Below are positions 1 through 64,000 of a stretch of DNA of 64,000 nucleotides, one piece after another. Each line of letters begins with the position of its first letter. Positions within the stretch are counted from its first letter, which is position 1. The stretch is taken from NCBI RefSeq assembly GCF_038397755.1, contig NZ_CP151637.1:3410001-3474000 (forward strand), read 5' to 3'. The translations under genes were made by a program, and so were the position numbers. The notes beneath the pieces were generated by a model. The model was given only the letters and a program-made list of their open reading frames with translations. It made no database searches and had not been told where the DNA came from. Source of the stretch: Microbacterium sp. LWH7-1.2 (GTDB lineage: Bacteria; Actinomycetota; Actinomycetes; Actinomycetales; Microbacteriaceae).

Positions 1-249
1 CCCGACTGGGACGTGACCCCGCCGCGCGGCGGTCTCGCCTTCTGGGCGCGGCTGCCGGTGGGGTCGGCGACCGCCCTTGCGCGCGTCGCCGCGATGCGTG
101 GCGTCGCGGTCGCGGGCGGCACCGAGTTCACCGCATCCGTCGTCTACGACGACCACATCCGCGTGCCGTACACCGCCCCGGAAGCCGTGCTGCAGGAGGG
201 CGTGCGCCGCCTCGGCGAGGCGTGGCGCGACTACCGCGCGCGGCTGTAG
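1..249 (+). CDS. MocR-family (GntR-aminotransferase) regulator, C-terminal part only
   Basis: This is the last 82 residues of a protein that begins before the window. The reading frame is open from base 1 and stops with TAG at 247-249. The pattern PRGGLAFWARLP, then a hydrophobic stretch with GVAVAGGTEF, then HIRVPYTAP and a final RRLGEAW is the usual end of the fold-type I aminotransferase domain in MocR-type regulators, where 'GGL.lW..LP' and 'iRLpf' are conserved. The family binds DNA through an N-terminal winged helix, which is not in view. A plain class I/II aminotransferase cannot be ruled out from this piece. Confidence 0.6.
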   Translation, partial: PDWDVTPPRGGLAFWARLPVGSATALARVAAMRGVAVAGGTEFTASVVYDDHIRVPYTAPEAVLQEGVRRLGEAWRDYRARL

Positions 250-252
250 CGG

Positions 253-783
253 TCAGCGCCCGTTCTTCGGGCGGGTCGAGACGTCGATGCGGTCCTGCGC
301 CCCGAGCGACGACCATGCGCTCGCGGTGCCCTTGGCGGCGTGCTCCGAGGCGCGCACCGCGCGCTCGTCGGCCCAGGCGTTCAGCACGTGGCCGGAGTGG
401 CCGCGCACGTGCTCGAGCTCGACGTCGGGGAGTCCGGCGGCCCGGCGTGCGTCCCGTGCGGCGATGAGCTGCTCGAGGATGTCGACGTTCTTGGTCGGCG
501 CGCCCGTCGAGGTCTTCCAGCCGCGGCGGCGGTGACCGTCCATCCACTTCGTGTACGTGTCGATCGCGTACTTGGAGTCGGCCTGCACCACGAGGTTGGC
601 GACGTCGGAGTGATCCTCGATGGCCTTGAGCAGCCCGGTCAGCTCGCCGATGTTGTTCGTGCCGGAGGGGATCGATCCCGCTGCCCAGTGCCCGTCCTCG
701 CCGACCCACGCCCACCCCGTCGGTCCCGGGTTGCCCTTGCAGGCTCCGTCGGTGGCAACGATGTAGCGGGGCGCGTCATTCAC
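253..783 (-). CDS. rnhA: Ribonuclease HI
   Basis: The product (176 residues from the GTG at 783) is an RNase H that cuts the RNA strand of RNA:DNA hybrids. The core begins YIVATDGACKGNPGPTGWAWV, with the first catalytic Asp in 'TDGAC', the Glu in 'NNIGELTGLLKAI', the second Asp in 'QADSKYAID', and the last acidic residue in 'WADERAV' after the handle motif HVRGHSGH. All four metal-binding acids are therefore present. An in-frame ATG at 810 exists, but it would add nine residues ahead of the usual start, so the GTG was preferred. It ends three bases after the stop of the converging MocR gene. Confidence 0.93.
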   Translation of the reverse strand: MNDAPRYIVATDGACKGNPGPTGWAWVGEDGHWAAGSIPSGTNNIGELTGLLKAIEDHSDVANLVVQADSKYAIDTYTKWMDGHRRRGWKTSTGAPTKNVDILEQLIAARDARRAAGLPDVELEHVRGHSGHVLNAWADERAVRASEHAAKGTASAWSSLGAQDRIDVSTRPKNGR

Positions 784-793
784 TCGGGCAAGG

Positions 794-1309
794 CTACCCG
801 GCCGCGGCACTGTCGCCGCCCGCCGCGGGCTCAGCGGCCGCGTCGCCGGGCGCGCCGCGGCCTGCGCGCCACTCCGCCGCGAGCTGCGGCATCCGTTCCG
901 CGAGATACCGGAGGAAGTCGGCGATCTCTCTCGCGCGCGCGGCCGAGGCCGGCGCCGTGGGATTCTCTTCGGCGATGCGGTCGAGCGACGCCGCCAGGGT
1001 GCCGTACAGCGGAGCGTTGGCCGTGATCATGCCCGACCACGAGTCCTCGGCGAGGTCGTAGCGATCGCGGCGGTCGCCCGGGCGCGAGAGCCGGTGGATG
1101 AGCCGCATCGAGACGAGGTAGCGCACCGCCCCCGACACGGCGGCGGCCGAGACGCCGAGGCGGTCGGCGAGGTCGGCGGCGGTATACCCGTCGTCGGGCG
1201 AGCCGGCGAGCGCCATCATGACGCGCGCCGGCATGCGCGGCATGCCCGCTGCGGCGAGCATGGCCGCCGCCTGCTCGGCCGCCTCGGATCCCGGATGATC
1301 CACCGTCAC
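794..1309 (-). CDS. GbsR/MarR-like winged-helix transcriptional regulator
   Basis: This 171-residue regulator carries a winged helix-turn-helix at about residues 40-90 (YTAADLADRLGVSAAAVSGAVRYLVSMRLIHRLSRPGDRRDRYDL). The arrangement matches the GbsR/MarR group often paired with drug exporters. The GTG start at 1309 has a GAGAGGCGA Shine-Dalgarno-like sequence just upstream that overlaps the stop of the ABC permease gene. It is the third gene of a run ATPase-permease-regulator on the minus strand, which suggests it controls that exporter. A symmetrical site before the ATPase gene (3877-3894) is a candidate operator. The C-terminus is a loose Ala/Gly tail. Confidence 0.8.
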   Translation of the reverse strand: MTVDHPGSEAAEQAAAMLAAAGMPRMPARVMMALAGSPDDGYTAADLADRLGVSAAAVSGAVRYLVSMRLIHRLSRPGDRRDRYDLAEDSWSGMITANAPLYGTLAASLDRIAEENPTAPASAARAREIADFLRYLAERMPQLAAEWRAGRGAPGDAAAEPAAGGDSAAAG

Positions 1310-1317
1310 GTCGCCTC

Positions 1318-2937
1318 TCACCCGGCCGGGGCCAGCTCGCGGCGGCGCATCAGGACGAGAGATGCCGCCGCCCCGACTCCGACAGTGAGGACGAGCCACC
1401 ACATCCCACGGACGTCCACCTCGCTTCCGCTGGGCACGGGCGCCACGGAGAACGGCGACAGATTCGCCACCCATTCCGGAAGACCCAGGAGCGGGCCGAA
1501 GAGGCCGAACACGATCGCGGCGGTGACGAGGGTCCAGCCCAGCGGGATCGTCCATCGCGGCGCGATCGTGAAGACGAGGGCCGTCAGGACGAGGAACACG
1601 GATGCTGCGATCACCTGCCCCCACGCGGCCACGAACGCATCGCCGGTCAGGGCGGCGCCGTTGTCGAGGCTCGCGGCGCCGGCCCACGCCCCGGCGACCG
1701 CCGCGGCGCAGGTCAGGACGATGGCGATGAACCCGACGACGACGAAGTCGGCGAGCCACCGCACGCGCTGCACCGGGGTCGCGAGGACGGGCTCGGCGGT
1801 CCCGTGCGCCTCCTCCTGACGGGCGCGCGCGACCGTCTGCACGCCCGCGCAGGCGGCGAGAAGGCCCACCATGGTGAAGAAGACGACGATGACCGCCTGC
1901 TCGAGGTCCGCTTCGGCCGAGAGGGCTTTCAGCACGTCGGCGACCGCCGGGTTGTCCGCACCTATCTCGTTCACCACCGATCCGAGCGAGGTCGACAGAG
2001 CCCCCGCGAAGAACGCGCCCGCCATCCAGCCGACCGTCGACCCTGCGGCAAGCCGCGTGACGAGCGCCGTCGGCGTCGACAGCGTCGCGCGCGCGGCGGC
2101 GCGGCCCTGGCGCTCGGGGATGATGCTCGCGTCGAGGTCGCGCACGGTCTGAAGGGCCAGCGCCGCCCCTGCCAGCACGATGAAGGCGCCGAGGCACAGG
2201 AACGCGGGCCACCACAGGTTCTCGTCGAACGCACGGGTGTTCTCGGCCCATCCGAACGGCGAGAGCCACGTCAGCCACGAACTCTCCATGTGGGTGAGGT
2301 CGTCGCTCGGGGTGCCGACGGCATTGCCGATGCCGGCGATGAAGTAGGTCACGACGAGCACCCACACCGCGAGGGAGTTCGCGCCGCGAGAGGTGCGCAT
2401 GAGCTGCGCGGAAAGGAGCGCGACGCCGAGATACGTCAGCCCACCGCATGCGGCGGTGAACCCGGCGAGCCAGGACCCCTCGGCAGGCGAGCCACCGCTG
2501 AGGAAGGCGGCAGCCACCAGGACTCCGAGTACGAGGTTCGCGAGCACGCCATGAGCGATCGTCGCGACCGACGGCACCGTCCTGCCCGCGGTCGTCGCCG
2601 CGACGAGTTCGAGCCGCCCCGCCTCCTCGTCGCCGCGCGTGTGGCGCACGGCGAGGAACGTGCTCATGAACGCCGCCATCATCACGAGGAACGGCATGAG
2701 GAGGAAGACGATGAACGCCTGCTCGCCCGGCCCGGACGGCAGCCCGCGGAACAGCAGGATCACCGGGTTGGCCATGACCGTGGCGAGGAGTGCCGTGCGC
2801 TCCTGCTCCGTGCCGTAGGTGCTCGCGGCACCGGAGAGGCCTGCGAGCGCGAGCGCCATCGTGCCGGCGATCCACAGCGTCAGCTGCAGCCAGTCCCGCC
2901 GCAGCCGCTGCCCGAGCAGCGTCGCGAGTCGGCTCAT
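1318..2937 (-). CDS. ABC exporter permease, about 12 membrane segments
   Basis: The 539-residue protein is a polytopic membrane permease made of two similar halves of about six hydrophobic segments each, the arrangement of actinobacterial exporter permeases in the tetronasin/antibiotic-resistance type (fused ABC-2). Polar loops include VRHTRGDEEAGRLELV in the first half and RARQEEAHGTAEPVLATPVQR in the second, the repeated 'R..E...G.aE..La..v.R' element of this family. The ATG at 2937 overlaps the TGA of the ATPase gene in an ATGA junction, so the two are translationally coupled. Substrate is unknown; drug or toxic-compound efflux is inferred from family and from the linked GbsR-type regulator. 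Confidence 0.85.
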   Translation of the reverse strand: MSRLATLLGQRLRRDWLQLTLWIAGTMALALAGLSGAASTYGTEQERTALLATVMANPVILLFRGLPSGPGEQAFIVFLLMPFLVMMAAFMSTFLAVRHTRGDEEAGRLELVAATTAGRTVPSVATIAHGVLANLVLGVLVAAAFLSGGSPAEGSWLAGFTAACGGLTYLGVALLSAQLMRTSRGANSLAVWVLVVTYFIAGIGNAVGTPSDDLTHMESSWLTWLSPFGWAENTRAFDENLWWPAFLCLGAFIVLAGAALALQTVRDLDASIIPERQGRAAARATLSTPTALVTRLAAGSTVGWMAGAFFAGALSTSLGSVVNEIGADNPAVADVLKALSAEADLEQAVIVVFFTMVGLLAACAGVQTVARARQEEAHGTAEPVLATPVQRVRWLADFVVVGFIAIVLTCAAAVAGAWAGAASLDNGAALTGDAFVAAWGQVIAASVFLVLTALVFTIAPRWTIPLGWTLVTAAIVFGLFGPLLGLPEWVANLSPFSVAPVPSGSEVDVRGMWWLVLTVGVGAAASLVLMRRRELAPAG

Positions 2938-3857
2938 CGCCCGTTCCTCTCCAGCACGGCGAGGTCGTCGCCGTAGTGGCGCAGGAAGAGTTCCTCGAGC
3001 GACGGCGGCGCCACGCGGAGCCCGGCGACGCCGAGGCGCGAGAGCTCGGGGAGTACGCCCGAGACCTGATCGCTGTCGACGGTGAAGCGCACGCGGCCGT
3101 CCTCGACGAGGGCGTCGTGCGCCGCCGCGAGTGCGGCGACCGGTGCGGCATCCGTCCCCTCGTACGAGACCTCGGTGCGCGTGAGGTGGCGCATGTCGGT
3201 GAGTGTTCCGCTCTCGACGACGCGACCCGCGCGGATGATCGAGACCCGGTCGCACAGCTGCTCGACCTCGGACAGGATGTGGCTCGACAGCAGCACGGTG
3301 GCACCGGCGGCGCGGACCCGGGCGACCTCACGGCGGAACATCACGTCCATGAGCGGGTCGAGGCCGCTCGTCGGCTCGTCGAGGATGTACAGGTCGGCCG
3401 GCACCGCGAAGGCCGCGATCAGCGCGACCTTCTGCCTATTGCCCTTCGAGTACGCCCGGCCCTTCTTGCGGGGATCGAATTGGAACGCCTCCATCAGGCG
3501 CGCCTTCTCATCGGCGTACGCGTTGTCGTGCCGCGAGGCACCGCGCAGGCGGGCGAGGAGGTCGATCGCCTCGCCACCCGACAGATTCGGCCACACACTG
3601 ACGTCGCCGGGGATGTACGCGACCCGTCGGTGGATCTTGACGGCGTCGCGCCACGGCTGAAGACCGAAGACGGATGCCTCGCCCCCCGTCTTTCGCGCGA
3701 GCCCGAGCAGGATCCGGATCGTGGTGGACTTGCCGGCCCCGTTGGGTCCGAGGAATCCGTGCACCTGGCCCTCGTCGACGGCGAGGTCGAGCCCGTCGAG
3801 GGCGTGGACGCGGCCGTAGTGCTTCGTGAGGCCGGTCGTGCGGATGACTGTGGTCAT
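2934..3857 (-). CDS. ABC exporter ATP-binding protein
   Basis: A 307-residue ABC ATPase that should power the adjacent permease. Walker A is GPNGAGKST (about residues 38-46). The signature is YSKGNRQKVALI (about 138-149), a non-canonical form in which SKGNRQ replaces LSGGQ, as is usual in this BcrA/DrrA-like exporter group. Walker B is LYILDEPTSGLDP and the switch His is in LLSSHILSEVEQL. The last 90 residues form the extra C-terminal domain found in this group. It is the first gene of the ATPase-permease-regulator operon. Confidence 0.92.
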   Translation of the reverse strand: MTTVIRTTGLTKHYGRVHALDGLDLAVDEGQVHGFLGPNGAGKSTTIRILLGLARKTGGEASVFGLQPWRDAVKIHRRVAYIPGDVSVWPNLSGGEAIDLLARLRGASRHDNAYADEKARLMEAFQFDPRKKGRAYSKGNRQKVALIAAFAVPADLYILDEPTSGLDPLMDVMFRREVARVRAAGATVLLSSHILSEVEQLCDRVSIIRAGRVVESGTLTDMRHLTRTEVSYEGTDAAPVAALAAAHDALVEDGRVRFTVDSDQVSGVLPELSRLGVAGLRVAPPSLEELFLRHYGDDLAVLERNGR

Positions 3858-3876
3858 GGCGCAGACGCTACGCCTG

Positions 3877-3894
3877 ATTCACAAATTCCTGAAT
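3877..3894. promoter_or_regulatory. Inverted repeat ATTCA-N8-TGAAT before the exporter operon
   Basis: An 18-bp symmetrical element, ATTCACAAATTCCTGAAT, lies 20-37 bases before the ATPase start in an AT-rich patch within very GC-rich DNA. Its position fits the promoter of the operon. A GbsR-type regulator is encoded in the same operon, so self-control through this site is a reasonable inference. The plus-strand DUF1801 gene starts 47 bases on the other side, so the site may affect both. Confidence 0.45.
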
Positions 3895-3940
3895 ATTCCT
3901 CACGCTTTCCTCACGGCCGCGCGGGCGGTACCTTCGCGCC

Positions 3941-4360
3941 ATGGCCGCCGGCATCGTCACCACCGACTCCGCCCCGTTCCGCGAGACCCTCGAGGGTCGC
4001 CCCGACGCCGTGCGCGAGATCGCCCTCGCGGTGCGCCGGCTCATCTTCGAGGTGCTGCCGCAGACGGTCGAGGTGGTGTGGCCCGCGCAGCGGAGCTCCG
4101 GCTACGGGACCGGCCCCAAGAAGAACTCCGAGCAGTTCGCGTGGATCCTCGCCCACGCGCAGCATGTCGCCCTCGCCTTCCCGTACGGCGCTGAACTCGA
4201 CGACCCCGACGGTCTTCTCGGCGGGACCGGCGCGAAGGTCCGCAACGTGCGCGTCGAGTCGCTCGACGCCGTCGCCCGGCCCGAGCTGCGTGCGCTGCTG
4301 GAGCGCGCGATCGGGCACCGCGTGCCTCCGCCGCCCGCGGACGTCACCGTGCGCGACTGA
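3941..4360 (+). CDS. DUF1801 domain protein
   Basis: A 139-residue soluble protein with the DUF1801 (YdhG-like) fold: a helical N-terminus, then EVVWPAQRSSGYGTGPKKNSEQFAWILAHAQHVALAFPYGAEL, a small beta-sheet core, and a C-terminal helix ending LRALLERAIGHR. The family has no firmly established biochemical role. It is transcribed away from the ABC exporter and its TGA abuts the stop of the next, converging gene with no gap. Confidence 0.75.
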   Translation: MAAGIVTTDSAPFRETLEGRPDAVREIALAVRRLIFEVLPQTVEVVWPAQRSSGYGTGPKKNSEQFAWILAHAQHVALAFPYGAELDDPDGLLGGTGAKVRNVRVESLDAVARPELRALLERAIGHRVPPPPADVTVRD

Positions 4361-4939
4361 TCAGCTGGTGAACTCGATCAGATCGAGGCAGAAGTCACGA
4401 TCCGCCGTATCGAACTGGCCCTTGCTGTCCCCGCTGACGAACTCGAGGAACTCGCCATTCTCGTCGACGATGATCGTCCCGAACGTCCGCCCCACGTCCT
4501 TGAAGAGCAGGTCGCCCTCATCGTCGTAGGTCTTGGTCGGCCCCGTGAACAGGATCGTGATCGTGAAGGTGCCGTCACCATTGTCGACGACCTCGTGGTC
4601 CTTCTCCTGCCCCTGCCAGACCGCGCTCATCGACTTCCCGGTGTCGAGGTTGGTCCACGACTGCTCGATGTGCACCGTGCTCGCGCCGTAGAAGACGCCC
4701 TTGCGCACCATGCCGCGGAAGTTCCCGTGGGAGTCCTCCTCGTAGAGCACGTCGAAGGGGACGATCTCGTTCCCCTCTTCGTCGAGGCAGAAGTCGTCGT
4801 GCTCCTCCTGCTCTATGTGGCTGTCGGTGAAGGTCCAGTGGTCGATCTCGGGCCGCGCCGCCGAGGCGGAGGTCGTTCCGAGGATGAGCAGCGTCGCCGA
4901 TACGGCGGCGACAGCGGCCGCTGCGCGCGTGTGCTTCAT
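4361..4939 (-). CDS. Secreted protein of unknown function
   Basis: The 192-residue product starts at the ATG at 4939, behind a strong AAGGAGATGC Shine-Dalgarno. Residues 1-27 form a classical signal peptide ending ASA-A. The mature part is acidic and rich in beta strands, with two Cys (FCLDEEG and FCLDLIEF) that could pair outside the cell, and repeated 'D.GDG' and 'DENGEFLEFVSGD' turns. No family is recognised with certainty. Its promoter region is shared with the divergent GntR gene and carries GTATAC sites, so the same regulator could reach it. Confidence 0.7.
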   Translation of the reverse strand: MKHTRAAAAVAAVSATLLILGTTSASAARPEIDHWTFTDSHIEQEEHDDFCLDEEGNEIVPFDVLYEEDSHGNFRGMVRKGVFYGASTVHIEQSWTNLDTGKSMSAVWQGQEKDHEVVDNGDGTFTITILFTGPTKTYDDEGDLLFKDVGRTFGTIIVDENGEFLEFVSGDSKGQFDTADRDFCLDLIEFTS

Positions 4940-4976
4940 GGCATCTCCTTTGCTCCATGCTCCGATGGTGCGGAGC

Positions 4977-5095
4977 GTATACCCGCGCGATGGGTGCCGA
5001 CATCGGGCGAACTCCCTACGGAGATCGTGGCTATGTATACGAATGCTGGGCGATGGAGCCACAGAATGCGGCCGGAAGATGCTTGTGTATACAAT
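4977..5095. promoter_or_regulatory. Three GTATAC palindromes between secreted-protein gene and GntR gene
   Basis: GTATAC occurs at 4977-4982, 5035-5040 and 5087-5092, within 116 bases, although it is rare by composition in such GC-rich DNA. The second and third are embedded in AT-rich flanks (ctatGTATACgaat and ttgtGTATACaata), close to the FadR-subfamily GntR operator pattern in which a GTATAC-like core is flanked by A/T. The third overlaps TACAAT (5090-5095), a good -10 hexamer for the GntR gene, so binding there would block transcription. Auto-repression and control of the prp operon by the adjacent regulator are inferred. Confidence 0.55.
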
Positions 5096-5126
5096 AGCCG
5101 GGGTCGCGAACGAGGAGGTGGTGCGG

Positions 5127-5762
5127 ATGCGAGCGAGTGACCGCGCCTACGCCACCCTCCTCGAGGAGATCCAGTCCGGCGTGCTGCGTCCCGGCGCCGT
5201 GCTCGGCGAGGTCGAGCAGGCCGCGCGGCTGGGTGTGAGCCGAACACCGCTCCGCGAGGCCCTCGGACGACTCGCCGCCGACGGGCTCGTGGCGCAGCAG
5301 TCGCCGCGCGTGACGGTGGTCACCGCGATCGACGCCCACGACATCCGCGAGATCTTCGAGGTGCGCCGCGCGCTGGAGGAATCCGCCGCCCGCCTCGCCG
5401 CCGTGCGCGGGGATGCCGCGACCTTCGCCGACCTCGCGCGAGACTTCGCGCGGGTCGATCTGGCCGGCGGCGGCACCGACGGCTACTACGCGCTCATATC
5501 GCGCTTCGACCTCGCGCTCGACGCATCCGTTGCGAACGACTACCTCACCGCGGCGCTGCGCACCGTCCGCACGCATCTCGTCCGGGTGCGGCGACTCGCA
5601 CGCGACAATCCGGGCCGGCTCGCCGCGTCCGTCGCCGAGCACCGGCTGATCGCGGCCGCGATCGCGGCGCGCGACGCCGACCTCGCGGCCCATGCCACGC
5701 ATGTGCACCTGCACAACGCCCTCACCAACATCCTCGACTCCCTCGACGCCTCGCGACCTTGA
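5127..5762 (+). CDS. GntR-family (FCD) regulator, probable prp operon repressor
   Basis: The 211-residue protein starts at the ATG at 5127, eight bases after AGGAGG. The N-terminal winged helix ([37 protein letters not shown], about residues 15-55) is followed by an all-helical FCD effector domain; Asp and His residues in [21 protein letters not shown] and SVAEHRLI fit the metal/ligand site of that domain. It is followed 10 bases later by prpD, and prpB and prpC continue the run, so a 2-methylcitrate- or propionate-linked effector is likely. Most prp systems use PrpR, MmcR or RamB instead, so this is a local variation. Confidence 0.85.
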
Positions 5763-5772
5763 AAGGCCCGAC

Positions 5773-7299
5773 ATGACCGTCATCCATCACCTCCGCGTCC
5801 ACCGCAGCGACGAGAACCTCGCGCGCGAGGGGCAGCTCGCGTGGCACATCGCCGAAGTCGCCGCCGACCCCGTCGAGGTCGACCAGGACGTCGTCGACAT
5901 GATCATCAACCGCGTGATCGACAACGCCGCGGTCGCCGCGGCATCCCTCACCCGCGCCCCCGTGAGCGCCGCCCGTCAGCAGGCGCTGGACCACGCCGTG
6001 TCGGTCGGCGGCTCGGGTGCCACGGTGTTCGGCTGCGCGCTGGACCGCAAGTCGAGCCCGGAGTGGGCGGCGTGGGCGAACGGCGTCGCCGTGCGCGAGC
6101 TCGACTATCACGACACCTTCCTCGCGGCGGACTACTCGCACCCGGGCGACAACATCCCGCCGATCGTCGCGGTCGCCCAGCACATCGGCGCCGACGGCGC
6201 GGCGCTCGTGCGCGGACTGGCGACCGGGTACGAGATCCAGATCGACCTGGTGCGCGCGATCTGCCTGCACAAGCACAAGATCGACCATGTCGCGCACCTC
6301 GGCCCGTCGGCCGCAGCCGGCATCGGCACACTGCTCGGCCTCGATGTCGAGACGATCTACCAGGCGGTCGGCCAGGCGCTCCACACCACGACCGCGACGC
6401 GCCAGTCGCGCAAGGGCGAGATCTCCACCTGGAAGGCGCACGCCCCGGCCTTCGCCGGCAAGATGGCGATCGAGGCCGTCGACCGTGCGATGCGCGGCGA
6501 GACCTCGCCGAGCCCGATCTACGAGGGCGAGGACGGAGTGATCGCGTGGCTGCTGGACGGGCCGGATGCCACGTACGAGGTGCCGCTGCCGGGTCAGGGT
6601 GAGCCCAAGCGCGGCATCCTGGACTCGTACACGAAGGAGCACTCCGCCGAGTACCAGGCGCAGGCGTGGATCGACCTCGCCCGCAAGCTCCACGGCGAGC
6701 ACCCGGAGCTCGCCGACCCCGCCAACGTCGAGGCGATCGTGCTGCACACGTCCCACCACACGCACTACGTCATCGGCTCGGGCGCGAACGACCCGCAGAA
6801 GTACGACCCCACCGCCTCGCGCGAGACCCTCGACCACTCGATCCCCTACATCTTCGCCGTCGCGCTGCAGGACGGCGGGTGGCACCACGTCGACTCGTAC
6901 ACCCCCGAGCGCGCCGGCCGCGCCGACACGGTCGAGCTCTGGCAGAAGATCACCACCGCCGAGGACGCGGAGTGGACGCGCCGCTACCACTCGGAGGATC
7001 CGAACGAGAAGGCGTTCGGCGGCCGCGTCGAGATCCGCCTCGCGAACGGCGAGACGGTCGCGGACGAGATCGCCGTCGCCGACGCCCACCCGCTCGGCGC
7101 GCGGCCGTTCGCGCGTGAGGACTACGTGCGCAAGTTCCGCCTGCTCGCTGAGGGCGTGCTCGCCGCGGACGAGATCGAGCGCTTCCTCGATCTCGCCCAG
7201 CGCCTCCCCGAGCTCACCCCCGAAGAGGTGCAGCAGCTCACGATCGTCGCCGACTTCGGCGTGCTCGCGGGAGCCCCGGCTCCGAAGGGCCTCTTCTGA
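5773..7299 (+). CDS. prpD: 2-methylcitrate dehydratase
   Basis: The 508-residue protein belongs to the MmgE/PrpD family and dehydrates 2-methylcitrate to 2-methylaconitate in the methylcitrate cycle, which turns propionyl-CoA into pyruvate and succinate. Family features seen are VNRVIDN-like [43 protein letters not shown], the [20 protein letters not shown] segment, and [25 protein letters not shown]. Length agrees with full PrpD. The ATG at 5773 was chosen because it follows the GntR stop and matches the usual N-terminus; the frame is open further upstream only inside that gene. Confidence 0.95.
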
Positions 7300-8198
7300 T
7301 GCTGTACTCCACTGTCCCGGCGCACGAGAAGCGGCGGCTGTTCCGCGAGCGGCTCGACTCGGGCGAGCTCCTGCGGTTCCCCGGCGCGTTCAATCCGCTC
7401 TCCGCCCGGCTCATCGAACGCAAGGGCTTCGAGGGCGTCTACATCTCGGGCGCCGTGCTCAGCGCCGACCTGGGTCTGCCCGACATCGGGCTGACCACCC
7501 TCACCGAGGTGGCCGCTCGCGGCCAGCAGATCGCGCGCATGACCGACCTGCCGGCGATCATCGACGCCGACACCGGCTTCGGTGAGCCGATGAACGTCGC
7601 CCGCACGATCCAGACCCTCGAGGACGCAGGGCTCGCCGGCACCCACATCGAGGACCAGATCAACCCGAAGCGCTGCGGCCACCTCGACGGCAAGGCCGTG
7701 GTCGACGAGGACACCGCGATCAAGCGCATCCGGGCCGCCGCCGATGCCCGTCGCGACCCGGACTTCCTCATCATGGCGCGCACCGACATCCGCGCCGTGG
7801 AGGGGATGGATGCCGCAGTCGACCGCGCGAAGGCGCTCGTCGACGCGGGTGCCGATGCGATCTTCCCGGAGGCGATGCGGACTCTCGACGAGTTCGCGGC
7901 GATCCGCGCCGCCGTGGACGTGCCGATCCTCGCCAACATGACCGAGTTCGGGAAGTCGGAGCTCTTCTCGGTCGACCAGCTGCAGAGCGTCGGCGTCAAC
8001 ATCGTGATCTGGCCGGTCTCGCTGCTGCGGATCGCGATGGGCGCAGCATCCCGTGCCCTCGATACGCTCATCGACGAAGGACACCTCACCTCCAAGCTCG
8101 GCGAGATGCAGCACCGCGCCGACCTCTACGACCTCATCGACTACGAGCACTACAACCACTTCGACCAGGACGTCTTCAACTTCCAGATCCAGCGCTGA
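7299..8198 (+). CDS. prpB: 2-methylisocitrate lyase
   Basis: This 299-residue enzyme of the isocitrate lyase/PEP mutase superfamily cleaves 2-methylisocitrate to pyruvate and succinate. The catalytic loop KRCGH is present with Cys126, and the metal-binding Asp cluster is seen in IIDADTGFGEP. The final PrpB-type stretch includes IWPVSLLRIAMGA. The ATG shares one base with the prpD stop (TGATG), so translation is coupled. The expected partner enzyme for hydrating 2-methylaconitate (aconitase) is not in this window. Confidence 0.95.
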   Translation: MLYSTVPAHEKRRLFRERLDSGELLRFPGAFNPLSARLIERKGFEGVYISGAVLSADLGLPDIGLTTLTEVAARGQQIARMTDLPAIIDADTGFGEPMNVARTIQTLEDAGLAGTHIEDQINPKRCGHLDGKAVVDEDTAIKRIRAAADARRDPDFLIMARTDIRAVEGMDAAVDRAKALVDAGADAIFPEAMRTLDEFAAIRAAVDVPILANMTEFGKSELFSVDQLQSVGVNIVIWPVSLLRIAMGAASRALDTLIDEGHLTSKLGEMQHRADLYDLIDYEHYNHFDQDVFNFQIQR

Positions 8199-8211
8199 CC
8201 ATGTCCCCATT

Positions 8212-8273
8212 TCCGCTCAGCATGTCCCAGAAACGGTCGCTCCGGCGCTTCGGAACGACCGAAAGCGGGACAC
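8212..8273. repeat. TGTCCC...GGGACA intergenic repeat between prpB and prpC
   Basis: The prpB-prpC gap of 102 bases holds TGTCCC twice (8212-8217 and 8223-8228) and GGGACA once inverted (8267-8272). The inner pairing AAACGGTCG/CGACCGAAA-like arms around GGCGCTTCGG would extend a hairpin. The same TGTCCC/GGGACA words recur in the intergenic repeat at 22400-22475, which suggests a dispersed palindromic element rather than a local terminator. Confidence 0.45.
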
Positions 8274-8300
8274 GCACCACCTCGAAGGAGAGCCGCAACC

Positions 8301-9491
8301 ATGAGTGAACCCGACATCAAGAAGGGCCTCGCCGGCGTCGTCGTGGACTACACGGCGGTCTCGAAGGTCAACCCCGAGACGAACTCGCTGCTGTACCGGG
8401 GCTATCCGGTGCAGGAGCTCGCCGCGACGCAGCCCTTCGAGGCCGTCGCGTACCTGCTGTGGCACGGCGACCTCCCGACCGACGTGCAGCTCGCGCAGCT
8501 GCGCGCGACCGAGCGCGCGTACCGGCACCTTCCCGCTGACGTGCGGGCCGCGATCGACCTCGTGCCGATCGACGCGCACCCCATGGACGAGGTGCGCACC
8601 GCCGTCAGCCTCATCGGTGCGAAGGACCTCGCCGGCGCCGGCTCGGTGCTCGATGTGAGCGGGAGCGCCGACGAGAACCTGGCGCGCAGCGTGCGTCTGT
8701 TCGCCGTGCTCCCGGCGATCGTGGCGTACGGGCAGCGCCGGCGCCGCGGCCTGCAGCCGGTCGCCCCGCGCGACGACCTCGACTACGCCGCGAACTTCCT
8801 CTGGATGACGTTCGACGAGCAGGCCGATGACATCGTCGTCGACGCGTTCAACCGCTCGATGATCCTGTACGCCGAGCACTCGTTCAACGCCTCCACCTTC
8901 ACGGGCCGCGTGATCGCGTCGACCCTCAGCGATCTGTACTCCGCCGTCGTGGGGGCCATCGGTGCGCTCAAGGGCCCGCTGCACGGTGGTGCGAATGAAG
9001 CCGTGCTGCACATCTTCGACGAGATCGGCGCGGCCGAGAACGTCGGCCCGTGGCTCGACCAGGCGCTCGCCGAGAAGCGCAAGATCATGGGCTTCGGCCA
9101 CCGCGTCTACAAGCGCGGCGACTCGCGCGTGCCCACGATGAAGGCGGCGCTCGACACGCTCGTCGAGCACTACGACCGTCCCGAGGTGGCCGCGCTGTAC
9201 GACACGCTCGAGAGCGAGTTCGTGAGCCGCAAGGGCATCTACCCGAACCTGGACTACCCGTCGGGTCCGGCGTACAGCCTGATGGGCTTCGACACCCTGA
9301 CCTTCACGCCGCTGTTCGTCGCGGCCCGCGTCACCGGCTGGACCGCCCACATCATGGAGCAGCTCGCCTCGAACGCCCTCATCCGCCCGCTGTCGGAGTA
9401 CAACGGCCCGGACGAGCGCCACATCGAGGGCTACGTGGCGGATGAAGCGCACCAGGCCGCCGCCGAACGCGAAGAGGAAGCCGCAGGGTGA
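8301..9491 (+). CDS. prpC: 2-methylcitrate synthase / citrate synthase family
   Basis: The 396-residue protein condenses propionyl-CoA with oxaloacetate. The three catalytic residues of citrate synthases are visible: His228 in GPLHGGANEAV, His267 in MGFGHRVYK, and Asp318 in YPNLDYPSG. The length and the start DIKKGLAGVVVDYTAVSKVNPETNSLLYRGYPVQEL are those of actinobacterial methylcitrate synthases. An AAGGAGAGCC Shine-Dalgarno precedes the ATG. Position after prpD and prpB supports the methylcitrate role, though such enzymes often also accept acetyl-CoA. Confidence 0.95.
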   Translation: MSEPDIKKGLAGVVVDYTAVSKVNPETNSLLYRGYPVQELAATQPFEAVAYLLWHGDLPTDVQLAQLRATERAYRHLPADVRAAIDLVPIDAHPMDEVRTAVSLIGAKDLAGAGSVLDVSGSADENLARSVRLFAVLPAIVAYGQRRRRGLQPVAPRDDLDYAANFLWMTFDEQADDIVVDAFNRSMILYAEHSFNASTFTGRVIASTLSDLYSAVVGAIGALKGPLHGGANEAVLHIFDEIGAAENVGPWLDQALAEKRKIMGFGHRVYKRGDSRVPTMKAALDTLVEHYDRPEVAALYDTLESEFVSRKGIYPNLDYPSGPAYSLMGFDTLTFTPLFVAARVTGWTAHIMEQLASNALIRPLSEYNGPDERHIEGYVADEAHQAAAEREEEAAG

Positions 9492-9495
9492 GGCG

Positions 9496-9951
9496 GTGAG
9501 CCTCTGGTTCGGCGACGTCGCCGCCATCGACCTCTCGGCGATGGCGCCGGGCACGCTCATCGAGAACCTCGGCATCGAGATCGTCGAGATCCGCGACGAC
9601 GCACTGGTCGGACGGATGCCGGTGGACCACCGTTCCGTGCAGCCCGCCGGCGTCCTGCACGGCGGGGCGTCCGTCGCCCTCGCCGAGACGCTGGCGTCGT
9701 GGGCCGGCTACCTCGCGGTGGACCGCGAGCGGTTCCACGTTGTGGGCATGGAGATCAACGCCAACCACCTGCGCCCCATCTCGTCGGGCTGGGTCGTCGG
9801 CACGGTGACCGCCATCAACATCGGGCGCCGCGTGCACGTGTGGGAGATCCGCATCGCCGACGAGGCCGGCCGCCTCGTCTGCATCTCCCGCTGCACGCTC
9901 GCGGTGATCGAGCAGCGCAGCAGCTACGCGACCCCGGACGAGCGCGGCTGA
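9496..9951 (+). CDS. PaaI-type hotdog thioesterase
   Basis: A 151-residue single-domain hotdog protein of the PaaI group, likely to hydrolyse an acyl-CoA. The motif GVLHGGASVALAETLASWA holds the conserved Gly-Gly and the catalytic acidic residue (Glu in ALAET). The GTG at 9496 with AGGGTGAGG in front was taken as the start; it lies four bases after the prpC stop, so the gene belongs to the prp operon. An ATG at 9442 inside prpC is possible but would overlap by 50 bases. It may release free CoA or remove stray acyl-CoA esters during propionate oxidation. Confidence 0.85.
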   Translation: MSLWFGDVAAIDLSAMAPGTLIENLGIEIVEIRDDALVGRMPVDHRSVQPAGVLHGGASVALAETLASWAGYLAVDRERFHVVGMEINANHLRPISSGWVVGTVTAINIGRRVHVWEIRIADEAGRLVCISRCTLAVIEQRSSYATPDERG

Positions 9952-10014
9952 TCGACGGATGCCGCGGCCCGCAGCATCCGCCGCCGTCTTAGGCTTCTGA
10001 GCAGGAGGTTCCCC

Positions 10015-11190
10015 ATGCCCCATGCCGTCATCGTCGATGTGGTCCGCACCCCGTCCGGGCGCGGCAAACCCGGGGGAGCCTTGAGCGCGGTGCACCCCGT
10101 CGACCTCGCGGCGCACGTGCTCACGACCCTGCTCGAACGCACCGGACTGGAGTCGCGACAGATCGACGACGTCCTCATGGGCTGCGTGAGCCAGGTGGGC
10201 GACCAGGCCATGAACATCGCGCGTCACGCCGTGCTCGCCGCCGGCTTCGACGAGGCGGTGCCCGCCGTCACCATCGACCGCCAGTGCGGTTCGAGCCAGC
10301 AGGCCGCGCACTTCGCGGCCCAGGGCGTGATCGCGGGCGCCTACGACATCGTGATCGCCGCGGGAGTGGAGTCGATGAGTCGCGTGCCGCTCGGCTCGTC
10401 GCGTGTCGGCGGCACGAAGGCCCCCGGGCTCGTGGATCGGTACCCCGAGGGCCTTGTGAACCAGGGGGTCTCCGCCGAACTCATCGCGCAGAAGTGGGGC
10501 TTCACCCGCGAACGACTCGACGCGTACTCCGCTGAGTCGCACCGGCGAGCAGCGGATGCCTGGAACCGTGGTGCGTTCGACTCGCAGGTCGTGCCGGTGC
10601 TGGGCGGTGCCGAGGCTGTCGCGTTCGACGAGACGGTGCGCCCCGGCACGACGGTGGAATCACTGGCGGGCCTCAAGCCCGCCTTCCGCACCGATGAGCT
10701 CGCCGCCCGATTCCCCGACCTCGATTGGCGCATCACGGCGGGAAATTCGTCACCGCTCACGGATGCGGCATCCGCTGCTCTCATCATGAGCGAGGAGAAG
10801 GCGGCCGGGCTCGGCCTCACGCCCCGGGCGCGCTTCCACTCGTTCTCGGTCGTCGGCGACGACCCGGTGATGATGCTGACCGGACCCATACCCGCCACCC
10901 GCCGCATCCTCGAGCGCAGCGGACTGTCGATCGACGACCTCGACGCGTACGAGGTGAACGAGGCGTTCGCCTCCGTACCGCTCGCGTGGCAGCACGACCT
11001 CGACGCCGACCCGGCGAAGCTCAACCCGTGGGGCGGCGCGATCGCGCTCGGTCACGCGGTCGGCGCCTCCGGCACTCGCCTGCTCGGCACCCTCGTGTCG
11101 TACCTAGAGTCCACGGGCGGTCGCTACGGGCTCCAGACGATGTGCGAGGGCGGCGGCATGGCGAACGCGACGATCATCGAACGGCTCTAG
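10015..11190 (+). CDS. Thiolase (acetyl-CoA acyltransferase)
   Basis: The 391-residue thiolase has the nucleophilic Cys91 (DRQCGSSQQAAH), the NEAFAS motif, His347 (GGAIALGHAVGASG) and the second Cys377 (MCEGGGMANA). It should catalyse degradative 3-ketoacyl-CoA thiolysis or the reverse condensation. A GCAGGAGGTTCCCC Shine-Dalgarno lies just ahead. The QCGSSQQA variant around the nucleophile is typical of the fatty-acid and sterol-degradation thiolases of actinobacteria. It may be read on from the prp operon; the gap is 63 bases. Confidence 0.9.
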   Translation: MPHAVIVDVVRTPSGRGKPGGALSAVHPVDLAAHVLTTLLERTGLESRQIDDVLMGCVSQVGDQAMNIARHAVLAAGFDEAVPAVTIDRQCGSSQQAAHFAAQGVIAGAYDIVIAAGVESMSRVPLGSSRVGGTKAPGLVDRYPEGLVNQGVSAELIAQKWGFTRERLDAYSAESHRRAADAWNRGAFDSQVVPVLGGAEAVAFDETVRPGTTVESLAGLKPAFRTDELAARFPDLDWRITAGNSSPLTDAASAALIMSEEKAAGLGLTPRARFHSFSVVGDDPVMMLTGPIPATRRILERSGLSIDDLDAYEVNEAFASVPLAWQHDLDADPAKLNPWGGAIALGHAVGASGTRLLGTLVSYLESTGGRYGLQTMCEGGGMANATIIERL

Positions 11191-11208
11191 AAGATTCGGT
11201 GGCCGACC

Positions 11209-11439
11209 CTACGGCGCCCGCAGGCCCGCCTGCCACCGATGGTGCTCGCGCACCAGGAGCAGGGCGAGGATGCTCCAGACGCCGAGGTCGTCGGTGAATC
11301 CGAGGGGGCCGAGCACGAGCTCGGGGATCAGGTCGACCGGCGAGACCGCGTAGACGACCGCGGCGGTCGCCGCGAGCCACGTCGTCGGCGCGACGCGGTG
11401 CTCACCGCCCCTGAGTGCCTTGAAGAACCTCCACCACAT
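11209..11439 (-). CDS. DUF1232 (YkvA-like) small membrane protein
   Basis: The 76-residue protein has the DUF1232 core YAVSPVDLIPELVLGPLGFTDDLGVWSILALLL, with the diagnostic SPVDLIPE and DD pair between two hydrophobic segments. The family is widespread and its role is not settled. It converges with the thiolase gene, from which it is separated by 18 bases. Confidence 0.8.
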   Translation of the reverse strand: MWWRFFKALRGGEHRVAPTTWLAATAAVVYAVSPVDLIPELVLGPLGFTDDLGVWSILALLLVREHHRWQAGLRAP

Positions 11440-11518
11440 GCATCGAGTGTGCGCCGTCGTCGGTGGCGAAGGGGCCTGCGATACCAACCTGTGACACTGT
11501 GCGTTTGCTGGACATCTC

Positions 11519-11532
11519 TGCAAGCGATTGCG
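11519..11532. promoter_or_regulatory. LacI-type half-palindrome TGCAAGCGATTGCG
   Basis: This 14-mer differs from the perfect palindrome at 11595-11608 at only two positions. It lies 76 bases upstream of that copy and 163 bases before the pullulanase start. The pair looks like a primary and an auxiliary operator of a LacI-family repressor of starch genes; the repressor is not encoded next to it. Confidence 0.5.
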
Positions 11533-11594
11533 CGAACAGGGAGTGAGCAGATGCTTCCACCCGTGACATCGGCGCGATGAAGGCCTTCTCAATG

Positions 11595-11632
11595 TGCAAG
11601 CGCTTGCAGTTTCTGTGACCCTGCTGTTAGTG
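11595..11632 (+). promoter_or_regulatory. Operator TGCAAGCGCTTGCA overlapping a promoter for the pullulanase gene
   Basis: TGCAAGCGCTTGCA (11595-11608) is a perfect 14-bp palindrome with the central CG of LacI/GalR-family operators. Its right half overlaps TTGCAG (11605-11610), a plausible -35, with TTAGTG (11627-11632) as a weak -10 sixteen bases further on. A repressor bound here would block RNA polymerase. MalR-like maltose or maltodextrin control is inferred from the gene downstream and from the shape of the site. Confidence 0.6.
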
Positions 11633-11694
11633 TCGGCCGCACAACTGCACCGCGGGCACGTCGGCGTGCCCACCGCCCCACCCCAGGAGCTCCC

Positions 11695-14600
11695 GTGTCG
11701 AAGTCGACCCCAGGACGTGCCCGCATCCTCACCGCCAGCCTCGCCGCGGCGGCCCTCATCGTGACGGGGGGAGTGGTCGCGATCGCGCCCGCGGCCGCCG
11801 CGGAGCGCAGCTTCGCGCTCGTCGGCAGCCTCCAATCAGAACTCGGGTGCGCCGACGACTGGAAGCCCGAGTGCGCAGCGACCGACCTCGCCGCCACCGG
11901 CACGGCCGGTGTCTACGCCGCCGAGTTCGACGTGCCGGCCGGCTCGTATGAGTACAAGGTGGCTGTCAACGACGCATGGGACGAGTCTTACGGGCTGAAC
12001 GGCGGCGGCGACAACATCCCGCTCACGATCGGCGGCCCCGCGACGCTGCGGTTCGTGTTCGACGACAACACCCACCGCGTCGGCCTCGAGGCGAAGAGCC
12101 TCCGCGCCGGCTACACCGCCGACGACGACGCGCTCGTCGCAGCGCCTGTGCGCCAACCGGGCAGCCAGGAGCAGTTCTACTTCGTCATGACCGACCGCTT
12201 CGCGAACGGCGACACGGCGAACGACCAGGGCGGGCTCACCGGCGACCGGCTCACGACCGGGTTCGACCCGGCCGACAAGGGCTTCTACAACGGCGGCGAC
12301 ATCGCGGGCCTCCGCGACAAGCTCGACTACATCGACGGCCTCGGCACGACCGCGATCTGGCTGACCCCGAGCTTCAAGAACAACCCCGTGCAGGGGGAGG
12401 GCGCGAACGCGAGCGCCGGCTACCACGGGTACTGGATCACCGACTTCACGCAGATCGACCCGCACCTCGGCACCAACGCCGAGCTCGAGGCGCTCATCTC
12501 CGAGGCGCACGCCAAGGGCATCAAGGTCTACTTCGACATCATCACGAACCACACCGCCGACCTGATCTCGAACGCCCAGGGCCAGTACTCGTACATCGAC
12601 CAGGCGACAAGCCCGTACAAGGATGCCTCGGGCACGCCGTTCGATCCGGCCGACTACGCGGGGACCGACACCTTCCCGGAGCTCGACGCCGCGACCTCGT
12701 TCCCGTACACGCCGGTCGTGGACGACGCGACGGCCAAGGTGCCGGCGTGGTTGAACGACCCCACGCTGTACCACAGCCGCGGCGACTCGACGTGGTCCGG
12801 TGAATCGGTCACGTACGGTGATTTCTCGGGCCTCGACGACCTGATGACCGAGCACCCGACGGTCGTGAACGGCTTCGTCGACGTCTACCGGGACTGGATC
12901 GACCTCGGCATCGACGGCTTCCGCATCGACACCGCGAAGCACGTGAACTTCGAGTTCTGGGAGCAGTGGACGACCGAGGTGCTCGACTACGCGCACGCGC
13001 TGGGCAAGGACGACTTCTTCATGTTCGGCGAGGTCTACGACGCCGACCCGGTGAAGCTGTCGCCGTACGTCCGCGACACCGACATGAACTCGGTGCTCGA
13101 CTTCACCTTCCAGTCCTCGGCCGTGAGCTTCGCCGCGGGCAACAGCGCGAAGGGACTCCAGTCCCTGTACGCGGGCGACGACTGGTACACGACGACCGGC
13201 ACGTCGGCGACGGCGCTGCCGACCTTCCTCGGCAACCACGACATGGGCCGCGTCGGCTACATGCTGCAGTCGACCCCGAACGCCCTCGAGCGCGACCTGC
13301 TCGCGCACGACCTGATGTTCCTCGGCCGCGGCCAGCCTGTCGTCTACTACGGCGACGAGCAGGGCTTCGCGGGAACCGGTGGCGACAAGGACGCGCGGCA
13401 GACGCTCTTCGCGACGCAGGTGGCCGAGTACCAGAACCAGAAGCTCATCGACGGAACCACAGCCGGCTCCGTCGACCGCTACGACACGGCCGCCCCGGTC
13501 TACGAGCGCATCGCCGACCTCGCGGCACTGCGCGAGGCGCACCCGGCACTGGTCACCGGCGCGCAGATCGAGCGCTATGCCGACAACGGCGCCGGCGTCT
13601 ACGCCTTCTCGCGCGTCGATCGCGATGAGAAGGTCGAGTACCTGATCGCGCTCAACAACACCACGGCCGCGAAGACGGTGAACCTCACGACGCTCACCGC
13701 GAGCGCGTCGTTCTCCCCGGTGTACGGCACCGACACGGCGGTGTCGACGGATGCCTCGGCAGAGGCGTCCGTCACCGTCCCGGCGCTGTCGGCCGTGGTC
13801 TACCGCGCCGGCACCGCGGTGTCGGCCCCGGAGTCGCCCCTCGCCATCTCGGTGAGCGCGCCGAGCGCCGGTGCCGGCCTCGCGGGCTCGGTCGCCGTCA
13901 GCGCGGACGTGGACGACGCGACCTGGCAGGAGACGAGCTACTCGTGGCGCGTGGTCGGGTCCGACGAGTGGCACGCGCTCGGCACCGCCGAAGACACCGA
14001 CCCGCGCGTGTTCCACACGGTCGAGGGCCTCGCCAACGGCACGCTCGTCGAGTACCGCGCGGTCACGACCGACGCCGCGGGGCGCCACGCCGCCGCCTCG
14101 ACCTACGCGTCGGTCGGCAACGCCGTGTCGCTCGTCGTCGAGGAGGAGCCCGAGTCGCCGATCGACATGGTGACCGTGCCCGGAAGCCTCAACTCCGAGA
14201 TGGGCTGCGCGGGCGACTGGACCCCCGGCTGCGAGGCGGCCAAGCTCACGCTGCGCGCAGACGGCATCTGGGCGGGCACGTTCGACCTGCCCGCGGGCGA
14301 CTACGAGTACAAGGTCGCGATCAACGGCACGTGGGACGTCAACTACGGCGCGAACGGTGCCCCGGGCGGCGGAAACATCGCGATCACGCACGCGGGAGGA
14401 CCCATCACCTTCTACTTCGACCCGCGGTCGAACATCGCGCAGTCGACGGCCGAGGGTCCGACCGTGACCCTGCCGGGCTCGGCGCAGAGTGAGCTGGGGT
14501 GTGCCGGCGACTGGGCTCCGGACTGCCTCGCGACCCTCATGGCCGACGGGGACAGGGACGGCGTCTACGAGTTCTCCACCGACGAGATCCCCGCGGGCGC

Positions 14601-17418
14601 CTACGAGATCAAGGTCGCGCACGGCCTCAGCTGGAACGAGAACTACGGCGTCGGCGGAACCCCGGGCGGAGCGAACTACTCCTTCAGCGCGAGCGACGGC
14701 AAGCTGATCGTCTTCCGCTATGCGATCGCGACCCACGTGCTCGAGATCGAGGTCACCGACCCGCCGCTCGCCGGAGTGGGCGAACAGCGCGCGCACTGGA
14801 TCGACGCCGACACGATCGCGTGGCCGGCCGACCTCGGCGCCCTGCCCGAGGACGCCTCGTGGCAGCTGCACGCCTCGGCCGACGCCTCCGTCACTCTCGT
14901 GGACGGCGAGATCACCGGAGGCGACGCCGTCGATCTCACGGTCGTCGACGGCGGCCTGACCGCCGAGCAGAAGGCCGGGTTCCCGGCACTCGCGAACTTC
15001 GTCGCGCTCCGCGTGCCGGAGGGGACGGATGCTGCCGCCCTCGTCCGCGGACAGCTGGCCGTATCGCAGCGCGACGCCGAGGGCGTGCTGTCGGGCTTCA
15101 CCGGGGTGCAGATCCCGGGCGTCCTGGACGACCTGTACGCCGCTGCCGTGGCCGATGTCGACCTCGGCGTCACATTCCAGGGCAAGAAGCCGACGTTCCG
15201 CCTCTGGGCGCCCACCGCGCAGACCGCGACGCTGCTCACGTGGGAGGCGGGTGCCGACGGCGACCCCGTGCGCCACGAGGCGGCCTGGGACGCGGCATCC
15301 GGAATCTGGACCGTCAAGGGCACGAAGGCGCTCAAGGGCGACGAGTACCTGTGGGAGGTCGTCGTGTACGCGCCGACCACCGGCAGGATCGAGACCAACC
15401 ACGTCACCGACCCGTACTCGGTCGCGCTGACGACGAACTCCGAGCGCTCGGTCGCGGTCGACCTCGCCGACAAGCAGTGGCGCCCGAAGGGCTGGGAGAA
15501 GACGAAGGCGCCCGTGATCGACCGCCCCGTCGACCGCGCGATCTACGAGCTGCACGTGCGTGACTTCTCGATCACCGACGAGTCGGTGCCGGAGGCCGAG
15601 CGCGGCACGTATCGTGCCTTCACCCGTGACAGCGCCGGCACGAAGCAGCTGCGTCAGCTCGCGGACGCCGGCATCGACACGGTGCACCTGCTGCCGACCT
15701 TCGACATCGCCACGATCGAGGAGGACCGAGCGAAGCAGGCCGTGCCCGACTGCGATCTCGCATCGTACGCGGCCGACAGCACCGAGCAGCAGGCCTGCAT
15801 CGAGAAGATCGTCGACGCCGACGGCTTCAACTGGGGCTACGACCCGTACCACTACTCGGTGCCCGAGGGCTCGTACGCCGTCGACCCCGAAGGCGGCGCG
15901 CGCGTCGCGGAGTTCCGCTCGATGGTGGGATCGCTCCACGGGATGGGCCTGCAGGTCGTGCTCGACCAGGTGTTCAACCACACCTCGGCGTCGGGCCAGG
16001 CGCCGACGTCGGTGCTCGACCGGGTCGTGCCCGGCTACTACCAGCGCCTCAATCTCGCGGGTGGCGTCGAGACCTCGACGTGCTGCCAGAACGTGGCGAC
16101 CGAGCACGAGGTCGCGCAGAAGCTCATGGTCGACTCGGTCGTGACGTGGGCCCGCGAGTACAAGGTCGACGGGTTCCGATTCGACCTCATGGGGCACCAC
16201 TCGAAGGAGAACATGCTCGCGATCCGTGCGGCGCTCGACGAGCTCACCCTCGACGACGACGGCGTCGACGGCAAGGCGATCTACCTGTACGGCGAGGGCT
16301 GGAACTTCGGCGAGGTCGCGAACAACGCGCTCTTCGAGCAGGCCACCCAGGGGCAGCTCGGCGGCACCGGCATCGGCACGTTCAGCGACCGCCTTCGCGA
16401 CGCCGTCCACGGCGGAAGTCCGGTCGCCGGCGAGACGATCCAGCAGCAGGGCTTCGGCACGGGCCTCGGCACCGACCCGAACGGCGTGCCGATCAACGGG
16501 TCGACAGAACAGGCTCTGGCGGACCTCGCGCACCAGACCGACCTGGTGAAGCTGGGGCTCGCGGGCAACCTCCGCGACTACACGCTGACCGATCACACGG
16601 GCGCCGTGAGGGCGGGCGACGAGCTCGACTACCGCGGTTCGCCGGCCGGTTACGCCGACCAGCCGGACGAGATCATCACGTACGTCGACGCCCACGACAA
16701 CGAGACCCTGTACGACCTGTCGGTGCTGAAGCTTCCTGCCGACACGACGATGGCCGATCGCGTGCGCATGAACACGCTCTCGCTCGCGACCACGGCGTTC
16801 GCGCAGACCCCCTCGTTCTGGCACGCCGGCACCGAGCTGCTGCGCTCGAAGTCGCTCGACCGCAACAGCTACAACTCGGGCGACTGGTTCAACCGCATCG
16901 ACTGGACCGGCCAGGAGTCGACCTTCGGCTCGGGGCTCCCGCGCGAGGCCGACAACGGCACCTCCTGGGCGATCAAGCAGCCGCTGCTGGCGAATCCGGC
17001 GAACAAGCCGGCGGCCTCCGACATCGCCGCGGCCGAGGCATCCGCTCTGGATCTACTCCGCGTGCGCGAGGAGGTCGGGCTGCTGCGTCTCGGGTCCGCC
17101 GAGCTGATCGGCGAGAAGGTCACGTTCCCGAACAGCGGACCGGATGCCTCGCCCGGCGTGCTCACGATGCTCATCGACGACCTCGTCGGCGAAGACGTCG
17201 ACCCGAAGCTGAAGGGCGCGCTCGTGGTCTTCAACGCCGGGACCGAGACGACGACGCAGACGGTCGCGGAGCTGAAGGGCCGCTCGTTCGCCCTGACGCC
17301 CGCGCTCGCGAACGGCGCCGACGCGGTCGTGAAGTCGACCACGTGGAACGCGTCGACCGGAACGGTGACGGTGCCGGCCCGCACGGCGGTGGTGCTGGTC
17401 GAGTCCCAGCGCCGCTGA
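11695..17418 (+). CDS. Secreted amylase-pullulanase with two GH13 catalytic modules
   Basis: The 1907-residue exoenzyme starts at a GTG with AGGAGC in front and has a signal peptide ending about residue 36 (APAAAA-E). In order: an X25/BaSusE-like module (about 38-135), a GH13 alpha-amylase module (about 155-600; Asp412 in DGFRID, Glu446 in FGEVYD, Asp516 in NHDMGR), a beta-sandwich, a fibronectin-like domain, two more X25-like modules (from about 829 and 927), a pullulanase N-terminal region, a CBM48-like module (about 1160), a GH13 pullulanase module (NWGYDPYHYSVPEGSY; Asp1497, Glu1534, Asp1668) and a C-terminal beta domain. It should cut both alpha-1,4 and alpha-1,6 bonds of starch, glycogen or pullulan outside the cell. 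Both catalytic triads are intact. Confidence 0.93.
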   Translation: MSKSTPGRARILTASLAAAALIVTGGVVAIAPAAAAERSFALVGSLQSELGCADDWKPECAATDLAATGTAGVYAAEFDVPAGSYEYKVAVNDAWDESYGLNGGGDNIPLTIGGPATLRFVFDDNTHRVGLEAKSLRAGYTADDDALVAAPVRQPGSQEQFYFVMTDRFANGDTANDQGGLTGDRLTTGFDPADKGFYNGGDIAGLRDKLDYIDGLGTTAIWLTPSFKNNPVQGEGANASAGYHGYWITDFTQIDPHLGTNAELEALISEAHAKGIKVYFDIITNHTADLISNAQGQYSYIDQATSPYKDASGTPFDPADYAGTDTFPELDAATSFPYTPVVDDATAKVPAWLNDPTLYHSRGDSTWSGESVTYGDFSGLDDLMTEHPTVVNGFVDVYRDWIDLGIDGFRIDTAKHVNFEFWEQWTTEVLDYAHALGKDDFFMFGEVYDADPVKLSPYVRDTDMNSVLDFTFQSSAVSFAAGNSAKGLQSLYAGDDWYTTTGTSATALPTFLGNHDMGRVGYMLQSTPNALERDLLAHDLMFLGRGQPVVYYGDEQGFAGTGGDKDARQTLFATQVAEYQNQKLIDGTTAGSVDRYDTAAPVYERIADLAALREAHPALVTGAQIERYADNGAGVYAFSRVDRDEKVEYLIALNNTTAAKTVNLTTLTASASFSPVYGTDTAVSTDASAEASVTVPALSAVVYRAGTAVSAPESPLAISVSAPSAGAGLAGSVAVSADVDDATWQETSYSWRVVGSDEWHALGTAEDTDPRVFHTVEGLANGTLVEYRAVTTDAAGRHAAASTYASVGNAVSLVVEEEPESPIDMVTVPGSLNSEMGCAGDWTPGCEAAKLTLRADGIWAGTFDLPAGDYEYKVAINGTWDVNYGANGAPGGGNIAITHAGGPITFYFDPRSNIAQSTAEGPTVTLPGSAQSELGCAGDWAPDCLATLMADGDRDGVYEFSTDEIPAGAYEIKVAHGLSWNENYGVGGTPGGANYSFSASDGKLIVFRYAIATHVLEIEVTDPPLAGVGEQRAHWIDADTIAWPADLGALPEDASWQLHASADASVTLVDGEITGGDAVDLTVVDGGLTAEQKAGFPALANFVALRVPEGTDAAALVRGQLAVSQRDAEGVLSGFTGVQIPGVLDDLYAAAVADVDLGVTFQGKKPTFRLWAPTAQTATLLTWEAGADGDPVRHEAAWDAASGIWTVKGTKALKGDEYLWEVVVYAPTTGRIETNHVTDPYSVALTTNSERSVAVDLADKQWRPKGWEKTKAPVIDRPVDRAIYELHVRDFSITDESVPEAERGTYRAFTRDSAGTKQLRQLADAGIDTVHLLPTFDIATIEEDRAKQAVPDCDLASYAADSTEQQACIEKIVDADGFNWGYDPYHYSVPEGSYAVDPEGGARVAEFRSMVGSLHGMGLQVVLDQVFNHTSASGQAPTSVLDRVVPGYYQRLNLAGGVETSTCCQNVATEHEVAQKLMVDSVVTWAREYKVDGFRFDLMGHHSKENMLAIRAALDELTLDDDGVDGKAIYLYGEGWNFGEVANNALFEQATQGQLGGTGIGTFSDRLRDAVHGGSPVAGETIQQQGFGTGLGTDPNGVPINGSTEQALADLAHQTDLVKLGLAGNLRDYTLTDHTGAVRAGDELDYRGSPAGYADQPDEIITYVDAHDNETLYDLSVLKLPADTTMADRVRMNTLSLATTAFAQTPSFWHAGTELLRSKSLDRNSYNSGDWFNRIDWTGQESTFGSGLPREADNGTSWAIKQPLLANPANKPAASDIAAAEASALDLLRVREEVGLLRLGSAELIGEKVTFPNSGPDASPGVLTMLIDDLVGEDVDPKLKGALVVFNAGTETTTQTVAELKGRSFALTPALANGADAVVKSTTWNASTGTVTVPARTAVVLVESQRR

Positions 17419-17431
17419 CGCCCTGACACCC

Positions 17432-17462
17432 GCGCCCGCCCGTCGACGTGACGGGCGGGCGC
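17432..17462. terminator. Hairpin between converging pullulanase and membrane-protein genes
   Basis: GCGCCCGCCCGTC (17432-17444) pairs perfectly with 17450-17462 around the 5-base loop GACGT. It lies 14 bases after the pullulanase stop and 9 bases before the stop of the converging gene. There is no T-run, as is usual for hairpin terminators in such GC-rich genomes; it could serve both strands. Confidence 0.7.
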
Positions 17463-17470
17463 GGTGCGTG

Positions 17471-17821
17471 TCAGAGGCTCATCCGGACGAGCAGCATGTC
17501 GGCGGCGCTCGAGATCGCGCTCAGCTGCCAGAGCACGACGACAAGGGCGATGAGGCCGAAGAGCGCGATCGTCGACACCGTTGCGTGGCGGATCACACGG
17601 TCGACGAGCAGGCCCACCACGGTCGCGATGGCGATCGCGGACCCCGCGACGCTCGCGAAAGCCATCCGTATGTAAGCCGCGTCGTCGGGCGCATCCCAGC
17701 TCGTCGTCAGCAAGGTCAGCGCAGCGGGCACGAGGACGATGCCGGTGAACAGCAGGATCGGGGCGGAGAACCCCCGCAGGCTGGTTCCGGGGTGGGAGTT
17801 CCTCGTCGCGACGTCGGTCAT
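17471..17821 (-). CDS. Small four-helix membrane protein, unknown function
   Basis: The 116-residue product has a short polar N-terminus (MTDVATRNSHPGTSLRG) and about three to four hydrophobic segments: FSAPILLFTGIVLVPAALTLL, MAFASVAGSAIAIATVVGLLV, and VSTIALFGLIALVVVLWQL. No motif points to a function. It is transcribed towards the pullulanase gene and follows a VOC-family gene on the same strand. Confidence 0.6.
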   Translation of the reverse strand: MTDVATRNSHPGTSLRGFSAPILLFTGIVLVPAALTLLTTSWDAPDDAAYIRMAFASVAGSAIAIATVVGLLVDRVIRHATVSTIALFGLIALVVVLWQLSAISSAADMLLVRMSL

Positions 17822-17830
17822 GCGGCGAGC

Positions 17831-18202
17831 CTAGGGGAGCGCGCTGCCGATGCGCAGCAGGTTGCCGCTGCGGTCGACGACCGCGAACTCGCACATCCCG
17901 TAGTCGGTGTCGACCGGCGGATCGATGCGGCTGCCCGTCGGCGGGTCGGGCTCGACGAGCCCGGCCCACTCGTGGAAGAGCCGCCGCGCGTCGTCGACGT
18001 AGAGGTAGCACATCGAGGAGGTGCTGAGGGGGTCGACGGCGGCGTGCTCGGAGAAGTGCAGCTCGATCGCGCCGCGACCGATGATCAGGTAATGCCACTC
18101 CTCGGGCGGGGCGCCGCGGTTCTCGAACCCGAGGCGTTCGAAGAAGGCGAGCGTTTCGGACAGGTCGCGGCTGAGGAGGATCGGCACGGCACGCTCGCTC
18201 AT
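17831..18202 (-). CDS. VOC-superfamily protein (bleomycin-resistance/glyoxalase type)
   Basis: The 123-residue protein has the two beta-alpha-beta-beta-beta halves of the vicinal-oxygen-chelate fold: AVPILLSRDLSETLAFFERLGFENR and MCYLYVDDARRLFHEWAG...YGMCEFAVVDRSGNLLRIG. The 'gm.ef.v.DpdGn.l.ig' end is typical of the bleomycin-binding-protein subgroup, which sequesters antibiotic without catalysis. The actual ligand is unknown. The IS element is inserted about 45 bases upstream of its start, so its own promoter may be disturbed. Confidence 0.8.
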   Translation of the reverse strand: MSERAVPILLSRDLSETLAFFERLGFENRGAPPEEWHYLIIGRGAIELHFSEHAAVDPLSTSSMCYLYVDDARRLFHEWAGLVEPDPPTGSRIDPPVDTDYGMCEFAVVDRSGNLLRIGSALP

Positions 18203-18240
18203 CCCGGCAGGCTAGCGCGAGGTCCGCGCGTCAGGACAGG

Positions 18241-18246
18241 CCTAGA
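18241..18246. repeat. Left copy of the 6-bp IS target duplication CCTAGA
   Basis: CCTAGA at 18241-18246 matches CCTAGA at 19348-19353 on the other side of the element. It fits the NCTAGN target known for IS481. On the minus strand it supplies the TAG stop codon of the transposase. Confidence 0.9.
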
Positions 18247-19231
18247 TGTGATGTCCAGGCAGGTTGTTGATCCTGCTGATGGGTGGGGCTCCGATTGCGG
18301 AGTGTCGCCTGTGGTGATTGTAGAAGTGGATCCAGCCGGGCAGGGCGTCGCGGCGTTCGGTCTCTGACGGGTAGAACTTCGCGTAGGCCCATCCGTCGGC
18401 CAGCGTGCGGTGGAAGCGCTCGATCTTGCCGTTGGTCTGCGGGCGGTACGGGCGGGTGCGCTTGTGTCTGATGCCGAGGTCGGCGCAGGCGTCTCGCCAG
18501 GCAAGGGACCGGTAGCAGGAGCCGTTGTCGGAAAGGACGCGCTCGACGGTCACGCCGTGATCGGCGAAGAACGCGATCGCGCGGGTGAGGACGCCGACGG
18601 CAGTCTCGGCTCGCTCGTCGTCGTGCTCTTCGACATAAGCCACCCGCGAGTTGTCGTCGACGACGGTGTGGAAGAACCCGGTGCCGGTCCTCGGCTTGTG
18701 GTCCTTGCCGCGCGGCAGTCCTGGCGTCTCGAGCTTGTTCCGGGCGCCCTGCTGCCGTCCGACGAACCGGTGCCCGCCGCCGTCGGGGATGCGACCGAAC
18801 TTGGTGACATCGACGTGGATCAGTGCGCCGGGATGGTCGTGCTCATAACGGCGGATCGGCTCCCCGGTGACCCGGTCGATCGCGGAGAGGCGGTTGAGGC
18901 CGCAACGCACCAGAACCGCGTGAACGGTCGACGGAGCCAGACCGAGCTCACCGGCGATCTGGACCGGGCCCAGCCGACGCCGCCAGCGGGCCTTCACGAT
19001 CTTCTTCACAACCGGCGACGGCGTCTTCGCAGGCATCGAGCGGGGGCGGCTCGACCGATCCGACATCCCCGCCGGCCCCTCGGATCGGAATCTGGCCGCC
19101 CACTTCCGGGCTGTCACGGTCGAGACCATGAACATCTTCGCTGCCACCTGCAGTGGCCACCCCTCGTCGACGATAAGGCGCGCGAGGCGCAGTCGGGCAC
19201 GGGGAGTCAGAGCAGCGTTAGCGTGGGACAC
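18242..19231 (-). CDS. IS481-family transposase (DDE)
   Basis: The 329-residue transposase starts at GTG 19231 behind a good AGGAGG. It has an N-terminal helix-turn-helix (LARLIVDEGWPLQVAAKMFMVSTVTARKWAARF), a second HTH region (RWRRRLGPVQIAGELGLAPSTVHAVL), and an integrase core with the DDE acids in LIHVDVTKFGRI, RVLSDNGSCYRS and QTNGKIERFHRTL. The last Ile codon is partly, and the TAG stop wholly, outside the inverted repeat, in the duplicated target. Translation therefore depends on insertion at a CTAG site. Confidence 0.95.
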   Translation of the reverse strand: MSHANAALTPRARLRLARLIVDEGWPLQVAAKMFMVSTVTARKWAARFRSEGPAGMSDRSSRPRSMPAKTPSPVVKKIVKARWRRRLGPVQIAGELGLAPSTVHAVLVRCGLNRLSAIDRVTGEPIRRYEHDHPGALIHVDVTKFGRIPDGGGHRFVGRQQGARNKLETPGLPRGKDHKPRTGTGFFHTVVDDNSRVAYVEEHDDERAETAVGVLTRAIAFFADHGVTVERVLSDNGSCYRSLAWRDACADLGIRHKRTRPYRPQTNGKIERFHRTLADGWAYAKFYPSETERRDALPGWIHFYNHHRRHSAIGAPPISRINNLPGHHI

Positions 19232-19347
19232 GAGGGCCTCCTGCGTTCGTGAAGCGGTTGAACTAGACAGCTCCACTTCACAACCGGGAGGCCTTCGCTA
19301 CTCAGCTACTCCGGGCGTGTCCCGAAACAACGTCCCTGGACATCACA
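18247..19347. mobile_element. Intact IS481-family insertion sequence, 1101 bp
   Basis: The element is bounded by imperfect inverted repeats of 22 bp (20 matching) that start TGTGATGTCCAGG at 18247-18268 and, inverted, at 19326-19347. It carries one transposase gene on the minus strand with an intact frame, and the flanking 6-bp direct repeats CCTAGA are identical. Intact ends, frame and duplication suggest a recent insertion. It landed precisely in the stop codon of the small membrane-protein gene to its right, whose stop is recreated by the right-hand duplication. Confidence 0.93.
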
Positions 19348-19353
19348 CCTAGA
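19348..19353. repeat. Right copy of the 6-bp IS target duplication CCTAGA
   Basis: This copy preserves the TAG stop codon (minus strand, 19351-19349) of the 59-residue membrane protein gene that was the insertion target. Confidence 0.9.
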
Positions 19354-19528
19354 GCAGCTCCCAGAGCTGCGGGCCGAATACGGCGACGGCGGCCGCGGCG
19401 ACGCCGGCCACCCCGAGCGCGGCGATCGTGACGACGAGGATGTTGCCCCCGATGGTGAGGAGCAGTGCCGCTGCCGCGGAGAGCTCGCGGCGGCGGGTGA
19501 CGGGGATCGCGGACGTGGTGCTGACCAT
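19349..19528 (-). CDS. Small two-helix membrane protein, unknown function
   Basis: The 59-residue product (MVSTTSAIPVTRRREL...QLWELL) has a short basic N-terminus and one long or two close hydrophobic segments (SAAAALLLTIGGNILVVTIAALGVAGVAAAAVAVF). The gene ends exactly in the IS target duplication, so the insertion left its coding sequence complete but cut it from whatever lay downstream. No family is recognised. Confidence 0.5.
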   Translation of the reverse strand: MVSTTSAIPVTRRRELSAAAALLLTIGGNILVVTIAALGVAGVAAAAVAVFGPQLWELL

Positions 19529-19729
19529 GCCTTCGACGCTACGGATCGGGACTTGGGGCCGCGTCAGCCCGGAGTCTCGTCCGGGTCCACCCGAAGGATG
19601 ATCTCTCGGCCGGGTGCGTCTCGAGAACCGCTCGAGAATCTCTCCGGAGAACTGTCGACATCGCCGGCGGTCGTGCGACGACCGGAGTGAGGCTGGCGGA
19701 CGGCCGCCCACAACCGGAAGGATCACCCC

Positions 19730-20062
19730 ATGAAGTACATGATGTTCGTCGTCACGTCGCTCGAGCCCGACGCCGAGTCCGACGAGTCCGACGTCGACCT
19801 GTGGGTCGACCCCCTCGACGCGAGCGGCAAGCGCGTCATCGGCGAGGTGCTCGCGCCGCAGTCCGACTCCACGGTGGTGAAGGTGCGCGGCGGCAAGGTG
19901 CTGACGAGCCGCGGCCCGTATGTCGAGACGGCCGAGGTCATCTGCGGCTTCGACATCCTCGAGGTGGAGAACCTGGATGAGGCGATCGAGATCGCGTCGC
20001 GGCATCCGATGGCCCGAAACGGTCAGCTCGAACTGCGGCCGTTCATGGTCTGGGACCAGTGA
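19730..20062 (+). CDS. YciI/DGPF-domain protein
   Basis: The 110-residue protein has the dimeric alpha-beta fold of the YciI-related DGPF family: MKYMMFVVTS at the start, VKVRGGKVLTSRGPYVETAEVICGFDILEVENLDEAIEIASRHP in the middle, and ELRPFMVWD at the end. The usual 'DGPF.E.KE' is here 'RGPYVETAE', a common variant. In actinobacteria these genes often accompany ECF sigma factors, but none is seen here. A GGAAGGATC Shine-Dalgarno precedes the ATG. Confidence 0.8.
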   Translation: MKYMMFVVTSLEPDAESDESDVDLWVDPLDASGKRVIGEVLAPQSDSTVVKVRGGKVLTSRGPYVETAEVICGFDILEVENLDEAIEIASRHPMARNGQLELRPFMVWDQ

Positions 20063-20069
20063 CACGCAC

Positions 20070-20100
20070 AGGCGGCCCCACCGGAAGGTAGGGGCCGCCT
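20070..20100 (+). terminator. Hairpin after the YciI gene
   Basis: AGGCGGCCCC (20070-20079) pairs perfectly with GGGGCCGCCT (20091-20100) around an 11-base loop, eight bases after the stop codon. No T-run follows. From here to the acyl-CoA dehydrogenase start (20281) no gene is credible. Confidence 0.7.
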
Positions 20101-20230
20101 CGTGCGCGGAATGTCAGTCCGCGGTCCTCTCGCGACGCGTGCGGATCACGACGAGCGCCGCGCCGACGACCATCAGCAGCACCGAACGTTCCAGTGCACG
20201 GGTTTCCGAGCAGATACATGGATGTCCTAG

Positions 20231-20259
20231 TATTCTGTAAGTCGTGACGAAGCCGTCAC
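20231..20259 (+). promoter_or_regulatory. Promoter -10 and palindrome before the acyl-CoA dehydrogenase operon
   Basis: TATTCT (20231-20236) fits a -10 hexamer; no good -35 is seen. GTGACG-AAGC-CGTCAC (20244-20259) is a perfect inverted repeat that would cover the transcription start, a common repressor position. Which regulator binds is unknown; TetR- or MarR-type control is plausible and a MarR gene lies at the far end of this gene set. Confidence 0.45.
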
Positions 20260-20281
20260 CCTGACTCACCGGAGAGACGTA

Positions 20282-21454
20282 ATGGACGCCACCCCTGTCC
20301 CCGTGCTCGCTCCCGTCGCCATCAGCGAAGACGAGCGCGCCGCCATCATCGAAGCCGTGCGCGAGTTCGCGCAGTCCGAACTCGCGCCGCACGCCCTGGA
20401 GTGGGACGCGGCATCGCACTTCCCCCGCGAGACGCTGCGGCTCGGCGGCGAACTCGGCCTCGGCGGGATCTACATCCGTGAGGACGTCGGCGGCTCGGGC
20501 CTCTCGCGCTCGGACGCCGCCCTGATCTTCGAGGAGCTGGCCAAGGGCGACCCCGCGATCGCCGCCTACATCTCGATCCACAACATGGTGGCGTGGATGA
20601 TCGACAGCTATGGGACCGCCGCCCAGCGCACCGAATGGCTTCCGCTGCTGACGTCCATGCAGGGCTTCGGCAGCTATTGCCTCACCGAGCCGGGTGCGGG
20701 CTCCGATGCCGCCGCCATCGTGACGAGCGCGATCCGCTCGGGCGACGACTACGTGCTGACGGGGGTCAAGCAGTTCATCTCGGGCGGGGGTGAAGCATCC
20801 GTCTACATCGTCATGGCCCGCACGGATGCCGACGCCGGCGCCCGCGGCATCACCGCGTTCCTCGTTCCGGCCGACACTCCCGGGCTCTCTTTCGGCCAGA
20901 TCGAGCACAAGATGGGCTGGAACGCCCAGCCCACGCGGCAGGTGATCCTCGACGAGGTGCGGGTTCCCGCGGCGCACATCCTCGGCGGCGAGGGCCAGGG
21001 CTTCAAGATCGCGATGTCGGCGCTCGACGGCGGCCGCATCAACATCGCCGCGTGCTCGCTCGGCGGTGCGCAGTGGGCCCTCGACCGCGCGGTGACCTAC
21101 GTGCACGAGCGGTTCACGTTCGGCGAGCCGCTCGCCGAGAAGCAGGCGGTCGTGTTCGCGCTCGCCGACATGGCCACCGAGCTGCGCGCGGCGCGCGCGC
21201 TCGTGCGGGACGCCGCCGCGGCCCTCGACGAGAAGGCTCCCGACGCCTCGATGCAGTGCGCGATGGCCAAGCGGTTCGCCACGGACGCGGGCTTCACCGT
21301 CGCGAACCAGGCGCTCCAGCTGCACGGCGGGTACGGATACCTCCACGAGTACGGGATCGAAAAGGTGGTGCGCGATCTGCGCGTGCATCAGATCCTTGAG
21401 GGGACCAACGAGATCATGCGCGTGATCATCGGCCGCCAGCTGCTCGCGCACTGA
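20282..21454 (+). CDS. Acyl-CoA dehydrogenase (short or branched chain, isobutyryl-CoA type)
   Basis: The 390-residue FAD enzyme oxidises an acyl-CoA and passes electrons to ETF. Seen are the signatures SYCLTEPGAGSDAA, GVKQFISGGGEAS, FGEPLAEKQAVVFALADM, QLHGGYGYLHEYGIEKVVRDLRVHQILEGTNEI, with the catalytic Glu373 in LEGT. 'FISGGGEA' and the adjacent 3-hydroxyisobutyrate dehydrogenase favour an isobutyryl-CoA or 2-methylacyl-CoA substrate in valine breakdown. etfBA lie 2.7 kb downstream. Confidence 0.9.
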   Translation: MDATPVPVLAPVAISEDERAAIIEAVREFAQSELAPHALEWDAASHFPRETLRLGGELGLGGIYIREDVGGSGLSRSDAALIFEELAKGDPAIAAYISIHNMVAWMIDSYGTAAQRTEWLPLLTSMQGFGSYCLTEPGAGSDAAAIVTSAIRSGDDYVLTGVKQFISGGGEASVYIVMARTDADAGARGITAFLVPADTPGLSFGQIEHKMGWNAQPTRQVILDEVRVPAAHILGGEGQGFKIAMSALDGGRINIAACSLGGAQWALDRAVTYVHERFTFGEPLAEKQAVVFALADMATELRAARALVRDAAAALDEKAPDASMQCAMAKRFATDAGFTVANQALQLHGGYGYLHEYGIEKVVRDLRVHQILEGTNEIMRVIIGRQLLAH

Positions 21455-21478
21455 CGATCTCAGACGAGGAGGTCCGAC

Positions 21479-22378
21479 ATGAAGATCGCATTCCTGGGGC
21501 TCGGCCACATGGGCCTGCCCATGGCGCGGAATCTCGCCGGCACCGGCCACGAGGTGGTCGGCTTCGACGTGTTCCCCGCCGCGGTCGACGCGGCGCGAGA
21601 GGCGGGGATGACCGTCGCGGAATCGGGAACGGATGCTGCCACCGCCGCGGACGTCGTCATCACCATGTTCCAGTCCGGCGCGCAGGTGCTCGACGCGTAT
21701 CGCGGAGCCGGTGGAGCCGAGGGTCTGCTCGGGGTCGCGGCATCCGGAGCACTGTTCATCGACTGCTCGACGATCGCCGTCGACGAGGCGCGCGCCGCGC
21801 ACGCGCTCGCCGAGGCGGCCGGGCACCGCTCGCTCGACGCCCCGGTGTCGGGCGGTGTGGTCGGCGCCGAGAACGCCACCCTCGCCTTCATGGTGGGCGG
21901 GACGGAGGACGACTTCGAGGCGGCCAGGCCGCTGCTCGAGGCGATGGGCCGGCGGGTCGTGCACTGCGGCGGGGCCGGGCTCGGCCAGGCCGCGAAGGTC
22001 TGCAACAACATGATCCTCGCGGTGTCGCAGATCGCGGTCGCCGAGGCGTTCGTGCTGGGAGAGCGGCTGGGGCTCTCGCACCAGGCACTCTTCGACGTCG
22101 CTTCCAACGCGTCCGGTCAGTGCTGGGCGTTGACGACGAACTGCCCGGTGCCCGGGCCGGTGCCGACGAGCCCTGCGAACCGGGACTACCAGCCCGGCTT
22201 CGCGGGCGCCCTCATGAACAAGGACCTGGGCCTCGCCGAGCAGGCGGTCCAGCTCACCGGAGTGGACGCCCGCATGGGCATGCTCGCGCGCGAGATCTAC
22301 GCGCACTACGCCGACGGCCCCGGAGCGGGTCAGGACTTCTCGGGCATCATCAACTCGATCCGCGAGTTCTCCGACTGA
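21479..22378 (+). CDS. mmsB: 3-hydroxyisobutyrate dehydrogenase
   Basis: The 299-residue NAD-dependent enzyme oxidises 3-hydroxyisobutyrate to methylmalonate semialdehyde. The Rossmann motif FLGLGHMGLPMARNL is at the N-terminus, the substrate motif DAPVSGGVVGAE at about 120, and the catalytic Lys in GQAAKVCNNMI. The C-terminal helical domain ends with the DFSGIINSI typical of the family. A GAGGAGGTCC Shine-Dalgarno precedes the ATG. It follows the acyl-CoA dehydrogenase by 24 bases, forming an operon for valine catabolism. Confidence 0.92.
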   Translation: MKIAFLGLGHMGLPMARNLAGTGHEVVGFDVFPAAVDAAREAGMTVAESGTDAATAADVVITMFQSGAQVLDAYRGAGGAEGLLGVAASGALFIDCSTIAVDEARAAHALAEAAGHRSLDAPVSGGVVGAENATLAFMVGGTEDDFEAARPLLEAMGRRVVHCGGAGLGQAAKVCNNMILAVSQIAVAEAFVLGERLGLSHQALFDVASNASGQCWALTTNCPVPGPVPTSPANRDYQPGFAGALMNKDLGLAEQAVQLTGVDARMGMLAREIYAHYADGPGAGQDFSGIINSIREFSD

Positions 22379-22399
22379 CCCGGCCGGTCGGCCCGACCT

Positions 22400-22475
22400 C
22401 TCGTGTCCCGATTTCGCGCGCTAGAGGTCTGTCGAGTCGGCGGATCTGGGACACGAGGACGAGAATTCGGGACAC
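22400..22475. repeat. CTCGTGTCCC...GGGACACGAG palindromic intergenic element
   Basis: CTCGTGTCCC (22400-22409) pairs perfectly with GGGACACGAG (22448-22457), and a further GGGACAC lies at 22469-22475. The core words are shared with the prpB-prpC gap. It sits in the 142-base gap between mmsB and the enoyl-CoA hydratase gene and may fold in RNA or be a dispersed repeat. Confidence 0.5.
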
Positions 22476-22520
22476 GGACCCGAGGATCCAGAACACTCGC
22501 CCCCACCGGAACGGAGCCCC

Positions 22521-23321
22521 ATGACCGAGCATCACGCGCACGAGTCCACCGAGTACGAGACCATCCTGGTCGAGACCCGCGGCCGGGTGGGGTGGATCAC
22601 GCTCAACCGGCCGGAGGCGCTCAACGCGCTGAACTCGCAGGTGTGCCGCGACGTCGTGGCCGCGGCATCCGTCTTCGATGCCGATGAGCAGATCGGCGCC
22701 ATCGTGCTGACCGGCTCGGAGCGCGCGTTCGCCGCCGGCGCAGACATCAAGGAGATGGAGTCCAAGTCGGGGCTCGAGATGCTGATGGGCGACCACTTCG
22801 GCGGCTGGACGCAGTTCGCCGCCGTGCGCACGCCGGTGATCGCGGCCGTCTCGGGCTACGCCCTGGGCGGCGGGTGCGAGCTGGCGATGATGTGCGACAT
22901 CATCCTCGCCGCCGACACCGCCAAGTTCGGCCAGCCCGAGATCAACCTCGGAGTCATCCCGGGCATGGGCGGTTCGCAGCGCCTCCTCCGCGCCGTCGGC
23001 TACTACAAGGCCGCCGAGCTCATCCTCACCGGACGGATGATGGATGCTGCGGAAGCCGAGCGCGCCGGACTCGTCTCGCGTGTCGTGCCCGCGGCCGACC
23101 TGCTGACCGAGGCGCAGAAGACGGCCGATACCATCGCGTCGAAGAGCCTGCCGTCGCTGTATGCAGCGAAGGCGGTGCTGGATGCTGCGCTCGAGACCCC
23201 GATGGCCGAGGGTCTGCGCCTCGAGAAGCACGTGTTCGCGAGCCTCTTCGACACCGAGGATCAGAAGGAGGGCATGGCCGCCTTCCGCGAGAAGCGCGCC
23301 CCCGAGTTCACGGGCCGGTGA
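22521..23321 (+). CDS. Enoyl-CoA hydratase
   Basis: The 266-residue crotonase-family enzyme hydrates a 2-enoyl-CoA. Oxyanion-hole motifs [10 protein letters not shown] and [17 protein letters not shown] are present, as are both catalytic Glu residues, in GGCELAMM and [19 protein letters not shown]. It matches the short-chain EchA8-like group. In the valine pathway it would hydrate methacrylyl-CoA; the CoA hydrolase of that pathway is not in view, so the full assignment is inference. Confidence 0.9.
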
Positions 23322-23344
23322 CCTCCTGACCGCCCCGCACATTC

Positions 23345-23432
23345 GAGGCGTCTCGACTGCGGGCGCTGGAGCGAGCGAGGAGCGCGGTCGTTGAGCGAGC
23401 CTGCGAGTCGAAACGCAGAGTCGAAACGCCTC
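23345..23432. repeat. Palindromic element GAGGCGTYTCGACT
   Basis: GAGGCGTCTCGACT (23345-23358) pairs with AGTCGAAACGCCTC (23419-23432) with one mismatch. The spacer is rich in the words 'gagcgag' and 'cgttgagcgagcc', and a second AGTCGAAACGC copy begins at 23406. The element fills the gap between two converging genes, a common place for REP-like sequences. It may also end transcription on both strands. Confidence 0.5.
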
Positions 23433-23461
23433 CGACGCGGTCGCGACGCCGGGCGACAGCC

Positions 23462-23998
23462 TCAGAGGGGGTCGGGCTGGGGCCTCGGCTCGGTGAAGTC
23501 GCCGGCGTCCTTGCGGAAGCGCGCGATGATGCGCACGAGCTCCGTCGTGTCGGCGTCCGACAGCCCCGGATCCTCGAAGACCTCAGTGTTGAGCGCCGCG
23601 GTCGCGCGCTCCACGAGCTCGCGGCCGGAGTCGGTGAGGACGAGCATCGCGGCGCGCCCGTCGCCGGGGTGCGGCTCGCGCGAGACGAGGCCGTCGCGGG
23701 CGAGGCGGTCCACGGTGTTCGTGACGCTGGTCGGATGCACCTGCAGGCGGGCGATGGCGCTGGCCATCGGCATCCGTCCCTCTCTCGTGAAGCCGAGGAG
23801 GCGCAGCATCTCGTATCGCGCGAACGACAGGCCGAACGGCTTCAGCGCGGTGTCGATGCGCGCGAACAGCAGCTGCTGCGCGCGGATGATCGACGTCACG
23901 GCGGTCATGCCCGCGGCGGCGTCCTCCCAGCCATGGGCGATCCACTGGCGCTTGGCCTCGGCGATCGGGTCGACCGGAAGACGCTTGGGTGCTGCCAT
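23462..23998 (-). CDS. MarR-family regulator
   Basis: The 178-residue protein starts at ATG 23998 behind GGCAGGAGGAGGTCGTC. A long N-terminal helix region is followed by a winged helix (LSFARYEMLRLLGFTREGRMPMASAIARLQVHPTSVTNTVDRLARDGLVSREPHPGDGRAAMLVLTDSGRELV), the classic MarR DNA-binding lobe with its wing Asp-Arg pair. It is divergent from etfBA with a 180-base shared upstream region and converges on the branched-chain acyl-CoA genes, so it may control either set. Confidence 0.88.
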   Translation of the reverse strand: MAAPKRLPVDPIAEAKRQWIAHGWEDAAAGMTAVTSIIRAQQLLFARIDTALKPFGLSFARYEMLRLLGFTREGRMPMASAIARLQVHPTSVTNTVDRLARDGLVSREPHPGDGRAAMLVLTDSGRELVERATAALNTEVFEDPGLSDADTTELVRIIARFRKDAGDFTEPRPQPDPL

Positions 23999-24074
23999 GA
24001 CGACCTCCTCCTGCCCACCGTATCGGTCCGGCGGCGTCGCGATGGACGACGGATGCCGCAAATCGGTGCTTTAT

Positions 24075-24080
24075 GTATAC
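24075..24080. promoter_or_regulatory. GTATAC site between MarR gene and etfB
   Basis: GTATAC in the context ttATGTATACacac matches the sites in front of the prp GntR gene (ctATGTATACgaat, and, inverted, ATTGTATACACA). It lies 77 bases before the MarR start and 98 before etfB. It suggests that the prp regulator, or a related GntR protein, also reaches this region. Confidence 0.4.
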
Positions 24081-24177
24081 ACACGGCGGTTCCTGGTCGC
24101 TCATCGTCGGTTCATTTCGCGGGATTGGGTACATTGCGGCGCGAGCCATAGACTCGTGCCCAGCGTGAGGAGACCGT

Positions 24178-24954
24178 ATGAAGATCGTCGTCCTGGTCAA
24201 GGAAGTCCCGGATACCTATGGGGATCGCAGGCTGTCGCTCGAGACCGGCCTGGCCGATCGCGCCGCGAGCGAGACCGTGCTCGACGAGATCGGTGAGCGC
24301 GCGCTCGAGGTGGCGCTCTCGTACGCCGACAACACGCCGGGTACGGAGGTCGTCGTGCTCTCGATGACGCCGGAATCGGCGTCGGCGACGGTGCGCAAGG
24401 GGCTCGCGATGGGCGCCTCGTCGGCCGTGCAGGTGGTGGATGAGGGCCTCCTCGGTGCCGATCTGGGGCTGACCGCGGAGGTGCTGGCGGCGGCGCTGCA
24501 GCGCACCGGTTTCGATCTGGTGATCGGCGGCAACCTGTCGACGGACGGGGTGGGCGGGATCGTCCCGGCGATGGTGGCCGAGATCCTCGACGTGCCGTCG
24601 GCGACGTACCTGAGCGCGGTCGAGATCCGCGAGGGCGAGGTGCTGGGCACGCGGGCATCCGACGGGGCGACGCTGCAGGTGACGGCGGCGCTGCCGGCGG
24701 TGATCTCGATCACCGAGGCCCTGCCCGACGCGCGGTTTCCGAATTTCAAGGGCATCATGGCGGCGAAGAAGAAGCCGTTCGAGACGCTCTCGCTCGCCGA
24801 GCTCGAGATCGACCCGCACACCCCCGACGCATCGCGGTCGATCGTGATCGCGCTCAGCGAGAAGCCGCCGCGCGAGGCCGGTGTGAAGATCGTCGACGAG
24901 GGGGACGCGGGTCAGAAGCTCGCGGACTTCCTCATCCAGAACCGGCTCGCGTGA
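24178..24954 (+). CDS. etfB: Electron transfer flavoprotein beta subunit
   Basis: The 258-residue small subunit of ETF accepts electrons from acyl-CoA dehydrogenases. It begins [20 protein letters not shown] and has [28 protein letters not shown] and the family '[38 protein letters not shown]' block, where the last part is the recognition loop for partner dehydrogenases. GAGGAGACC precedes the ATG. etfA follows after 10 bases. Confidence 0.95.
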
Positions 24955-24964
24955 GGAACCGCAC

Positions 24965-25930
24965 ATGACGTTCGCAGATGACTCGATCCTGGTCCTTCTC
25001 GACACCACGCCGTCGGGCGGGCTCGCCAAGACGGCGGCCGAGCTGCTGGGGGCTGCCGCCTCGGTGGGCACCCCGGTCGCGGTGATCGTCGGCGACCCCG
25101 CTCTGGCGACGGATGCTGCGGCCCTCGGCGCCGCGTCGGTGCTGGTCGCGCCGGCCGGCGACGGGCTGACTGTCCCGCGGGTGGACGCGCTGACGGAGGC
25201 TGCCGACCTGGTCCGGCCCGACGCGATCCTGGTGGCCAACTCGGTGGAGGGCCGTGAGGTCGCCGGCCGGTACGCCGCGCGTACCCGGTCGGGCGTCGCG
25301 GTCGACGCGGTCGGCGTCTCGCGGGACGCGGAGGGCGTCGTCGCGCATCATTCGGTGTACGGCGGTGCGTACAACGTCGACTCGGCCGTCACGTGGGGCG
25401 CTCCGGTCATCACGATCCGCCAGGGATCGATCGACGCCCGCGCCGAGGCGGTGACGGGCGTCGAGGCCGAGCCGCTCGAGGTGCGTGCGTCCGGCCGCAA
25501 GGCGGCGAGCGTGGTGTCGGTGGACGAGGCGGTGGTGTCGTCGTCGCGTCCCGAGCTGCGCGGCGCGGCGAAGGTGGTGTCGGGCGGGCGCGGGCTCGGG
25601 TCGGGCGACAAGTTCGCCCTCGTCGAGCAGCTGGCCGACGCGCTCGGCGCCGCCGTGGGCGCGTCGCGCGCCGCGGTCGACGCCGGCTACGTGCCGTACT
25701 CGTACCAGGTCGGGCAGACCGGTGTGTCGGTGTCGCCCCAGCTGTACGTGGCGCTCGGCATCTCTGGCGCGATCCAGCACAAGGCCGGAATGCAGACCGC
25801 GAAGACGATCGTGGCGATCAACAAGGACGCGGACGCCCCCATCTTCGAGATCGCGGACTTCGGCGTCGTCGGCGACCTGTTCACGGTCGTGCCGCAGCTG
25901 ATCGCCGCGCTCGAGGCGAAGAAGGCGTAA
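24965..25930 (+). CDS. etfA: Electron transfer flavoprotein alpha subunit
   Basis: The 321-residue large subunit holds the redox FAD. The C-terminal FAD domain shows [103 protein letters not shown], all core ETF-alpha motifs including the GISGAIQH segment and the final DLF..VP. The N-terminal half is shorter and looser than in classical ETF, as is common. It is followed six bases later by the cytochrome b protein. Confidence 0.95.
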
Positions 25931-25936
25931 CCCGGG

Positions 25937-27685
25937 ATGGCGACGTTCGGTTCCTCGGTGCGGCGCGGTCTGCCGCGCGTGCCCGGCGGCGAGCCCTGGC
26001 CCCCTGCCGGCGCCGCGCCCGGCGCGAACGGCAACGGCACCGCGCCCTCGGAGGCGCCGGTGGTCGAGGGGGCGCAACACGCGGCACCGGCGGAGCCGAC
26101 GCCGCGTGTCGCGACCCCCGAGGTCGCAGCCGTTGCCCCTGAGTCCGCGCAGGTGGCCCCACACGCGGGAACCGAGGCTGCGGCCTCGAGCATCGCGGCC
26201 CCCGGCGCGCCGGCGCCCGGCGCGCGGACCGTGCGTCGCGGGCTTCCGCGTGTGCCGGGCGGCGAGCCGTGGCCGCCGGCCGGTGTTGCCCCGTCCGCGG
26301 CGGGCGTCGCCGCGGCGGAGGCGGCAGCTGTCACCGCCACCGAGCCCGCCACCCGGCCAGACGTGACACCTGCACGGCCTGCGGTCGAAGAGAAGGTGGC
26401 ACCTGTGGTCGCCGCAGGCGCGGGGACCACGCCGGAGGTGACACCTTCGGTGGCGCGCGACGGGGCGAAGACCCTCCGACGCGGGCTTCCACGCGTCGCC
26501 GGCGGTGAGCCGTGGCCGCCGGCGGGTCTTGCGCCGATCGCCGCAGCTGCAGCGGTGACGGATGCCGCGCCCGCGCCGGTTGCGGAAGCACCGGCGGAGG
26601 CAGCCGCCGAGGTGGCAGCATCCGTCCCCATCGAAACCGTGGCGCCCGCGGCGCCCGCCACCGCCACCGGCACCCCGCTGTCTCAGCCGCTGCCGTTCCG
26701 GCGCACGGTGTGGGCGGGCAGGGCCGCGCGCACCCGCCCGGCGGCCAGGCCCGAGCCCCAGCGCATCGGGCCGTTCACCCGCGGCCAGTGGGCCGGCGCG
26801 GTGATCGTGGGCGGCGCCGGGCTGCTGTACGCGGCGGGCATGGCGGTGTTCGCGGTCCGCTGGCTGCTCTCGACGCAGTGGGGCGTGGACTTCCTCGCGG
26901 CCTATCCCGGCGAGTATCACCTGCCCGAGGGGGCGCCGGTCGGCATCCCCGCGTGGCTGGGGTGGCAGCACTTCTTCAACGTGTTCCTGATGGTGCTGAT
27001 CATCCGCAGCGGTCTGCAGGTGCGCACCGACAAGAGACCGAGCGTGTTCTGGTCGCCGCGCAACAACGGCCGCCGCAAGATGAGCCTGAACCTGTGGTTC
27101 CACCAGTCGCTCGACATCCTGTGGATCGTGAACGGCGTGATCTTCGTGGCGCTGCTGTTCGTGACCGGGCAGTGGATGAAGATCGTGCCCACGTCGTGGG
27201 AGGTGTTCCCCAACGCGGTCTCGGCGGCGCTGCAGTACGTGTCGCTGGACTGGCCCACCGAGAACGGGTGGGTGAACTACAACTCGCTGCAGCAGCTCGC
27301 GTATTTCGCCACGGTGTTCCTCGCCGCGCCGCTCGCGATCGCCACGGGAGTGCGGATGAGCCACGTCTGGCCGAAGAACGCGACCGGGCTGAACAGGGCG
27401 TACCCGGTCGAGTGGGCCCGCGCGGTGCACTTCCCGGTGATGCTCTACTTCGTGGCGTTCATCGCCGTGCACGTGTTCCTCGTCTTCGCGACCGGGGCGC
27501 TGCGCAACCTCAACCACATGTACGCGGCGCAGGGCTCGGTCGATCCGAACGCCTACGCCGACAACTGGACCGGTTTCTGGTTCTTCGCCCTGTCGCTGGT
27601 CGTGATCGCCGCCGCCTGGGTGGCTGCGCGCCCGCTCGTGCTGGCGCCGATCGCCCGCCTCTTCGGCAAGGTCTCGGGCCGCTGA
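25937..27685 (+). CDS. Membrane cytochrome b-type protein with three RRGLPR..GGEPWPPAG motifs, ETF-linked
   Basis: The 582-residue protein has two parts. Residues 1 to about 270 are Ala/Pro-rich and probably disordered, with three copies of RRGLPR(VP/VA)GGEPWPPAG at about 9-25, 100-116 and 181-197. Residues about 276-575 form six membrane segments with paired His residues suited to two b-hemes (WQHFFN, WFHQSLD, RAVHFPV, AVHVFLV), as in cytochrome b561/b6-like domains (formate dehydrogenase gamma or Ni-Fe hydrogenase type). It starts six bases after etfA, so it is in the same operon. A role in passing ETF electrons to menaquinone is inferred; the family itself only implies quinone-linked electron transfer. 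A partner that binds the motif is not known to me. Confidence 0.75.
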   Translation: MATFGSSVRRGLPRVPGGEPWPPAGAAPGANGNGTAPSEAPVVEGAQHAAPAEPTPRVATPEVAAVAPESAQVAPHAGTEAAASSIAAPGAPAPGARTVRRGLPRVPGGEPWPPAGVAPSAAGVAAAEAAAVTATEPATRPDVTPARPAVEEKVAPVVAAGAGTTPEVTPSVARDGAKTLRRGLPRVAGGEPWPPAGLAPIAAAAAVTDAAPAPVAEAPAEAAAEVAASVPIETVAPAAPATATGTPLSQPLPFRRTVWAGRAARTRPAARPEPQRIGPFTRGQWAGAVIVGGAGLLYAAGMAVFAVRWLLSTQWGVDFLAAYPGEYHLPEGAPVGIPAWLGWQHFFNVFLMVLIIRSGLQVRTDKRPSVFWSPRNNGRRKMSLNLWFHQSLDILWIVNGVIFVALLFVTGQWMKIVPTSWEVFPNAVSAALQYVSLDWPTENGWVNYNSLQQLAYFATVFLAAPLAIATGVRMSHVWPKNATGLNRAYPVEWARAVHFPVMLYFVAFIAVHVFLVFATGALRNLNHMYAAQGSVDPNAYADNWTGFWFFALSLVVIAAAWVAARPLVLAPIARLFGKVSGR

Positions 27686-27694
27686 CGCGACCGC

Positions 27695-28375
27695 CTATTC
27701 GACGACGAGACCGGCGAGGTCCGCGAGGGCGGGTGCCATGAGCTGCAGCTGGTCGGGTGAGATCGTCGCGCCGCGCAGGCCCTCCATCCCGATGACCTGG
27801 CCGATGTCGGCGCCGCGCAGATCCACGTCGGTGAGTCGTGCGCCACTGGTGTTCAGCGTGCCGATGCGGGCGCCCTCGAACGCGACACGGCGGGCCGCAG
27901 CATCCAACAGGTCCATCTCGTCGATGGTGCAGTCGACGAACGCGACGTCGAGCAGCTCGGCTCCGCGGAGGTTCACGTAGCCGAGCTTGCAGCGTGTGAA
28001 CCGGATGCCGCGCCACGCCGCGTCGAAGGCCTCGAGCGAGCCGAGTCTGCTGCTCTGGAACTCGACATCCCGCCAGCCGCCGCGCGCCGCCGAGACCGCG
28101 GGCACGTTCGCCCCGGCGAACACGGACTCGACCAGGTGGGCGCCGCGCGCCGACCAGGTGCCGAGGTCGAGGCCGTCGAACCGGCATGCCTCGACGGTCG
28201 CACCCGACTCGAGCTGCCAGGCGTCACGGGTGATGCCCGAGTACGCGACGCCGTCGAGGCGGCCGGCATCGAGCATGTCGTCATCACCGGCGTCGAGCGA
28301 GCCCAGCGCCGATCCGTCGAAGTCGAAGGAGGGCGGCTGGGTGCCCTTGGTCTTGCGTGATCTGGCGGCTGGCAT
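27695..28375 (-). CDS. Pentapeptide-repeat protein
   Basis: The 226-residue protein has degenerate pentapeptide repeats of the A(D/N)LxX type in its second half (GYVNLRGAELLDVAFVDCTIDEMDLLDAAARRVAFEGARIGTLNTSGARLTDVDLRGADIGQV), which form a right-handed beta helix. The N-terminus is basic (MPAARSRKTKG). Some family members mimic DNA and protect gyrase, but most have no known role. The last 25 residues (ISPDQLQLMAPALADLAGLVVE) are a common closing helix. It converges with the cytochrome gene, 9 bases apart. Confidence 0.82.
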   Translation of the reverse strand: MPAARSRKTKGTQPPSFDFDGSALGSLDAGDDDMLDAGRLDGVAYSGITRDAWQLESGATVEACRFDGLDLGTWSARGAHLVESVFAGANVPAVSAARGGWRDVEFQSSRLGSLEAFDAAWRGIRFTRCKLGYVNLRGAELLDVAFVDCTIDEMDLLDAAARRVAFEGARIGTLNTSGARLTDVDLRGADIGQVIGMEGLRGATISPDQLQLMAPALADLAGLVVE

Positions 28376-28456
28376 CGCCGCCACCCTAGCGCGGGGGACC
28401 GACGTCTCGCCCGCCGAGGTCCGGGTTCGGGGCGCCCCGCGTGCATTCGGGGCGCA

Positions 28457-28526
28457 CGCCACGCGCCCCAAGCGGGCGCGGGGCGCCCCAGACGCCACGC
28501 GCCCCAAACGGGGGGCGCCCCAGACG
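28457..28526. repeat. Tandem direct repeat, two copies of about 35 bp
   Basis: CGCCACGCGCCCCAA starts a unit at 28457 and again at 28493; each unit goes on with a G-run, GGCGCCCC and AGA. The units contain GGGGCGCC palindromes and fill the gap upstream of the pentapeptide gene and the sensor kinase gene. G-rich tracts could fold strongly. No coding function is seen. Confidence 0.55.
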
Positions 28527-28619
28527 CGACGGAGATCCGTCATGAAGCGAGCAGGGGAGGGGGGATAACCCGAAGAGAAGTCTCCGGATGCCTCGGGCGC
28601 GCGGCGCGGCGCACGCGCC

Positions 28620-28625
28620 TAACTT
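28620..28625 (+). promoter_or_regulatory. -10 hexamer TAACTT for a probably leaderless sensor kinase mRNA
   Basis: TAACTT matches the TANNNT -10 pattern and ends seven bases before the ATG at 28633. There is no Shine-Dalgarno in between, so transcription would begin at or next to the A of the start codon. Leaderless messages of this layout are common in actinobacteria. Confidence 0.5.
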
Positions 28626-28632
28626 TGGTGAC

Positions 28633-29898
28633 ATGACCTCCTCGGACTCTCCTCCCGTCCGCCCGGTGACGCGGCCCGCCCAGGTGGCGGGCGCCATCGC
28701 GCAGCTCGCCGCGCTCGGCGTCCTCGGCGCAGCGGCCTTCTCCCTTCTCTTCACGCTGTTCGGCGTCGGCATCGGCCTCGTGTTCGTGCTCGGCATCGGC
28801 CTCGTGGTGCTCGTCGGGCTCGTCTACGTGCTCTTCGCGCTCGGGTGGCTCGAGACCGAGCGCGTCGAGGGCCTCTACCGTTTCGGGCTTGTGCGGCTGC
28901 GTCCGCGCTCGAGCGGTCGCCCCGGGTTCGGCGGCTTCCTCCGCACGCTCTGGCTGCAGACGATCGACCCCGGCACATGGCGCGCGATCGCGAACCTGGC
29001 GATCGCGACGATCCTCGGCTGGGTCGTGGTGGCCCTCGCGGGAATCCTCGTGTCGGGCGCGGTGCTCGCGTTCGCGCCGCTCTTCGCAGACGCGAGCGCC
29101 GTGCGCCTCGCCCGCACCGGCATCGAGGTGCCGCTCGCGTGGGCCGTCCCCGTCGGCATCTTCGCCGCGCTCTTCTCGGCCGCCGCGCTCATCGGACTCG
29201 GCGTGCTCCACGGCATCATCGCGCGGGCGATCATGGTCCCCTCGCGGGAGGCGCAGCTCGCCGCCGCTGCCCGCATGTCGAGCCAGCAGCACGCCGGCGC
29301 AGTCCGCGCCGCCGACGTCGAGCGCACGCGCATCGAGCGCGACCTCCACGACGGCGTCCAGCCGCGCCTCGTCTCCGTCGGCATGACCCTCGGGCTCGCG
29401 CAGCAGAAGATCGACGCCGACCCCGAAGCGGCGAAGGCCCTCATCACCGAGGCCCACACCTCGACGAAGGCGGCCATCACGGAGCTGCGGCAGCTGGCGC
29501 GAGGCATCCACACCTCGGTCCTCGATGATCGCGGGCTCGACGCCGCCATCTCGGCGCTCGTCGCACGGTCGGTCGTGCCGGTGCACACCGACGTCCGCCT
29601 GGACGGCCGCTGCAGCCGCGACACCGAGGCCGCCGCGTACTTCGTGATCGCCGAGGCGCTCACCAACGCCGCCAAGCACTCGCGGGCCACCGAGGTGCGC
29701 GTGGTCGCGCGCCTGCGCGAGCCCGGCACGCTGTGGGCGCGCGTCGAAGACAACGGAATCGGCGGCGCACGGGTCATCCCCGGCGGCGGCCTGGACGGCA
29801 TCGTCAACCGCGTGCTCGCGGCCGGCGGCGAGGCGCGCATCGACAGCCCCGCCGGCGGACCCACGAGCGTGGAGGTGAGCATCCCGTGCGCATCCTGA
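28633..29898 (+). CDS. Sensor histidine kinase (HisKA_3 type) with membrane sensor domain
   Basis: The 421-residue kinase has an N-terminal four-helix membrane sensor domain (about 20-200; two hydrophobic hairpins separated by a cytoplasmic loop, similar to the actinobacterial 'Sensor' domain PF13796), a dimerisation helix with phospho-acceptor His239 in ERDLHDGVQPRLVSVGM, and an HATPase domain with EALTNAAKHSRA (N box), DNGIGG (G1) and GGGLDGIVNRV (G2). It is the first gene of a kinase-regulator-DUF4097 operon. Such sets often sense envelope stress. Confidence 0.9.
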   Translation: MTSSDSPPVRPVTRPAQVAGAIAQLAALGVLGAAAFSLLFTLFGVGIGLVFVLGIGLVVLVGLVYVLFALGWLETERVEGLYRFGLVRLRPRSSGRPGFGGFLRTLWLQTIDPGTWRAIANLAIATILGWVVVALAGILVSGAVLAFAPLFADASAVRLARTGIEVPLAWAVPVGIFAALFSAAALIGLGVLHGIIARAIMVPSREAQLAAAARMSSQQHAGAVRAADVERTRIERDLHDGVQPRLVSVGMTLGLAQQKIDADPEAAKALITEAHTSTKAAITELRQLARGIHTSVLDDRGLDAAISALVARSVVPVHTDVRLDGRCSRDTEAAAYFVIAEALTNAAKHSRATEVRVVARLREPGTLWARVEDNGIGGARVIPGGGLDGIVNRVLAAGGEARIDSPAGGPTSVEVSIPCAS

Positions 29899-30596
29899 TC
29901 TGCGAGGACTCGGCGCTGCTGCGCGCCGGCCTGGTGCGGGTGCTCGAGGACGCCGGCCACGAGGTGGTCGCGGCCCTTCCCGACGCGTCGCGCCTCGACC
30001 ACACCGTGGACGAGACGGCGCCCGACCTCTGCATCCTCGACGTGAGGCTGCCGCCGACCTGGGTCGACGAGGGCATCCGCGCAGCGCTGTCGCTGCGGGC
30101 GCGACTGCCCCGGCTCGCGGTGCTGGTGCTCTCGCAGTACGTCGAGGAGCGGTACGCCGCCGACCTCATCTCGTCCAGCGGCGGAGCGCTCGGCTACCTC
30201 CTCAAGGACCGCGTCGCCGACGTCACCGACTTCCTCGAGGCGATCGGGCGCATCGCGGCGGGTGCCACGGTGCTCGACCCCGAGGTCGTCGCGCAGCTGC
30301 TCAGCCGGAGGACGAGGGACGAACGGATGCTGCGCCTCACCGAACGCGAGGCCTCGGTGCTCGCGCTCATCGCGGAGGGCCGGTCGAACCAGGCCATCGC
30401 CAAGGCACTGCATGTCACCGAGGGCAGCGTGGAGAAGCACATCACGGCGGTCTTCCAGAAGCTGGACCTCGAACCCGACGAATCGGGCAACCGGCGCGTG
30501 CTCGCCGCGATCGCCCACCTCGAGCACGGCGGGCCGACGCCGCCGGCTCCCCCGACACCCAGCGGCCGCGGGCCGCAGACAGGAACGAACCGATGA
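29886..30596 (+). CDS. NarL/LuxR-type response regulator
   Basis: The 236-residue regulator starts at GTG 29886, inside the last codons of the kinase gene (13-base overlap), preceded by GGAGG. The receiver domain has the phospho-acceptor Asp52 (CILDVRLPP) and the Lys in YLLKDRV. The LuxR helix-turn-helix is LTEREASVLALIAEGRSNQAIAKALHVTEGSVEKHITAVFQKL. The last 25 residues are Pro/Gly-rich. It should be the partner of the kinase before it and control the next gene. Confidence 0.93.
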   Translation: MRILICEDSALLRAGLVRVLEDAGHEVVAALPDASRLDHTVDETAPDLCILDVRLPPTWVDEGIRAALSLRARLPRLAVLVLSQYVEERYAADLISSSGGALGYLLKDRVADVTDFLEAIGRIAAGATVLDPEVVAQLLSRRTRDERMLRLTEREASVLALIAEGRSNQAIAKALHVTEGSVEKHITAVFQKLDLEPDESGNRRVLAAIAHLEHGGPTPPAPPTPSGRGPQTGTNR

Positions 30597-31450
30597 GCAC
30601 GACCCTGACCCCTCCTCCCGTGACCCCCGACAACCCCGTCGAACCGCCGCGGCCCTCCTCCGGCGGATCGCGTGCCGTCGCGATCGTCGTGATCGTGGTG
30701 GGCGGGATCGTGCTTCTGGGCGCGACGATCTCGTCGGCCGTCGGGACCATCGCCTCGGCGTCGGTGCACACCTCCACCCGCACCGTCGACGCCGCCGGCG
30801 TCGACGAGCTGAACGTCGATGCCGCCGCCGGCACGCTGCGCGTCGAGTTCTCCGATGTGCGGGAGGCGGAGCTCGAGGTGACGAGCTCGTGGGACGCCGA
30901 CGCGTGGCGGCTCGAGCGCGACGGCGACACGCTTCAGGTCTCGTCGCCCGACCGCTTCGGCTGGTTCGGCTGGCGCGGCTGGTTCGGTGACGGGGGAGCA
31001 GACGCCGTGCTGCGGCTGCCGTCCTCCCTCGACGGCCTCGACGCGGACGTGTCGCTCGCGGCCGGCGAGTTCGTGACCGACGGAGAGTTCGGCGACCTCG
31101 CGCTGTCGCTGGCCGCCGGATCGTTCGATGTCTCGGGTTCGGCGGAGTCCCTCAGCGCCGACGTGAGCGCCGGACGGGGCACGCTCGAGCTCGAGGGCGT
31201 GCGCGAGGCCGACCTCACGGTGAGCGCCGGCTCCCTCGATGCGACGCTCACGGGAACACAGCCGGATGCGATGGATCTCGACGTGAGCGCCGGCTCGCTG
31301 CGGCTCACGGTGCCCGAGGGGCAGTACGACGTGCGCTCCGAGGTCTCGGCCGGCGACTTCGAGAACAGCATCGGCTCCACGCCGGGCGCCTCGAGCACGA
31401 TCACCGTGCAGGTCTCCGCCGGTCAGGCGGTGCTGAAGTCCGGGCGCTGA
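30593..31450 (+). CDS. Membrane-anchored DUF4097 beta-helix protein
   Basis: The 285-residue protein has a Pro-rich cytoplasmic start, one membrane segment (VAIVVIVVGGIVLLGATISSAVG, about 29-52) and an extracellular DUF4097-like repetitive beta domain with recurrent 'vsaGs' turns (ADVSLAAGEF, LSLAAGSF, ADVSAGRG, LTVSAGSL, LDVSAGSL, SEVSAGDF). The ATG overlaps the regulator stop (ATGA). In Firmicutes, DUF4097 proteins such as LiaX act with LiaFSR-type envelope-stress systems, so a similar sensory or protective role at the surface is inferred. Confidence 0.8.
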   Translation: MSTTLTPPPVTPDNPVEPPRPSSGGSRAVAIVVIVVGGIVLLGATISSAVGTIASASVHTSTRTVDAAGVDELNVDAAAGTLRVEFSDVREAELEVTSSWDADAWRLERDGDTLQVSSPDRFGWFGWRGWFGDGGADAVLRLPSSLDGLDADVSLAAGEFVTDGEFGDLALSLAAGSFDVSGSAESLSADVSAGRGTLELEGVREADLTVSAGSLDATLTGTQPDAMDLDVSAGSLRLTVPEGQYDVRSEVSAGDFENSIGSTPGASSTITVQVSAGQAVLKSGR

Positions 31451-31503
31451 CCCGCAGCATCCGTCCCCGACCCGTCGTCGCGCTTGCGACGGCGGGTCGA
31501 TTC

Positions 31504-31572
31504 GCGAGAAATCACGCTGGGGATGGGAAACCACGCCTCGCGTGGTTTCTCCACGGGCCCTGGGTTTCTCGC
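31504..31572. repeat. Nested inverted repeats after the DUF4097 gene
   Basis: GAAACCACG (31527-31535) and CGTGGTTTC (31541-31549) form a perfect 9-bp stem with a 5-base loop, enclosed by GCGAGAAA (31504-31511) and TTTCTCGC (31565-31572). It lies between converging genes, so it can serve as a terminator for both. The nested design looks like a dispersed palindromic element. Confidence 0.55.
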
Positions 31573-31625
31573 CGGGTAGGGGCGGGGTGGAGCCGCCGCG
31601 GCCCGTGATCCGCGGATGCGCGGGG

Positions 31626-32438
31626 TCAGGAGCCGGAGCTGAGGGCGTCGCGGTCGGTATCGCGTGGAGCGACGGATGCTGCGCCCGCGGCGAATCCTTC
31701 GGCGTAGGCCTCGTCGGCACCGAGGCGGAACATGTCCTTCTCGAGCGGGCGCACGATCGAGCGGGCGCCGGGCAGGTCCAGAGCGCCGACGAGGTCGCCG
31801 CGCCCGCGCACCACGGCGACGGGACGCCGGGCCGCCTTGCCCTTGACGAGGTCCGCCGCGGCGGCGATCTCGTCCCCGACGCAGGGCATGGTGACGACGA
31901 GCGGGCGGCCCTCGGCATCCGTGCCCCCGCGGAGGTCCTCGAAGACGTGGACGCCGCCTGCGCCGATCGCGTGATCGGTCTGGCCCTCCCGCCAGGCGCG
32001 GCCGAGCGTGTCCGACACGATGACGCCGACCTCGACGCCGAGGCGCTCGCGCAGGCCGGCGGCGATCGCGCGGGCGGAGGCGTCGGGGTCGACCGGCAGG
32101 AGAAGCACCGTGCCGTCCGGGGTGTTCGACGCGTCGACGCCTGCGGCCGCGGAGACCATGCCGAGGCGGTTCTGCACGATGCGCGTGGTCGAGCCGTTGG
32201 CGGCGCTGCGGGATGCCACGACCCGCACCGTCTCGGATGTGATGGCGTCTTCGCGGTCGTCGGCGACGACGAAGCGTCCCTCGGCCTTCGAGACGATCTT
32301 CGAGGTCACGACGAGGATGTCGCCGTCCGCCAGGTCGCCCTCCGCCCGGCGGGCGATGAGGTCGACGAGGTCGGCGCCCGCCTCGATCTCGGGGATGCCC
32401 TCGAGAGGCCAGACGGTGAGCGCGGTGCGAGGCGGCAT
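31626..32438 (-). CDS. cofE: Coenzyme F420-0:L-glutamate ligase
   Basis: The 270-residue enzyme adds gamma-linked glutamate residues to F420-0. Family motifs seen are the N-terminal 'I.eI..G.DL..li' ([17 protein letters not shown]), [18 protein letters not shown] (GTP-binding region), [30 protein letters not shown], and [24 protein letters not shown]. Length agrees with stand-alone CofE, without the nitroreductase-like C-terminal domain of mycobacterial FbiB. The other F420 genes are not in the window. Confidence 0.92.
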
Positions 32439-32489
32439 GGGTCCAGTCTTCCGGATGCGCGACGGGGTCGGCGCACGCTGGGCGAGATG

Positions 32490-32527
32490 CCGAGGGGCGC
32501 GCCCGGTGAACCGGACACGCCCCTCGG
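32490..32527 (-). terminator. Hairpin after the GNAT gene
   Basis: CCGAGGGGCG (32490-32499) pairs perfectly with CGCCCCTCGG (32518-32527). It lies 13 bases after the stop codon of the minus-strand GNAT gene. No T-run follows. Confidence 0.65.
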
Positions 32528-32539
32528 GACAACGGTGGA

Positions 32540-33046
32540 TCAGCGCACGAAGCGCACCTCGGTCAGGGTCTCGCCGAGGAAGGGCTCGGTGTGCGTCGCG
32601 CCATCGAGCGTGAAGCCGTTGCGCGTGTAGAAGCGGTGCGCACGCGGGTTGTCGTCGGCGACCCAGAGGTACAGGCCCTCCGCCGGCTCCACGACGGCGT
32701 CGAAGAGCTTCTGGCCGATGCCGGTGCCGTGGTAGGCGTCGAGGAGGTAGATGAAGTACAGCTCGCGGAAACGCGGAGCGTCCTTGTCGCGGGCGGGGCC
32801 GGAGCCGGCGAAACCGACGATGTCGCCGTTCACGAGGGCGGCGAACATCTTGAACTCGGGACCCTGGACGGCCCAGTGCGTCCAGAGCTCTGCGAGGCGC
32901 TTGGGTGAGACGGCCTCGAGGGCGGCCTTGCTGATGAGGTGGTCGTACGTCTCGTGCCAGGCGGTCGCGTGGACGCGACCGAGGGCCTCCGCGTCGACGT
33001 CGCGCACCGGACGGACGACGATGTCGGTCTGGGTTTCGGCTTCCAT
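32540..33046 (-). CDS. GNAT-family N-acetyltransferase
   Basis: The 168-residue protein has the acetyl-CoA-binding segment [23 protein letters not shown] (the Q/R-x-x-G-x-G/A loop as HGTGIG), preceded by the beta-bulge strand [11 protein letters not shown] and followed by [25 protein letters not shown], the usual GNAT end. Substrate is unknown. It may share a transcript with cofE only weakly, because a hairpin separates them. Confidence 0.9.
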
Positions 33047-33193
33047 GGCCAGACTCTACGCGCGTCGGCGCGAGACCCGAAATCGGGGGAACGCCCGGTG
33101 AACAGGCAGTGGCGAACGGATGCTGCGGCCGTGGCTGTCGGGATCCGACAACTGAATCGGCACGGCCGTCGAGGATCGCTACGATCGCACCTC

Positions 33194-33754
33194 GTGAACG
33201 TGATGTGGCGCACCCTGATCGTGATGGTGACCGCGCGGCGGCGGCTGCGGCGAGGCGGGCGACTCGGCCCCAACGAGATCGGCCGCATCCGGCTCACCAC
33301 GCTCCTCACCGACATCGACTTGCTGCGCCACATGAACAACGGGCGATACCTGTCGCTGTTCGACCTCGGCCGGTGGGACCTGCTCGTGCGGACCGGTCTC
33401 TGGGATGTCATGAAGACGTACGGCTGGTACGCCGTCGTCTCGAGCGAGACCGTGACGTTTCGCAAGTCGCTGAACCTCTGGCAGAAGTTCGACGTCGAGT
33501 CGCGCATGATCGGGCACGACGACAAGGCCGTCTACCTCGAGCATCGCGCTGTCGTGGGCGGCGAGGTCTATGCCCGCGCCGTCATCCGCGCCCGCATGAT
33601 GAAGCGCTCCGGGGGAACGCTGTCGCACGAGGAGCTGTTCGCGGCGATAGGCCGCCCCGAGGGCGTTCCCGAGGTGGATGCATGGGTTCACGACTGGGCA
33701 GCAGCATCCGCTCTGCCTCCCACGCGTGCGGAAGCGCCCAGCGTCTGGAACTGA
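33194..33754 (+). CDS. 4HBT_2-type thioesterase (THEM6-like)
   Basis: The 186-residue protein is a hotdog-fold thioesterase of the THEM6/4HBT_2 group: [80 protein letters not shown]. The conserved 'D.D...H.NN.rYl...dlgR' is complete. GTG 33194, GTG 33200 and ATG 33203 are all possible starts; none has a strong ribosome site. Substrate unknown. Confidence 0.82.
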
Positions 33755-33774
33755 CGCGTCAGACGCGTCGGCAT

Positions 33775-34089
33775 CTATTGCGGTGCTGAGGGGTTTTCGG
33801 GCTCGGGCACGATCGTGAGACCCGCGGGCGAGTTCGCCGCCTTCGCGAGAGCGTCCACCCATGCGGGGTTGAGCCGCGGCTGGCGGCCGCCGAAGTACTC
33901 GAATGCCAGCGAGACGTTCGGACTCAGCCACACCGACGTGCGTCCGAGGCCGGCTCGGGTCGGGTCGCTCCAGGTGAACGGGAAGGACTCGCCGCGCCGC
34001 AGCTTGGCCCAGATGACCGCCTGCAGGTGCGCGAGGATCCGATCGTCGATCGACGTCGTGACGCGGGTGTCGTAGGTGAGCGTGCCCAT
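33775..34089 (-). CDS. Small conserved protein (DUF7882-like), paralogue 1
   Basis: The 104-residue protein begins MGTLTYDTRVTTSIDDRILAHLQAVIWAKLRRGESFPFTW and ends LNPAWVDALAKAANSPAGLTIVPEPE. It is clearly related to the 100-residue protein at 35361-35663, with shared pattern M-G-L-Y-IDDR-LAHL--VI-AKLRR-E...W-SP...-FEY...W---L--AANS-AGL-I(L)PEPE. I believe this is the DUF7882 family of Microbacteriaceae, but the name is from memory. No function is known. The ATG at 34089 was chosen because it aligns with the paralogue. Confidence 0.7.
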   Translation of the reverse strand: MGTLTYDTRVTTSIDDRILAHLQAVIWAKLRRGESFPFTWSDPTRAGLGRTSVWLSPNVSLAFEYFGGRQPRLNPAWVDALAKAANSPAGLTIVPEPENPSAPQ

Positions 34090-34226
34090 CGACCCCACCT
34101 TAGCCCCGCGGGGGCGGATCCCGGCGATTCGGGTCGGGGCCACGGAGCTGGGGTGCGCATTATACGCAGTTCCTTCCTCCGTGTCTGGTGTTGCGCCTGG
34201 TTGCGAACGTCGTCGACCCTGGTGGC

Positions 34227-35015
34227 ATGCCCCGCACTCCCCAGCTCACCCGTGACTTGCGCGCTGCGCTTTCGACCGGGGAGCTGTGGATCGCTTTCCA
34301 GCCGCAGTACGATCTGGCGCCGACGGGGTCGACCGATGCCGCGTCGCCGATCGAACCCGTCGCCGTCGAGGCCCTCTGCCGCTGGAATCACGCGCTCCTC
34401 GGCGCCGTTCCGCCGGACAGGTTCATCCCCCTCGCCGAGGAGGGCCGCTTCCTCGATGAGGTCGACCTGCACGTGTTCAGTGTCGCGGTGGACCAGGTGA
34501 CGCAGTGGCGCGAGGCGGGCCATCCGCTCGGGCTGGCGGTGAATGCGTCACCGGCGCACTTCTCGCAGCGCTACGCGGACACGGTCGTCGCGCGACTGGA
34601 CGGGCTCGGCATCGACCCGGTGGGAGTGACGGTCGAGATCACCGAGGCGCCGACGCCGCAGTTGCGACCGGAGATGCTCGCGGCGATGGAGTCGCTGCGG
34701 TCGGCAGGGATGTCGATCTCGGTCGACGACTACGCGGGCGGCGACACCACGGTGAGCATGCTGGAATCCCTGCCGATCGACGAGGTCAAGATCGACCGAT
34801 CGCTCACTCAGCGCAGCGACGCCGGAGCCGACGACGCGATCGCGGCAGTGGTGGAGAGCAGCGCCGCACACGGCTGGCGGGTCGTGGCCGAGGGCATCGA
34901 GACCATCGCGGACCTCGAGCGTTCCCGCCGGCGCGGCTGCGACCGCGGGCAGGGCTACCTCTGGGGTGTGCCGATGCCTTCCGAAGACCTGGACGCGCTG
35001 CTCGCACGGGGCTGA
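34227..35015 (+). CDS. EAL-domain c-di-GMP phosphodiesterase
   Basis: The 262-residue protein is almost only an EAL domain. Catalytic and metal residues are all seen: the signature as VEALCRW, the Asn in VNASPAHFS, Glu in EITEAPTP, the Asp pair in SVDDYAGG, Lys in EVKIDRSL, Glu in VAEGIET and the closing QGYLWGVPMP. It should therefore hydrolyse c-di-GMP to pGpG. An upstream in-frame GTG (34188) would add 13 residues; a TATACG -10-like hexamer lies at 34161-34166. It lies close to the phytochrome-GGDEF gene. Confidence 0.88.
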   Translation: MPRTPQLTRDLRAALSTGELWIAFQPQYDLAPTGSTDAASPIEPVAVEALCRWNHALLGAVPPDRFIPLAEEGRFLDEVDLHVFSVAVDQVTQWREAGHPLGLAVNASPAHFSQRYADTVVARLDGLGIDPVGVTVEITEAPTPQLRPEMLAAMESLRSAGMSISVDDYAGGDTTVSMLESLPIDEVKIDRSLTQRSDAGADDAIAAVVESSAAHGWRVVAEGIETIADLERSRRRGCDRGQGYLWGVPMPSEDLDALLARG

Positions 35016-35060
35016 CCCCCTCGGATCGCGCGCCGCAGGGCGTGACCCTCGTGCCCGGCG

Positions 35061-35318
35061 TCAGAGCTCGTAGTCGGCGAGTTCGTCGTCGGGGTCGTCC
35101 ATCGGAGCCGGCGCCTCGCCGACCTCGAACTGCGACCACGTCACCGGCATGCCGGGGGAGAAGAGGATGTCGACTCCCGGACCGCCGCGCAGCGGCGGGA
35201 TGTTCACGTAGCCGCCCCCCGCTTTGATCGCCTCGAGGATGCTGCTCTTCAACTCCGCCACGGGGTCGGGCAGGAAGTAGTCGCGTCCATCCACGGTGAG
35301 CCGGTTCACGATCGCCAT
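35061..35318 (-). CDS. Small conserved hypothetical protein
   Basis: The 85-residue acidic protein reads MAIVNRLTVDGRDYFLPDPVAELKSSILEAIKAGGGYVNIPPLRGGPGVDILFSPGMPVTWSQFEVGE and then an Asp/Glu-rich tail. It has an alpha/beta look with no membrane segment or known motif. It lies head to head with the DUF7882-like gene at 35361 (42 bases apart), so they may share control. Confidence 0.6.
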   Translation of the reverse strand: MAIVNRLTVDGRDYFLPDPVAELKSSILEAIKAGGGYVNIPPLRGGPGVDILFSPGMPVTWSQFEVGEAPAPMDDPDDELADYEL

Positions 35319-35360
35319 CGCCCCAGCGTACCTGCGCCCCGGCGCCCGTAGGATCGAGGA

Positions 35361-35663
35361 GTGGGCAAACTTCACTACGGCGCGCCGCCGGCGTCTTTCA
35401 CGATCGACGATCGCACGCTCGCTCACCTCGAGCTGGTCATCATGGCGAAGCTGCGACGTCGGGAGAACCTCTCGTTCGCGCACATCGACCAGGACACGTC
35501 GCTGCGTCAAGCCGTCTGGATCTCACCGGTGACCCCCCTCAGGTTCGAGTACGAGGGGCCCATGCCCGAGATCAACCGGCTCTGGCTTCAGGATCTGGTC
35601 GACGCGGCGAACTCGTCCGCCGGGCTGCGGGTCCTTCCGGAGCCCGAACTCCCGTCACGCTGA
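35361..35663 (+). CDS. Small conserved protein (DUF7882-like), paralogue 2
   Basis: The 100-residue protein MGKLHYGAPPASFTIDDRTLAHLELVIMAKLRRRENLSFAHID...LVDAANSSAGLRVLPEPE is the second copy of the family found at 33775-34089, in the opposite orientation. The GTG at 35361 was kept because it aligns with the start of the paralogue. It overlaps the stop of the converging phytochrome gene by nine bases. Function unknown. Confidence 0.7.
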   Translation: MGKLHYGAPPASFTIDDRTLAHLELVIMAKLRRRENLSFAHIDQDTSLRQAVWISPVTPLRFEYEGPMPEINRLWLQDLVDAANSSAGLRVLPEPELPSR

Positions 35664-37661
35664 GACGCGCCCGCCGCCACCGCGCTTCGCGCGGTACATC
35701 GCCGCGTCGGCGGCGTTCAGCAGACCTCCGGGCGAGACGCCGCGCTCGGCGGCCACGACGCCGGCCGAGGCTTTCACGGTGACCTCGACGCCCCGCACGA
35801 TGATCGGCTCGGTGATCGCGGCCAGCGCGCGCCCCGCGATCGCGGCGGCCTCCTCCGGTCCCGCGCTGACGCACACGATCACGAACTCGTCACCGCCCAG
35901 GCGCACGACGACGTCGGAGCTGCGGGCCACCGCGCTCAGTCTGCGGCCGATGGCGGCCAGGACCGCGTCGCCCATCTCGTGGCCGTAGGTGTCGTTGATG
36001 AGCTTGAAGTCGTCGAGGTCGAGGAACACGACCGCCACCGCGGCTTCTGAACCGTGCAGCAGCTCATCCAGCCGGTCGTCGAGGAAACGCCGGTTGTGCA
36101 GACCCGTGAGCGCGTCGCGCAGCGCGAGCTCGGCGAGCTCGGCCTGCGTGCGGGCGATCATGGCGGACCTGATCTCCTCGCCGAGGTCGAACGCGTCCTG
36201 CGCGTGCTCGCCCCAGGGGAGGCTGCGGCCGGTGACGCTCTCGCGCCAGGCCGAGAAGGATCGGCGAGGAGACAGCGGCGTGTCGCGGTTCTCCGGTCGC
36301 TGGTCGCCGAGCCAATCGACCGTGCGAGACACCTCGCTGCGCACGAAGACGAGTGCATCGCCGTCGCCGCCGAGGGGGACGACGAGGAGGCCGGTCACGC
36401 CCGGCACCTCGACAGCGAACTCCGGACGTTCGATCGGCAGCGCCTCCCACAGCCTCCCCGGACCGAGCTCGTCGACGACCGCGAACAGGCGGGCCGGATG
36501 GGGCACGACGCCCACGGTGTGCACGGCGTCGCCCATCCGAAGCAGGGCGCCGTCCGCCGGGATCACATCGAGCACGGTCCGCTCGCCGCTCATGAGAACG
36601 GCACCGACATCGCCGCGCCCGTACAGCGGTGCGATGAGGGCGATCCGCCGCTCGCGCGCCTCGAGCTGCCGGCGCAGGCGCCGGATCTGGTCGGCGGCGG
36701 CGAGCTGCGTGACGATCTGGGTCGCCATGACCTCGAGGGCCCGACGCAGCAGCACCGGGATGCGTCGCGGGGTGCGGTGCGCACACGTGAACATGCCCAC
36801 GAGGCGGTCCTCGATGACGAGGCCGAACGACACAGTCGACGCCTGCCCCATGTTCCGCATGAACTGAAGGTGGTGCGCAGACACGGCGCGCAGCTCGGTT
36901 CGCCCAAGGTCCAAGGGCGCCTCTTCAGAGAGGAGTGTGTGCAGGGCCAGTCCGCGGTCCTCCGTGTCGGCGATCACCCGGGAGCGCTTCTCGATGTACA
37001 GCGCGCGCGCCTGCGCGGGGATGTCGGAGGCGGGGAAGTGCAGCCCGAAGTACGGCTCCATGTCGGGTTCCCGCTCGTCGGCGACGACCTGTCCGTGGCC
37101 GTCATCGTGGAACTCGTAGCACATGACCCGGTCGTAGCCCGTGATGGCCTTGATCTCGCGAGCCGCCAGCCGGCGCAGCTCGTCGGGGTCGGTGACTTCC
37201 GCCAGCCGCTGGATCGCGCCGACGACCCCGGTGCGCACGTAGTCCAGCTCGGGCACGACGGGTTCGAGCTCGACGACCAGCGGCACCGTGCCGCGATGCG
37301 CGATCACGTCGTACACCGCGCCCTCGAACTCCGCCCGCACGGGATCGACGGCGAGCCCTTGGCTGATCGCCCACGACAGAGTGTCACTGCCGGCGTCCCG
37401 CAGATCGCGTCCGAGCCAGTGCTCGACGTTCTCGCTCGCGACGACCACGACTCCCGTCGCCTCATCGATGCCGAAGAGCGCACCATGCGCCTGGATGCGT
37501 CCGATCGTGCGGATCTGCTCCTGCGAGCATGCCTGGAGCCGGAGCGTCTCGGCATCATCGCGGGGACGGTCCGGATCGAAGAGGAGTGCGGGGGAATCTG
37601 TCAACGCGAGTCCTTCGGGGGCGTGGCGGATGGAGGGGAACTGCGTCGGCGAGAGCCTCAT
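35655..37661 (-). CDS. Bacteriophytochrome-like photosensor with GGDEF output
   Basis: The 668-residue protein has PAS (about 25-130), GAF (about 140-310), PHY (about 320-490) and GGDEF (about 510-668) regions. Cys45 in LQACSQEQIRTIGRIQAHGAL is at the biliverdin attachment position of bacteriophytochromes; the GAF has FPASDIPAQARALY and AVSAHHLQFMRNMGQAS. The diguanylate cyclase has an intact GGDEF (589-593) and the RSSD inhibitory site (580-583), five residues ahead. It should make c-di-GMP in response to red/far-red light. A TTG at 37604 with GAAGGA in front is an alternative start. No heme oxygenase gene is in the window. Confidence 0.92.
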   Translation of the reverse strand: MRLSPTQFPSIRHAPEGLALTDSPALLFDPDRPRDDAETLRLQACSQEQIRTIGRIQAHGALFGIDEATGVVVVASENVEHWLGRDLRDAGSDTLSWAISQGLAVDPVRAEFEGAVYDVIAHRGTVPLVVELEPVVPELDYVRTGVVGAIQRLAEVTDPDELRRLAAREIKAITGYDRVMCYEFHDDGHGQVVADEREPDMEPYFGLHFPASDIPAQARALYIEKRSRVIADTEDRGLALHTLLSEEAPLDLGRTELRAVSAHHLQFMRNMGQASTVSFGLVIEDRLVGMFTCAHRTPRRIPVLLRRALEVMATQIVTQLAAADQIRRLRRQLEARERRIALIAPLYGRGDVGAVLMSGERTVLDVIPADGALLRMGDAVHTVGVVPHPARLFAVVDELGPGRLWEALPIERPEFAVEVPGVTGLLVVPLGGDGDALVFVRSEVSRTVDWLGDQRPENRDTPLSPRRSFSAWRESVTGRSLPWGEHAQDAFDLGEEIRSAMIARTQAELAELALRDALTGLHNRRFLDDRLDELLHGSEAAVAVVFLDLDDFKLINDTYGHEMGDAVLAAIGRRLSAVARSSDVVVRLGGDEFVIVCVSAGPEEAAAIAGRALAAITEPIIVRGVEVTVKASAGVVAAERGVSPGGLLNAADAAMYRAKRGGGGRVSA

Positions 37662-37818
37662 CCTATGCGCGCAGGAATCGGAAGCCTAAGGGGCCCCAGT
37701 GCCAGGCGTAGCGCAGCGGCAGCGCCCGCGCAATGGGTTTGCGGCCGACGGGCGCGCGGAGTTGCCTGACAGCGGTGGCGCCGGTACCCCGCCGGCGTCG
37801 GAGGGAGAAGGAGGAGCC

Positions 37819-38421
37819 GTGGACACGACCACCCTCATCTGGATCATCGTCGGCATCGTCGTCGTGCTCGCCATCGTCGTCGTCGCTCTGCTGCTCACCG
37901 CACGCGGGCGTCGCGAGCGCCGCCGGGAGCACCAGCACGACCGTGCCGAGAAGCTGCGCGAAGACGCGCGCCAGACGGAACTGCAGGCCCGGCAGCACGA
38001 GGCCGAGGCTGCCCGTGCGCAGGCGGACGCCGCCGCCGCGGCTGCGGCCGCGGAAGACGCCAAGGCCCGCGCCGCTGAAGCCTCGATCGACGCGGAGCGC
38101 CGCGCGGGACGCGTGGGCGACCACCGCGCTGAAGCGGAAGACCTGCGCCGGCAGCACGCGGAGGCGATGCGCAAGGCCGACGACGTCGACCCCTACGTCG
38201 ATGGCTCCGGCAGCGCCGCGGCCCCGTCCGCGACCGCCTACACCGGCGACTCTGGTGACGGCCGCGACACCGTCGTCGAGGGCACCGAGCGTGAGCGCCC
38301 CGCAACGGATGCCCGCGCTGTCGACGACAATACGCACACCGGCACCGGCGTCCGCGACGCCGCCGCCGACGAGGCCATCACGCGGCCGCCTGCGCCGCCG
38401 CAGCGCACCGAGCGCGCCTGA
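37819..38421 (+). CDS. Membrane-anchored coiled-coil protein
   Basis: The 200-residue product starts at GTG 37819 behind GGAGAAGGAGGAG. Residues 3-26 (TTLIWIIVGIVVVLAIVVVALLL) form a single membrane anchor, followed by a basic stop-transfer and a long charged Ala/Glu/Arg coiled coil (about 35-120) and a low-complexity Thr/Asp tail. Proteins of this layout are common in Microbacteriaceae without known function. Upstream in-frame ATG 37699 was rejected because it lacks a ribosome site. Confidence 0.7.
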   Translation: MDTTTLIWIIVGIVVVLAIVVVALLLTARGRRERRREHQHDRAEKLREDARQTELQARQHEAEAARAQADAAAAAAAAEDAKARAAEASIDAERRAGRVGDHRAEAEDLRRQHAEAMRKADDVDPYVDGSGSAAAPSATAYTGDSGDGRDTVVEGTERERPATDARAVDDNTHTGTGVRDAAADEAITRPPAPPQRTERA

Positions 38422-38470
38422 ATCCGGTCACCTCGAGCACGGCGGGCGCGGCGCCAGCTAGCGTAGGTGC

Positions 38471-39832
38471 GTGACCGCCGTGCTCGATGTGCTCCGCACC
38501 GCCGGCCGGCTGCTGTGGCACCACTGGCCGGTGCTGCTCGCGCTGTACGTCGGCGCGATCCTCGCACGCTACGTCGTGATCGAGTTCGCGGGGTGGGTCG
38601 GCTCCTACAGTGCGGTCGCCGGCTCCCTGTTGCTGCCCGTCGCCATCCTCGTGCGCCTGGTCGCTCTCGTCGGGATGCTGCTGGTGCTGCGCGACGGAAT
38701 GCGCCGGCTCCGCGCGATAGCCCCACTTCCCGAGGATCGGCCATCGCGGCGCCGAGAGTTCTTCTCCGCGCTGATGTCCGGCATCCTGCCGTTCTTCGCC
38801 TTCTACGCCGCGTGGGGCTACCTCCGGGAGGACGCCGTGGCGTACTCAGCGCGCGTGCTCGAGGAAAGCACCGGTAGAGACCTCACCGAGATCGCGCTGG
38901 GAGTGGACGCCGGGGGCGACGGCCTCGCGGGAGAGATCACGCTCACGCCGGCCACGGTGGGCATCGTCGTCGTCGCCTACGCGCTGCGCTGGCTCCTGAC
39001 GCGCTACCGTGAGCGGCTGCCGAAATGGTTCGGAGTCTTCGCCGCCTACCTCGAGGCGGTCTGGGTCTACTTCGCCGCGGTCGTCATCTCGATCGTGCTG
39101 GGCGCGATCGGCTCCTGGATCTCGTCCCGGCAGGGGATGGTGTGGCTCGCCGATCTGCGGGAGGCCGCTGCGTCGGTGTTCCTGCCGCTCGCGTGGCTCT
39201 GGGAGGCCGTGGAATGGGTGCTCGGCGAAGCCGGCGGTCTCATCCTGCTCCCTGTCGCGTGGCTGACGATCGCCGGTGTCGTGTACGGTCGCGCGGTGGC
39301 GCCGGCGCCGGTTCCGACCGAGGCGCTCGGTGGCGAGGTCGGCCGCCGCATCCGTTCCCGATATCGCTCGCTGCCGCAGCGACTCCGGGCTCGCGTCAGC
39401 GACATCTGGAGCGATCTCATGTCGCGCTTCACCCCTATCGGCCGGGCGCTCGTGCTCATGTGGCGCGCGGGGCCGGTGCTGATCACCGGGTTCGTGCTGC
39501 TGTACACGTTGCTGCTGTGGCTGCAGGGCGCGCTCGAGTGGGCGATCCCGCGCGCGATCGGGCCGCAGGACGTCGACGACTTCTGGTTCGTCTACGACCA
39601 GCTGATCTTCCTCATCGCGCCGCTGCTCATCGAGCCCGTCCGCATCGCGCTCGTCGCGGGCGGGTACGACGCCGTGGTCGGCACGCTGCGCCCGGGCGAG
39701 GCCGTGCCAGGGACGGACGACGCCGGCGCCCCGGATCAGGGCTCGACGACGGCGCTGACGAACTCGGGATACGCGGCGGGGGAACCGAACTCGACGGCCA
39801 ACGGGCCCGAGACGTCCTCGGGAACGAGATAG
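38471..39832 (+). CDS. Polytopic membrane protein, unknown function
   Basis: The 453-residue protein (GTG start) has about eight hydrophobic segments, for example HWPVLLALYVGAILARYVVIEF, VAGSLLLPVAILVRLVALVGMLLVL, VGIVVVAYALRWLL, YLEAVWVYFAAVVISIVLGAIG, ILLPVAWLTIAGVVYG, and VLITGFVLLYTLLLWLQGAL. No transporter signature is visible. Its last 97 bases overlap the converging gene at 39736-40260, where both frames are read on opposite strands; the polar tail (PGTDDAGAPDQGSTTALTNSG...) is what lies in the overlap. Confidence 0.65.
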   Translation: MTAVLDVLRTAGRLLWHHWPVLLALYVGAILARYVVIEFAGWVGSYSAVAGSLLLPVAILVRLVALVGMLLVLRDGMRRLRAIAPLPEDRPSRRREFFSALMSGILPFFAFYAAWGYLREDAVAYSARVLEESTGRDLTEIALGVDAGGDGLAGEITLTPATVGIVVVAYALRWLLTRYRERLPKWFGVFAAYLEAVWVYFAAVVISIVLGAIGSWISSRQGMVWLADLREAAASVFLPLAWLWEAVEWVLGEAGGLILLPVAWLTIAGVVYGRAVAPAPVPTEALGGEVGRRIRSRYRSLPQRLRARVSDIWSDLMSRFTPIGRALVLMWRAGPVLITGFVLLYTLLLWLQGALEWAIPRAIGPQDVDDFWFVYDQLIFLIAPLLIEPVRIALVAGGYDAVVGTLRPGEAVPGTDDAGAPDQGSTTALTNSGYAAGEPNSTANGPETSSGTR

Positions 39833-40260
39833 TCGAGCGCCAACGTGAAAGCGGCGGTGGATTCCGGGTCGCAGTACGTCCGCCGGTCGGCGTCCGGCGC
39901 CCGCCCCAGATCGCTCGTCGAGTCCCACTGCCGGGCATCGCCGCCGACTTCCCGCAGCACAGGGAGGGTGCACGCGAACGCCCTCGCGCCGGGATCGATC
40001 TCGACGGCGACGGTCACGACGCGGGTGTCCTGCGGTGCGTTCGGAAGCTCGACGAACTCGGCGGTCACCGGCCCGACGACCGCGCCCGCATAGTCCGTCG
40101 CGGCGCCCGGAGCGAGAGCCACGGCCCGGGTCGGGCTGTTGGCGGAGCCGCCGGCGGTCTCGTTCCACCAGATCGTCGCCGCGAGCAGCGGCACCAGCAC
40201 GGCGAGCGCCCCCAAGCCCAGGACGTTGGCACGCCACCAACCCCTCACGGGTTCGCCCAT
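39736..40260 (-). CDS. Single-pass exported protein, unknown function (cluster member 3)
   Basis: The 174-residue protein has one N-terminal membrane segment (NVLGLGALAVLVPLLAATIWW) and an extracellular beta-rich part with two Cys (FACTLPVLREV and RTYCDPES). It overlaps the upstream gene by 16 bases. It resembles its two neighbours in layout: short basic start, one helix, about 150-residue Ig-like part. Confidence 0.65.
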   Translation of the reverse strand: MGEPVRGWWRANVLGLGALAVLVPLLAATIWWNETAGGSANSPTRAVALAPGAATDYAGAVVGPVTAEFVELPNAPQDTRVVTVAVEIDPGARAFACTLPVLREVGGDARQWDSTSDLGRAPDADRRTYCDPESTAAFTLALDYLVPEDVSGPLAVEFGSPAAYPEFVSAVVEP

Positions 40261-40814
40261 CCGGTCTCGCGAAGCTCGGCCCGTGTGACGTGTGATGCGT
40301 CGGCCACGTCGAAGGACAGCACGATCATCGAGTCCAAGCGCGTGTCACTGCGCAGTGCCAGCTCGAGCACCGCCTGGCCGGACTCGACGTCCGTCGGCAG
40401 TTCGAACGCCAGACTTCCCGACTGCGGGATGCCGACGGAGAGCGGCGCCCGTGCGAGCGAGTCCGGCCGGTCGCTCGCACTGTAACGGACGCCGTCGATC
40501 TCGATCATCGCGTGCTCGAGGCGGGTGAGGGCCTCCGACGTCACGGCCGCGACCTCGAGGTCGATCACCACCCAGTTCCCCTCCGCGACCCAGTTCCCGT
40601 CGTGCTCGCCGACCTGGGCGGCGCGACGGATCTCGATGACCGTCGCGGCGATGTTCCGGCCCGTCGCCGTCTCGCCCATCTCGGCCTCTACGACGAAGGG
40701 AGACTGCGACTGCTCCTCGCCGGGCGTCGCGAACGCGACGAACCACGCCGCGACGAGCAAGGATGCTCCCACAGCCCAGGGCGCCCAGCGCGGCAGGCCG
40801 CGGTCAGCTGCCAT
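40245..40814 (-). CDS. Single-pass exported protein, DUF4352-like (cluster member 2)
   Basis: The 189-residue protein has an N-terminal membrane segment (WAPWAVGASLLVAAWFVAF) and an exported beta domain (EAEMGETATGRNIAATVIEIRRAAQV...GNWVVIDLEVAAVTSEA...MIEIDGVRYSASDR...SGSLAFELPTDVESGQAVLELAL), the layout of the DUF4352/Telomeric-repeat-like Ig fold that is often tethered to the membrane. It overlaps both neighbours (10-16 bases), so all three are co-translated. Confidence 0.65.
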   Translation of the reverse strand: MAADRGLPRWAPWAVGASLLVAAWFVAFATPGEEQSQSPFVVEAEMGETATGRNIAATVIEIRRAAQVGEHDGNWVAEGNWVVIDLEVAAVTSEALTRLEHAMIEIDGVRYSASDRPDSLARAPLSVGIPQSGSLAFELPTDVESGQAVLELALRSDTRLDSMIVLSFDVADASHVTRAELRETGWANP

Positions 40815-41469
40815 CTTCGCTGTCCTCCTCGACGCCCGCTCCCACGTCGTTCACGCTCACCGTCACCGTGGCGTCGGCGACCGGGTCGTCCCACCACTGC
40901 CCGGCCGTCACGAAGGAGCCGGTGTACAGCGAGAGATCGTACAGAGTCACCTCCACATCCTGGCCGTCCTCGAAGGCGGCGGCATCGACGGCCCAGGCGT
41001 ACACGAGCTCGGCGGGCACGCCTGGCTGCAGCGCGGGGGATGAGGTGGCGTCGTCCATGCGTGCGGCGGCGGCGTCCGTCTTGCCGACGTCGGCCACACG
41101 AAACGAGCCGGCGACTCCGCTCGCGCCGGTCGAGGGGAGCGGCTCATCCCAGCGGTTCTCCACCTCGACGACGAGCGCGAGCACGCGCTGCCCGTCCTCG
41201 ACGTACACCCCCGCCTCGGACAGGTCGTCGATCAGCACGGCACGCTGCACGGTCAGCGACCGCTGGCCGGTGACGTGCGCCTCACCGGGATCCAGCTTCG
41301 ACAGCTCGGGCGGTGCGGCGGTCGCAAGACCTCCGAACGCGGCCGTCGCGAGCAGGAACGCGCCCGTGGCGAGGCCCGCGAACCACTTCGTGGGCACCCG
41401 GTCGCTCGCCGCCTGCAGCCAGGCGAAGCGGCGTCGCGGTGTGCGGGTGGCGTCGGGCGGCTCGGACAC
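40804..41469 (-). CDS. Single-pass exported protein, unknown function (cluster member 1)
   Basis: The 221-residue first gene of the trio has a basic start (TRTPRRRFAWLQAASDRVPTK), one membrane segment (WFAGLATGAFLLATAAFGGLATA) and an exported beta domain (SLTVQRAVLIDDLSEAGVYVEDGQRVLALVVEVENRWDEPL...LQPGVPAELVYAWAVDAAAFEDGQDVEVTLYDL). The strand pattern resembles that of the next gene. Function unknown; an envelope complex of three related proteins is inferred from layout only. Confidence 0.65.
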   Translation of the reverse strand: MSEPPDATRTPRRRFAWLQAASDRVPTKWFAGLATGAFLLATAAFGGLATAAPPELSKLDPGEAHVTGQRSLTVQRAVLIDDLSEAGVYVEDGQRVLALVVEVENRWDEPLPSTGASGVAGSFRVADVGKTDAAAARMDDATSSPALQPGVPAELVYAWAVDAAAFEDGQDVEVTLYDLSLYTGSFVTAGQWWDDPVADATVTVSVNDVGAGVEEDSEDGS

Positions 41470-41518
41470 GAGCCCAGCCTAGGAGGAACAGGATGCAATC
41501 GTCGGCGGGATGGACACG

Positions 41519-42415
41519 TCAGTGCAAGGGCGGCGAGGGAAACGCGTCATGCAACGCGCGCCTCACCTCGAGGATCCCCGCACGGGCGCGGGAGGCCGTG
41601 CGCTGAGCGGTGAAGATCTCGCGCGCCGGACGACCGGGCAGCTCGAGCAGCGACACCGGGATCGCGGAGCCGTCCCACAGCAGATCGGGAAGCACGGCGA
41701 CCGCCTGCCCCGCCGCGACCAGGCGCGCATGGGCCGAAAGGTCCGCCAGCTCGTACCGCACATCGGGCTCGAACCCCGCTGCCCGGCACTGCTGGACGGC
41801 CCACAGGCGGGCGGCGGTGCCGGCGGGCTCCATCACCCAGGGGCGGTCCCGCAGATCTTCGAGTGAGCGGGCGGGATCGAGGGATGCCACGGCCAGATGG
41901 ATCGGGTCGGTGCCGAGCGGGTCGCGCTCCAGGCCTTTCGCGTGGGCGCGCGTGTGGCCGGGGTACTGTTCGGCGATGACGAGGTCCACGCCGCGCGCCG
42001 AGAGCTCGAACAGTCCGAGCTCCGGCGGCATCTCGACGAGCTCGACGCGCAGGTCGGGTGCGCGCTCCGCGAGGAGCGCGAGCGCGGCGGGAACGATCGC
42101 GAGCGCGGCGGTCTGCATGACCGCGACGCGCACCGGCGCGAGGCCGGGGTGCAGCGACTCGAGCTCGCCGCGCGCCTGCTCGTCGAGATCGAGTGCTCGC
42201 GCCGCGTGCGCCGCGAGGACGCGGCCGTGCTCGGTGAGGCGAACGCGGCGTCCTTCCGGCGCCAGCAGGGCGACTCCGGCCTCCTTCTCGAGCTGCGCGA
42301 GCTGCTGCGAGATCGTGGACGGACTGTATGAGAGCGCCTCGGCGACCGCCGCGAGCGTTCCCCGCAGCGCGAGCTCGTGGAGCAGTCGCAGGCGTCGCAG
42401 TTCGAACATCGGCAT
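41519..42415 (-). CDS. LysR-family regulator, probable control of putA
   Basis: The 298-residue protein has an N-terminal winged helix (ELRRLRLLHELALRGTLAAVAEALSYSPSTISQQLAQLEKEAGVALLAPEGRRVRLTEHG) and a two-lobe periplasmic-binding-like effector domain. It is divergent from putA with about 160 bases between. An alternative start is the ATG six bases in (MFELRRL). A perfect TATAAT for this gene lies at 42438-42433 on the minus strand. Proline-responsive activation of putA is inferred from position. Confidence 0.88.
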   Translation of the reverse strand: MPMFELRRLRLLHELALRGTLAAVAEALSYSPSTISQQLAQLEKEAGVALLAPEGRRVRLTEHGRVLAAHAARALDLDEQARGELESLHPGLAPVRVAVMQTAALAIVPAALALLAERAPDLRVELVEMPPELGLFELSARGVDLVIAEQYPGHTRAHAKGLERDPLGTDPIHLAVASLDPARSLEDLRDRPWVMEPAGTAARLWAVQQCRAAGFEPDVRYELADLSAHARLVAAGQAVAVLPDLLWDGSAIPVSLLELPGRPAREIFTAQRTASRARAGILEVRRALHDAFPSPPLH

Positions 42416-42419
42416 CCCA

Positions 42420-42455
42420 TCGAGAATCTCGAATTATATCGATCATAAATGATCG
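42420..42455. promoter_or_regulatory. LysR boxes and overlapping divergent promoters, LysR gene / putA
   Basis: TCGAGAATCTCGA (42420-42432) is a perfect palindrome with the T-N11-A spacing of LysR sites. TATAAT on the minus strand (42438-42433) is a consensus -10 for the regulator. CGATCAT-AA-ATGATCG (42440-42455) is a second perfect palindrome, over CATAAA, a likely -10 for putA. The patch is strikingly AT-rich for this genome. Confidence 0.6.
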
Positions 42456-42573
42456 CTTTTCACGAATGAATGGATGCCTCATCCTTGACCTCATGCAGCA
42501 TGTGGAGCCGATGACGCACGATGAGGTGCAGGCTGGAAGCACGGAGTCCGACGAGGTGACAGCTGGAGTGCGA

Positions 42574-45500
42574 ATGGAAGACCGATCCGACGGGCGCCTG
42601 GCCGGCGAGGCCGTCGCCCTGGCGCAGAGGTGGATCGCCGAGAGCGCCGAGGTCGAGGTCGACCCGGCCGCCGAGCGGCTCGCCGGTGTGCTGAAGGACC
42701 CGAACGGCCTGCCCTTCACCATCGGGTTCGTCGACGGCGTGATGCGTCCCGAGAGCCTGTCGGCCGCAGCATCCCATCTGCATCGCGTCGCGCCTCTCGT
42801 GCCCGAATTCCTGCCGTGGTACCTGCGCGGCGCCGTCCGCGTGGGCGGCGCGGTCGCACCGGTGCTGCCGTCGCCCGTGGTGCCGATCGCGCGCCGGGTG
42901 CTGCGCGAGATGGTCGGGCACCTCGTCGTCGACGCCCGTCCCGACAAGCTCGGCCCCGCCATCGCCGCGCTCCGCGAGAACGGCGCACGACTCAACCTGA
43001 ACCTGCTCGGCGAGGCGGTCCTCGGCGAACAGGAGGCGCTGCGGCGGCTCGAGGGCATTCACGAGCTCATCCGCCGCCCCGACGTCGATTACGTGTCGGT
43101 CAAGGTCTCGGCGATCGCCAGCCACATCTCGATGTGGGCGTTCGACGAGGTCGTCGACAAGGTCGTCGACCGCCTCCGGCCGCTGTACCTGACGGCGGCC
43201 TCCCCGACGAGCTCGGTGAACGGACCGACGTTCATCAACCTCGATATGGAGGAGTACCGCGACCTCGACCTCACGATCGCGGTGTTCACGCGCCTCCTCG
43301 AGGACCCGCGCCTGCGGCAGCTCGAGGCCGGCATCGTGCTCCAGGCCTACCTCCCGGACGCCCTGCCGGCGCTCGAGCGGCTCACCGCGTGGGCGCAGGA
43401 GCGCGTCGCCGACGGCGGCGCCCGCATCAAGGTGCGCCTCGTGAAGGGCGCGAACCTCGCGATGGAGCGCGTCGACGCCGTCATGCACGACTGGAGCCTC
43501 GCCACCTACGGCGAGAAGGTCGACTCCGACGCGAACTACGTGCGGTGTCTCCGATTCGCTCTCGACCCGGCGCGCACCCGAGCGGTGCGGATCGGCGTCG
43601 CCGGCCACAACCTCTTCGACATCGCCTACGCCTGGTTGCTCGCCGGCGCGGCCGGGGTCCGGCACGACGTCGAGTTCGAGATGCTGCTCGGCATGGCGCA
43701 GGGCCAGGTCGAGGCAGTCACACGCGAGGTCGGCCATGTGCTGCTGTACGTGCCGGTCGTCCGCCCGGACGAGTTCGATGTGGCCATCAGCTATCTGGTG
43801 CGACGTCTCGAGGAGAACGCCTCGAGCGACAACTTCCTCTCGGCCGCCTTCGACCTCGCGGACGACCCGGCGATGTTCGAGCGCGAGCGCGACCGCTTCC
43901 TCGCATCGCTCGCCCGCGCCGACGACCCCGCCCTCGCGACGGGGCCCAACCGGGACCAGGACCGCGCCGCTGAGGCGACCGCGACCACGGAATCCGCCGG
44001 CGCCGAGGCCCCGCGGGCTCAGGCGCGTCTTCGCAGGGCCGCCGGGTCTTCCGACGAGGCCGGCCTCACACAGGCCGTGATCGGCATCGCGCGCTCGGCG
44101 GCGCCGGGCGACACGGCTCCGCTCGAGCGGTCCGTCCCCGAGCAGGTCTTCGGCGCCGAAGCGTTCGTCGAGACGGCCGTCTTCGCGCCCCGCGAGTCCG
44201 GCGTCCGGGTCGCCGGTGCCCCGGGCTTCCGCAACACCGCGGACAGCGATCCGGCCCTGCCGGCGAACCGGGCGTGGGCGCGCAGCATCCTGTCGCGCAT
44301 CGAGACCTCGCGCGCGGGGGATGCGACCGTCGAGGCGGCCCGCGTCACCGACGAGCCGACGCTGCAGGGCATCGTGGCGCGCGTGCGCGACGCGGCACCG
44401 GCGTGGGGCGCGCTCCCCGCGGCCGAGCGCAGCCTCGTGCTGACCGCCGCCGCCCGCGCGCTCGAGGCGCGCCGTGGCGAGCTCATCGAGGTCGCCGCGT
44501 CCGAGACGGGCAAGGTGTTCGCCGAGGCCGACGTCGAGGTGAGCGAGGCCGTCGACTTCGCGAACTACTACGCCGCGACCGCGCGCGAGCTCGACCGCGT
44601 GAGCGGAGCGGTGTTCGAGCCGGCACGGCTCACCATCGTCACGCCGCCGTGGAACTTCCCGATCGCGATCCCCGCCGGCGGCGTGCTCGCGGCCCTCGCC
44701 GCGGGATCCGGCGTCGTCTTCAAGCCCGCTCCCCAGGCGCGGCGCTGCGCTGCGGTCGTCGCCGAGGCGCTGTGGGAGGCGGGCGTGCCGCGCGACGTGC
44801 TCGCCCTCGTCGACATCGACGAGGGGGGCCTCGGGCAGACGCTGCTGTCGCACCCGGACGTCGACCGGGTGATCCTCACCGGCGCGTGGGAGACGGCGGC
44901 GCTGTTCCGCTCGTGGCGTCCCGACCTGCCGCTCCTCGCCGAGACCAGCGGCAAGAACGCGATGATCGTCATGCCGACGGCCGACCTCGACCTCGCGGCA
45001 ACCGATCTCATCAAGAGTGCGTTCGGCCACGCCGGGCAGAAGTGCTCCGCCGCCTCCCTCGCGATCCTCGTGGGTCCGGTCGGTCACTCGCAGCGCTTCG
45101 CGCGTCAGCTGGTGGATGCCGCGACCTCCCTCCGCGTCGGAGCCCCCTCCGACCCGCTCAGCGAGGTCGGGCCGGTCGTCGAGGTGCCGCGCGGCAAACT
45201 CCAGTGGGCGCTCACCACCCTCGACGAGGGCGAGTCCTGGCTCGTCGAGCCGCGGCGCCTGGACGCGGCCCCGGAGTACGACGGACGGCTCTGGAGCCCC
45301 GGCATCCGCACCGGGGTGCAGCCCGGCTCGCGCTTCCACCGCGAGGAATTCTTCGGACCCGTGCTCGGGATCATGCACGCGTCCTCGCTCGCCCACGCGA
45401 TCGAGCTGCAGAACGCGGTGGCGTACGGGCTCACCGCAGGCCTCTACACGCAGAACCCCGACGACCTCGCGCTGTGGCTCGACCGCGTCGAGGCGGGCAA

Positions 45501-46323
45501 CCTCTACGTCAACCGCGGCATCACCGGCGCCATCGTGCAGCGCCAGCCGTTCGGCGGCTGGAAGCGCTCGTCGGTCGGCGCCGGCGCCAAGGCCGGCGGC
45601 CCGAACTACCTGGTGGGTCTCGGTCGCTGGCGCGCCACCTCCGGCGCCCCGGCGTCCGCGACCCTGCACCTGCGCGGTCTCGACACCCGCATCGCCGCCC
45701 TCATCGAGGCCGCGCAACCGTCGCTCGACTACGAGGCGTTCGAGTGGCTTCGTCGCGGCGCCCTGTCGGACGCGATCGCGTGGGACCGCGAGTTCGGCCA
45801 GGTGAAGGACGTCTCGGGCCTCGGCGTCGAGCGCAACCTCTTCCGCTACCGGCCGATCCCGGCGGTCGCACTGCGCGCCACCGCGGACGCGTCGTGGCAG
45901 GCCGTGCTCCGAGTCGTCATCGCGGGCCTTCGTGCCGGATCGCGACTGACGCTGAGCGCGCCCGTCGGACTGCCCGCGGCCGTGCGACGCGTGCTCGCGG
46001 AGGAGGACGTCGCCGTCTTCGTCGAGAGCGACGAGCAGTGGCTCGAGCGACTCGCCGCCGTCGACATCGTCGCGGCGGTCGCCGACGCCGATCCGGAGCC
46101 GAAGCCCGCGCGCGTCCGGCTCATCGGCCCGTCCGAGTCGGTCGCGGCGCTGCACACCCTCGTCGCGAGTGCCTCGAACGGCGACCCCGATCTCGCGGTC
46201 TACGACAACGAGGTGACCACTGCCGGCCGGCTCGAGCTGCTTCCGTTCCTCCACGAGCAGTCCGTGACGATCACCGCGCACCGTTTCGGCAACCCCGACC
46301 CGTGGTCGGAGGAAGTGATCTGA
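42574..46323 (+). CDS. putA: Bifunctional proline dehydrogenase / 1-pyrroline-5-carboxylate dehydrogenase
   Basis: The 1249-residue enzyme oxidises proline to glutamate. The FAD proline-dehydrogenase barrel (about 60-460) shows NLNLLGEAVLGEQEA, DYVSVKVSAI, FINLDMEEYRDLDLT, IVLQAYLPDA and RLVKGANLAMERVDAVMHDW. A variable linker of about 130 residues follows. The aldehyde dehydrogenase domain (about 590-1040) has TPPWNFPIAIPAG, AETSGKNAMIV and the nucleophile Cys824 in GHAGQKCSAAS. A further C-terminal domain completes it. ATG 42574 was chosen for its GGAG at a good distance; in-frame ATGs at 42466, 42493 and 42511 would lengthen the N-terminus. No DNA-binding domain is present, in line with the separate LysR gene. 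Confidence 0.93.
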   Translation: MEDRSDGRLAGEAVALAQRWIAESAEVEVDPAAERLAGVLKDPNGLPFTIGFVDGVMRPESLSAAASHLHRVAPLVPEFLPWYLRGAVRVGGAVAPVLPSPVVPIARRVLREMVGHLVVDARPDKLGPAIAALRENGARLNLNLLGEAVLGEQEALRRLEGIHELIRRPDVDYVSVKVSAIASHISMWAFDEVVDKVVDRLRPLYLTAASPTSSVNGPTFINLDMEEYRDLDLTIAVFTRLLEDPRLRQLEAGIVLQAYLPDALPALERLTAWAQERVADGGARIKVRLVKGANLAMERVDAVMHDWSLATYGEKVDSDANYVRCLRFALDPARTRAVRIGVAGHNLFDIAYAWLLAGAAGVRHDVEFEMLLGMAQGQVEAVTREVGHVLLYVPVVRPDEFDVAISYLVRRLEENASSDNFLSAAFDLADDPAMFERERDRFLASLARADDPALATGPNRDQDRAAEATATTESAGAEAPRAQARLRRAAGSSDEAGLTQAVIGIARSAAPGDTAPLERSVPEQVFGAEAFVETAVFAPRESGVRVAGAPGFRNTADSDPALPANRAWARSILSRIETSRAGDATVEAARVTDEPTLQGIVARVRDAAPAWGALPAAERSLVLTAAARALEARRGELIEVAASETGKVFAEADVEVSEAVDFANYYAATARELDRVSGAVFEPARLTIVTPPWNFPIAIPAGGVLAALAAGSGVVFKPAPQARRCAAVVAEALWEAGVPRDVLALVDIDEGGLGQTLLSHPDVDRVILTGAWETAALFRSWRPDLPLLAETSGKNAMIVMPTADLDLAATDLIKSAFGHAGQKCSAASLAILVGPVGHSQRFARQLVDAATSLRVGAPSDPLSEVGPVVEVPRGKLQWALTTLDEGESWLVEPRRLDAAPEYDGRLWSPGIRTGVQPGSRFHREEFFGPVLGIMHASSLAHAIELQNAVAYGLTAGLYTQNPDDLALWLDRVEAGNLYVNRGITGAIVQRQPFGGWKRSSVGAGAKAGGPNYLVGLGRWRATSGAPASATLHLRGLDTRIAALIEAAQPSLDYEAFEWLRRGALSDAIAWDREFGQVKDVSGLGVERNLFRYRPIPAVALRATADASWQAVLRVVIAGLRAGSRLTLSAPVGLPAAVRRVLAEEDVAVFVESDEQWLERLAAVDIVAAVADADPEPKPARVRLIGPSESVAALHTLVASASNGDPDLAVYDNEVTTAGRLELLPFLHEQSVTITAHRFGNPDPWSEEVI

Positions 46324-46431
46324 CGGACGGACGAGGGAGTGCGTGCCACGCATGCGAACCCACGCCCGGTGATCCTCCCACCCCGTCTGACATCGTGGCG
46401 CGACTCCTCGACCGGGAACCGGCGTCGTCCA

Positions 46432-46511
46432 TTACAACGTTGAAGATTCTTCTTGACACACGTCTCACGCGTTGGCCACGATGGTTCTCGGAAGAATTTA
46501 CGACGTTGTAA
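46432..46511 (+). promoter_or_regulatory. Two LacI-type operators around the esterase promoter
   Basis: TTACAACGTTGAAG (46432-46445) and TTACGACGTTGTAA (46498-46511) match the TTACAACGTTGTAA palindrome at 12 and 13 of 14 positions. Between them is a perfect -35 TTGACA (46453-46458) with a weak -10 near 46477-46482. The 309-base gap between putA and the esterase gene thus holds this promoter and nothing that looks like a gene. Two sites 66 bases apart could hold a DNA loop. Confidence 0.7.
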
Positions 46512-46632
46512 ATCGCAGCCACACCGTGCGGATCGCACACGTCGTGACCCTCCACAGCGCTGAGGGGCGACCCTCTGCAATGCGAGTCCACCGCGCATGT
46601 CAATGTGCACGACGCAGTGAGGAAAAAATCGA

Positions 46633-48864
46633 ATGAGTGTGAAGGAACAGCGGCGACGGGGCCGCCAAGGGCGTCGCCGGGCGTTGCCCGCAGTGCTCGC
46701 CGCGGCGGTAGTGGTCGGAGGAACCCTGGTCGCGGCGACGCCTGCGGCCGGAGCCGGGAGCGACCAATGGGTGTCGTTGCCGCCCAACGCCCCCGGCGTC
46801 GGAGACGTCTATCGCTTCACGGTGCCCAACTCGGCCATCCAGCCGGCGACGGGCATCAACGGCGCTGTTGTCGCGGTGGAAGGCAACTTCGCGCCCGGCA
46901 AGACGTGGACCACGCTGAACATGGGGTTGAGCGGCGGGAACTGGACGTCGACGATCGGACCCCTCGAGCCCGGCCTGTACTACTACCAGTACTCGGCGCG
47001 GTCGGCGTGGAACCAGGATGCGATTCCGTTCCGCAACCCCGCCAGTCCGCAGGAGGTGACCTCGAAGCCCGCGTGGAACACGCTTTTCGTCGACGGTCCG
47101 GGTGCCGAATGGCTCGCCGACGTCCCCAACGGAGGCGCGCTGGAGGATCTCACCTACGAGAGCTCGGTCACAGGCGCGGAGCGCTCGGCGCTGGTGTGGA
47201 CCCCGCCGGGCTATGACGAGAACCGTGCTGAGCCTTACCCCGTGCTCTACCTCCTGCAGGACGAGGGCCAGAGTTATCGCGAATGGGTGGAGCTCGGGCG
47301 ACTGAAGCAGATCCTCGACAATCTCGCGGTCGAGGGCGACGCCGAGCCGATGGTCGTCGTGATGGGTGACGGCGAGTCCGATGAGATCCGCGGTGAGGTC
47401 GTCAAGAACCTCCTCCCGGCTGCGGAGGGGGCCTTCAATGTCTCCCGCAACGGCGACGGTCGCGCAATCGCCGGCATCGGGCGAGGAGCCGACCAGGCCC
47501 TCAGCCTCCTGGTCAGCGCCACGGGAGAGTTCTCGGAGGTCGGCTCGTTCTCGGGCGACCTCGAGCAGAACGTCGGCAAGGGCAAAGCGCGGCAGATCAA
47601 CGACGCGACCGATCTCATCCGTCTCTACGTCGGCAACGTCACCGACCCGAGCTACAACTCGACGGTGGACCTCGCCGCCAAGCTCAGCGCCGCGGGCGTC
47701 GAGTTCCAGTCGGACGGCTCCGATCCCGAGACCGGCGGAACGTGGGACACGTGGCAGAAGAGCCTTCACGACTTCGCACAGCGTGTTTTCCAGGATTCGG
47801 GCGACACCGGACCGAGTGAGGGGCACCTTCCACTCGCGCCGCACTCGCTCCCGGCCGCCGGCACCACGCCGACGCCGTGGATCGACGAGAACGGCGTCGT
47901 GACCTTCGAGACCGGCACGGAGTTCGCCGGCGCGAACAACGTCACGGTGTGGGGCAACTTCGGTCCGGCGGGCAGCTGGCCGCGCACGCCCATGACCAAG
48001 CAGGACGACGGGCGCTGGCGTCTGACGATGCCGGTCGAGGCCGGTTCGTACTACTACAAGTTCGTCGTGGAGGGGTCGGACCGCAAGGACACCACCAACC
48101 CGACGACGGTGCTCTCGGAGCCCAACTGGAGCACGTTCCAGGTGCCCGGCGACGACACGCTCCGTGGCGAGTACACGACGCCGGTCGCACCCGAGGCTCG
48201 CGGCAACGTCGAGGTCATGAACTACACGAGCAGCGCGAACGGCAACCCCATTCGTTCCGCTTACGTGTGGACGCCCCCGGGCTACGACCCCGATCGCGCC
48301 GAGGCCTACCCGGTCCTCTACCTCCAGCACGGCGGCGGGCAGACGTGGACGGACTGGGTCGAGGTCGGCTTCGCCGCCCAGATCCTGGACAACCACTACG
48401 CCAAGGGAGACATCGTCCCCATGGTCGTCGTGATGGCCAACGGCAACGGCGTGAACTTCCCCAACGAGATCACGCAGCGGATCACGGTGGCCGCCGAGGC
48501 GCAGTACAACGTCAGCAACGACCCCGAAAACCGTGCACTCGCGGGCCTGTCGATGGGATCGCAGGCGGCGCTGAGCACGTTGTACACGTTCCCGGGCCAG
48601 TTCGCTTACGTCGGAGCCATGTCGGCGTTCACCAACCCCCCTGCCAGCGCGAATGTGGCGGCGATCAACGAGGGCACGAAGCTCCTGCGCATCTACTCCG
48701 GTGACATGCAGGACTTCACCTACCAGAACACGCTGAGCCTCGTCAGCGCGCTGGACAGCCGCGGGATCGAGCACGAGTTCGCTCCGATCATCCCCGGTCC
48801 GCACAGCTGGGATGTCTGGCAGAAGGCGTTGATCGATCTGCTGCCGCGTCTGTTCAAGGGCTGA
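46633..48864 (+). CDS. Secreted double-module CE1-type esterase, first module probably inactive
   Basis: The 743-residue protein has a twin-arginine-rich basic start and a signal peptide (about 1-40), then two repeats of an Ig-like carbohydrate-esterase N-terminal domain plus an alpha/beta-hydrolase of the feruloyl/acetyl esterase type (XynZ-like, CE1). The second module (about 425-743) is intact: nucleophile Ser640 in GLSMGSQA, catalytic His724 in PGPHSWDVW. The first (about 45-400) has GIGRGADQ with Gly283 in place of the Ser and GGTWDTW with Gly369 in place of the His. So one module is likely catalytic and the other perhaps binds glycan. It should free ester groups from plant cell-wall polysaccharide. 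Confidence 0.85.
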   Translation: MSVKEQRRRGRQGRRRALPAVLAAAVVVGGTLVAATPAAGAGSDQWVSLPPNAPGVGDVYRFTVPNSAIQPATGINGAVVAVEGNFAPGKTWTTLNMGLSGGNWTSTIGPLEPGLYYYQYSARSAWNQDAIPFRNPASPQEVTSKPAWNTLFVDGPGAEWLADVPNGGALEDLTYESSVTGAERSALVWTPPGYDENRAEPYPVLYLLQDEGQSYREWVELGRLKQILDNLAVEGDAEPMVVVMGDGESDEIRGEVVKNLLPAAEGAFNVSRNGDGRAIAGIGRGADQALSLLVSATGEFSEVGSFSGDLEQNVGKGKARQINDATDLIRLYVGNVTDPSYNSTVDLAAKLSAAGVEFQSDGSDPETGGTWDTWQKSLHDFAQRVFQDSGDTGPSEGHLPLAPHSLPAAGTTPTPWIDENGVVTFETGTEFAGANNVTVWGNFGPAGSWPRTPMTKQDDGRWRLTMPVEAGSYYYKFVVEGSDRKDTTNPTTVLSEPNWSTFQVPGDDTLRGEYTTPVAPEARGNVEVMNYTSSANGNPIRSAYVWTPPGYDPDRAEAYPVLYLQHGGGQTWTDWVEVGFAAQILDNHYAKGDIVPMVVVMANGNGVNFPNEITQRITVAAEAQYNVSNDPENRALAGLSMGSQAALSTLYTFPGQFAYVGAMSAFTNPPASANVAAINEGTKLLRIYSGDMQDFTYQNTLSLVSALDSRGIEHEFAPIIPGPHSWDVWQKALIDLLPRLFKG

Positions 48865-48885
48865 CGCCTCAGCCGGCACTCCAGC

Positions 48886-48925
48886 GGAGTGACGCCGTCG
48901 TCGATGTCGGCGACGGCGTCACTCC
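48886..48925. terminator. Strong hairpin between esterase and LacI genes
   Basis: GGAGTGACGCCGTCG (48886-48900) pairs perfectly with 48911-48925 around a 10-base loop. It lies between two converging genes and can end transcription from both. Confidence 0.75.
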
Positions 48926-48980
48926 GTCGGCACGCGAGAGCCGACCTCCGGCCCTGGCCGGGGGCCGACGCCGGTACTCC

Positions 48981-50015
48981 TCAGTCGGCGGTGGTGAAAC
49001 CGGTCGACTCGCGCTTGACGATGCGGAAGTCGGGCTTGAAGGTCTGGGGCGGCCGCCGGTCGCCCTTCTCGTTGATGCGCTCGATGAGCCGGTCGACCGC
49101 GATCGCGGCGATCTCGTCGCGGCCAGGATCGACCGTCGTCATGGAGGGCACCGACCACTTGCTCTCGTCGATGTTGTCGAAGCCGATCACGGCGACGTCG
49201 TCGGGGACGCGCAGTCCTTCTTCGCCGAGCGCGCGCAGCACACCGAGTCCGAGGGTGTCGCTCAACGCGAAGACCGCATCGAACTCCACGCCCTCACGGA
49301 CCAGCAGATGTGCGGCGGCCGCGCCTCCGGGCCGGTTCCATCGGGACATCTCGGTCGGACGCACGAGCGCGGGGTCGAGTTCGATGCCAGCGCGCTCGAG
49401 GGCGCGGACATACCCCTTGAGGCGCAGATTCGCCGAGCTCGCCTCGTCGCCGCCGTGAAGGTCGGCGCCGATCAGGGCGATCCGGTGGCGGCCGATCTCG
49501 AGGAGATGCTCCACGGCGGCCTCGGCGGAGGAGGTGTTGTGCATCGTGACGTGGTCGGTCGGCCCGCCGAAGATGCGCTCGCCCAGCAGGACGAGCGGCC
49601 CCTCCACGGCGAGGGCCGCGGCATCCTCCTGCCCGAGGCTCACGGGGCTGAAGAGGAGTCCGTCGAGAAAGCGAGGGCGGCTCGTCGACACCGCGAGCAG
49701 CTCTCCATCGCGCTGGCCGCTCGTCTGCTCGACCATGACGCCGAGGCCGCGCTTCTCGGCCGCGCGGATGACGGCGTCGGCGAGCTCGGCGAAGTAGTTC
49801 TCGCGCAGTGACGGCACGGCGAGGCCGATCACGCCGGTGCGGCCGGAGCGGAGTCCGCGCGCCGACAGGTTCGGGCGATAGTCGAGCTGCTCGATCGCCT
49901 CGTTGACGCGATCCCTTGTGCCCGGGCGCACGTGAGGGTAGTCGTTGATGACGTTGGACACGGTCTTGATAGAGACGCCGGCCACCCGTGCGACGTCATG
50001 CATCGTCGGTCCCAT
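48981..50015 (-). CDS. LacI-family repressor of the sugar island (regulator 1)
   Basis: The 344-residue regulator starts at ATG 50015 behind GCGGGAGC. The HTH is TMHDVARVAGVSIKTVSNVINDYPHVRPGTRDRVNEAIEQLDYRPNLSARGLRSGRTGVIGL, with the hinge helix LSARGLRSG. The sugar-binding core ends with DDVAVIGFDNIDESKWSVPSMTTVDPGRDEI. It is divergent from the isomerase-kinase operon, and an ACAACGTTGT operator lies in the shared upstream region, so it very likely binds the five copies in this island. Confidence 0.92.
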   Translation of the reverse strand: MGPTMHDVARVAGVSIKTVSNVINDYPHVRPGTRDRVNEAIEQLDYRPNLSARGLRSGRTGVIGLAVPSLRENYFAELADAVIRAAEKRGLGVMVEQTSGQRDGELLAVSTSRPRFLDGLLFSPVSLGQEDAAALAVEGPLVLLGERIFGGPTDHVTMHNTSSAEAAVEHLLEIGRHRIALIGADLHGGDEASSANLRLKGYVRALERAGIELDPALVRPTEMSRWNRPGGAAAAHLLVREGVEFDAVFALSDTLGLGVLRALGEEGLRVPDDVAVIGFDNIDESKWSVPSMTTVDPGRDEIAAIAVDRLIERINEKGDRRPPQTFKPDFRIVKRESTGFTTAD

Positions 50016-50115
50016 CGATGCTCCCGCCTGCCGTTCGAACCTCTGTACTCTACTGCCCGCCGAGCCATGGCCGCGGACGTCCGCGCAGTTCCTCTCCCGT
50101 TCGTGCAACGGAGAA

Positions 50116-50129
50116 ATGCAACGTTGTAA
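50116..50129. promoter_or_regulatory. LacI-type operator before the isomerase-kinase operon
   Basis: ATGCAACGTTGTAA matches the island consensus at 12 of 14 positions. It overlaps TTGTAA (50125-50130), a possible -35, with TATGAC (50148-50153) as -10 seventeen bases on, and lies about 100 bases before the divergent LacI gene. Repression of both directions is plausible. Confidence 0.65.
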
Positions 50130-50171
50130 ACTAGTGTAGCTTGCCCGTATGACGTCATCGAGGACGAAAGA

Positions 50172-51149
50172 ATGCTGAGTTCGAAGGAGTGGCCGATCGC
50201 GGCGGCGATGCTTCCGCTCGGGGATGCCCACCCGGTCGACGGACCGGAATCATCCGCCGAGCGCTGGCTGTCGGATCTCACGGAGGTGAGCGACGAGGGG
50301 TTCTCGGAGGTCGATCTCACCGACTCCTGGACCCGGTACGGCGACCTCGACGCGGAGCACGTCGCGGTTCTGCGAGAGTGCCTCCGGTCGGCGGGGCTGA
50401 CCGCCGCCTCCCTCTCGGCCATCCGCCGCAGCGTGATCGACGAGCAGCACGGCCAGGAGCACCTCGCCTACGCGCACCGGACGATCGACTTCGCCGCCGA
50501 GCTGGGCATCCCGGTCGTCTCGGTGGGGCTTCATCGCGCCCTCACTCCTGCCCAGCGGGAGCAGCTCTGGTTCTGGACCGCCGAAGGACACCGTGACCCC
50601 TTCGGAGACGACGACGCATGGGCGCTCGCCGTCGGACGCCTGCGCGAGCTGGGACGGCATGCCGACGAGGCGGGGCTGCTGCTCTCGCTCGAGATGTATG
50701 AGCACACCTTCCTGGGCACCGCGCAGTCCTCCGTGCGCCTCGTGGAGGACATCGGCCTGGAGGCCGTCGGCCTCAACCCCGACATCGGCAACCTCATCCG
50801 GCTCCACGAGCCCGTCGAGGACTGGCGGGCGGTCGCGGAGGCGACCATGCCGTACGCCAACTTCTGGCACGTGAAGAATTACTCACGTGACGAGGATGCC
50901 TCGGCCGGTCTGTATTCGACCGTCCCGACGTCGCTCGAACTGGGCGTCATCAACTACCGCGAAGCGGTGAAGATCGCCCTGCGCAGCGGCTTCCAGGGCA
51001 TCATCTGCGTGGAGCACTACGGCGGAGACGGCTTGAGCGTGAGCGCCACCAACCGCGACTACCTGCGTGATCACGTGCTGCCTCGACGGGAGTACACGGC
51101 AGGCGTCAGCAGAGTGCGTCAGACCCACGCGTCGGCGGTGTCGCGATGA
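50172..51149 (+). CDS. Sugar phosphate isomerase/epimerase-type TIM-barrel enzyme
   Basis: The 325-residue protein is a xylose-isomerase-like TIM barrel (AP endonuclease 2 family). Metal-ligand positions are seen as Glu in LLLSLEMYEHTFLG, Asp/Asn in VGLNPDIGNLIRLHEPVEDW, His in NFWHVKNYSRD and Glu in GIICVEHYGGDGLSV. The genes that follow it favour an isomerase or decarboxylase acting on a four- or five-carbon sugar derivative, comparable with EryC or OiaC of erythritol and apionate breakdown. The exact reaction cannot be read from sequence. Its last four bases overlap the next gene (ATGA). Confidence 0.75.
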   Translation: MLSSKEWPIAAAMLPLGDAHPVDGPESSAERWLSDLTEVSDEGFSEVDLTDSWTRYGDLDAEHVAVLRECLRSAGLTAASLSAIRRSVIDEQHGQEHLAYAHRTIDFAAELGIPVVSVGLHRALTPAQREQLWFWTAEGHRDPFGDDDAWALAVGRLRELGRHADEAGLLLSLEMYEHTFLGTAQSSVRLVEDIGLEAVGLNPDIGNLIRLHEPVEDWRAVAEATMPYANFWHVKNYSRDEDASAGLYSTVPTSLELGVINYREAVKIALRSGFQGIICVEHYGGDGLSVSATNRDYLRDHVLPRREYTAGVSRVRQTHASAVSR

Positions 51150-52891
51150 CCCGCATCCTGGGCGACGCCGACGCGTTCGTCGCAGACGCCCTCCGAGGCT
51201 TCGCGCGCGCCCACGCGGACGAGGTCTCGCTGGTCGACGGCGGGGTCGTGCGCGCGAACCCGCTCGAGCCCGGAAAGGTCGCGGTCCTCATCGGCGGCGG
51301 CTCGGGACACTACCCCGCCTTCGCCGGCTACGTGGGGACGGGCCTGGCCGCGGGCGCCGTGTGCGGCAACATCTTCACCTCGCCCTCGACCGCGCAGGCG
51401 CTGCGCGTGGCACACGCCGCCGACGCGGGTGGCGGCGTCCTCTTCACGTACGGGCGTTACGCGGGAGACGTGATCCACTTCGGCGAGGCCGAGCGGCGGC
51501 TGCGCGACGAAGGGATCGATGCGCGCACGGTGCTCATCACCGACGATGTCGCGAGCGCCCCGCAGGAGGTGGCCGACGAGCGCCGCGGTATCGCCGGGAT
51601 CGTGTGCGTCTTCCATATCGCCGGTGCCGCGGCAGAGCGCGGGGATCCGCTCGACGAGGTGGAGCGCCTTGCGACGCACGCCAACAGCCGGACCCGCAGC
51701 CACGGCGTCGCCTTCGCCGGCTGCACGCTCCCCGGCGCGGACCACGCCCTGTTCGAGGTTCCCGCGGGGCAGATGTCGATCGGCCTCGGCATCCACGGTG
51801 AGCCTGGGGTCCGCGATGTGCCTCTGCAGCCCGCGCCGGAACTGGCCGTCACGCTCGCGGCGCCTCTCCTCGAGGAGCGGCCCCATGACGGCCGGCGCGC
51901 CGCGGTGATCGTGAACGGACTCGGGTCGGTGAAGTACGAGGAGCTGTTCGTGCTCTTCGGGTGCGTCGTCGAACATCTCGAGGCGCAGGGCGTCGAGATC
52001 GTGGAGCCGCTGTGCGGGGAGTTCGTCACCAGCCTCGACATGGCGGGCGTCTCGCTCACTCTGCTCTGGCTCGATGACGAGCTCGAAGAGCTGTGGCGGG
52101 CTCCGGCCTCCTCGCCCGCCTTCCGAAAGGGCGCCCTGTCTGCGGATACGCCCTCCGTGAGAGCGACCGCCGCCGGCAGACCCGCGGCAGTAGAGGTCCC
52201 GCCCGGCGTCGGCCATGCCCCGGCACCGGCGACCCCCGCCGCGCGGACGGCGGCGGTGATCGCGCGGCGCCTGCTGATCAGCGCTCGGGAGGCGATCGCG
52301 GCGGAAGCGGACCGCCTGGGTGAGCTCGACGCGATCGCCGGCGACGGGGATCACGGCATCGGGATGACGCGAGGCCTCACCGCCGCGGTCGAGGCGGCGG
52401 AGTCCGCGGACGAGTCGATCGGCGTGAAAGAGCTGCTCGAGCGCGCCGGCGACGCGTGGTCCGAGACGGCGGGCGGCACGTCGGGGGCCCTCTGGGGCGC
52501 TGCGCTCGCGGAGGTCGGGCTCTCGCTCGGGTCGCCCGAAGCCTTCACCGCGGCGGATGTCGCGGCGGCGGTCGCCGCGGCGCACGCCAGAGTGGCGGCG
52601 CTCGGCGGGGCGGAGCCGGGCGACAAGACGATGCTCGATGCGATGGCACCCTTCGACGAGACGCTCACGGAACAGGTGCAGGCGGGGACCGGCATCGCGG
52701 CGGCGCTCGCCGCCGCAGCGGCGGCGGCCCGCGCGGGCGCTGACGCGACATCGGCCATGACACCCCGACGTGGCCGGGCGCGTCCACTCGCCGAGCGCAG
52801 CATCGGGCATCCCGACCCGGGTGCCGAGTCGTTCTCAATCATCGCCGCCGACCTCGCGGGGTGGGTCGCGGACTTCAAGGGATCGGAGTGA
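51146..52891 (+). CDS. Fused DhaK-DhaL ketose kinase (dihydroxyacetone/erythrulose kinase type)
   Basis: The 581-residue ATP-dependent kinase has an N-terminal DhaK domain (about 1-330; IGGGSGHYPAFAGYVGTGLAAGAV, GVAFAGCTLPGADHALFEVPAGQMSIGLGIHGEPG, which includes the substrate-binding region) and a C-terminal DhaL ATP domain (about 365-560; ELDAIAGDGDHGIGMTRGL, AGGTSGALWGAAL, KTMLDAMAPF). Fusion in one chain is the ATP-using type, not the PTS type. Beside an RpiB homologue and a TIM-barrel isomerase, L-erythrulose kinase (LerK-like) is as likely as dihydroxyacetone kinase; substrate is inference. Confidence 0.85.
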   Translation: MTRILGDADAFVADALRGFARAHADEVSLVDGGVVRANPLEPGKVAVLIGGGSGHYPAFAGYVGTGLAAGAVCGNIFTSPSTAQALRVAHAADAGGGVLFTYGRYAGDVIHFGEAERRLRDEGIDARTVLITDDVASAPQEVADERRGIAGIVCVFHIAGAAAERGDPLDEVERLATHANSRTRSHGVAFAGCTLPGADHALFEVPAGQMSIGLGIHGEPGVRDVPLQPAPELAVTLAAPLLEERPHDGRRAAVIVNGLGSVKYEELFVLFGCVVEHLEAQGVEIVEPLCGEFVTSLDMAGVSLTLLWLDDELEELWRAPASSPAFRKGALSADTPSVRATAAGRPAAVEVPPGVGHAPAPATPAARTAAVIARRLLISAREAIAAEADRLGELDAIAGDGDHGIGMTRGLTAAVEAAESADESIGVKELLERAGDAWSETAGGTSGALWGAALAEVGLSLGSPEAFTAADVAAAVAAAHARVAALGGAEPGDKTMLDAMAPFDETLTEQVQAGTGIAAALAAAAAAARAGADATSAMTPRRGRARPLAERSIGHPDPGAESFSIIAADLAGWVADFKGSE

Positions 52892-52894
52892 TCG

Positions 52895-53353
52895 ATGGGC
52901 TGGAGAATCGTGATCGGCGCCGACGACGCCGGCTTCGCCTACAAGGAGGTGCTGCGAGAGCTGCTCGCCGCCGACTCGCGGGTGGACAGCGTCGCGGATG
53001 TCGGGGTGGCGAGCGCGGAGGCGACGCCCTACCCGCGGGTGGCGGTGAAAGCGGCCTCGATCGTCGCGAGAGGTGACGCCGATCGCGCGCTCCTCATCTG
53101 CGGCACGGGGCTCGGAGTCGCGATCACCGCGAACAAAGTGCGCGGGATCCGGGCCGTGACCGCCCATGACAGCTACTCGGTGGAGCGGTCGGTCAAGAGC
53201 AACAACGCACAGGTTCTCACCCTGGGGGCGCGGGTGATCGGCCTGGAGCTCGCGAAGAAGCTCGTCGACGAGTGGCTGGAGCACCGCTTCGACCCCGGCT
53301 CGGCATCCGCGGCGAAAGTCCGACTGATCGACGAATACGAGGAGGAAGCATGA
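52895..53353 (+). CDS. RpiB/LacAB-type sugar-phosphate isomerase (possible D-erythrulose-4-phosphate isomerase)
   Basis: The 152-residue RpiB-family enzyme shows the active-site loop [27 protein letters not shown] with the catalytic Cys, and [14 protein letters not shown]. The N-terminal motif is [11 protein letters not shown]: where ribose-phosphate isomerases usually have D-H, this protein has D-D. With a ketose kinase before it, conversion of D-erythrulose 4-phosphate to D-erythrose 4-phosphate (DerI/EryI role) is a reasonable proposal. It starts three bases after the kinase stop. Confidence 0.82.
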
Positions 53354-54306
53354 TGATCTCGACGGTGGCCGTCGTCGGCTCCGGCTACATGGGCGGCGGG
53401 ATCGCCCAGGTGCTGGCGCTCGCGGGCAGGGAGGTCGTTCTGGCCGATGCCAGCGCCGAGCTCGCCCACTCCAATCGAGAGCGCCTCATCCGTGAGGCGG
53501 CCGACTACGGCCGGCGTGGGATCTTCCCCCCGGATGCCGCCGACCGGGTCGCGGAGCGCGTCTCGGCGTCGACGTCTATCGAGGACGCGGTGGCCGACGT
53601 CGACCTCGTCGAAGAGGCCGTGCCGGAGATCCTCGAACTCAAGCACGAGACGCTGCGGCGCATCAGCGGGAGCTGTCGCCCCGACACGCTCATCGGGAGC
53701 AACACTTCCACGATCTCGATCGGCACGCTCGCGGAGGCCGTCGAGCACCCGACGCGATTCCTCGGCGTGCACTTCAGCAACCCGGCCACCTTCATCCCCG
53801 GAGTCGAGGTCATCCCGCACGCGGAGACCGACCCGAGCGCCGTGGAGAGAATCGTCGAGCTCCTCGGCGAATGCGGGAAGGTGGGTGTGCCCATCGCCGA
53901 CGTGACGGGTTTCGTGCTGAACCGCCTGCAATACGCCCTCTTCAGTGAGGCGGCACGCCTCGTCGACGAAGGGGTCGCGACCCCGGAGGCCGTGGATCTG
54001 ATCGCCCGCACGACCTTCGGGTTCAGGCTGCCCTTCTTCGGGCCGTTCGCGATCGCGGACATCGCGGGGCTGGACGTGTACGAGTTCTGCTATCGATCGC
54101 TCCACGAGGCGTATCCGGATCGGTTCACCTCGCCGGGGATCCTCAACGAGCGCGTCGAGCGCGGCGAGAAGGGCGTGAAGTCCGGCCGTGGGTTCCTCGC
54201 CACCCCGCCAGAACGCGCCCCCGAGCTGGCCGCCTACCGGGACGAGGCCTACGCCGCGCTGTCGGCTCTCCTCCGCGAGCTGGGACGCGCACCCGTCGAC
54301 TACTGA
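53350..54306 (+). CDS. 3-hydroxyacyl-CoA dehydrogenase-family NAD-dependent dehydrogenase
   Basis: The 318-residue protein has a Rossmann domain ([26 protein letters not shown]), the catalytic His in [19 protein letters not shown], and a C-terminal helical domain ([49 protein letters not shown]). The usual 'HFFNP' is HFSNP here. Substrates in this family include 3-hydroxyacyl-CoA but also L-gulonate and carnitine. In this sugar operon a hydroxy-acid oxidation to a 3-keto acid is more likely than beta-oxidation; this is inference. ATG 53350 overlaps the RpiB stop and has GGAGGAAGC before it. Confidence 0.82.
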
Positions 54307-54348
54307 GGCGCAAGTTTCGCCCGCAGCGGAGAAATTCCCGCCCCTCTC

Positions 54349-54406
54349 TTGACACACCGGTGCCGCGATGGGAAAGTGTCTACAACGTTGCTCTACAACG
54401 TTGTAG
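54349..54406 (+). promoter_or_regulatory. Promoter and tandem LacI operators before the sugar importer
   Basis: A perfect -35 TTGACA (54349-54354) is followed after 17 bases by GAAAGT (54372-54377), a weak -10. Two ACAACGTTG sites follow at once: CTACAACGTTGCTC (54380-54393) and the perfect palindrome CTACAACGTTGTAG (54393-54406). They would cover the transcription start, so the repressor can both block and road-block. No gene lies in 54307-54499. Confidence 0.72.
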
Positions 54407-54499
54407 ACCACGCGGAGAACGAGTTGCTCCCGAGTGACCCGGAGCACCGCAACGGTCGCGCACCGACGAAGAAGTCCCGCAAAACCGAAAGGAACTCCA

Positions 54500-55858
54500 G
54501 TGAAGACGAAGCCTGTCCTTGCTGCGATCATGACGCTCGCAGTGGCTGGTGCCCTCGCAGCCTGCACCGCCGGTGGTGACGGTGGCGACAACGGAGGTGG
54601 TGGAGACGCATCCAACTGCTCCAACGAGATCAAGAACCCCGACGCTCCCGTCGTCACCCTGTGGGCGTGGTACCCCAACTCCGAGGCCGTCGTCGACAAC
54701 TTCAACGAGGAGAACGACGACGTCCAGGTCTGCTGGACGAACGCGGGCGCCGGTGGCGACGCCTACGACAAGTTCCAGACGGCGATCTCGGGCGGCAGCG
54801 GTGCTCCTGACGTCATGATGGTCGAGGCCGACCGCATCGCGGTCTTCCAGGCCCAGGACGCCCTCGTCGACCTGAGCGACCTCGGCTATGAGGATGTCAA
54901 GGACAACTTCAGCGAAGGCGCGTGGAAGGACGTCTCGGTCGGCGGCGGCGTCTACGGCGCTCCGATCGACGGCGGCCCGATGGGCATGATCTACCGCACC
55001 GACATCTTCGAGCAGTACGGCATCACGCCGCCCACCACGTGGGAGGAGTTCGAGGCGACCGCGCAGCAGGTCAAGGATGCCGGAGGTCCGGTCTTCGCGA
55101 GCTTCGCCGCGAACCAGCCCGCGGCGGTGACGGCGTACATGTACCAGACCGGCGCGGAGCCGTTCGAGTACGACCCCGCCAACGAGGGTGAGATCGGAAT
55201 CAACCTCAACAGCGACGAGATCAAGCGCGTCCTCGACTACTGGGCCGGCCTCGTCGAGAAGGGCCTCGTGGGCACGGAGGACCAGTTCACTCCCGAGTAC
55301 ATCGCCGGCGTCATCGGCGGCGACTACGCCACGTACCTCTCGGCGGCCTGGGCTCCCGGCTACCTCCAGGGCGCGGGCGTCGGCGAGGGTGCGGACGAAG
55401 GCGTGTGGGCGACCGCTCCGCTGCCGCAGTGGGATCCGGCCAGCCCCGTCGCGATCAACTGGGGCGGCTCGGCGTTCTCGGTGAGCAGCCAGGCGGACGA
55501 CCCTGAGCTGGCAGCCAAGGTGGCCTTCGGGGTCTATGCGGACCAGGCGTCGCTCGATCAGGGCTGGCAGGAACAGATCATCTTCCCGCTCAACGTGGAC
55601 GTGCTGGAGGACCCGGCGTTCCAGGACTACGAGGTGCCCTTCTTCAGCGGCCAGCAGGCCAACAAAGAGGTGTACGTCCCGGCGGCCAATGCCTACAAGG
55701 GCATGGTCTACACGCCGCTCCAGCAGTTCTACTACTCGACCCTGACTGAGCAGATCCAGAACATCAACGACGGATCCGCTACGGGTTCTGAAGCTGCGGA
55801 CGCGCTCCAGGAGGCTGTCGTGGCCTACGCGGAGGAGCAGGGCTTCACCGTCAAGTGA
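54500..55858 (+). CDS. Sugar-binding lipoprotein of an ABC importer
   Basis: The 452-residue protein starts at GTG 54500 behind AAAGGAACT. It has a lipoprotein signal peptide with lipobox LAAC at about residue 19-22, then a Gly/Asp-rich spacer and a CUT1-type solute-binding fold (VTLWAWYPNSEAVVDNFNEENDDVQVCWTNAG, GSGAPDVMMVEADRIAVF, YGAPIDGGPMGMIYRTDIFEQYGITPPTTWEEFEATAQQVKD, NWGGSAFSVSSQADDPELAAKVAFGVY). It should deliver an oligosaccharide released by the nearby glycosidases to the two permeases that follow. Confidence 0.93.
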   Translation: MKTKPVLAAIMTLAVAGALAACTAGGDGGDNGGGGDASNCSNEIKNPDAPVVTLWAWYPNSEAVVDNFNEENDDVQVCWTNAGAGGDAYDKFQTAISGGSGAPDVMMVEADRIAVFQAQDALVDLSDLGYEDVKDNFSEGAWKDVSVGGGVYGAPIDGGPMGMIYRTDIFEQYGITPPTTWEEFEATAQQVKDAGGPVFASFAANQPAAVTAYMYQTGAEPFEYDPANEGEIGINLNSDEIKRVLDYWAGLVEKGLVGTEDQFTPEYIAGVIGGDYATYLSAAWAPGYLQGAGVGEGADEGVWATAPLPQWDPASPVAINWGGSAFSVSSQADDPELAAKVAFGVYADQASLDQGWQEQIIFPLNVDVLEDPAFQDYEVPFFSGQQANKEVYVPAANAYKGMVYTPLQQFYYSTLTEQIQNINDGSATGSEAADALQEAVVAYAEEQGFTVK

Positions 55859-55869
55859 CATGGCACGGG

Positions 55870-55899
55870 GGGCCGGTCCGTGCTCGCGCGGACCGGCCC
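55870..55899 (+). terminator. Intercistronic hairpin between binding protein and permease genes
   Basis: GGGCCGGTCCG (55870-55880) pairs perfectly with CGGACCGGCCC (55889-55899). It follows the binding-protein stop by 11 bases and precedes the permease start by 31. In ABC operons such hairpins partly stop transcription or protect the upstream message, giving more binding protein than permease. Confidence 0.65.
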
Positions 55900-55930
55900 T
55901 CCGGTCATTCCCTTCCGACCCGGAGAAATC

Positions 55931-56884
55931 ATGACCACCTCAACCGCAAGTCCCCCAACGAAGAAGGGGTCGAGCCTCTTCACGAAGAAGGGCGGTCGTC
56001 GCTCGACCGCCGCTCGTCAGAACCTCTTCGGATGGCTCTTCGTCGGACCGTTCGGGATCGTCTTCCTGGCTCTGCTCGTGCTGCCGATCGGCTACGCGCT
56101 CTACTTGAGCCTCTTCCAGAAGTCGCTCATCGGCGGCACCCGGTTCGTCCTCTTCGGCAACTACGCCAAGGCGTTCACAGACCCGAACTTCCTCGACGGC
56201 GTCTGGTTCGTCATCCGGTTCTCGCTGGTGCTCATTCCGCTGCAGATGGCGATCTCGCTGGCGATCGCCCTAATGCTCGACATCATCGTGACCCGGTTCG
56301 CCCGGTTCTCGCGGCTCATGATCTTCATGCCGTACGCGATCCCGACGGTGATCGGCGCTCTGATGTGGGGGTTCCTCTACAGCGAGAACTTCGGCCCACT
56401 CGCGAACATTTTCGGAATTTTCGGCGCTGAGGCCCCTGATTTCCTGAGCAAGAGCCTGATCTTCTACGGCCTCCTCAACATCGTCACGTGGCAATGGGCC
56501 GGCTATTACATGATCATCCTCTACGCAGCGCTGCAGGGGATCGACCCCACCCTGTACGAGGCGGCACGCATCGACGGCGCCTCGCAGTGGCAGATCATCC
56601 TGCGCATCAAGATCCCCCTCCTCTCGCCGGCACTCCTGCTCATCCTGGTCTTCGCCCTCATCGGAACCCTGCAGTTCTTCAATGAGCCGAAGATCCTCCA
56701 GGACCTCGCGGCCGGATCCATCCCGAACGACTTCACGCCCAACATCTATGCCTTCTATCAGGCGTTCTCTCTGGCGAACTACAACTACGGCGCGACGATC
56801 TCGTTCGCCCTCGGTGCCGTCGTCTTCGTCTGCGTCTACATCTTCCTGTTCGCAACCCGCAAGCGAGGGAGCTTCTTCGAATGA
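55931..56884 (+). CDS. ABC sugar importer permease, MalF-like
   Basis: The 317-residue permease has six membrane segments (FGWLFVGPFGIVFLALLVLPIGYALYLSLF first) and the EAA loop EAARIDGASQWQIILRIKIPLLSPALLLILVF that contacts the ATPase. The ATG at 55931 follows CCCGGAGAAATC. Next to the binding protein and the MalG-like permease. No ATPase gene is present here; a shared MsiK-like ATPase elsewhere is the norm in actinobacteria. Confidence 0.93.
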   Translation: MTTSTASPPTKKGSSLFTKKGGRRSTAARQNLFGWLFVGPFGIVFLALLVLPIGYALYLSLFQKSLIGGTRFVLFGNYAKAFTDPNFLDGVWFVIRFSLVLIPLQMAISLAIALMLDIIVTRFARFSRLMIFMPYAIPTVIGALMWGFLYSENFGPLANIFGIFGAEAPDFLSKSLIFYGLLNIVTWQWAGYYMIILYAALQGIDPTLYEAARIDGASQWQIILRIKIPLLSPALLLILVFALIGTLQFFNEPKILQDLAAGSIPNDFTPNIYAFYQAFSLANYNYGATISFALGAVVFVCVYIFLFATRKRGSFFE

Positions 56885-57807
56885 GTGCCACGCCTATCGA
56901 GATCACCGAGACCCGCGGCAAGCCACGCAAGCTCGTCGAGCGCCGGTCGGCCCCGCGCACCCGCGGGCGTGCGTCGCTGAACCTCGTGCTGGCGCTGCTC
57001 GTGGTCTACTTCCTGGTGCCGTTCTGGTGGCTGATCGTCAACAGCTCCAAGACCGCGGCCGGCCTGTTCGGGGGCGACAATGCCCTGTGGTTCACGGACG
57101 ACATCAACTACCTCGGAAACCTGGTCGACCTGTTCACGTACGGCGGAGGGATCTACGGGCGATGGCTGGCGAACACCGCTCTCTATGCCATCGTGGGCGG
57201 GCTCGGCGCCACGGTGCTCGCCGTCCTCGCGGGGTACGGGTTCGCGAAGTATCGGTTCGCGGGGCGCCGGGCCGCCTTCGCGATCCTGCTCGGCGCCGTC
57301 ATGGTGCCGACGACCGCGCTCGTGATCCCGACCTTCGTCCTGTTCGCGCAGGTGGGCTGGACGAACACGATCTGGGCCGTGATCTTCCCCTCGCTGCTCA
57401 ACCCCTTCGGTGTCTACCTCATGAACGTGTACGCGCGCGATGCCGTGCCCGACGAGCTCCTCGACGCCGCCCGCGTGGATGGCGCGGGGGAGTTCCGCAC
57501 GTTCTTCCGGGTCGCACTGCCGATGCTGCGGCCCGCGATCGTGACCGTGCTGCTGCTGTCGGTCGTGGCCGTGTGGAACAACTACTTCCTCCCGCTCGTG
57601 ATGCTGTCGGACAACCGGCTGTTCCCCGTCACCGTCGGCATCGGCGTCTGGCAGTCGACCGCGTCCACGTACGGCGCGGCGGGCGGGCAGACGCTGTGGA
57701 GCATCATCATCCTCGGCTCGCTCGTGTCGGTCATCCCGCTGATCATCGCGTTCCTGGCCCTGCAGAAGTACTGGCGAGGCGGGCTCGCGATCGGAAGCCT
57801 CAAGTGA
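56881..57807 (+). CDS. ABC sugar importer permease, MalG-like
   Basis: The 308-residue permease overlaps the previous gene by ATGA. It has six membrane segments, the EAA loop ELLDAARVDGAGEFRTFFRVALPMLRPAIVTVLLL and the usual end LIIAFLALQKYWRGGLAIGSLK. It pairs with the MalF-like protein to form the channel. Confidence 0.93.
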   Translation: MSATPIEITETRGKPRKLVERRSAPRTRGRASLNLVLALLVVYFLVPFWWLIVNSSKTAAGLFGGDNALWFTDDINYLGNLVDLFTYGGGIYGRWLANTALYAIVGGLGATVLAVLAGYGFAKYRFAGRRAAFAILLGAVMVPTTALVIPTFVLFAQVGWTNTIWAVIFPSLLNPFGVYLMNVYARDAVPDELLDAARVDGAGEFRTFFRVALPMLRPAIVTVLLLSVVAVWNNYFLPLVMLSDNRLFPVTVGIGVWQSTASTYGAAGGQTLWSIIILGSLVSVIPLIIAFLALQKYWRGGLAIGSLK

Positions 57808-57860
57808 TCTGACGAGCCCGCATCGCCGCACCCGGTTCGCCCCTGCCCTGAAAGAGAAGA

Positions 57861-59369
57861 ATGATCCGCGCACACCTCACCGTCGACCCCCACTTCGTGG
57901 TCGGACCGATCAACCGACGTCTCTTCGGCTCGTTCGTCGAGCACTTGGGGCGATGCGTGTACGACGGGATCTACGAGCCCTCGCACCCGACGGCCGACGA
58001 GGATGGGTTCCGCTATGACGTGATCGAGCTGGTGCGTGAGCTCGGCGTCTCGACGGTCCGCTATCCCGGTGGCAACTTCGTGTCGGGTTACCGGTGGGAG
58101 GACGGCATCGGCCCGCGCGACGAGCGTCCGCGGCGACTGGACCTCGCCTGGCACTCCACCGAGACCAACGAGATCGGGCTGGACGAGTTCGCGACCTGGC
58201 TGGAGAAGGTCGACGGCGAGCTCATGTACGCCATCAACCTCGGCACGCGGGGAGTCCTCGAGGCGCTCGACGTCCTCGAGTACGCGAACCTGCGGTCGGG
58301 GACGTTCTGGGCCGACAAGCGCGTCGCGAACGGACGCCGGGAATCGCATGGCATCCGCATGTGGTGTCTGGGCAACGAGATGGACGGCCCGTGGCAGCTC
58401 GGTCACAGCACCGCGGCCGAGTATGCGCAGCTCGCCGCGACGACCGCGGCGGCGATGCGGCAGGTCGATCCCGACCTCGAACTCGTCGTGTGCGGCAGCT
58501 CGGGCGCGCAGATGCCGACGTTCGGCGAGTGGGAGCGCGTCGTGCTGGAGAAGACGTATGACGACGTCGACTTCATCTCCTGCCATGCCTACTACGAGCC
58601 GGTCGGCGGCGACTACGCCAGCTTCCTCGCGTCGGGCGTCAACATGGACCGCTTCATCGACGCGGTCGTAGCGACGGCCGACTCCGTGAAGGCGGTCGTC
58701 CGCAGCGACAAGAACATCAACATCTCGTTCGACGAGTGGAACGTGTGGTACCAGTCCCGCTACAACGACGTCGACCGCATTACGGACGTTCAGACGTGGC
58801 CCGTCGCGCCACGCCTGCTCGAGGACTCGTACTCGGTGCTGGACGCGGTCGTGTTCGGCAGCCTCATGATCTCGCTCATTCGTCACGCGGACCGCGTGAC
58901 CTCGGCGAGCCTCGCGCAGCTGGTGAACGTCATCGCGCCCATCATGACGGAGCCGGGCGGGGCGGCATGGCGGCAGACCACGTTCTACCCGTTCTCGCTC
59001 ACGTCGAAGCTCGCCCGCGGCACCGCGCTCGAACTGCGACTGGACAGCCCCACGTATCAGACCGAGCAGTACGGCGAGGTGAGCGTCGTCGACGCCGTCG
59101 CGACGCACGACGCAGGCGGTGGGACGACGATCTTCGCCGTCAACCGCAGCCTGACCGACGAGGTGACCCTCGAGATCGACACCCGCGCACTCGGCGGCGT
59201 CAGCGGCGCCGAAGCGATCTCGCTCTTCGAGGACGACATCCACGCCGCGAACACGCTGGCGCACCAGGACCGTGTGACACCGAAGGCGAACACCTCCGTC
59301 GTGATCGGGGAGGCGACCGTGACGATCGCCCTGCCACCGGTGTCGTGGACCGTTCTCACCCTGGCCTGA
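57861..59369 (+). CDS. GH51 alpha-L-arabinofuranosidase
   Basis: The 502-residue intracellular enzyme (no signal peptide) removes terminal alpha-L-arabinofuranose from arabinan or arabinoxylan pieces. The GH51 barrel shows NRRLFGSFVEHLGRCVYDGIYEP, VRYPGGNFVSGYRWEDGIGP, acid/base Glu173 in WCLGNEMDGPWQ and nucleophile Glu292 in ISFDEWNVWY; the C-terminal beta domain ends SWTVLTLA. Length is normal for the family. It lies directly after the importer, implying that arabino-oligosaccharides are imported and then cut inside. Confidence 0.95.
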   Translation: MIRAHLTVDPHFVVGPINRRLFGSFVEHLGRCVYDGIYEPSHPTADEDGFRYDVIELVRELGVSTVRYPGGNFVSGYRWEDGIGPRDERPRRLDLAWHSTETNEIGLDEFATWLEKVDGELMYAINLGTRGVLEALDVLEYANLRSGTFWADKRVANGRRESHGIRMWCLGNEMDGPWQLGHSTAAEYAQLAATTAAAMRQVDPDLELVVCGSSGAQMPTFGEWERVVLEKTYDDVDFISCHAYYEPVGGDYASFLASGVNMDRFIDAVVATADSVKAVVRSDKNINISFDEWNVWYQSRYNDVDRITDVQTWPVAPRLLEDSYSVLDAVVFGSLMISLIRHADRVTSASLAQLVNVIAPIMTEPGGAAWRQTTFYPFSLTSKLARGTALELRLDSPTYQTEQYGEVSVVDAVATHDAGGGTTIFAVNRSLTDEVTLEIDTRALGGVSGAEAISLFEDDIHAANTLAHQDRVTPKANTSVVIGEATVTIALPPVSWTVLTLA

Positions 59370-59415
59370 GCCGCCGCACACACGATGCGCCCCGGCGCAC
59401 TCTCGAGAGGACCGC

Positions 59416-60798
59416 ATGACACACCAGGGCCCCCTTCGCGTCGACGGGACGCGCATCGTCGCAGGAGGCACCCCCGTCACTCTCCGAGGTTTCGGCCTCG
59501 GAGGGTGGATGAACATGGAGAACTTCATCACCGGCTACGCCGGGTCGGAGGCGCAGCAGCGGCGGGCGCTGCGGCGCGTGCTGGGCCACGAGGGATACGA
59601 GCGCTTCTTCGCGAGGTTCCTGGCCGAGTTCTTCACCGACGACGATGCCGCGTTCCTGCAGTCGCTCGGCCTGAACTCCCTGCGGATCCCCTTCAACTAC
59701 CGGCACTTCGAGGACGACGACGAGCCCTTCGTCATCAAGCAGGAAGGTTTCGCCCTCCTCGACCGCGTCGTGGACGCGTGCGCACGCCACGGGATCTACA
59801 CCATCCTCGACCTGCACGCTCTGCCCGGTGCGCAGAACCAGCACTGGCACAGCGACAACCCCACCCAGTGGGCGTCCTTCTGGTCGCAGCGTCAGTTCCA
59901 GGACCGCGTGGTGAACCTCTGGGAGGCGATCGCCGAGCACTACCGCGGCAATCCGTGGGTCGCCGGCTACAACCCGGTGAACGAGCCCGCGGATGCACAC
60001 GGATCGGCGATCGGCCCCTTCTATCGACGCCTGGAGTCGGCCATCCGTGCCGTCGACCCTGACCACATCCTGTTCCTCGACGGCAACCGGTATTCGACGC
60101 AGTTCGACCAGCTCGGGGACCCCCTTCCCAACTGCGTCTACACCGCGCACGACTACGCACTGCCGGGGTTCGTCGACGGCGGTTCCTACCCGGGCGTGTC
60201 ACGAGGCCAGTACATCGATCGGGACCGTGTCGAGCAGACGTTCCTGGAGCGGACGGCCTACATGCGCGAGACGGGAACGCCGATCTGGGTGGGGGAGTTC
60301 GGTCCCGTCTACACCGGGGACCCGGCGAAGGACGAGGAGCGCTACCGGCTGCTGCAGGATCAGCTCGAGATCTTCGCTCGCCACGACGCGAGCTGGGCGC
60401 TGTGGACGTACAAGGACATCGGCCTGCAGGGTGTCGTCACCGTCGACCCGGAGTCGGCGTATCTTCGCCGCCTGGCGCCCTTCCTCGAGAAGAAGGCTCG
60501 CCTCGGGGTCGACTCCTGGGGATCCACGGACGCCGGCGTGCGCGACATCCTGGATCCGATCGAGCGTCTGTTCGCGGACGAGTTCCCCGACTTCCAGCCG
60601 TACCCCTGGGGCGCGCGCCGCTGGATCCACGGCCATGTGCGCCACGTCATGCTCGCCGAGGCGATGGTCGACGACTTCGCGCGCGCGTTCACCGGCGTCG
60701 GGGCCGACGAGGCCGAACTGCTCGCCAACGCGTTCTCCTTCCGGAACTGCCGGGTCCGGGAGGGGCTCGCGACGATCCTGCGACGCGCAACGCACTGA
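59416..60798 (+). CDS. GH5-family glycoside hydrolase, cytoplasmic
   Basis: The 460-residue protein has a GH5-type barrel: TLRGFGLGGWMNMENFITGY, SLGLNSLRIPFNYRHFE, GIYTILDLHALPGAQN, acid/base Glu190 in YNPVNEPAD, and nucleophile Glu294 in IWVGEFGPVY. There is no signal peptide, so it acts on imported oligosaccharides. About 110 residues after the barrel (from about 345) form an extra helical region. Which GH5 subfamily, and so which bond, cannot be told by eye. Confidence 0.85.
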   Translation: MTHQGPLRVDGTRIVAGGTPVTLRGFGLGGWMNMENFITGYAGSEAQQRRALRRVLGHEGYERFFARFLAEFFTDDDAAFLQSLGLNSLRIPFNYRHFEDDDEPFVIKQEGFALLDRVVDACARHGIYTILDLHALPGAQNQHWHSDNPTQWASFWSQRQFQDRVVNLWEAIAEHYRGNPWVAGYNPVNEPADAHGSAIGPFYRRLESAIRAVDPDHILFLDGNRYSTQFDQLGDPLPNCVYTAHDYALPGFVDGGSYPGVSRGQYIDRDRVEQTFLERTAYMRETGTPIWVGEFGPVYTGDPAKDEERYRLLQDQLEIFARHDASWALWTYKDIGLQGVVTVDPESAYLRRLAPFLEKKARLGVDSWGSTDAGVRDILDPIERLFADEFPDFQPYPWGARRWIHGHVRHVMLAEAMVDDFARAFTGVGADEAELLANAFSFRNCRVREGLATILRRATH

Positions 60799-60813
60799 AC
60801 CACGGGCAGCGGG

Positions 60814-61827
60814 ATGGCGCAGACCAAGCGGGTGACCCTCAACCAGATCGCCGCCCAGACCGGCGTCTCGGTGACGACGATCTCGAAGGTGCTCAACGGG
60901 GCGGCGGACGTGTCGTCGGCGACGCGCGAGCTCGTCGAGGATCACCTCCGTACGAGCGGCTATCGGCGCAGGCGCAGCGCGCAACGCCGGGAGTACATCG
61001 AGGTCGTTCTCCACGCGCTCGGCGGGGAGTGGGCGCTCGCGGTCATCGAGGGAGTGCGCGAGAGTGCTGCGCGCGTGGGCATGGCGGTCTCGCTCTCGGT
61101 GAGTGGCGACCGGCATTCCCCCGGTCCCGAATGGCTGGATGCCGTCATCCGGCGCCGACCGACGGGGATCATCCTGCTGTTCGCCGACGTCCCCGCAGAG
61201 GGGCGTGAAGCACTGAAGGCGCGAGGCATCCCGTTCGTCATCATCGACCCGGCCGGCGACCCTGCCCCGGGGATCCCCGCCGTCGGCTCCGCGAACTGGT
61301 CGGGGGGCGTCGCAGCCACCAGGCACCTGCTGGAGCTGGGACATCGGCGCATCGCCGCGATCACGGGTCCGGAGCAGGTGATGTGCTCGCTCGCCCGGCT
61401 GGACGGCTACCGTGCGGCCATGATGTCGGCCGGGGCGGCCGTCGAGCCGGAGTGGATCCGCTTCGGCGACTTCCAGCGCGACGGTGGCGAGCGGCACGCT
61501 GCGGCGCTGCTGCGCCTGGCGGACCCTCCGACGGCGATCTTCGCCGGGAACGACCTCCAGGCCCTCGGCGTGCTGCATGCGGCCGCCGCAGCGGGGGTGG
61601 CGGTGCCTCGCGACCTGTCGGTCGTCGGATTCGACGATCTGCCGATCGCGGAACTCGCCAGTCCCCGACTGACGACGATTCGCCAGCCCCTGCGTGAGAT
61701 GGCCGAGCAGGCGACCCGCCTGGTGCTCGAGTCGGTGGAGAGCCCGCAGCCGACGGTGACGCGCGTGGAACTCGCGACGTCGCTCGTCGTCCGGGACTCG
61801 ACAGCCGCTCCCGCGCAATCCGCCTGA
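60814..61827 (+). CDS. LacI-family regulator 2
   Basis: The 337-residue regulator has the HTH VTLNQIAAQTGVSVTTISKVLNGAADVSSATRELVEDHLRTSGYRRRR and a sugar-binding core ending LSVVGFDDLPIAELASPRLTTIRQPLREMAEQATRLVLE. It resembles the XylR/BxlR-like group that controls oligosaccharide uptake in actinobacteria. It sits at the end of the importer-glycosidase run, 15 bases after the GH5 stop, and could sense the imported sugar while regulator 1 senses another. Confidence 0.9.
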   Translation: MAQTKRVTLNQIAAQTGVSVTTISKVLNGAADVSSATRELVEDHLRTSGYRRRRSAQRREYIEVVLHALGGEWALAVIEGVRESAARVGMAVSLSVSGDRHSPGPEWLDAVIRRRPTGIILLFADVPAEGREALKARGIPFVIIDPAGDPAPGIPAVGSANWSGGVAATRHLLELGHRRIAAITGPEQVMCSLARLDGYRAAMMSAGAAVEPEWIRFGDFQRDGGERHAAALLRLADPPTAIFAGNDLQALGVLHAAAAAGVAVPRDLSVVGFDDLPIAELASPRLTTIRQPLREMAEQATRLVLESVESPQPTVTRVELATSLVVRDSTAAPAQSA

Positions 61828-61847
61828 GGGGCGGCAGCCGAGATCCG

Positions 61848-61893
61848 AGGCGACGGGCGCCGGCCGGGAGAGCCCGGCCGACGACCGTCGCCT
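61848..61893 (+). terminator. Large hairpin at the end of the sugar operon
   Basis: An inner stem CGGCCGGG-AGAG-CCCGGCCG (61861-61880) is enclosed by AGGCGACGG (61848-61856) and CCGTCGCCT (61885-61893), giving a long interrupted stem 20 bases after the stop of LacI regulator 2. No T-run follows; it also ends the remnant read from the other strand. Confidence 0.7.
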
Positions 61894-61905
61894 GCTTGGA
61901 GGACG

Positions 61906-62064
61906 CTACTGCCAGTACCCCAGGTTGGAGGTGATCTTCTCGGCGACCGTCGTCAGAGCGGTCGCCTGCTCCGGCGTCAGCTTTCCGGCGCCCTGGAACT
62001 CGGCGACCTGCGTCGAGAACCCGTCGAGCACCTCGAGGGCGCCGGAGGTGTCGCCCGCGGTCGA
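61906..62064 (-). pseudogene. Remnant of a C-terminal helical tail of a lost gene
   Basis: The minus strand encodes about 52 residues, [52 protein letters not shown] and a TAG stop, with amphipathic helices like the tails of some secreted glycoside hydrolases. No start codon with a ribosome site precedes it. Instead the frame runs directly into an island operator at 62070-62083. This looks like the scar of a deletion that joined the operator of a regulon member to the end of its coding sequence. The whole 438-base stretch to 62265 otherwise holds only regulatory DNA. Confidence 0.4.
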
Positions 62065-62069
62065 TTGAT

Positions 62070-62083
62070 TTACGACGTTGTAC
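62070..62083. promoter_or_regulatory. LacI-type operator next to the gene remnant
   Basis: TTACGACGTTGTAC matches the island consensus at 12 of 14 positions. It would once have served a gene on the minus strand. It marks the right edge of the regulon. Confidence 0.55.
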
Positions 62084-62182
62084 ACAAAGACGACCGGATG
62101 CCGCGGGCGCCGGCATCCGTCCACATCCGGTCCGTCAGTCGAGCCGGGCGGCCGGAGTTCCGACACGGATGGAGGATGGAGC

Positions 62183-62246
62183 GTGTAAAAAATTCTTGAC
62201 ACCGACGGCAGGGACGCCTATCTTCAGTGTCAAGAATCTTTTACAT
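62183..62246 (+). promoter_or_regulatory. Near-consensus promoter between two related 20-bp palindromes
   Basis: TTGACA (62196-62201), a 17-base spacer and TATCTT (62219-62224) make an excellent promoter. Two 20-mers, 62183-62202 and 62227-62246, are each imperfect palindromes (16 of 20 symmetrical) and are inverted copies of each other; the shared half is GTGTCAAGAA. The first overlaps the -35 and the second covers the start of transcription, with centres 44 bases apart. Binding by the XRE protein encoded downstream, or another repressor, is inferred. Confidence 0.65.
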
Positions 62247-62265
62247 AATCCCCCGGGGAGGGGCC

Positions 62266-62700
62266 ATGGTCTACGAAGAGCGCAACATCTGGGCGAGCCT
62301 CATCGTCAGCGTGATCGGCATGATCGTCTACGTCGTGATCGTGCTGCAGCAGGCCGCTGGCGGGCCACTCACCGACGTGGACTGGGTCCCGATCATGCTG
62401 TGGGTCATCGGCGCCGGCATCGTCGGGGCGATCCTGGTGAGCATCGTGTGGGGCATCCTCGCGGGCATGCGCGACCCCGACGGCGTGGGCAGGTCCGATC
62501 AGCGCGACCGCGACATCGCGCACATGTCGACGCGTGTCGGCCAGGCGTTCCTCGTGATCGCGGGGCTGGGCGTCATCCTCCTGTGCGCGTTCGAGGCCGA
62601 CTGGTTCTGGATCGCCAACATCATGTTCTTCGGCTTCGCGCTGTCGTCGATCGTCGGCGGCGTCGCGAGCGTCATCGCGTACCGCCGTGGGCTCGTCTGA
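62266..62700 (+). CDS. Four-helix membrane protein of a membrane protein/XRE pair
   Basis: The 144-residue protein starts at ATG 62266 after GGGGAGGGGCC. It has four hydrophobic segments: [64 protein letters not shown] and [27 protein letters not shown]. Small membrane proteins of this kind are regularly encoded just before a short XRE/YozG-like regulator, as here; the role is unknown. Its stop overlaps the next start (TGATG). Confidence 0.75.
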
Positions 62701-62915
62701 TGGTCAAGCCCACCAAGGTCCAGAACTCCATCCGCGCCGTGCGCGAGGCGGCGGGGATCACGCAGGCCGAGCTCGCGCGCCGGGTCGGCGTCACCCGGCA
62801 GACCCTCATCGCCATCGAGCAGGGCCGCTACTCGCCGACCCTCGAACTCGCCTTCCAGCTTGCCCGCGCCTTCGGCGTCGGGCTCGACGACCTCTTCGAC
62901 TACCCGGAGGAATGA
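62700..62915 (+). CDS. Small XRE-family regulator (YozG-like)
   Basis: The 71-residue protein is a single helix-turn-helix: [63 protein letters not shown]. It is a typical minimal XRE repressor of membrane-protein/XRE pairs. Start ATG 62700 shares one base with the stop before it. It may repress its own operon through the palindromes at 62183-62246. Confidence 0.9.
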
Positions 62916-62916
62916 C

Positions 62917-63963
62917 ATGTCCGACACGCTTCACGAGCCCGCCGCCGTGCGCACCGATTCGATGCCCGCGTGGACTCAGCATCGCTACGGTGAGGCCGAC
63001 GCGGTCGCGCTCGAGAGCATCGACGTGCCGGCGCCGCGCCGCGGTCAGGTGCTCCTGCGTCTGCGAGCGACCGCGCTCAACAACGGCGACATCCGCGTCA
63101 TGCGCGGTGAGCCCCTCCTCGTGCGGTTCGCGTTCGGCCTCCGCCGCCCGCGCCAGTCGGTGCGCGGGATGGATGCGGCCGCCACCGTCGCGGGCCTCGG
63201 CGAAGGCGTGACGGAGTTCGCCGTCGGCGATGAGGTGGTGTGCGAACTGCCCGCCGGCGGAGGCCTCGCCCGCTACGCCGTCTCGCCGGTCGGACGCGTC
63301 GTGCGCCGCCCGCCCGAGCTCGATCCGGCGGTCGCCGCGACCCTGCCGATCGCCGGTGGGACGGCGTGGCAGGCGCTGGAGCTGGGAGGACTGACGGATG
63401 CCGCGACCCCGGGTTCGTCGCCGCGGCGGGTGCTCGTGATCGGGGCGTCCGGCGGGGTGGGCACGTTCGCGGTGCAGCTCGCGGCGGGACGGGGCGCCGA
63501 CGTGTGGGCGCTGTGCGGGGAGCGGAACCGCCCGCTCGTCGAGGGACTCGGCGCCACGCGCACGTTCGACTATCACGCGGTGCAGCCGGGGTCGCCCGAG
63601 CTCGGCGAGGGTCGGTTCGACATCATCCTCGACATCGCCGGCACGGCTCCGCTGCGGGAGCTGCAGCGGCTCGTGCGCGACGGCGGCCGGGTCGTGCTGG
63701 TCTCCGGCGAGGGCGGTCGCGTGCTCGGACCTATCGGGCGCATCGCCGGCGCCGCGCTCCGCTCGATCGGGTCGAAGCGCGTGCTGCGTCCCCTTGCCGC
63801 CCTCGCCAAGCCCGACGCCCTTGCCGAATTGCTCGCGCTCGCCGCGGCGGGCGGAGTGAGTCCGGTCATCGAGCGGCGGTACGCGTTCGCCGAGGCGGGC
63901 GCCGCGCTCGCACGCGTCGCCGGCGGCCGCGTGGCGGGCAAGATCGTGGTTCTCGCGGAGTGA
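62917..63963 (+). CDS. Zinc-less medium-chain alcohol dehydrogenase / quinone reductase type
   Basis: The 348-residue protein is an NAD(P)-dependent MDR enzyme: TALNNGDIRVMRGE, MDAAATVAGLGEGVTEFAVGDEVVCEL, and the Rossmann loop VLVIGASGGVGTFAVQLAAGRGADVWALCGERN. The zinc ligands of true alcohol dehydrogenases are absent, which fits the quinone oxidoreductase/reticulon-4-interacting group. ATG 62917 follows GGAGGAATGAC and lies one base after the XRE stop. Substrate unknown. Confidence 0.88.
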   Translation: MSDTLHEPAAVRTDSMPAWTQHRYGEADAVALESIDVPAPRRGQVLLRLRATALNNGDIRVMRGEPLLVRFAFGLRRPRQSVRGMDAAATVAGLGEGVTEFAVGDEVVCELPAGGGLARYAVSPVGRVVRRPPELDPAVAATLPIAGGTAWQALELGGLTDAATPGSSPRRVLVIGASGGVGTFAVQLAAGRGADVWALCGERNRPLVEGLGATRTFDYHAVQPGSPELGEGRFDIILDIAGTAPLRELQRLVRDGGRVVLVSGEGGRVLGPIGRIAGAALRSIGSKRVLRPLAALAKPDALAELLALAAAGGVSPVIERRYAFAEAGAALARVAGGRVAGKIVVLAE

Positions 63964-64000
63964 GCGGGCGGCAGCATCCGAGTCGCTCATATCCCAGTCG

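Follow-up and report, generated by a model that had tools for sequence, protein, structure and literature searches.

The etfBA-cytochrome b operon

The window, the whole 64,000-nucleotide stretch of Microbacterium sp. LWH7-1.2 DNA analyzed in this study, contained a tight operon of three genes, all on the plus strand: etfB (24178..24954), encoding electron transfer flavoprotein (ETF) β (258 aa; Pfam PF01012, 91.9 bits); etfA (24965..25930), encoding ETF α (321 aa; PF00766, 111.9 bits, and PF01012, 63.3 bits); and a gene (25937..27685) encoding a 582-aa cytochrome b with a motif-bearing tail, the proposed ETF:menaquinone oxidoreductase. Pfam matches across the operon corresponded to ETF, ETF_alpha, and Ni_hydr_CYTB (PF01292). 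Six bases (25931-25936) separated the etfA stop codon from the ATG of the cytochrome b gene, and these coordinates bore out the first-pass annotation, in which the latter was placed directly after etfBA. The cytochrome b gene was flanked by etfBA upstream and by an opposite-strand ORF downstream, and its product was named "cytochrome b/b6 domain-containing" or "thiosulfate reductase cytochrome b subunit" by the sources. Further upstream were genes for an acyl-CoA dehydrogenase (20282..21454, plus strand; Pfam), which is the likely electron donor to ETF, a 3-hydroxyisobutyrate-dehydrogenase-like protein of valine catabolism (21479..22378, plus strand; PF03446 and PF14833), and an enoyl-CoA hydratase (22521..23321, plus strand; PF00378), followed by a MarR-family regulator divergent from etfB (23462..24001, minus strand; PF12802 and PF01047).

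PF01292 (33.5 bits; cut-off, 30.1) was the only domain above cut-off in a Pfam scan of the cytochrome: neither the CCG and 4Fe-4S domains, the signature of EtfD, nor the Fer4_ETF_QO or FAD domain, the signature of ETF-QO (ETFDH), was found. The models and a 60-row alignment predicted six membrane helices after the tail, and His345, His389, His498, and His512, the proposed heme b ligands, were invariant in the alignment. The six helices of the di-heme domain described previously were thus backed, and two b hemes are expected from the four histidines. The PF01292 four-helix core spanned residues 343-523 (26963..27505, plus strand), and an additional N-terminal membrane helix, TM1, was predicted outside the PF01292/FdnI core at residues 282-312 (26780..26872, plus strand). 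The best fold match of the cytochrome model was FdnI (Foldseek E-value of only 0.1; model residues 84-288 aligned with FdnI residues 8-194), and a PDB sequence search with the cytochrome domain gave no match at E-values up to 1. Similar to FdnI and HyaC (PF01292; 1KQF chain C and 6G94), the protein had a four-helix core with four histidine residues; it differed from FdnI in the extra TM1 and TM6 and in the motif tail, and no Fe-S electron-transfer partner subunit was found in the operon. Relative to FdnI, the core appears to be inverted in the membrane.

The same genome contained a second, nearly identical etf-cytochrome operon, which adjoined another flavin dehydrogenase cluster (an OYE/trimethylamine-dehydrogenase-like protein and an acyl-CoA ligase), and a decayed third. 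ETF-QO was not found in the whole genome, a query search for EtfD found none, and the sole CCG-domain protein found was a FAD-linked oxidase fusion. The earlier remark that no ETF:quinone oxidoreductase was in view therefore holds genome-wide, and not just in the window.

A predicted disordered tail with a recurrent motif

The N-terminal Ala/Pro-rich tail (residues 1-281; 25937..26779, plus strand) was predicted to be disordered, with pLDDT below 50 at residues 319-586 of an EtfA-cytochrome model (up to approximately residue 262 of the cytochrome), and was placed on the cytoplasmic side by a positive-inside charge count. It carried three copies of RRGLPRxxGGEPWPPAG, all on the plus strand: motif 1 (25958..26011) and motif 2 (26231..26284), with an identical protein sequence (VRRGLPRVPGGEPWPPAG), and motif 3 (26474..26527; LRRGLPRVAGGEPWPPAG). 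Their starts at residues 8, 99, and 180 (spacing of 91 and 81) agreed with the three near-identical motifs about 81-91 residues apart in the first-pass annotation; the disordered tail carrying them also stood as a prediction, with its position to be specified as N-terminal, before the membrane helices.

RGLPR occurred 228 times in 92 tails; when the tails were shuffled 200 times, the mean count was 0.07 and the highest was 1, and the recurrence of the motif is, therefore, beyond chance. This set comprised tails of at least 100 aa from the window's own cytochrome and ETF-linked relatives, with the exclusion of shorter tails, those that were edge-cut or without ETF, and one locus (L013). In the same set, the tryptophan (94%) and the arginine at -2 (100%) were conserved amid neighboring columns of less than 1 bit. 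Between operon copies 1 and 2, the motifs were identical at 54/54 residues, whereas linkers 1 and 2 were identical at 42/59 and 23/56, respectively, with gaps; however, the segment after motif 3 was also identical at 53/54. The three copies within the gene differed mostly synonymously (in pairwise comparisons, 6-11 synonymous changes per 54 nt and 0-4 changes in residue-altering codons). An intergenic repeat lay inside one of the motif linkers. Such conservation of the motifs argues against their being non-binding spacers or duplication relics; although two linkers free to vary, one holding this repeat, and the motif-less loci described below would fit with spacers or relics, we consider this very improbable.

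Docking of the motif on ETF, one of the possibilities envisaged in the first-pass annotation, was not reproduced by AlphaFold2: in a model in which EtfA was joined by read-through to the cytochrome, the motif was left undocked and the blocks holding the motifs had pLDDT of 33-39, this being a weak test because EtfB was absent and domain II of EtfA was poorly folded. This result is compatible with an alternative in which the cytochrome takes electrons from ETF, while the motifs bind acyl-CoA dehydrogenases or other catabolic enzymes to give a membrane-side metabolon. The same applies to the second operon, in which the three motifs were unchanged beside a different dehydrogenase cluster, and the motif partner should, therefore, be something common to both operon settings. 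However, ETF was the sole partner that the two settings shared with each other and with almost every locus bearing the motif, and the unrelated EtfD also has a repeated disordered tail, modelled elsewhere as touching ETF (PMC13083937); we regard a metabolon as unlikely. A docking tether with ETF as the likeliest partner is plausible because the motif is on the predicted cytoplasmic side, tends to occur where the cytochrome is linked to ETF, and is similar in its design to the repeated tail of mycobacterial EtfD.

Distribution of the cytochrome, ETF, and EtfD

ETF was over cut-off in 41 of 150 Microbacteriaceae genomes, and the cytochrome was present in all of them (41/41) and directly downstream at 51 of the 55 ETF loci. 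A profile search found ETF-QO in 0 of these 150 genomes, and a query search found full-length EtfD in 0. In a sample of the order (119 genomes), clear EtfD was found in 38 and the close cytochrome in 22, and the two were never found together, part of which may merely reflect ETF-less genomes not needing EtfD. Linkage to ETF was shown for 12 of these 22 cytochromes and seen across several families of the order, while 9 had no ETF beside them. The membrane electron acceptor for ETF suggested previously is well supported by these genomic comparisons.

On the other hand, 40 of the 91 cytochrome matches examined in the family survey, which omit the most distant rows of the initial search, were not adjacent to ETF, indicating that other partners exist for relatives. 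Orphan relatives (up to 59% identical; L050) and C-terminally extended relatives (L095-L098, L103, and L104; 43-49% identical) belonged to the same cytochrome family and had neither an ETF neighbor nor a motif tail; in the distant relative L095, the one whose extension was scanned, a Moco domain (PF00174; Oxidored_molyb) was found on the same chain. These observations may be explained if the cytochrome runs in reverse (from quinol to ETF) or if its partner is some unrelated oxidoreductase, with linkage due to co-regulation only. Since the linkage to ETF was kept in several families of the order and the searches described above revealed no alternative ETF oxidant in the 150 family genomes, this is improbable.

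No motif of the RGLPR or RRGLG type was present at 20 of the 45 ETF-linked family loci and, judging from these sequences, the motif is accessory and cannot be an essential part. In the motif-ETF tally, 12 of 102 loci were edge-cut and dropped, 9 of which show the motif; L032, overlapping L031, was excluded from the family set, and L031 was scored as "no ETF" owing to two identical copies. Regarding the two "ETF without motif" rows of the order sample, L155 has the variant RRRGLP and L222 has no tail start called. For L209 (motif, no ETF scored), the sequence comes from a MAG contig, on which the cytochrome is directly preceded by the first 36 residues of etfB. In L027 and L047, the motif is present but lies beyond a break in the frame or masked bases; on the tree, in which the former was labelled motif-bearing and the latter without motif, motif presence needed 4 changes. 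ETF residues differing between motif-bearing and motif-less loci were listed and then dropped, being confounded by phylogeny and not mappable on coordinates.

Proposed role and relation to known ETF dehydrogenases

From the sequence evidence we infer electron transfer, a quinone as its acceptor, and motif-ETF binding, and propose, with a probability of approximately 0.7, that the cytochrome is a hitherto unrecognized type of ETF:menaquinone oxidoreductase replacing EtfD, in which a bare diheme cytochrome b is combined with a multivalent tail probably tethering ETF. The operon would supply ETF plus a dedicated membrane oxidant: reduced ETF would give electrons to the FdnI-like diheme cytochrome b on the cytoplasmic side, from which they would pass through two b hemes to menaquinone. 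In these actinobacteria, the cytochrome would do the work of EtfD and ETF-QO, the usual route of electrons from the catabolism of fats and amino acids into respiration. The tail, on the same side, would usually present three RRGLPRxxGG[E/D]PWPPA hooks, each most likely holding one ETF, and may raise the concentration of ETF near the cytochrome; the hooks are accessory, as ETF-linked relatives with shorter tails lack them.

EtfD (EMO) from M. smegmatis (9OJN) is an ETF:menaquinone oxidoreductase with a disordered tail containing interspersed repeats, and a published AlphaFold3 model suggests that ETF contacts EtfD via this tail (PMC13083937, Discussion). The cytochrome likewise has a tail, predicted to be disordered, with interspersed repeats, the consensus of which is no closer to the EtfD repeats of L135 and L137 than shuffled sequences are. 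It resembles EtfD in its proposed role as the membrane oxidant of ETF, but their folds are unrelated. In EtfD, five TM helices and a single b heme are combined with two CCG domains, two 4Fe-4S domains, and a tail at the C-terminus, whereas the cytochrome has no Pfam-visible Fe-S domain, four invariant histidines, and six TM helices by prediction, with its tail at the N-terminus. KGL-core repeats were found in the EtfD tails of L135-L137; since that of L138 had a different repeat (GGSLFD) and most other actinobacterial EtfD tails inspected (30 loci and 8 loci) had no KGL repeats, repeated tails are not universal on EtfD. Homology between the motif and the EtfD repeat was not supported when the 18-residue motif consensus was compared with the repeat consensus, with shuffles as good in 17688/20000 (L135), 2060/20000 (L137), and 10207/20000 (the L138 repeat) cases; the RRGLG variant of L041 did better (95/5000), unlike the variants of L055 and L056 (1310/5000 and 354/5000, respectively). 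We treat the similarity in the [KR]GL core as a lead and do not claim a common origin. The cytochrome shares the proposed reaction with ETF-QO, but not its domains, and the proposed step, in which a flavin would pass electrons straight to heme with no Fe-S relay between them, is unlike both known ETF dehydrogenases.

A more far-reaching version, which we put forward tentatively as possible but doubtful, is that the cytochrome represents a third, independent class of ETF:menaquinone oxidoreductase, in which an FdnI-type cytochrome is inverted by the extra N-terminal helix, driven by the membrane potential, and equipped with a tail convergent with that of EtfD. In this orientation, the electron-input heme would face the cytoplasm and the quinone site the outside, and the membrane potential would help drive electrons uphill from ETF to low-potential menaquinone. 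Multivalent ETF-catching tails would have arisen separately on the cytochrome and EtfD, with a similar [KR]GL core. Succinate-quinone reductase, which has a different donor, a cytoplasmic flavoprotein complex, and a cytochrome of a different fold family, offers an analogy of mechanism only. For the diheme cytochrome b of the B. subtilis enzyme, a passage of the literature describes cross-membrane transfer through two b hemes, aided by the membrane potential (PMC4807273).

If the proposed ETF:menaquinone oxidoreductase function is true, the cytochrome would be the ETF oxidant that has been missing from the Microbacteriaceae with ETF and from several related families, in which ETF-QO and EtfD were not found, and hemes would be able to oxidize ETF with no Fe-S relay. 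A recurrent device is also suggested, namely repeated hooks on the disordered tails of ETF dehydrogenases, which bears on how EtfD meets ETF.

The etfBA-cytochrome b operon and its copies

In the window, etfB (24178-24954; Pfam ETF), etfA (24965-25930; ETF and ETF_alpha), and the cytochrome b gene (25937-27685; PF01292) were encoded in the same direction, with six bases between etfA and the cytochrome gene; the ORF coordinates and Pfam assignments confirmed the layout described in the first-pass annotation. The closest named relatives of the cytochrome protein, among the matches listed, were from Microbacterium. The genes located 5' of etfB, encoding an acyl-CoA dehydrogenase, a 3-hydroxyisobutyrate-dehydrogenase-like protein, and an enoyl-CoA hydratase, followed by a divergent MarR regulator, represent a valine/acyl-CoA setting, in which ETF is needed.

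The genome, a single contig of 4.45 Mb, contained a second etfB-etfA-cytochrome operon (10796-14264 of locus L013), the cytochrome of which was 89% identical to that of the window overall and identical at 326 of 331 residues in the membrane domain. This operon was preceded by genes for an OYE/trimethylamine-dehydrogenase-like flavoprotein and an acyl-CoA ligase, together with ABC transporters and an amidase (identified by eye), and its near-identity suggests recent duplication and recruitment to another catabolic cluster. A third copy was decayed, retaining at approximately 7222-7791 of locus L014 the etfA 3' end and the cytochrome 5' end with one full (first) RRGLPRxxGGEPWPPAG motif. Since the copies were found in different gene settings, the etfBA-cytochrome module appears to be portable, serving different dehydrogenases. 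Transposase-like genes (IS-like ORFs at approximately 8500-10650, by eye) adjoined the decayed copy. The pattern GGNGGNGARCCNTGGCCN was found at eight forward places in the genome, seven of them in the tails of the etf-linked cytochrome copies; no RGLPR preceded the eighth (locus L015) in any frame.

Candidate oxidants of ETF in the family and the order

The first-pass annotation found no ETF:quinone oxidoreductase gene in view, and this was also the case genome-wide. The PF05187 profile of ETF-QO (positive in 3/14 control genomes) had no match in this genome or in the 150 Microbacteriaceae genomes of the family sample, and a query with an EtfD protein of the same order had none in this genome, in which the sole CCG protein found was an FAD-linked oxidase fusion. 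The same query matched 4 of the 150 family genomes, at best with 30% over 262 query residues. ETF_alpha was over the cut-off in 41 family genomes (and below it in one further genome), all of which were among the 73 genomes with cytochrome matches, and at 51 of the 55 ETF loci the cytochrome lay no more than 3 kb downstream, in the same orientation. The four exceptions were the decayed L014 copy, a G038 locus with a shortened ETF_alpha match, one locus in G018, and the third locus of G064. This near-constant proximity to ETF, together with the lack of matches to any other oxidant in the family sample, suggests that the proposed role of the cytochrome as a membrane electron acceptor for ETF is probably right.

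Of 119 genomes sampled from the order, 26 had a cytochrome match, which was close (E below 1e-80) in 22, and 38 had clear EtfD (E below 1e-100). The 22 and 38 genomes showed zero overlap (Fisher p 9e-5, kinship ignored), and the one EtfD-containing genome among the 26 (G255) had a distant cytochrome match (34%). Twelve of the 22 close cytochromes adjoined etfBA, and clear EtfD was present in none of these twelve genomes (p 0.009, kinship ignored); one (G299), truncated by the edge of a contig or locus, had the motif. The remaining nine had no ETF beside them, and their genomes may simply be ETF-less. Within genus g137, clear EtfD was absent from three genomes (L252-L254) that had etfBA-cytochrome with RRGLPRxxGG[D/E]PWPPEG tails; a further four (L256-L259) lacked any match to the cytochrome and had an EtfD with no tail, and L255 had a short-tailed cytochrome with no ETF beside it. 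As a point against the proposal, relatives without ETF indicate that the cytochrome fold can serve partners other than ETF. In the open-access PMC literature searched, no paper was found for the motif string, and no title or abstract start among the matches listed mentioned the cytochrome as an ETF oxidant.

Conservation and distribution of the tail motif

Residues 1-281 of the cytochrome were rich in Ala/Pro, with AlphaFold2 pLDDT <50 to approximately residue 262, and the motif started at residues 8, 99, and 180. The three copies were identical or near-identical as protein, with 6-11 synonymous changes between copies. Among 120 listed of 2250 homologs, RG.P...GG.PW was found three times in 74, twice in 25, once in 14, and not at all in 7, all of which had chains of ≤485 aa. 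When GLPR was used as the sole seed (92 tails, 260 sites), R at -2 (100%) and -1 (88%), two G (90% and 93%), E/D (87%), W (94%), and the next P (96%) were conserved, and all columns beyond -3 to +14 were <1 bit. GLPR was present three times in 66 of these tails, twice in 17, four times in 7, and not in 2, at a spacing of 23-169 (median 80). Between the two operon copies of the genome, the motifs were identical at 54/54 positions and linkers 1 and 2 at 42/59 and 23/56, with gaps; the linkers between motifs are thus mostly free to vary. Unlike linkers 1 and 2, the segment from motif 3 to residue 251 was identical at 53/54 positions. A 62-nt stretch in linker 2 of the L013 copy was 97% identical to intergenic DNA at 23369-23430 of the window. 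This intergenic repeat includes GGTCGTTGAGCGAGC, and similar VVERAGESKRRDETP stretches were also found in another Microbacterium tail (homolog P0024).

The 90 named and order-level loci not cut at an edge comprised 71 ETF-linked with the motif, 2 ETF-linked without it, 16 with neither, and one (L209) with the motif and no ETF, which looks like a deletion or misassembly; the named set, made up of the top 80 among 574 relatives found, is therefore biased toward close kin. ETF-linked motif tails were seen in genera including Agromyces, Arthrobacter, Sinomonas, Glutamicibacter, and Cryobacterium. The association between the motif and etf neighbors, which held in these 71 loci, was only partial in the family sample: of 45 ETF-linked loci, the motif was found in 23 by script and in 2 (L027 and L047) on inspection, and 20 lacked it, while 33 further loci had neither ETF link nor motif. 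The motif was also present in L031, scored otherwise by the script. Besides the full motif, tails in this sample had RRGLPR without GGEPWP (L025), RRGLG (one copy in L041, two in L055), or R-x-RMG repeats (L056, counted as motif-less), or were short with the motif absent. The cytochrome tree, in which L027 was entered with and L047 without the motif, contained one motif clade of 20 rows (95/94) and 4 label changes overall. It follows from the motif-less ETF-linked cytochromes and this series of variants that the motif is accessory, added to an ETF-linked cytochrome that already works, rather than central to it. A frame break and masked bases were observed within the tails of L027 and L047, the operons of which were otherwise conserved, possibly due to sequencing trouble in low-complexity GC-rich DNA.

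Putative electron path and comparison with EtfD

Acyl-CoA dehydrogenase transfers electrons to ETF, which the tail motif would hold close to the membrane. The ETF flavin would then reduce a heme on the cytoplasmic side and, given the predicted diheme fold, electrons would pass from heme to heme and on to menaquinone, the quinone used by these bacteria. The boldest part of this mechanism is that menaquinone may be reduced at the outer side, so that the membrane potential could assist an unfavorable step, by analogy with the help ascribed to it for succinate-quinone reductase in a previous report (PMC4807273). The suggested docking was not reproduced by AlphaFold2 when EtfA was read through into the cytochrome: no motif was docked in this model, in which EtfB was absent and the second domain of EtfA was badly folded.

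M. smegmatis EtfD is described, in a previous report (PMC13083937), as a linear/noncubane Fe-S protein with one heme and a C-terminal disordered region (roughly 30 kDa) with conserved interspersed repeats, by which an AlphaFold3 model suggests contact with ETF; such regions are short or absent in FadF and DgcB. A KGLGIA-type repeat was found five times in the EtfD tails of L135 and L136, which belong to the presumably mycobacterial family f6, and the repeat in L137 was of the KGLGMKGAAKAPG type. The tails of these EtfD proteins and of the cytochrome are alike in design, being disordered, rich in Ala/Pro, and equipped with several basic-GL motifs; they are at opposite ends of unrelated proteins, C-terminal in EtfD. 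Sequence likeness between the motif and the EtfD repeat was not significant in a shuffling test. Same-family cytochrome b proteins with an in-frame C-terminal extension of approximately 200 aa were observed in L095-L098, L103, and L104; that in L095 had an Oxidored_molyb domain (PF00174; molybdopterin), with a narG-like ORF adjoining (by eye). The EtfD in L138 (G194, family f29) had a long tail with a different repeat (GGSLFD/SLFD); ETF dehydrogenases with disordered, repeat-bearing tails may thus be more common, and their motifs of several types. Since unrelated proteins carry the cytochrome and EtfD tails at opposite termini, convergence is more probable than common descent, and EtfD offers the proposed tether an independent parallel.
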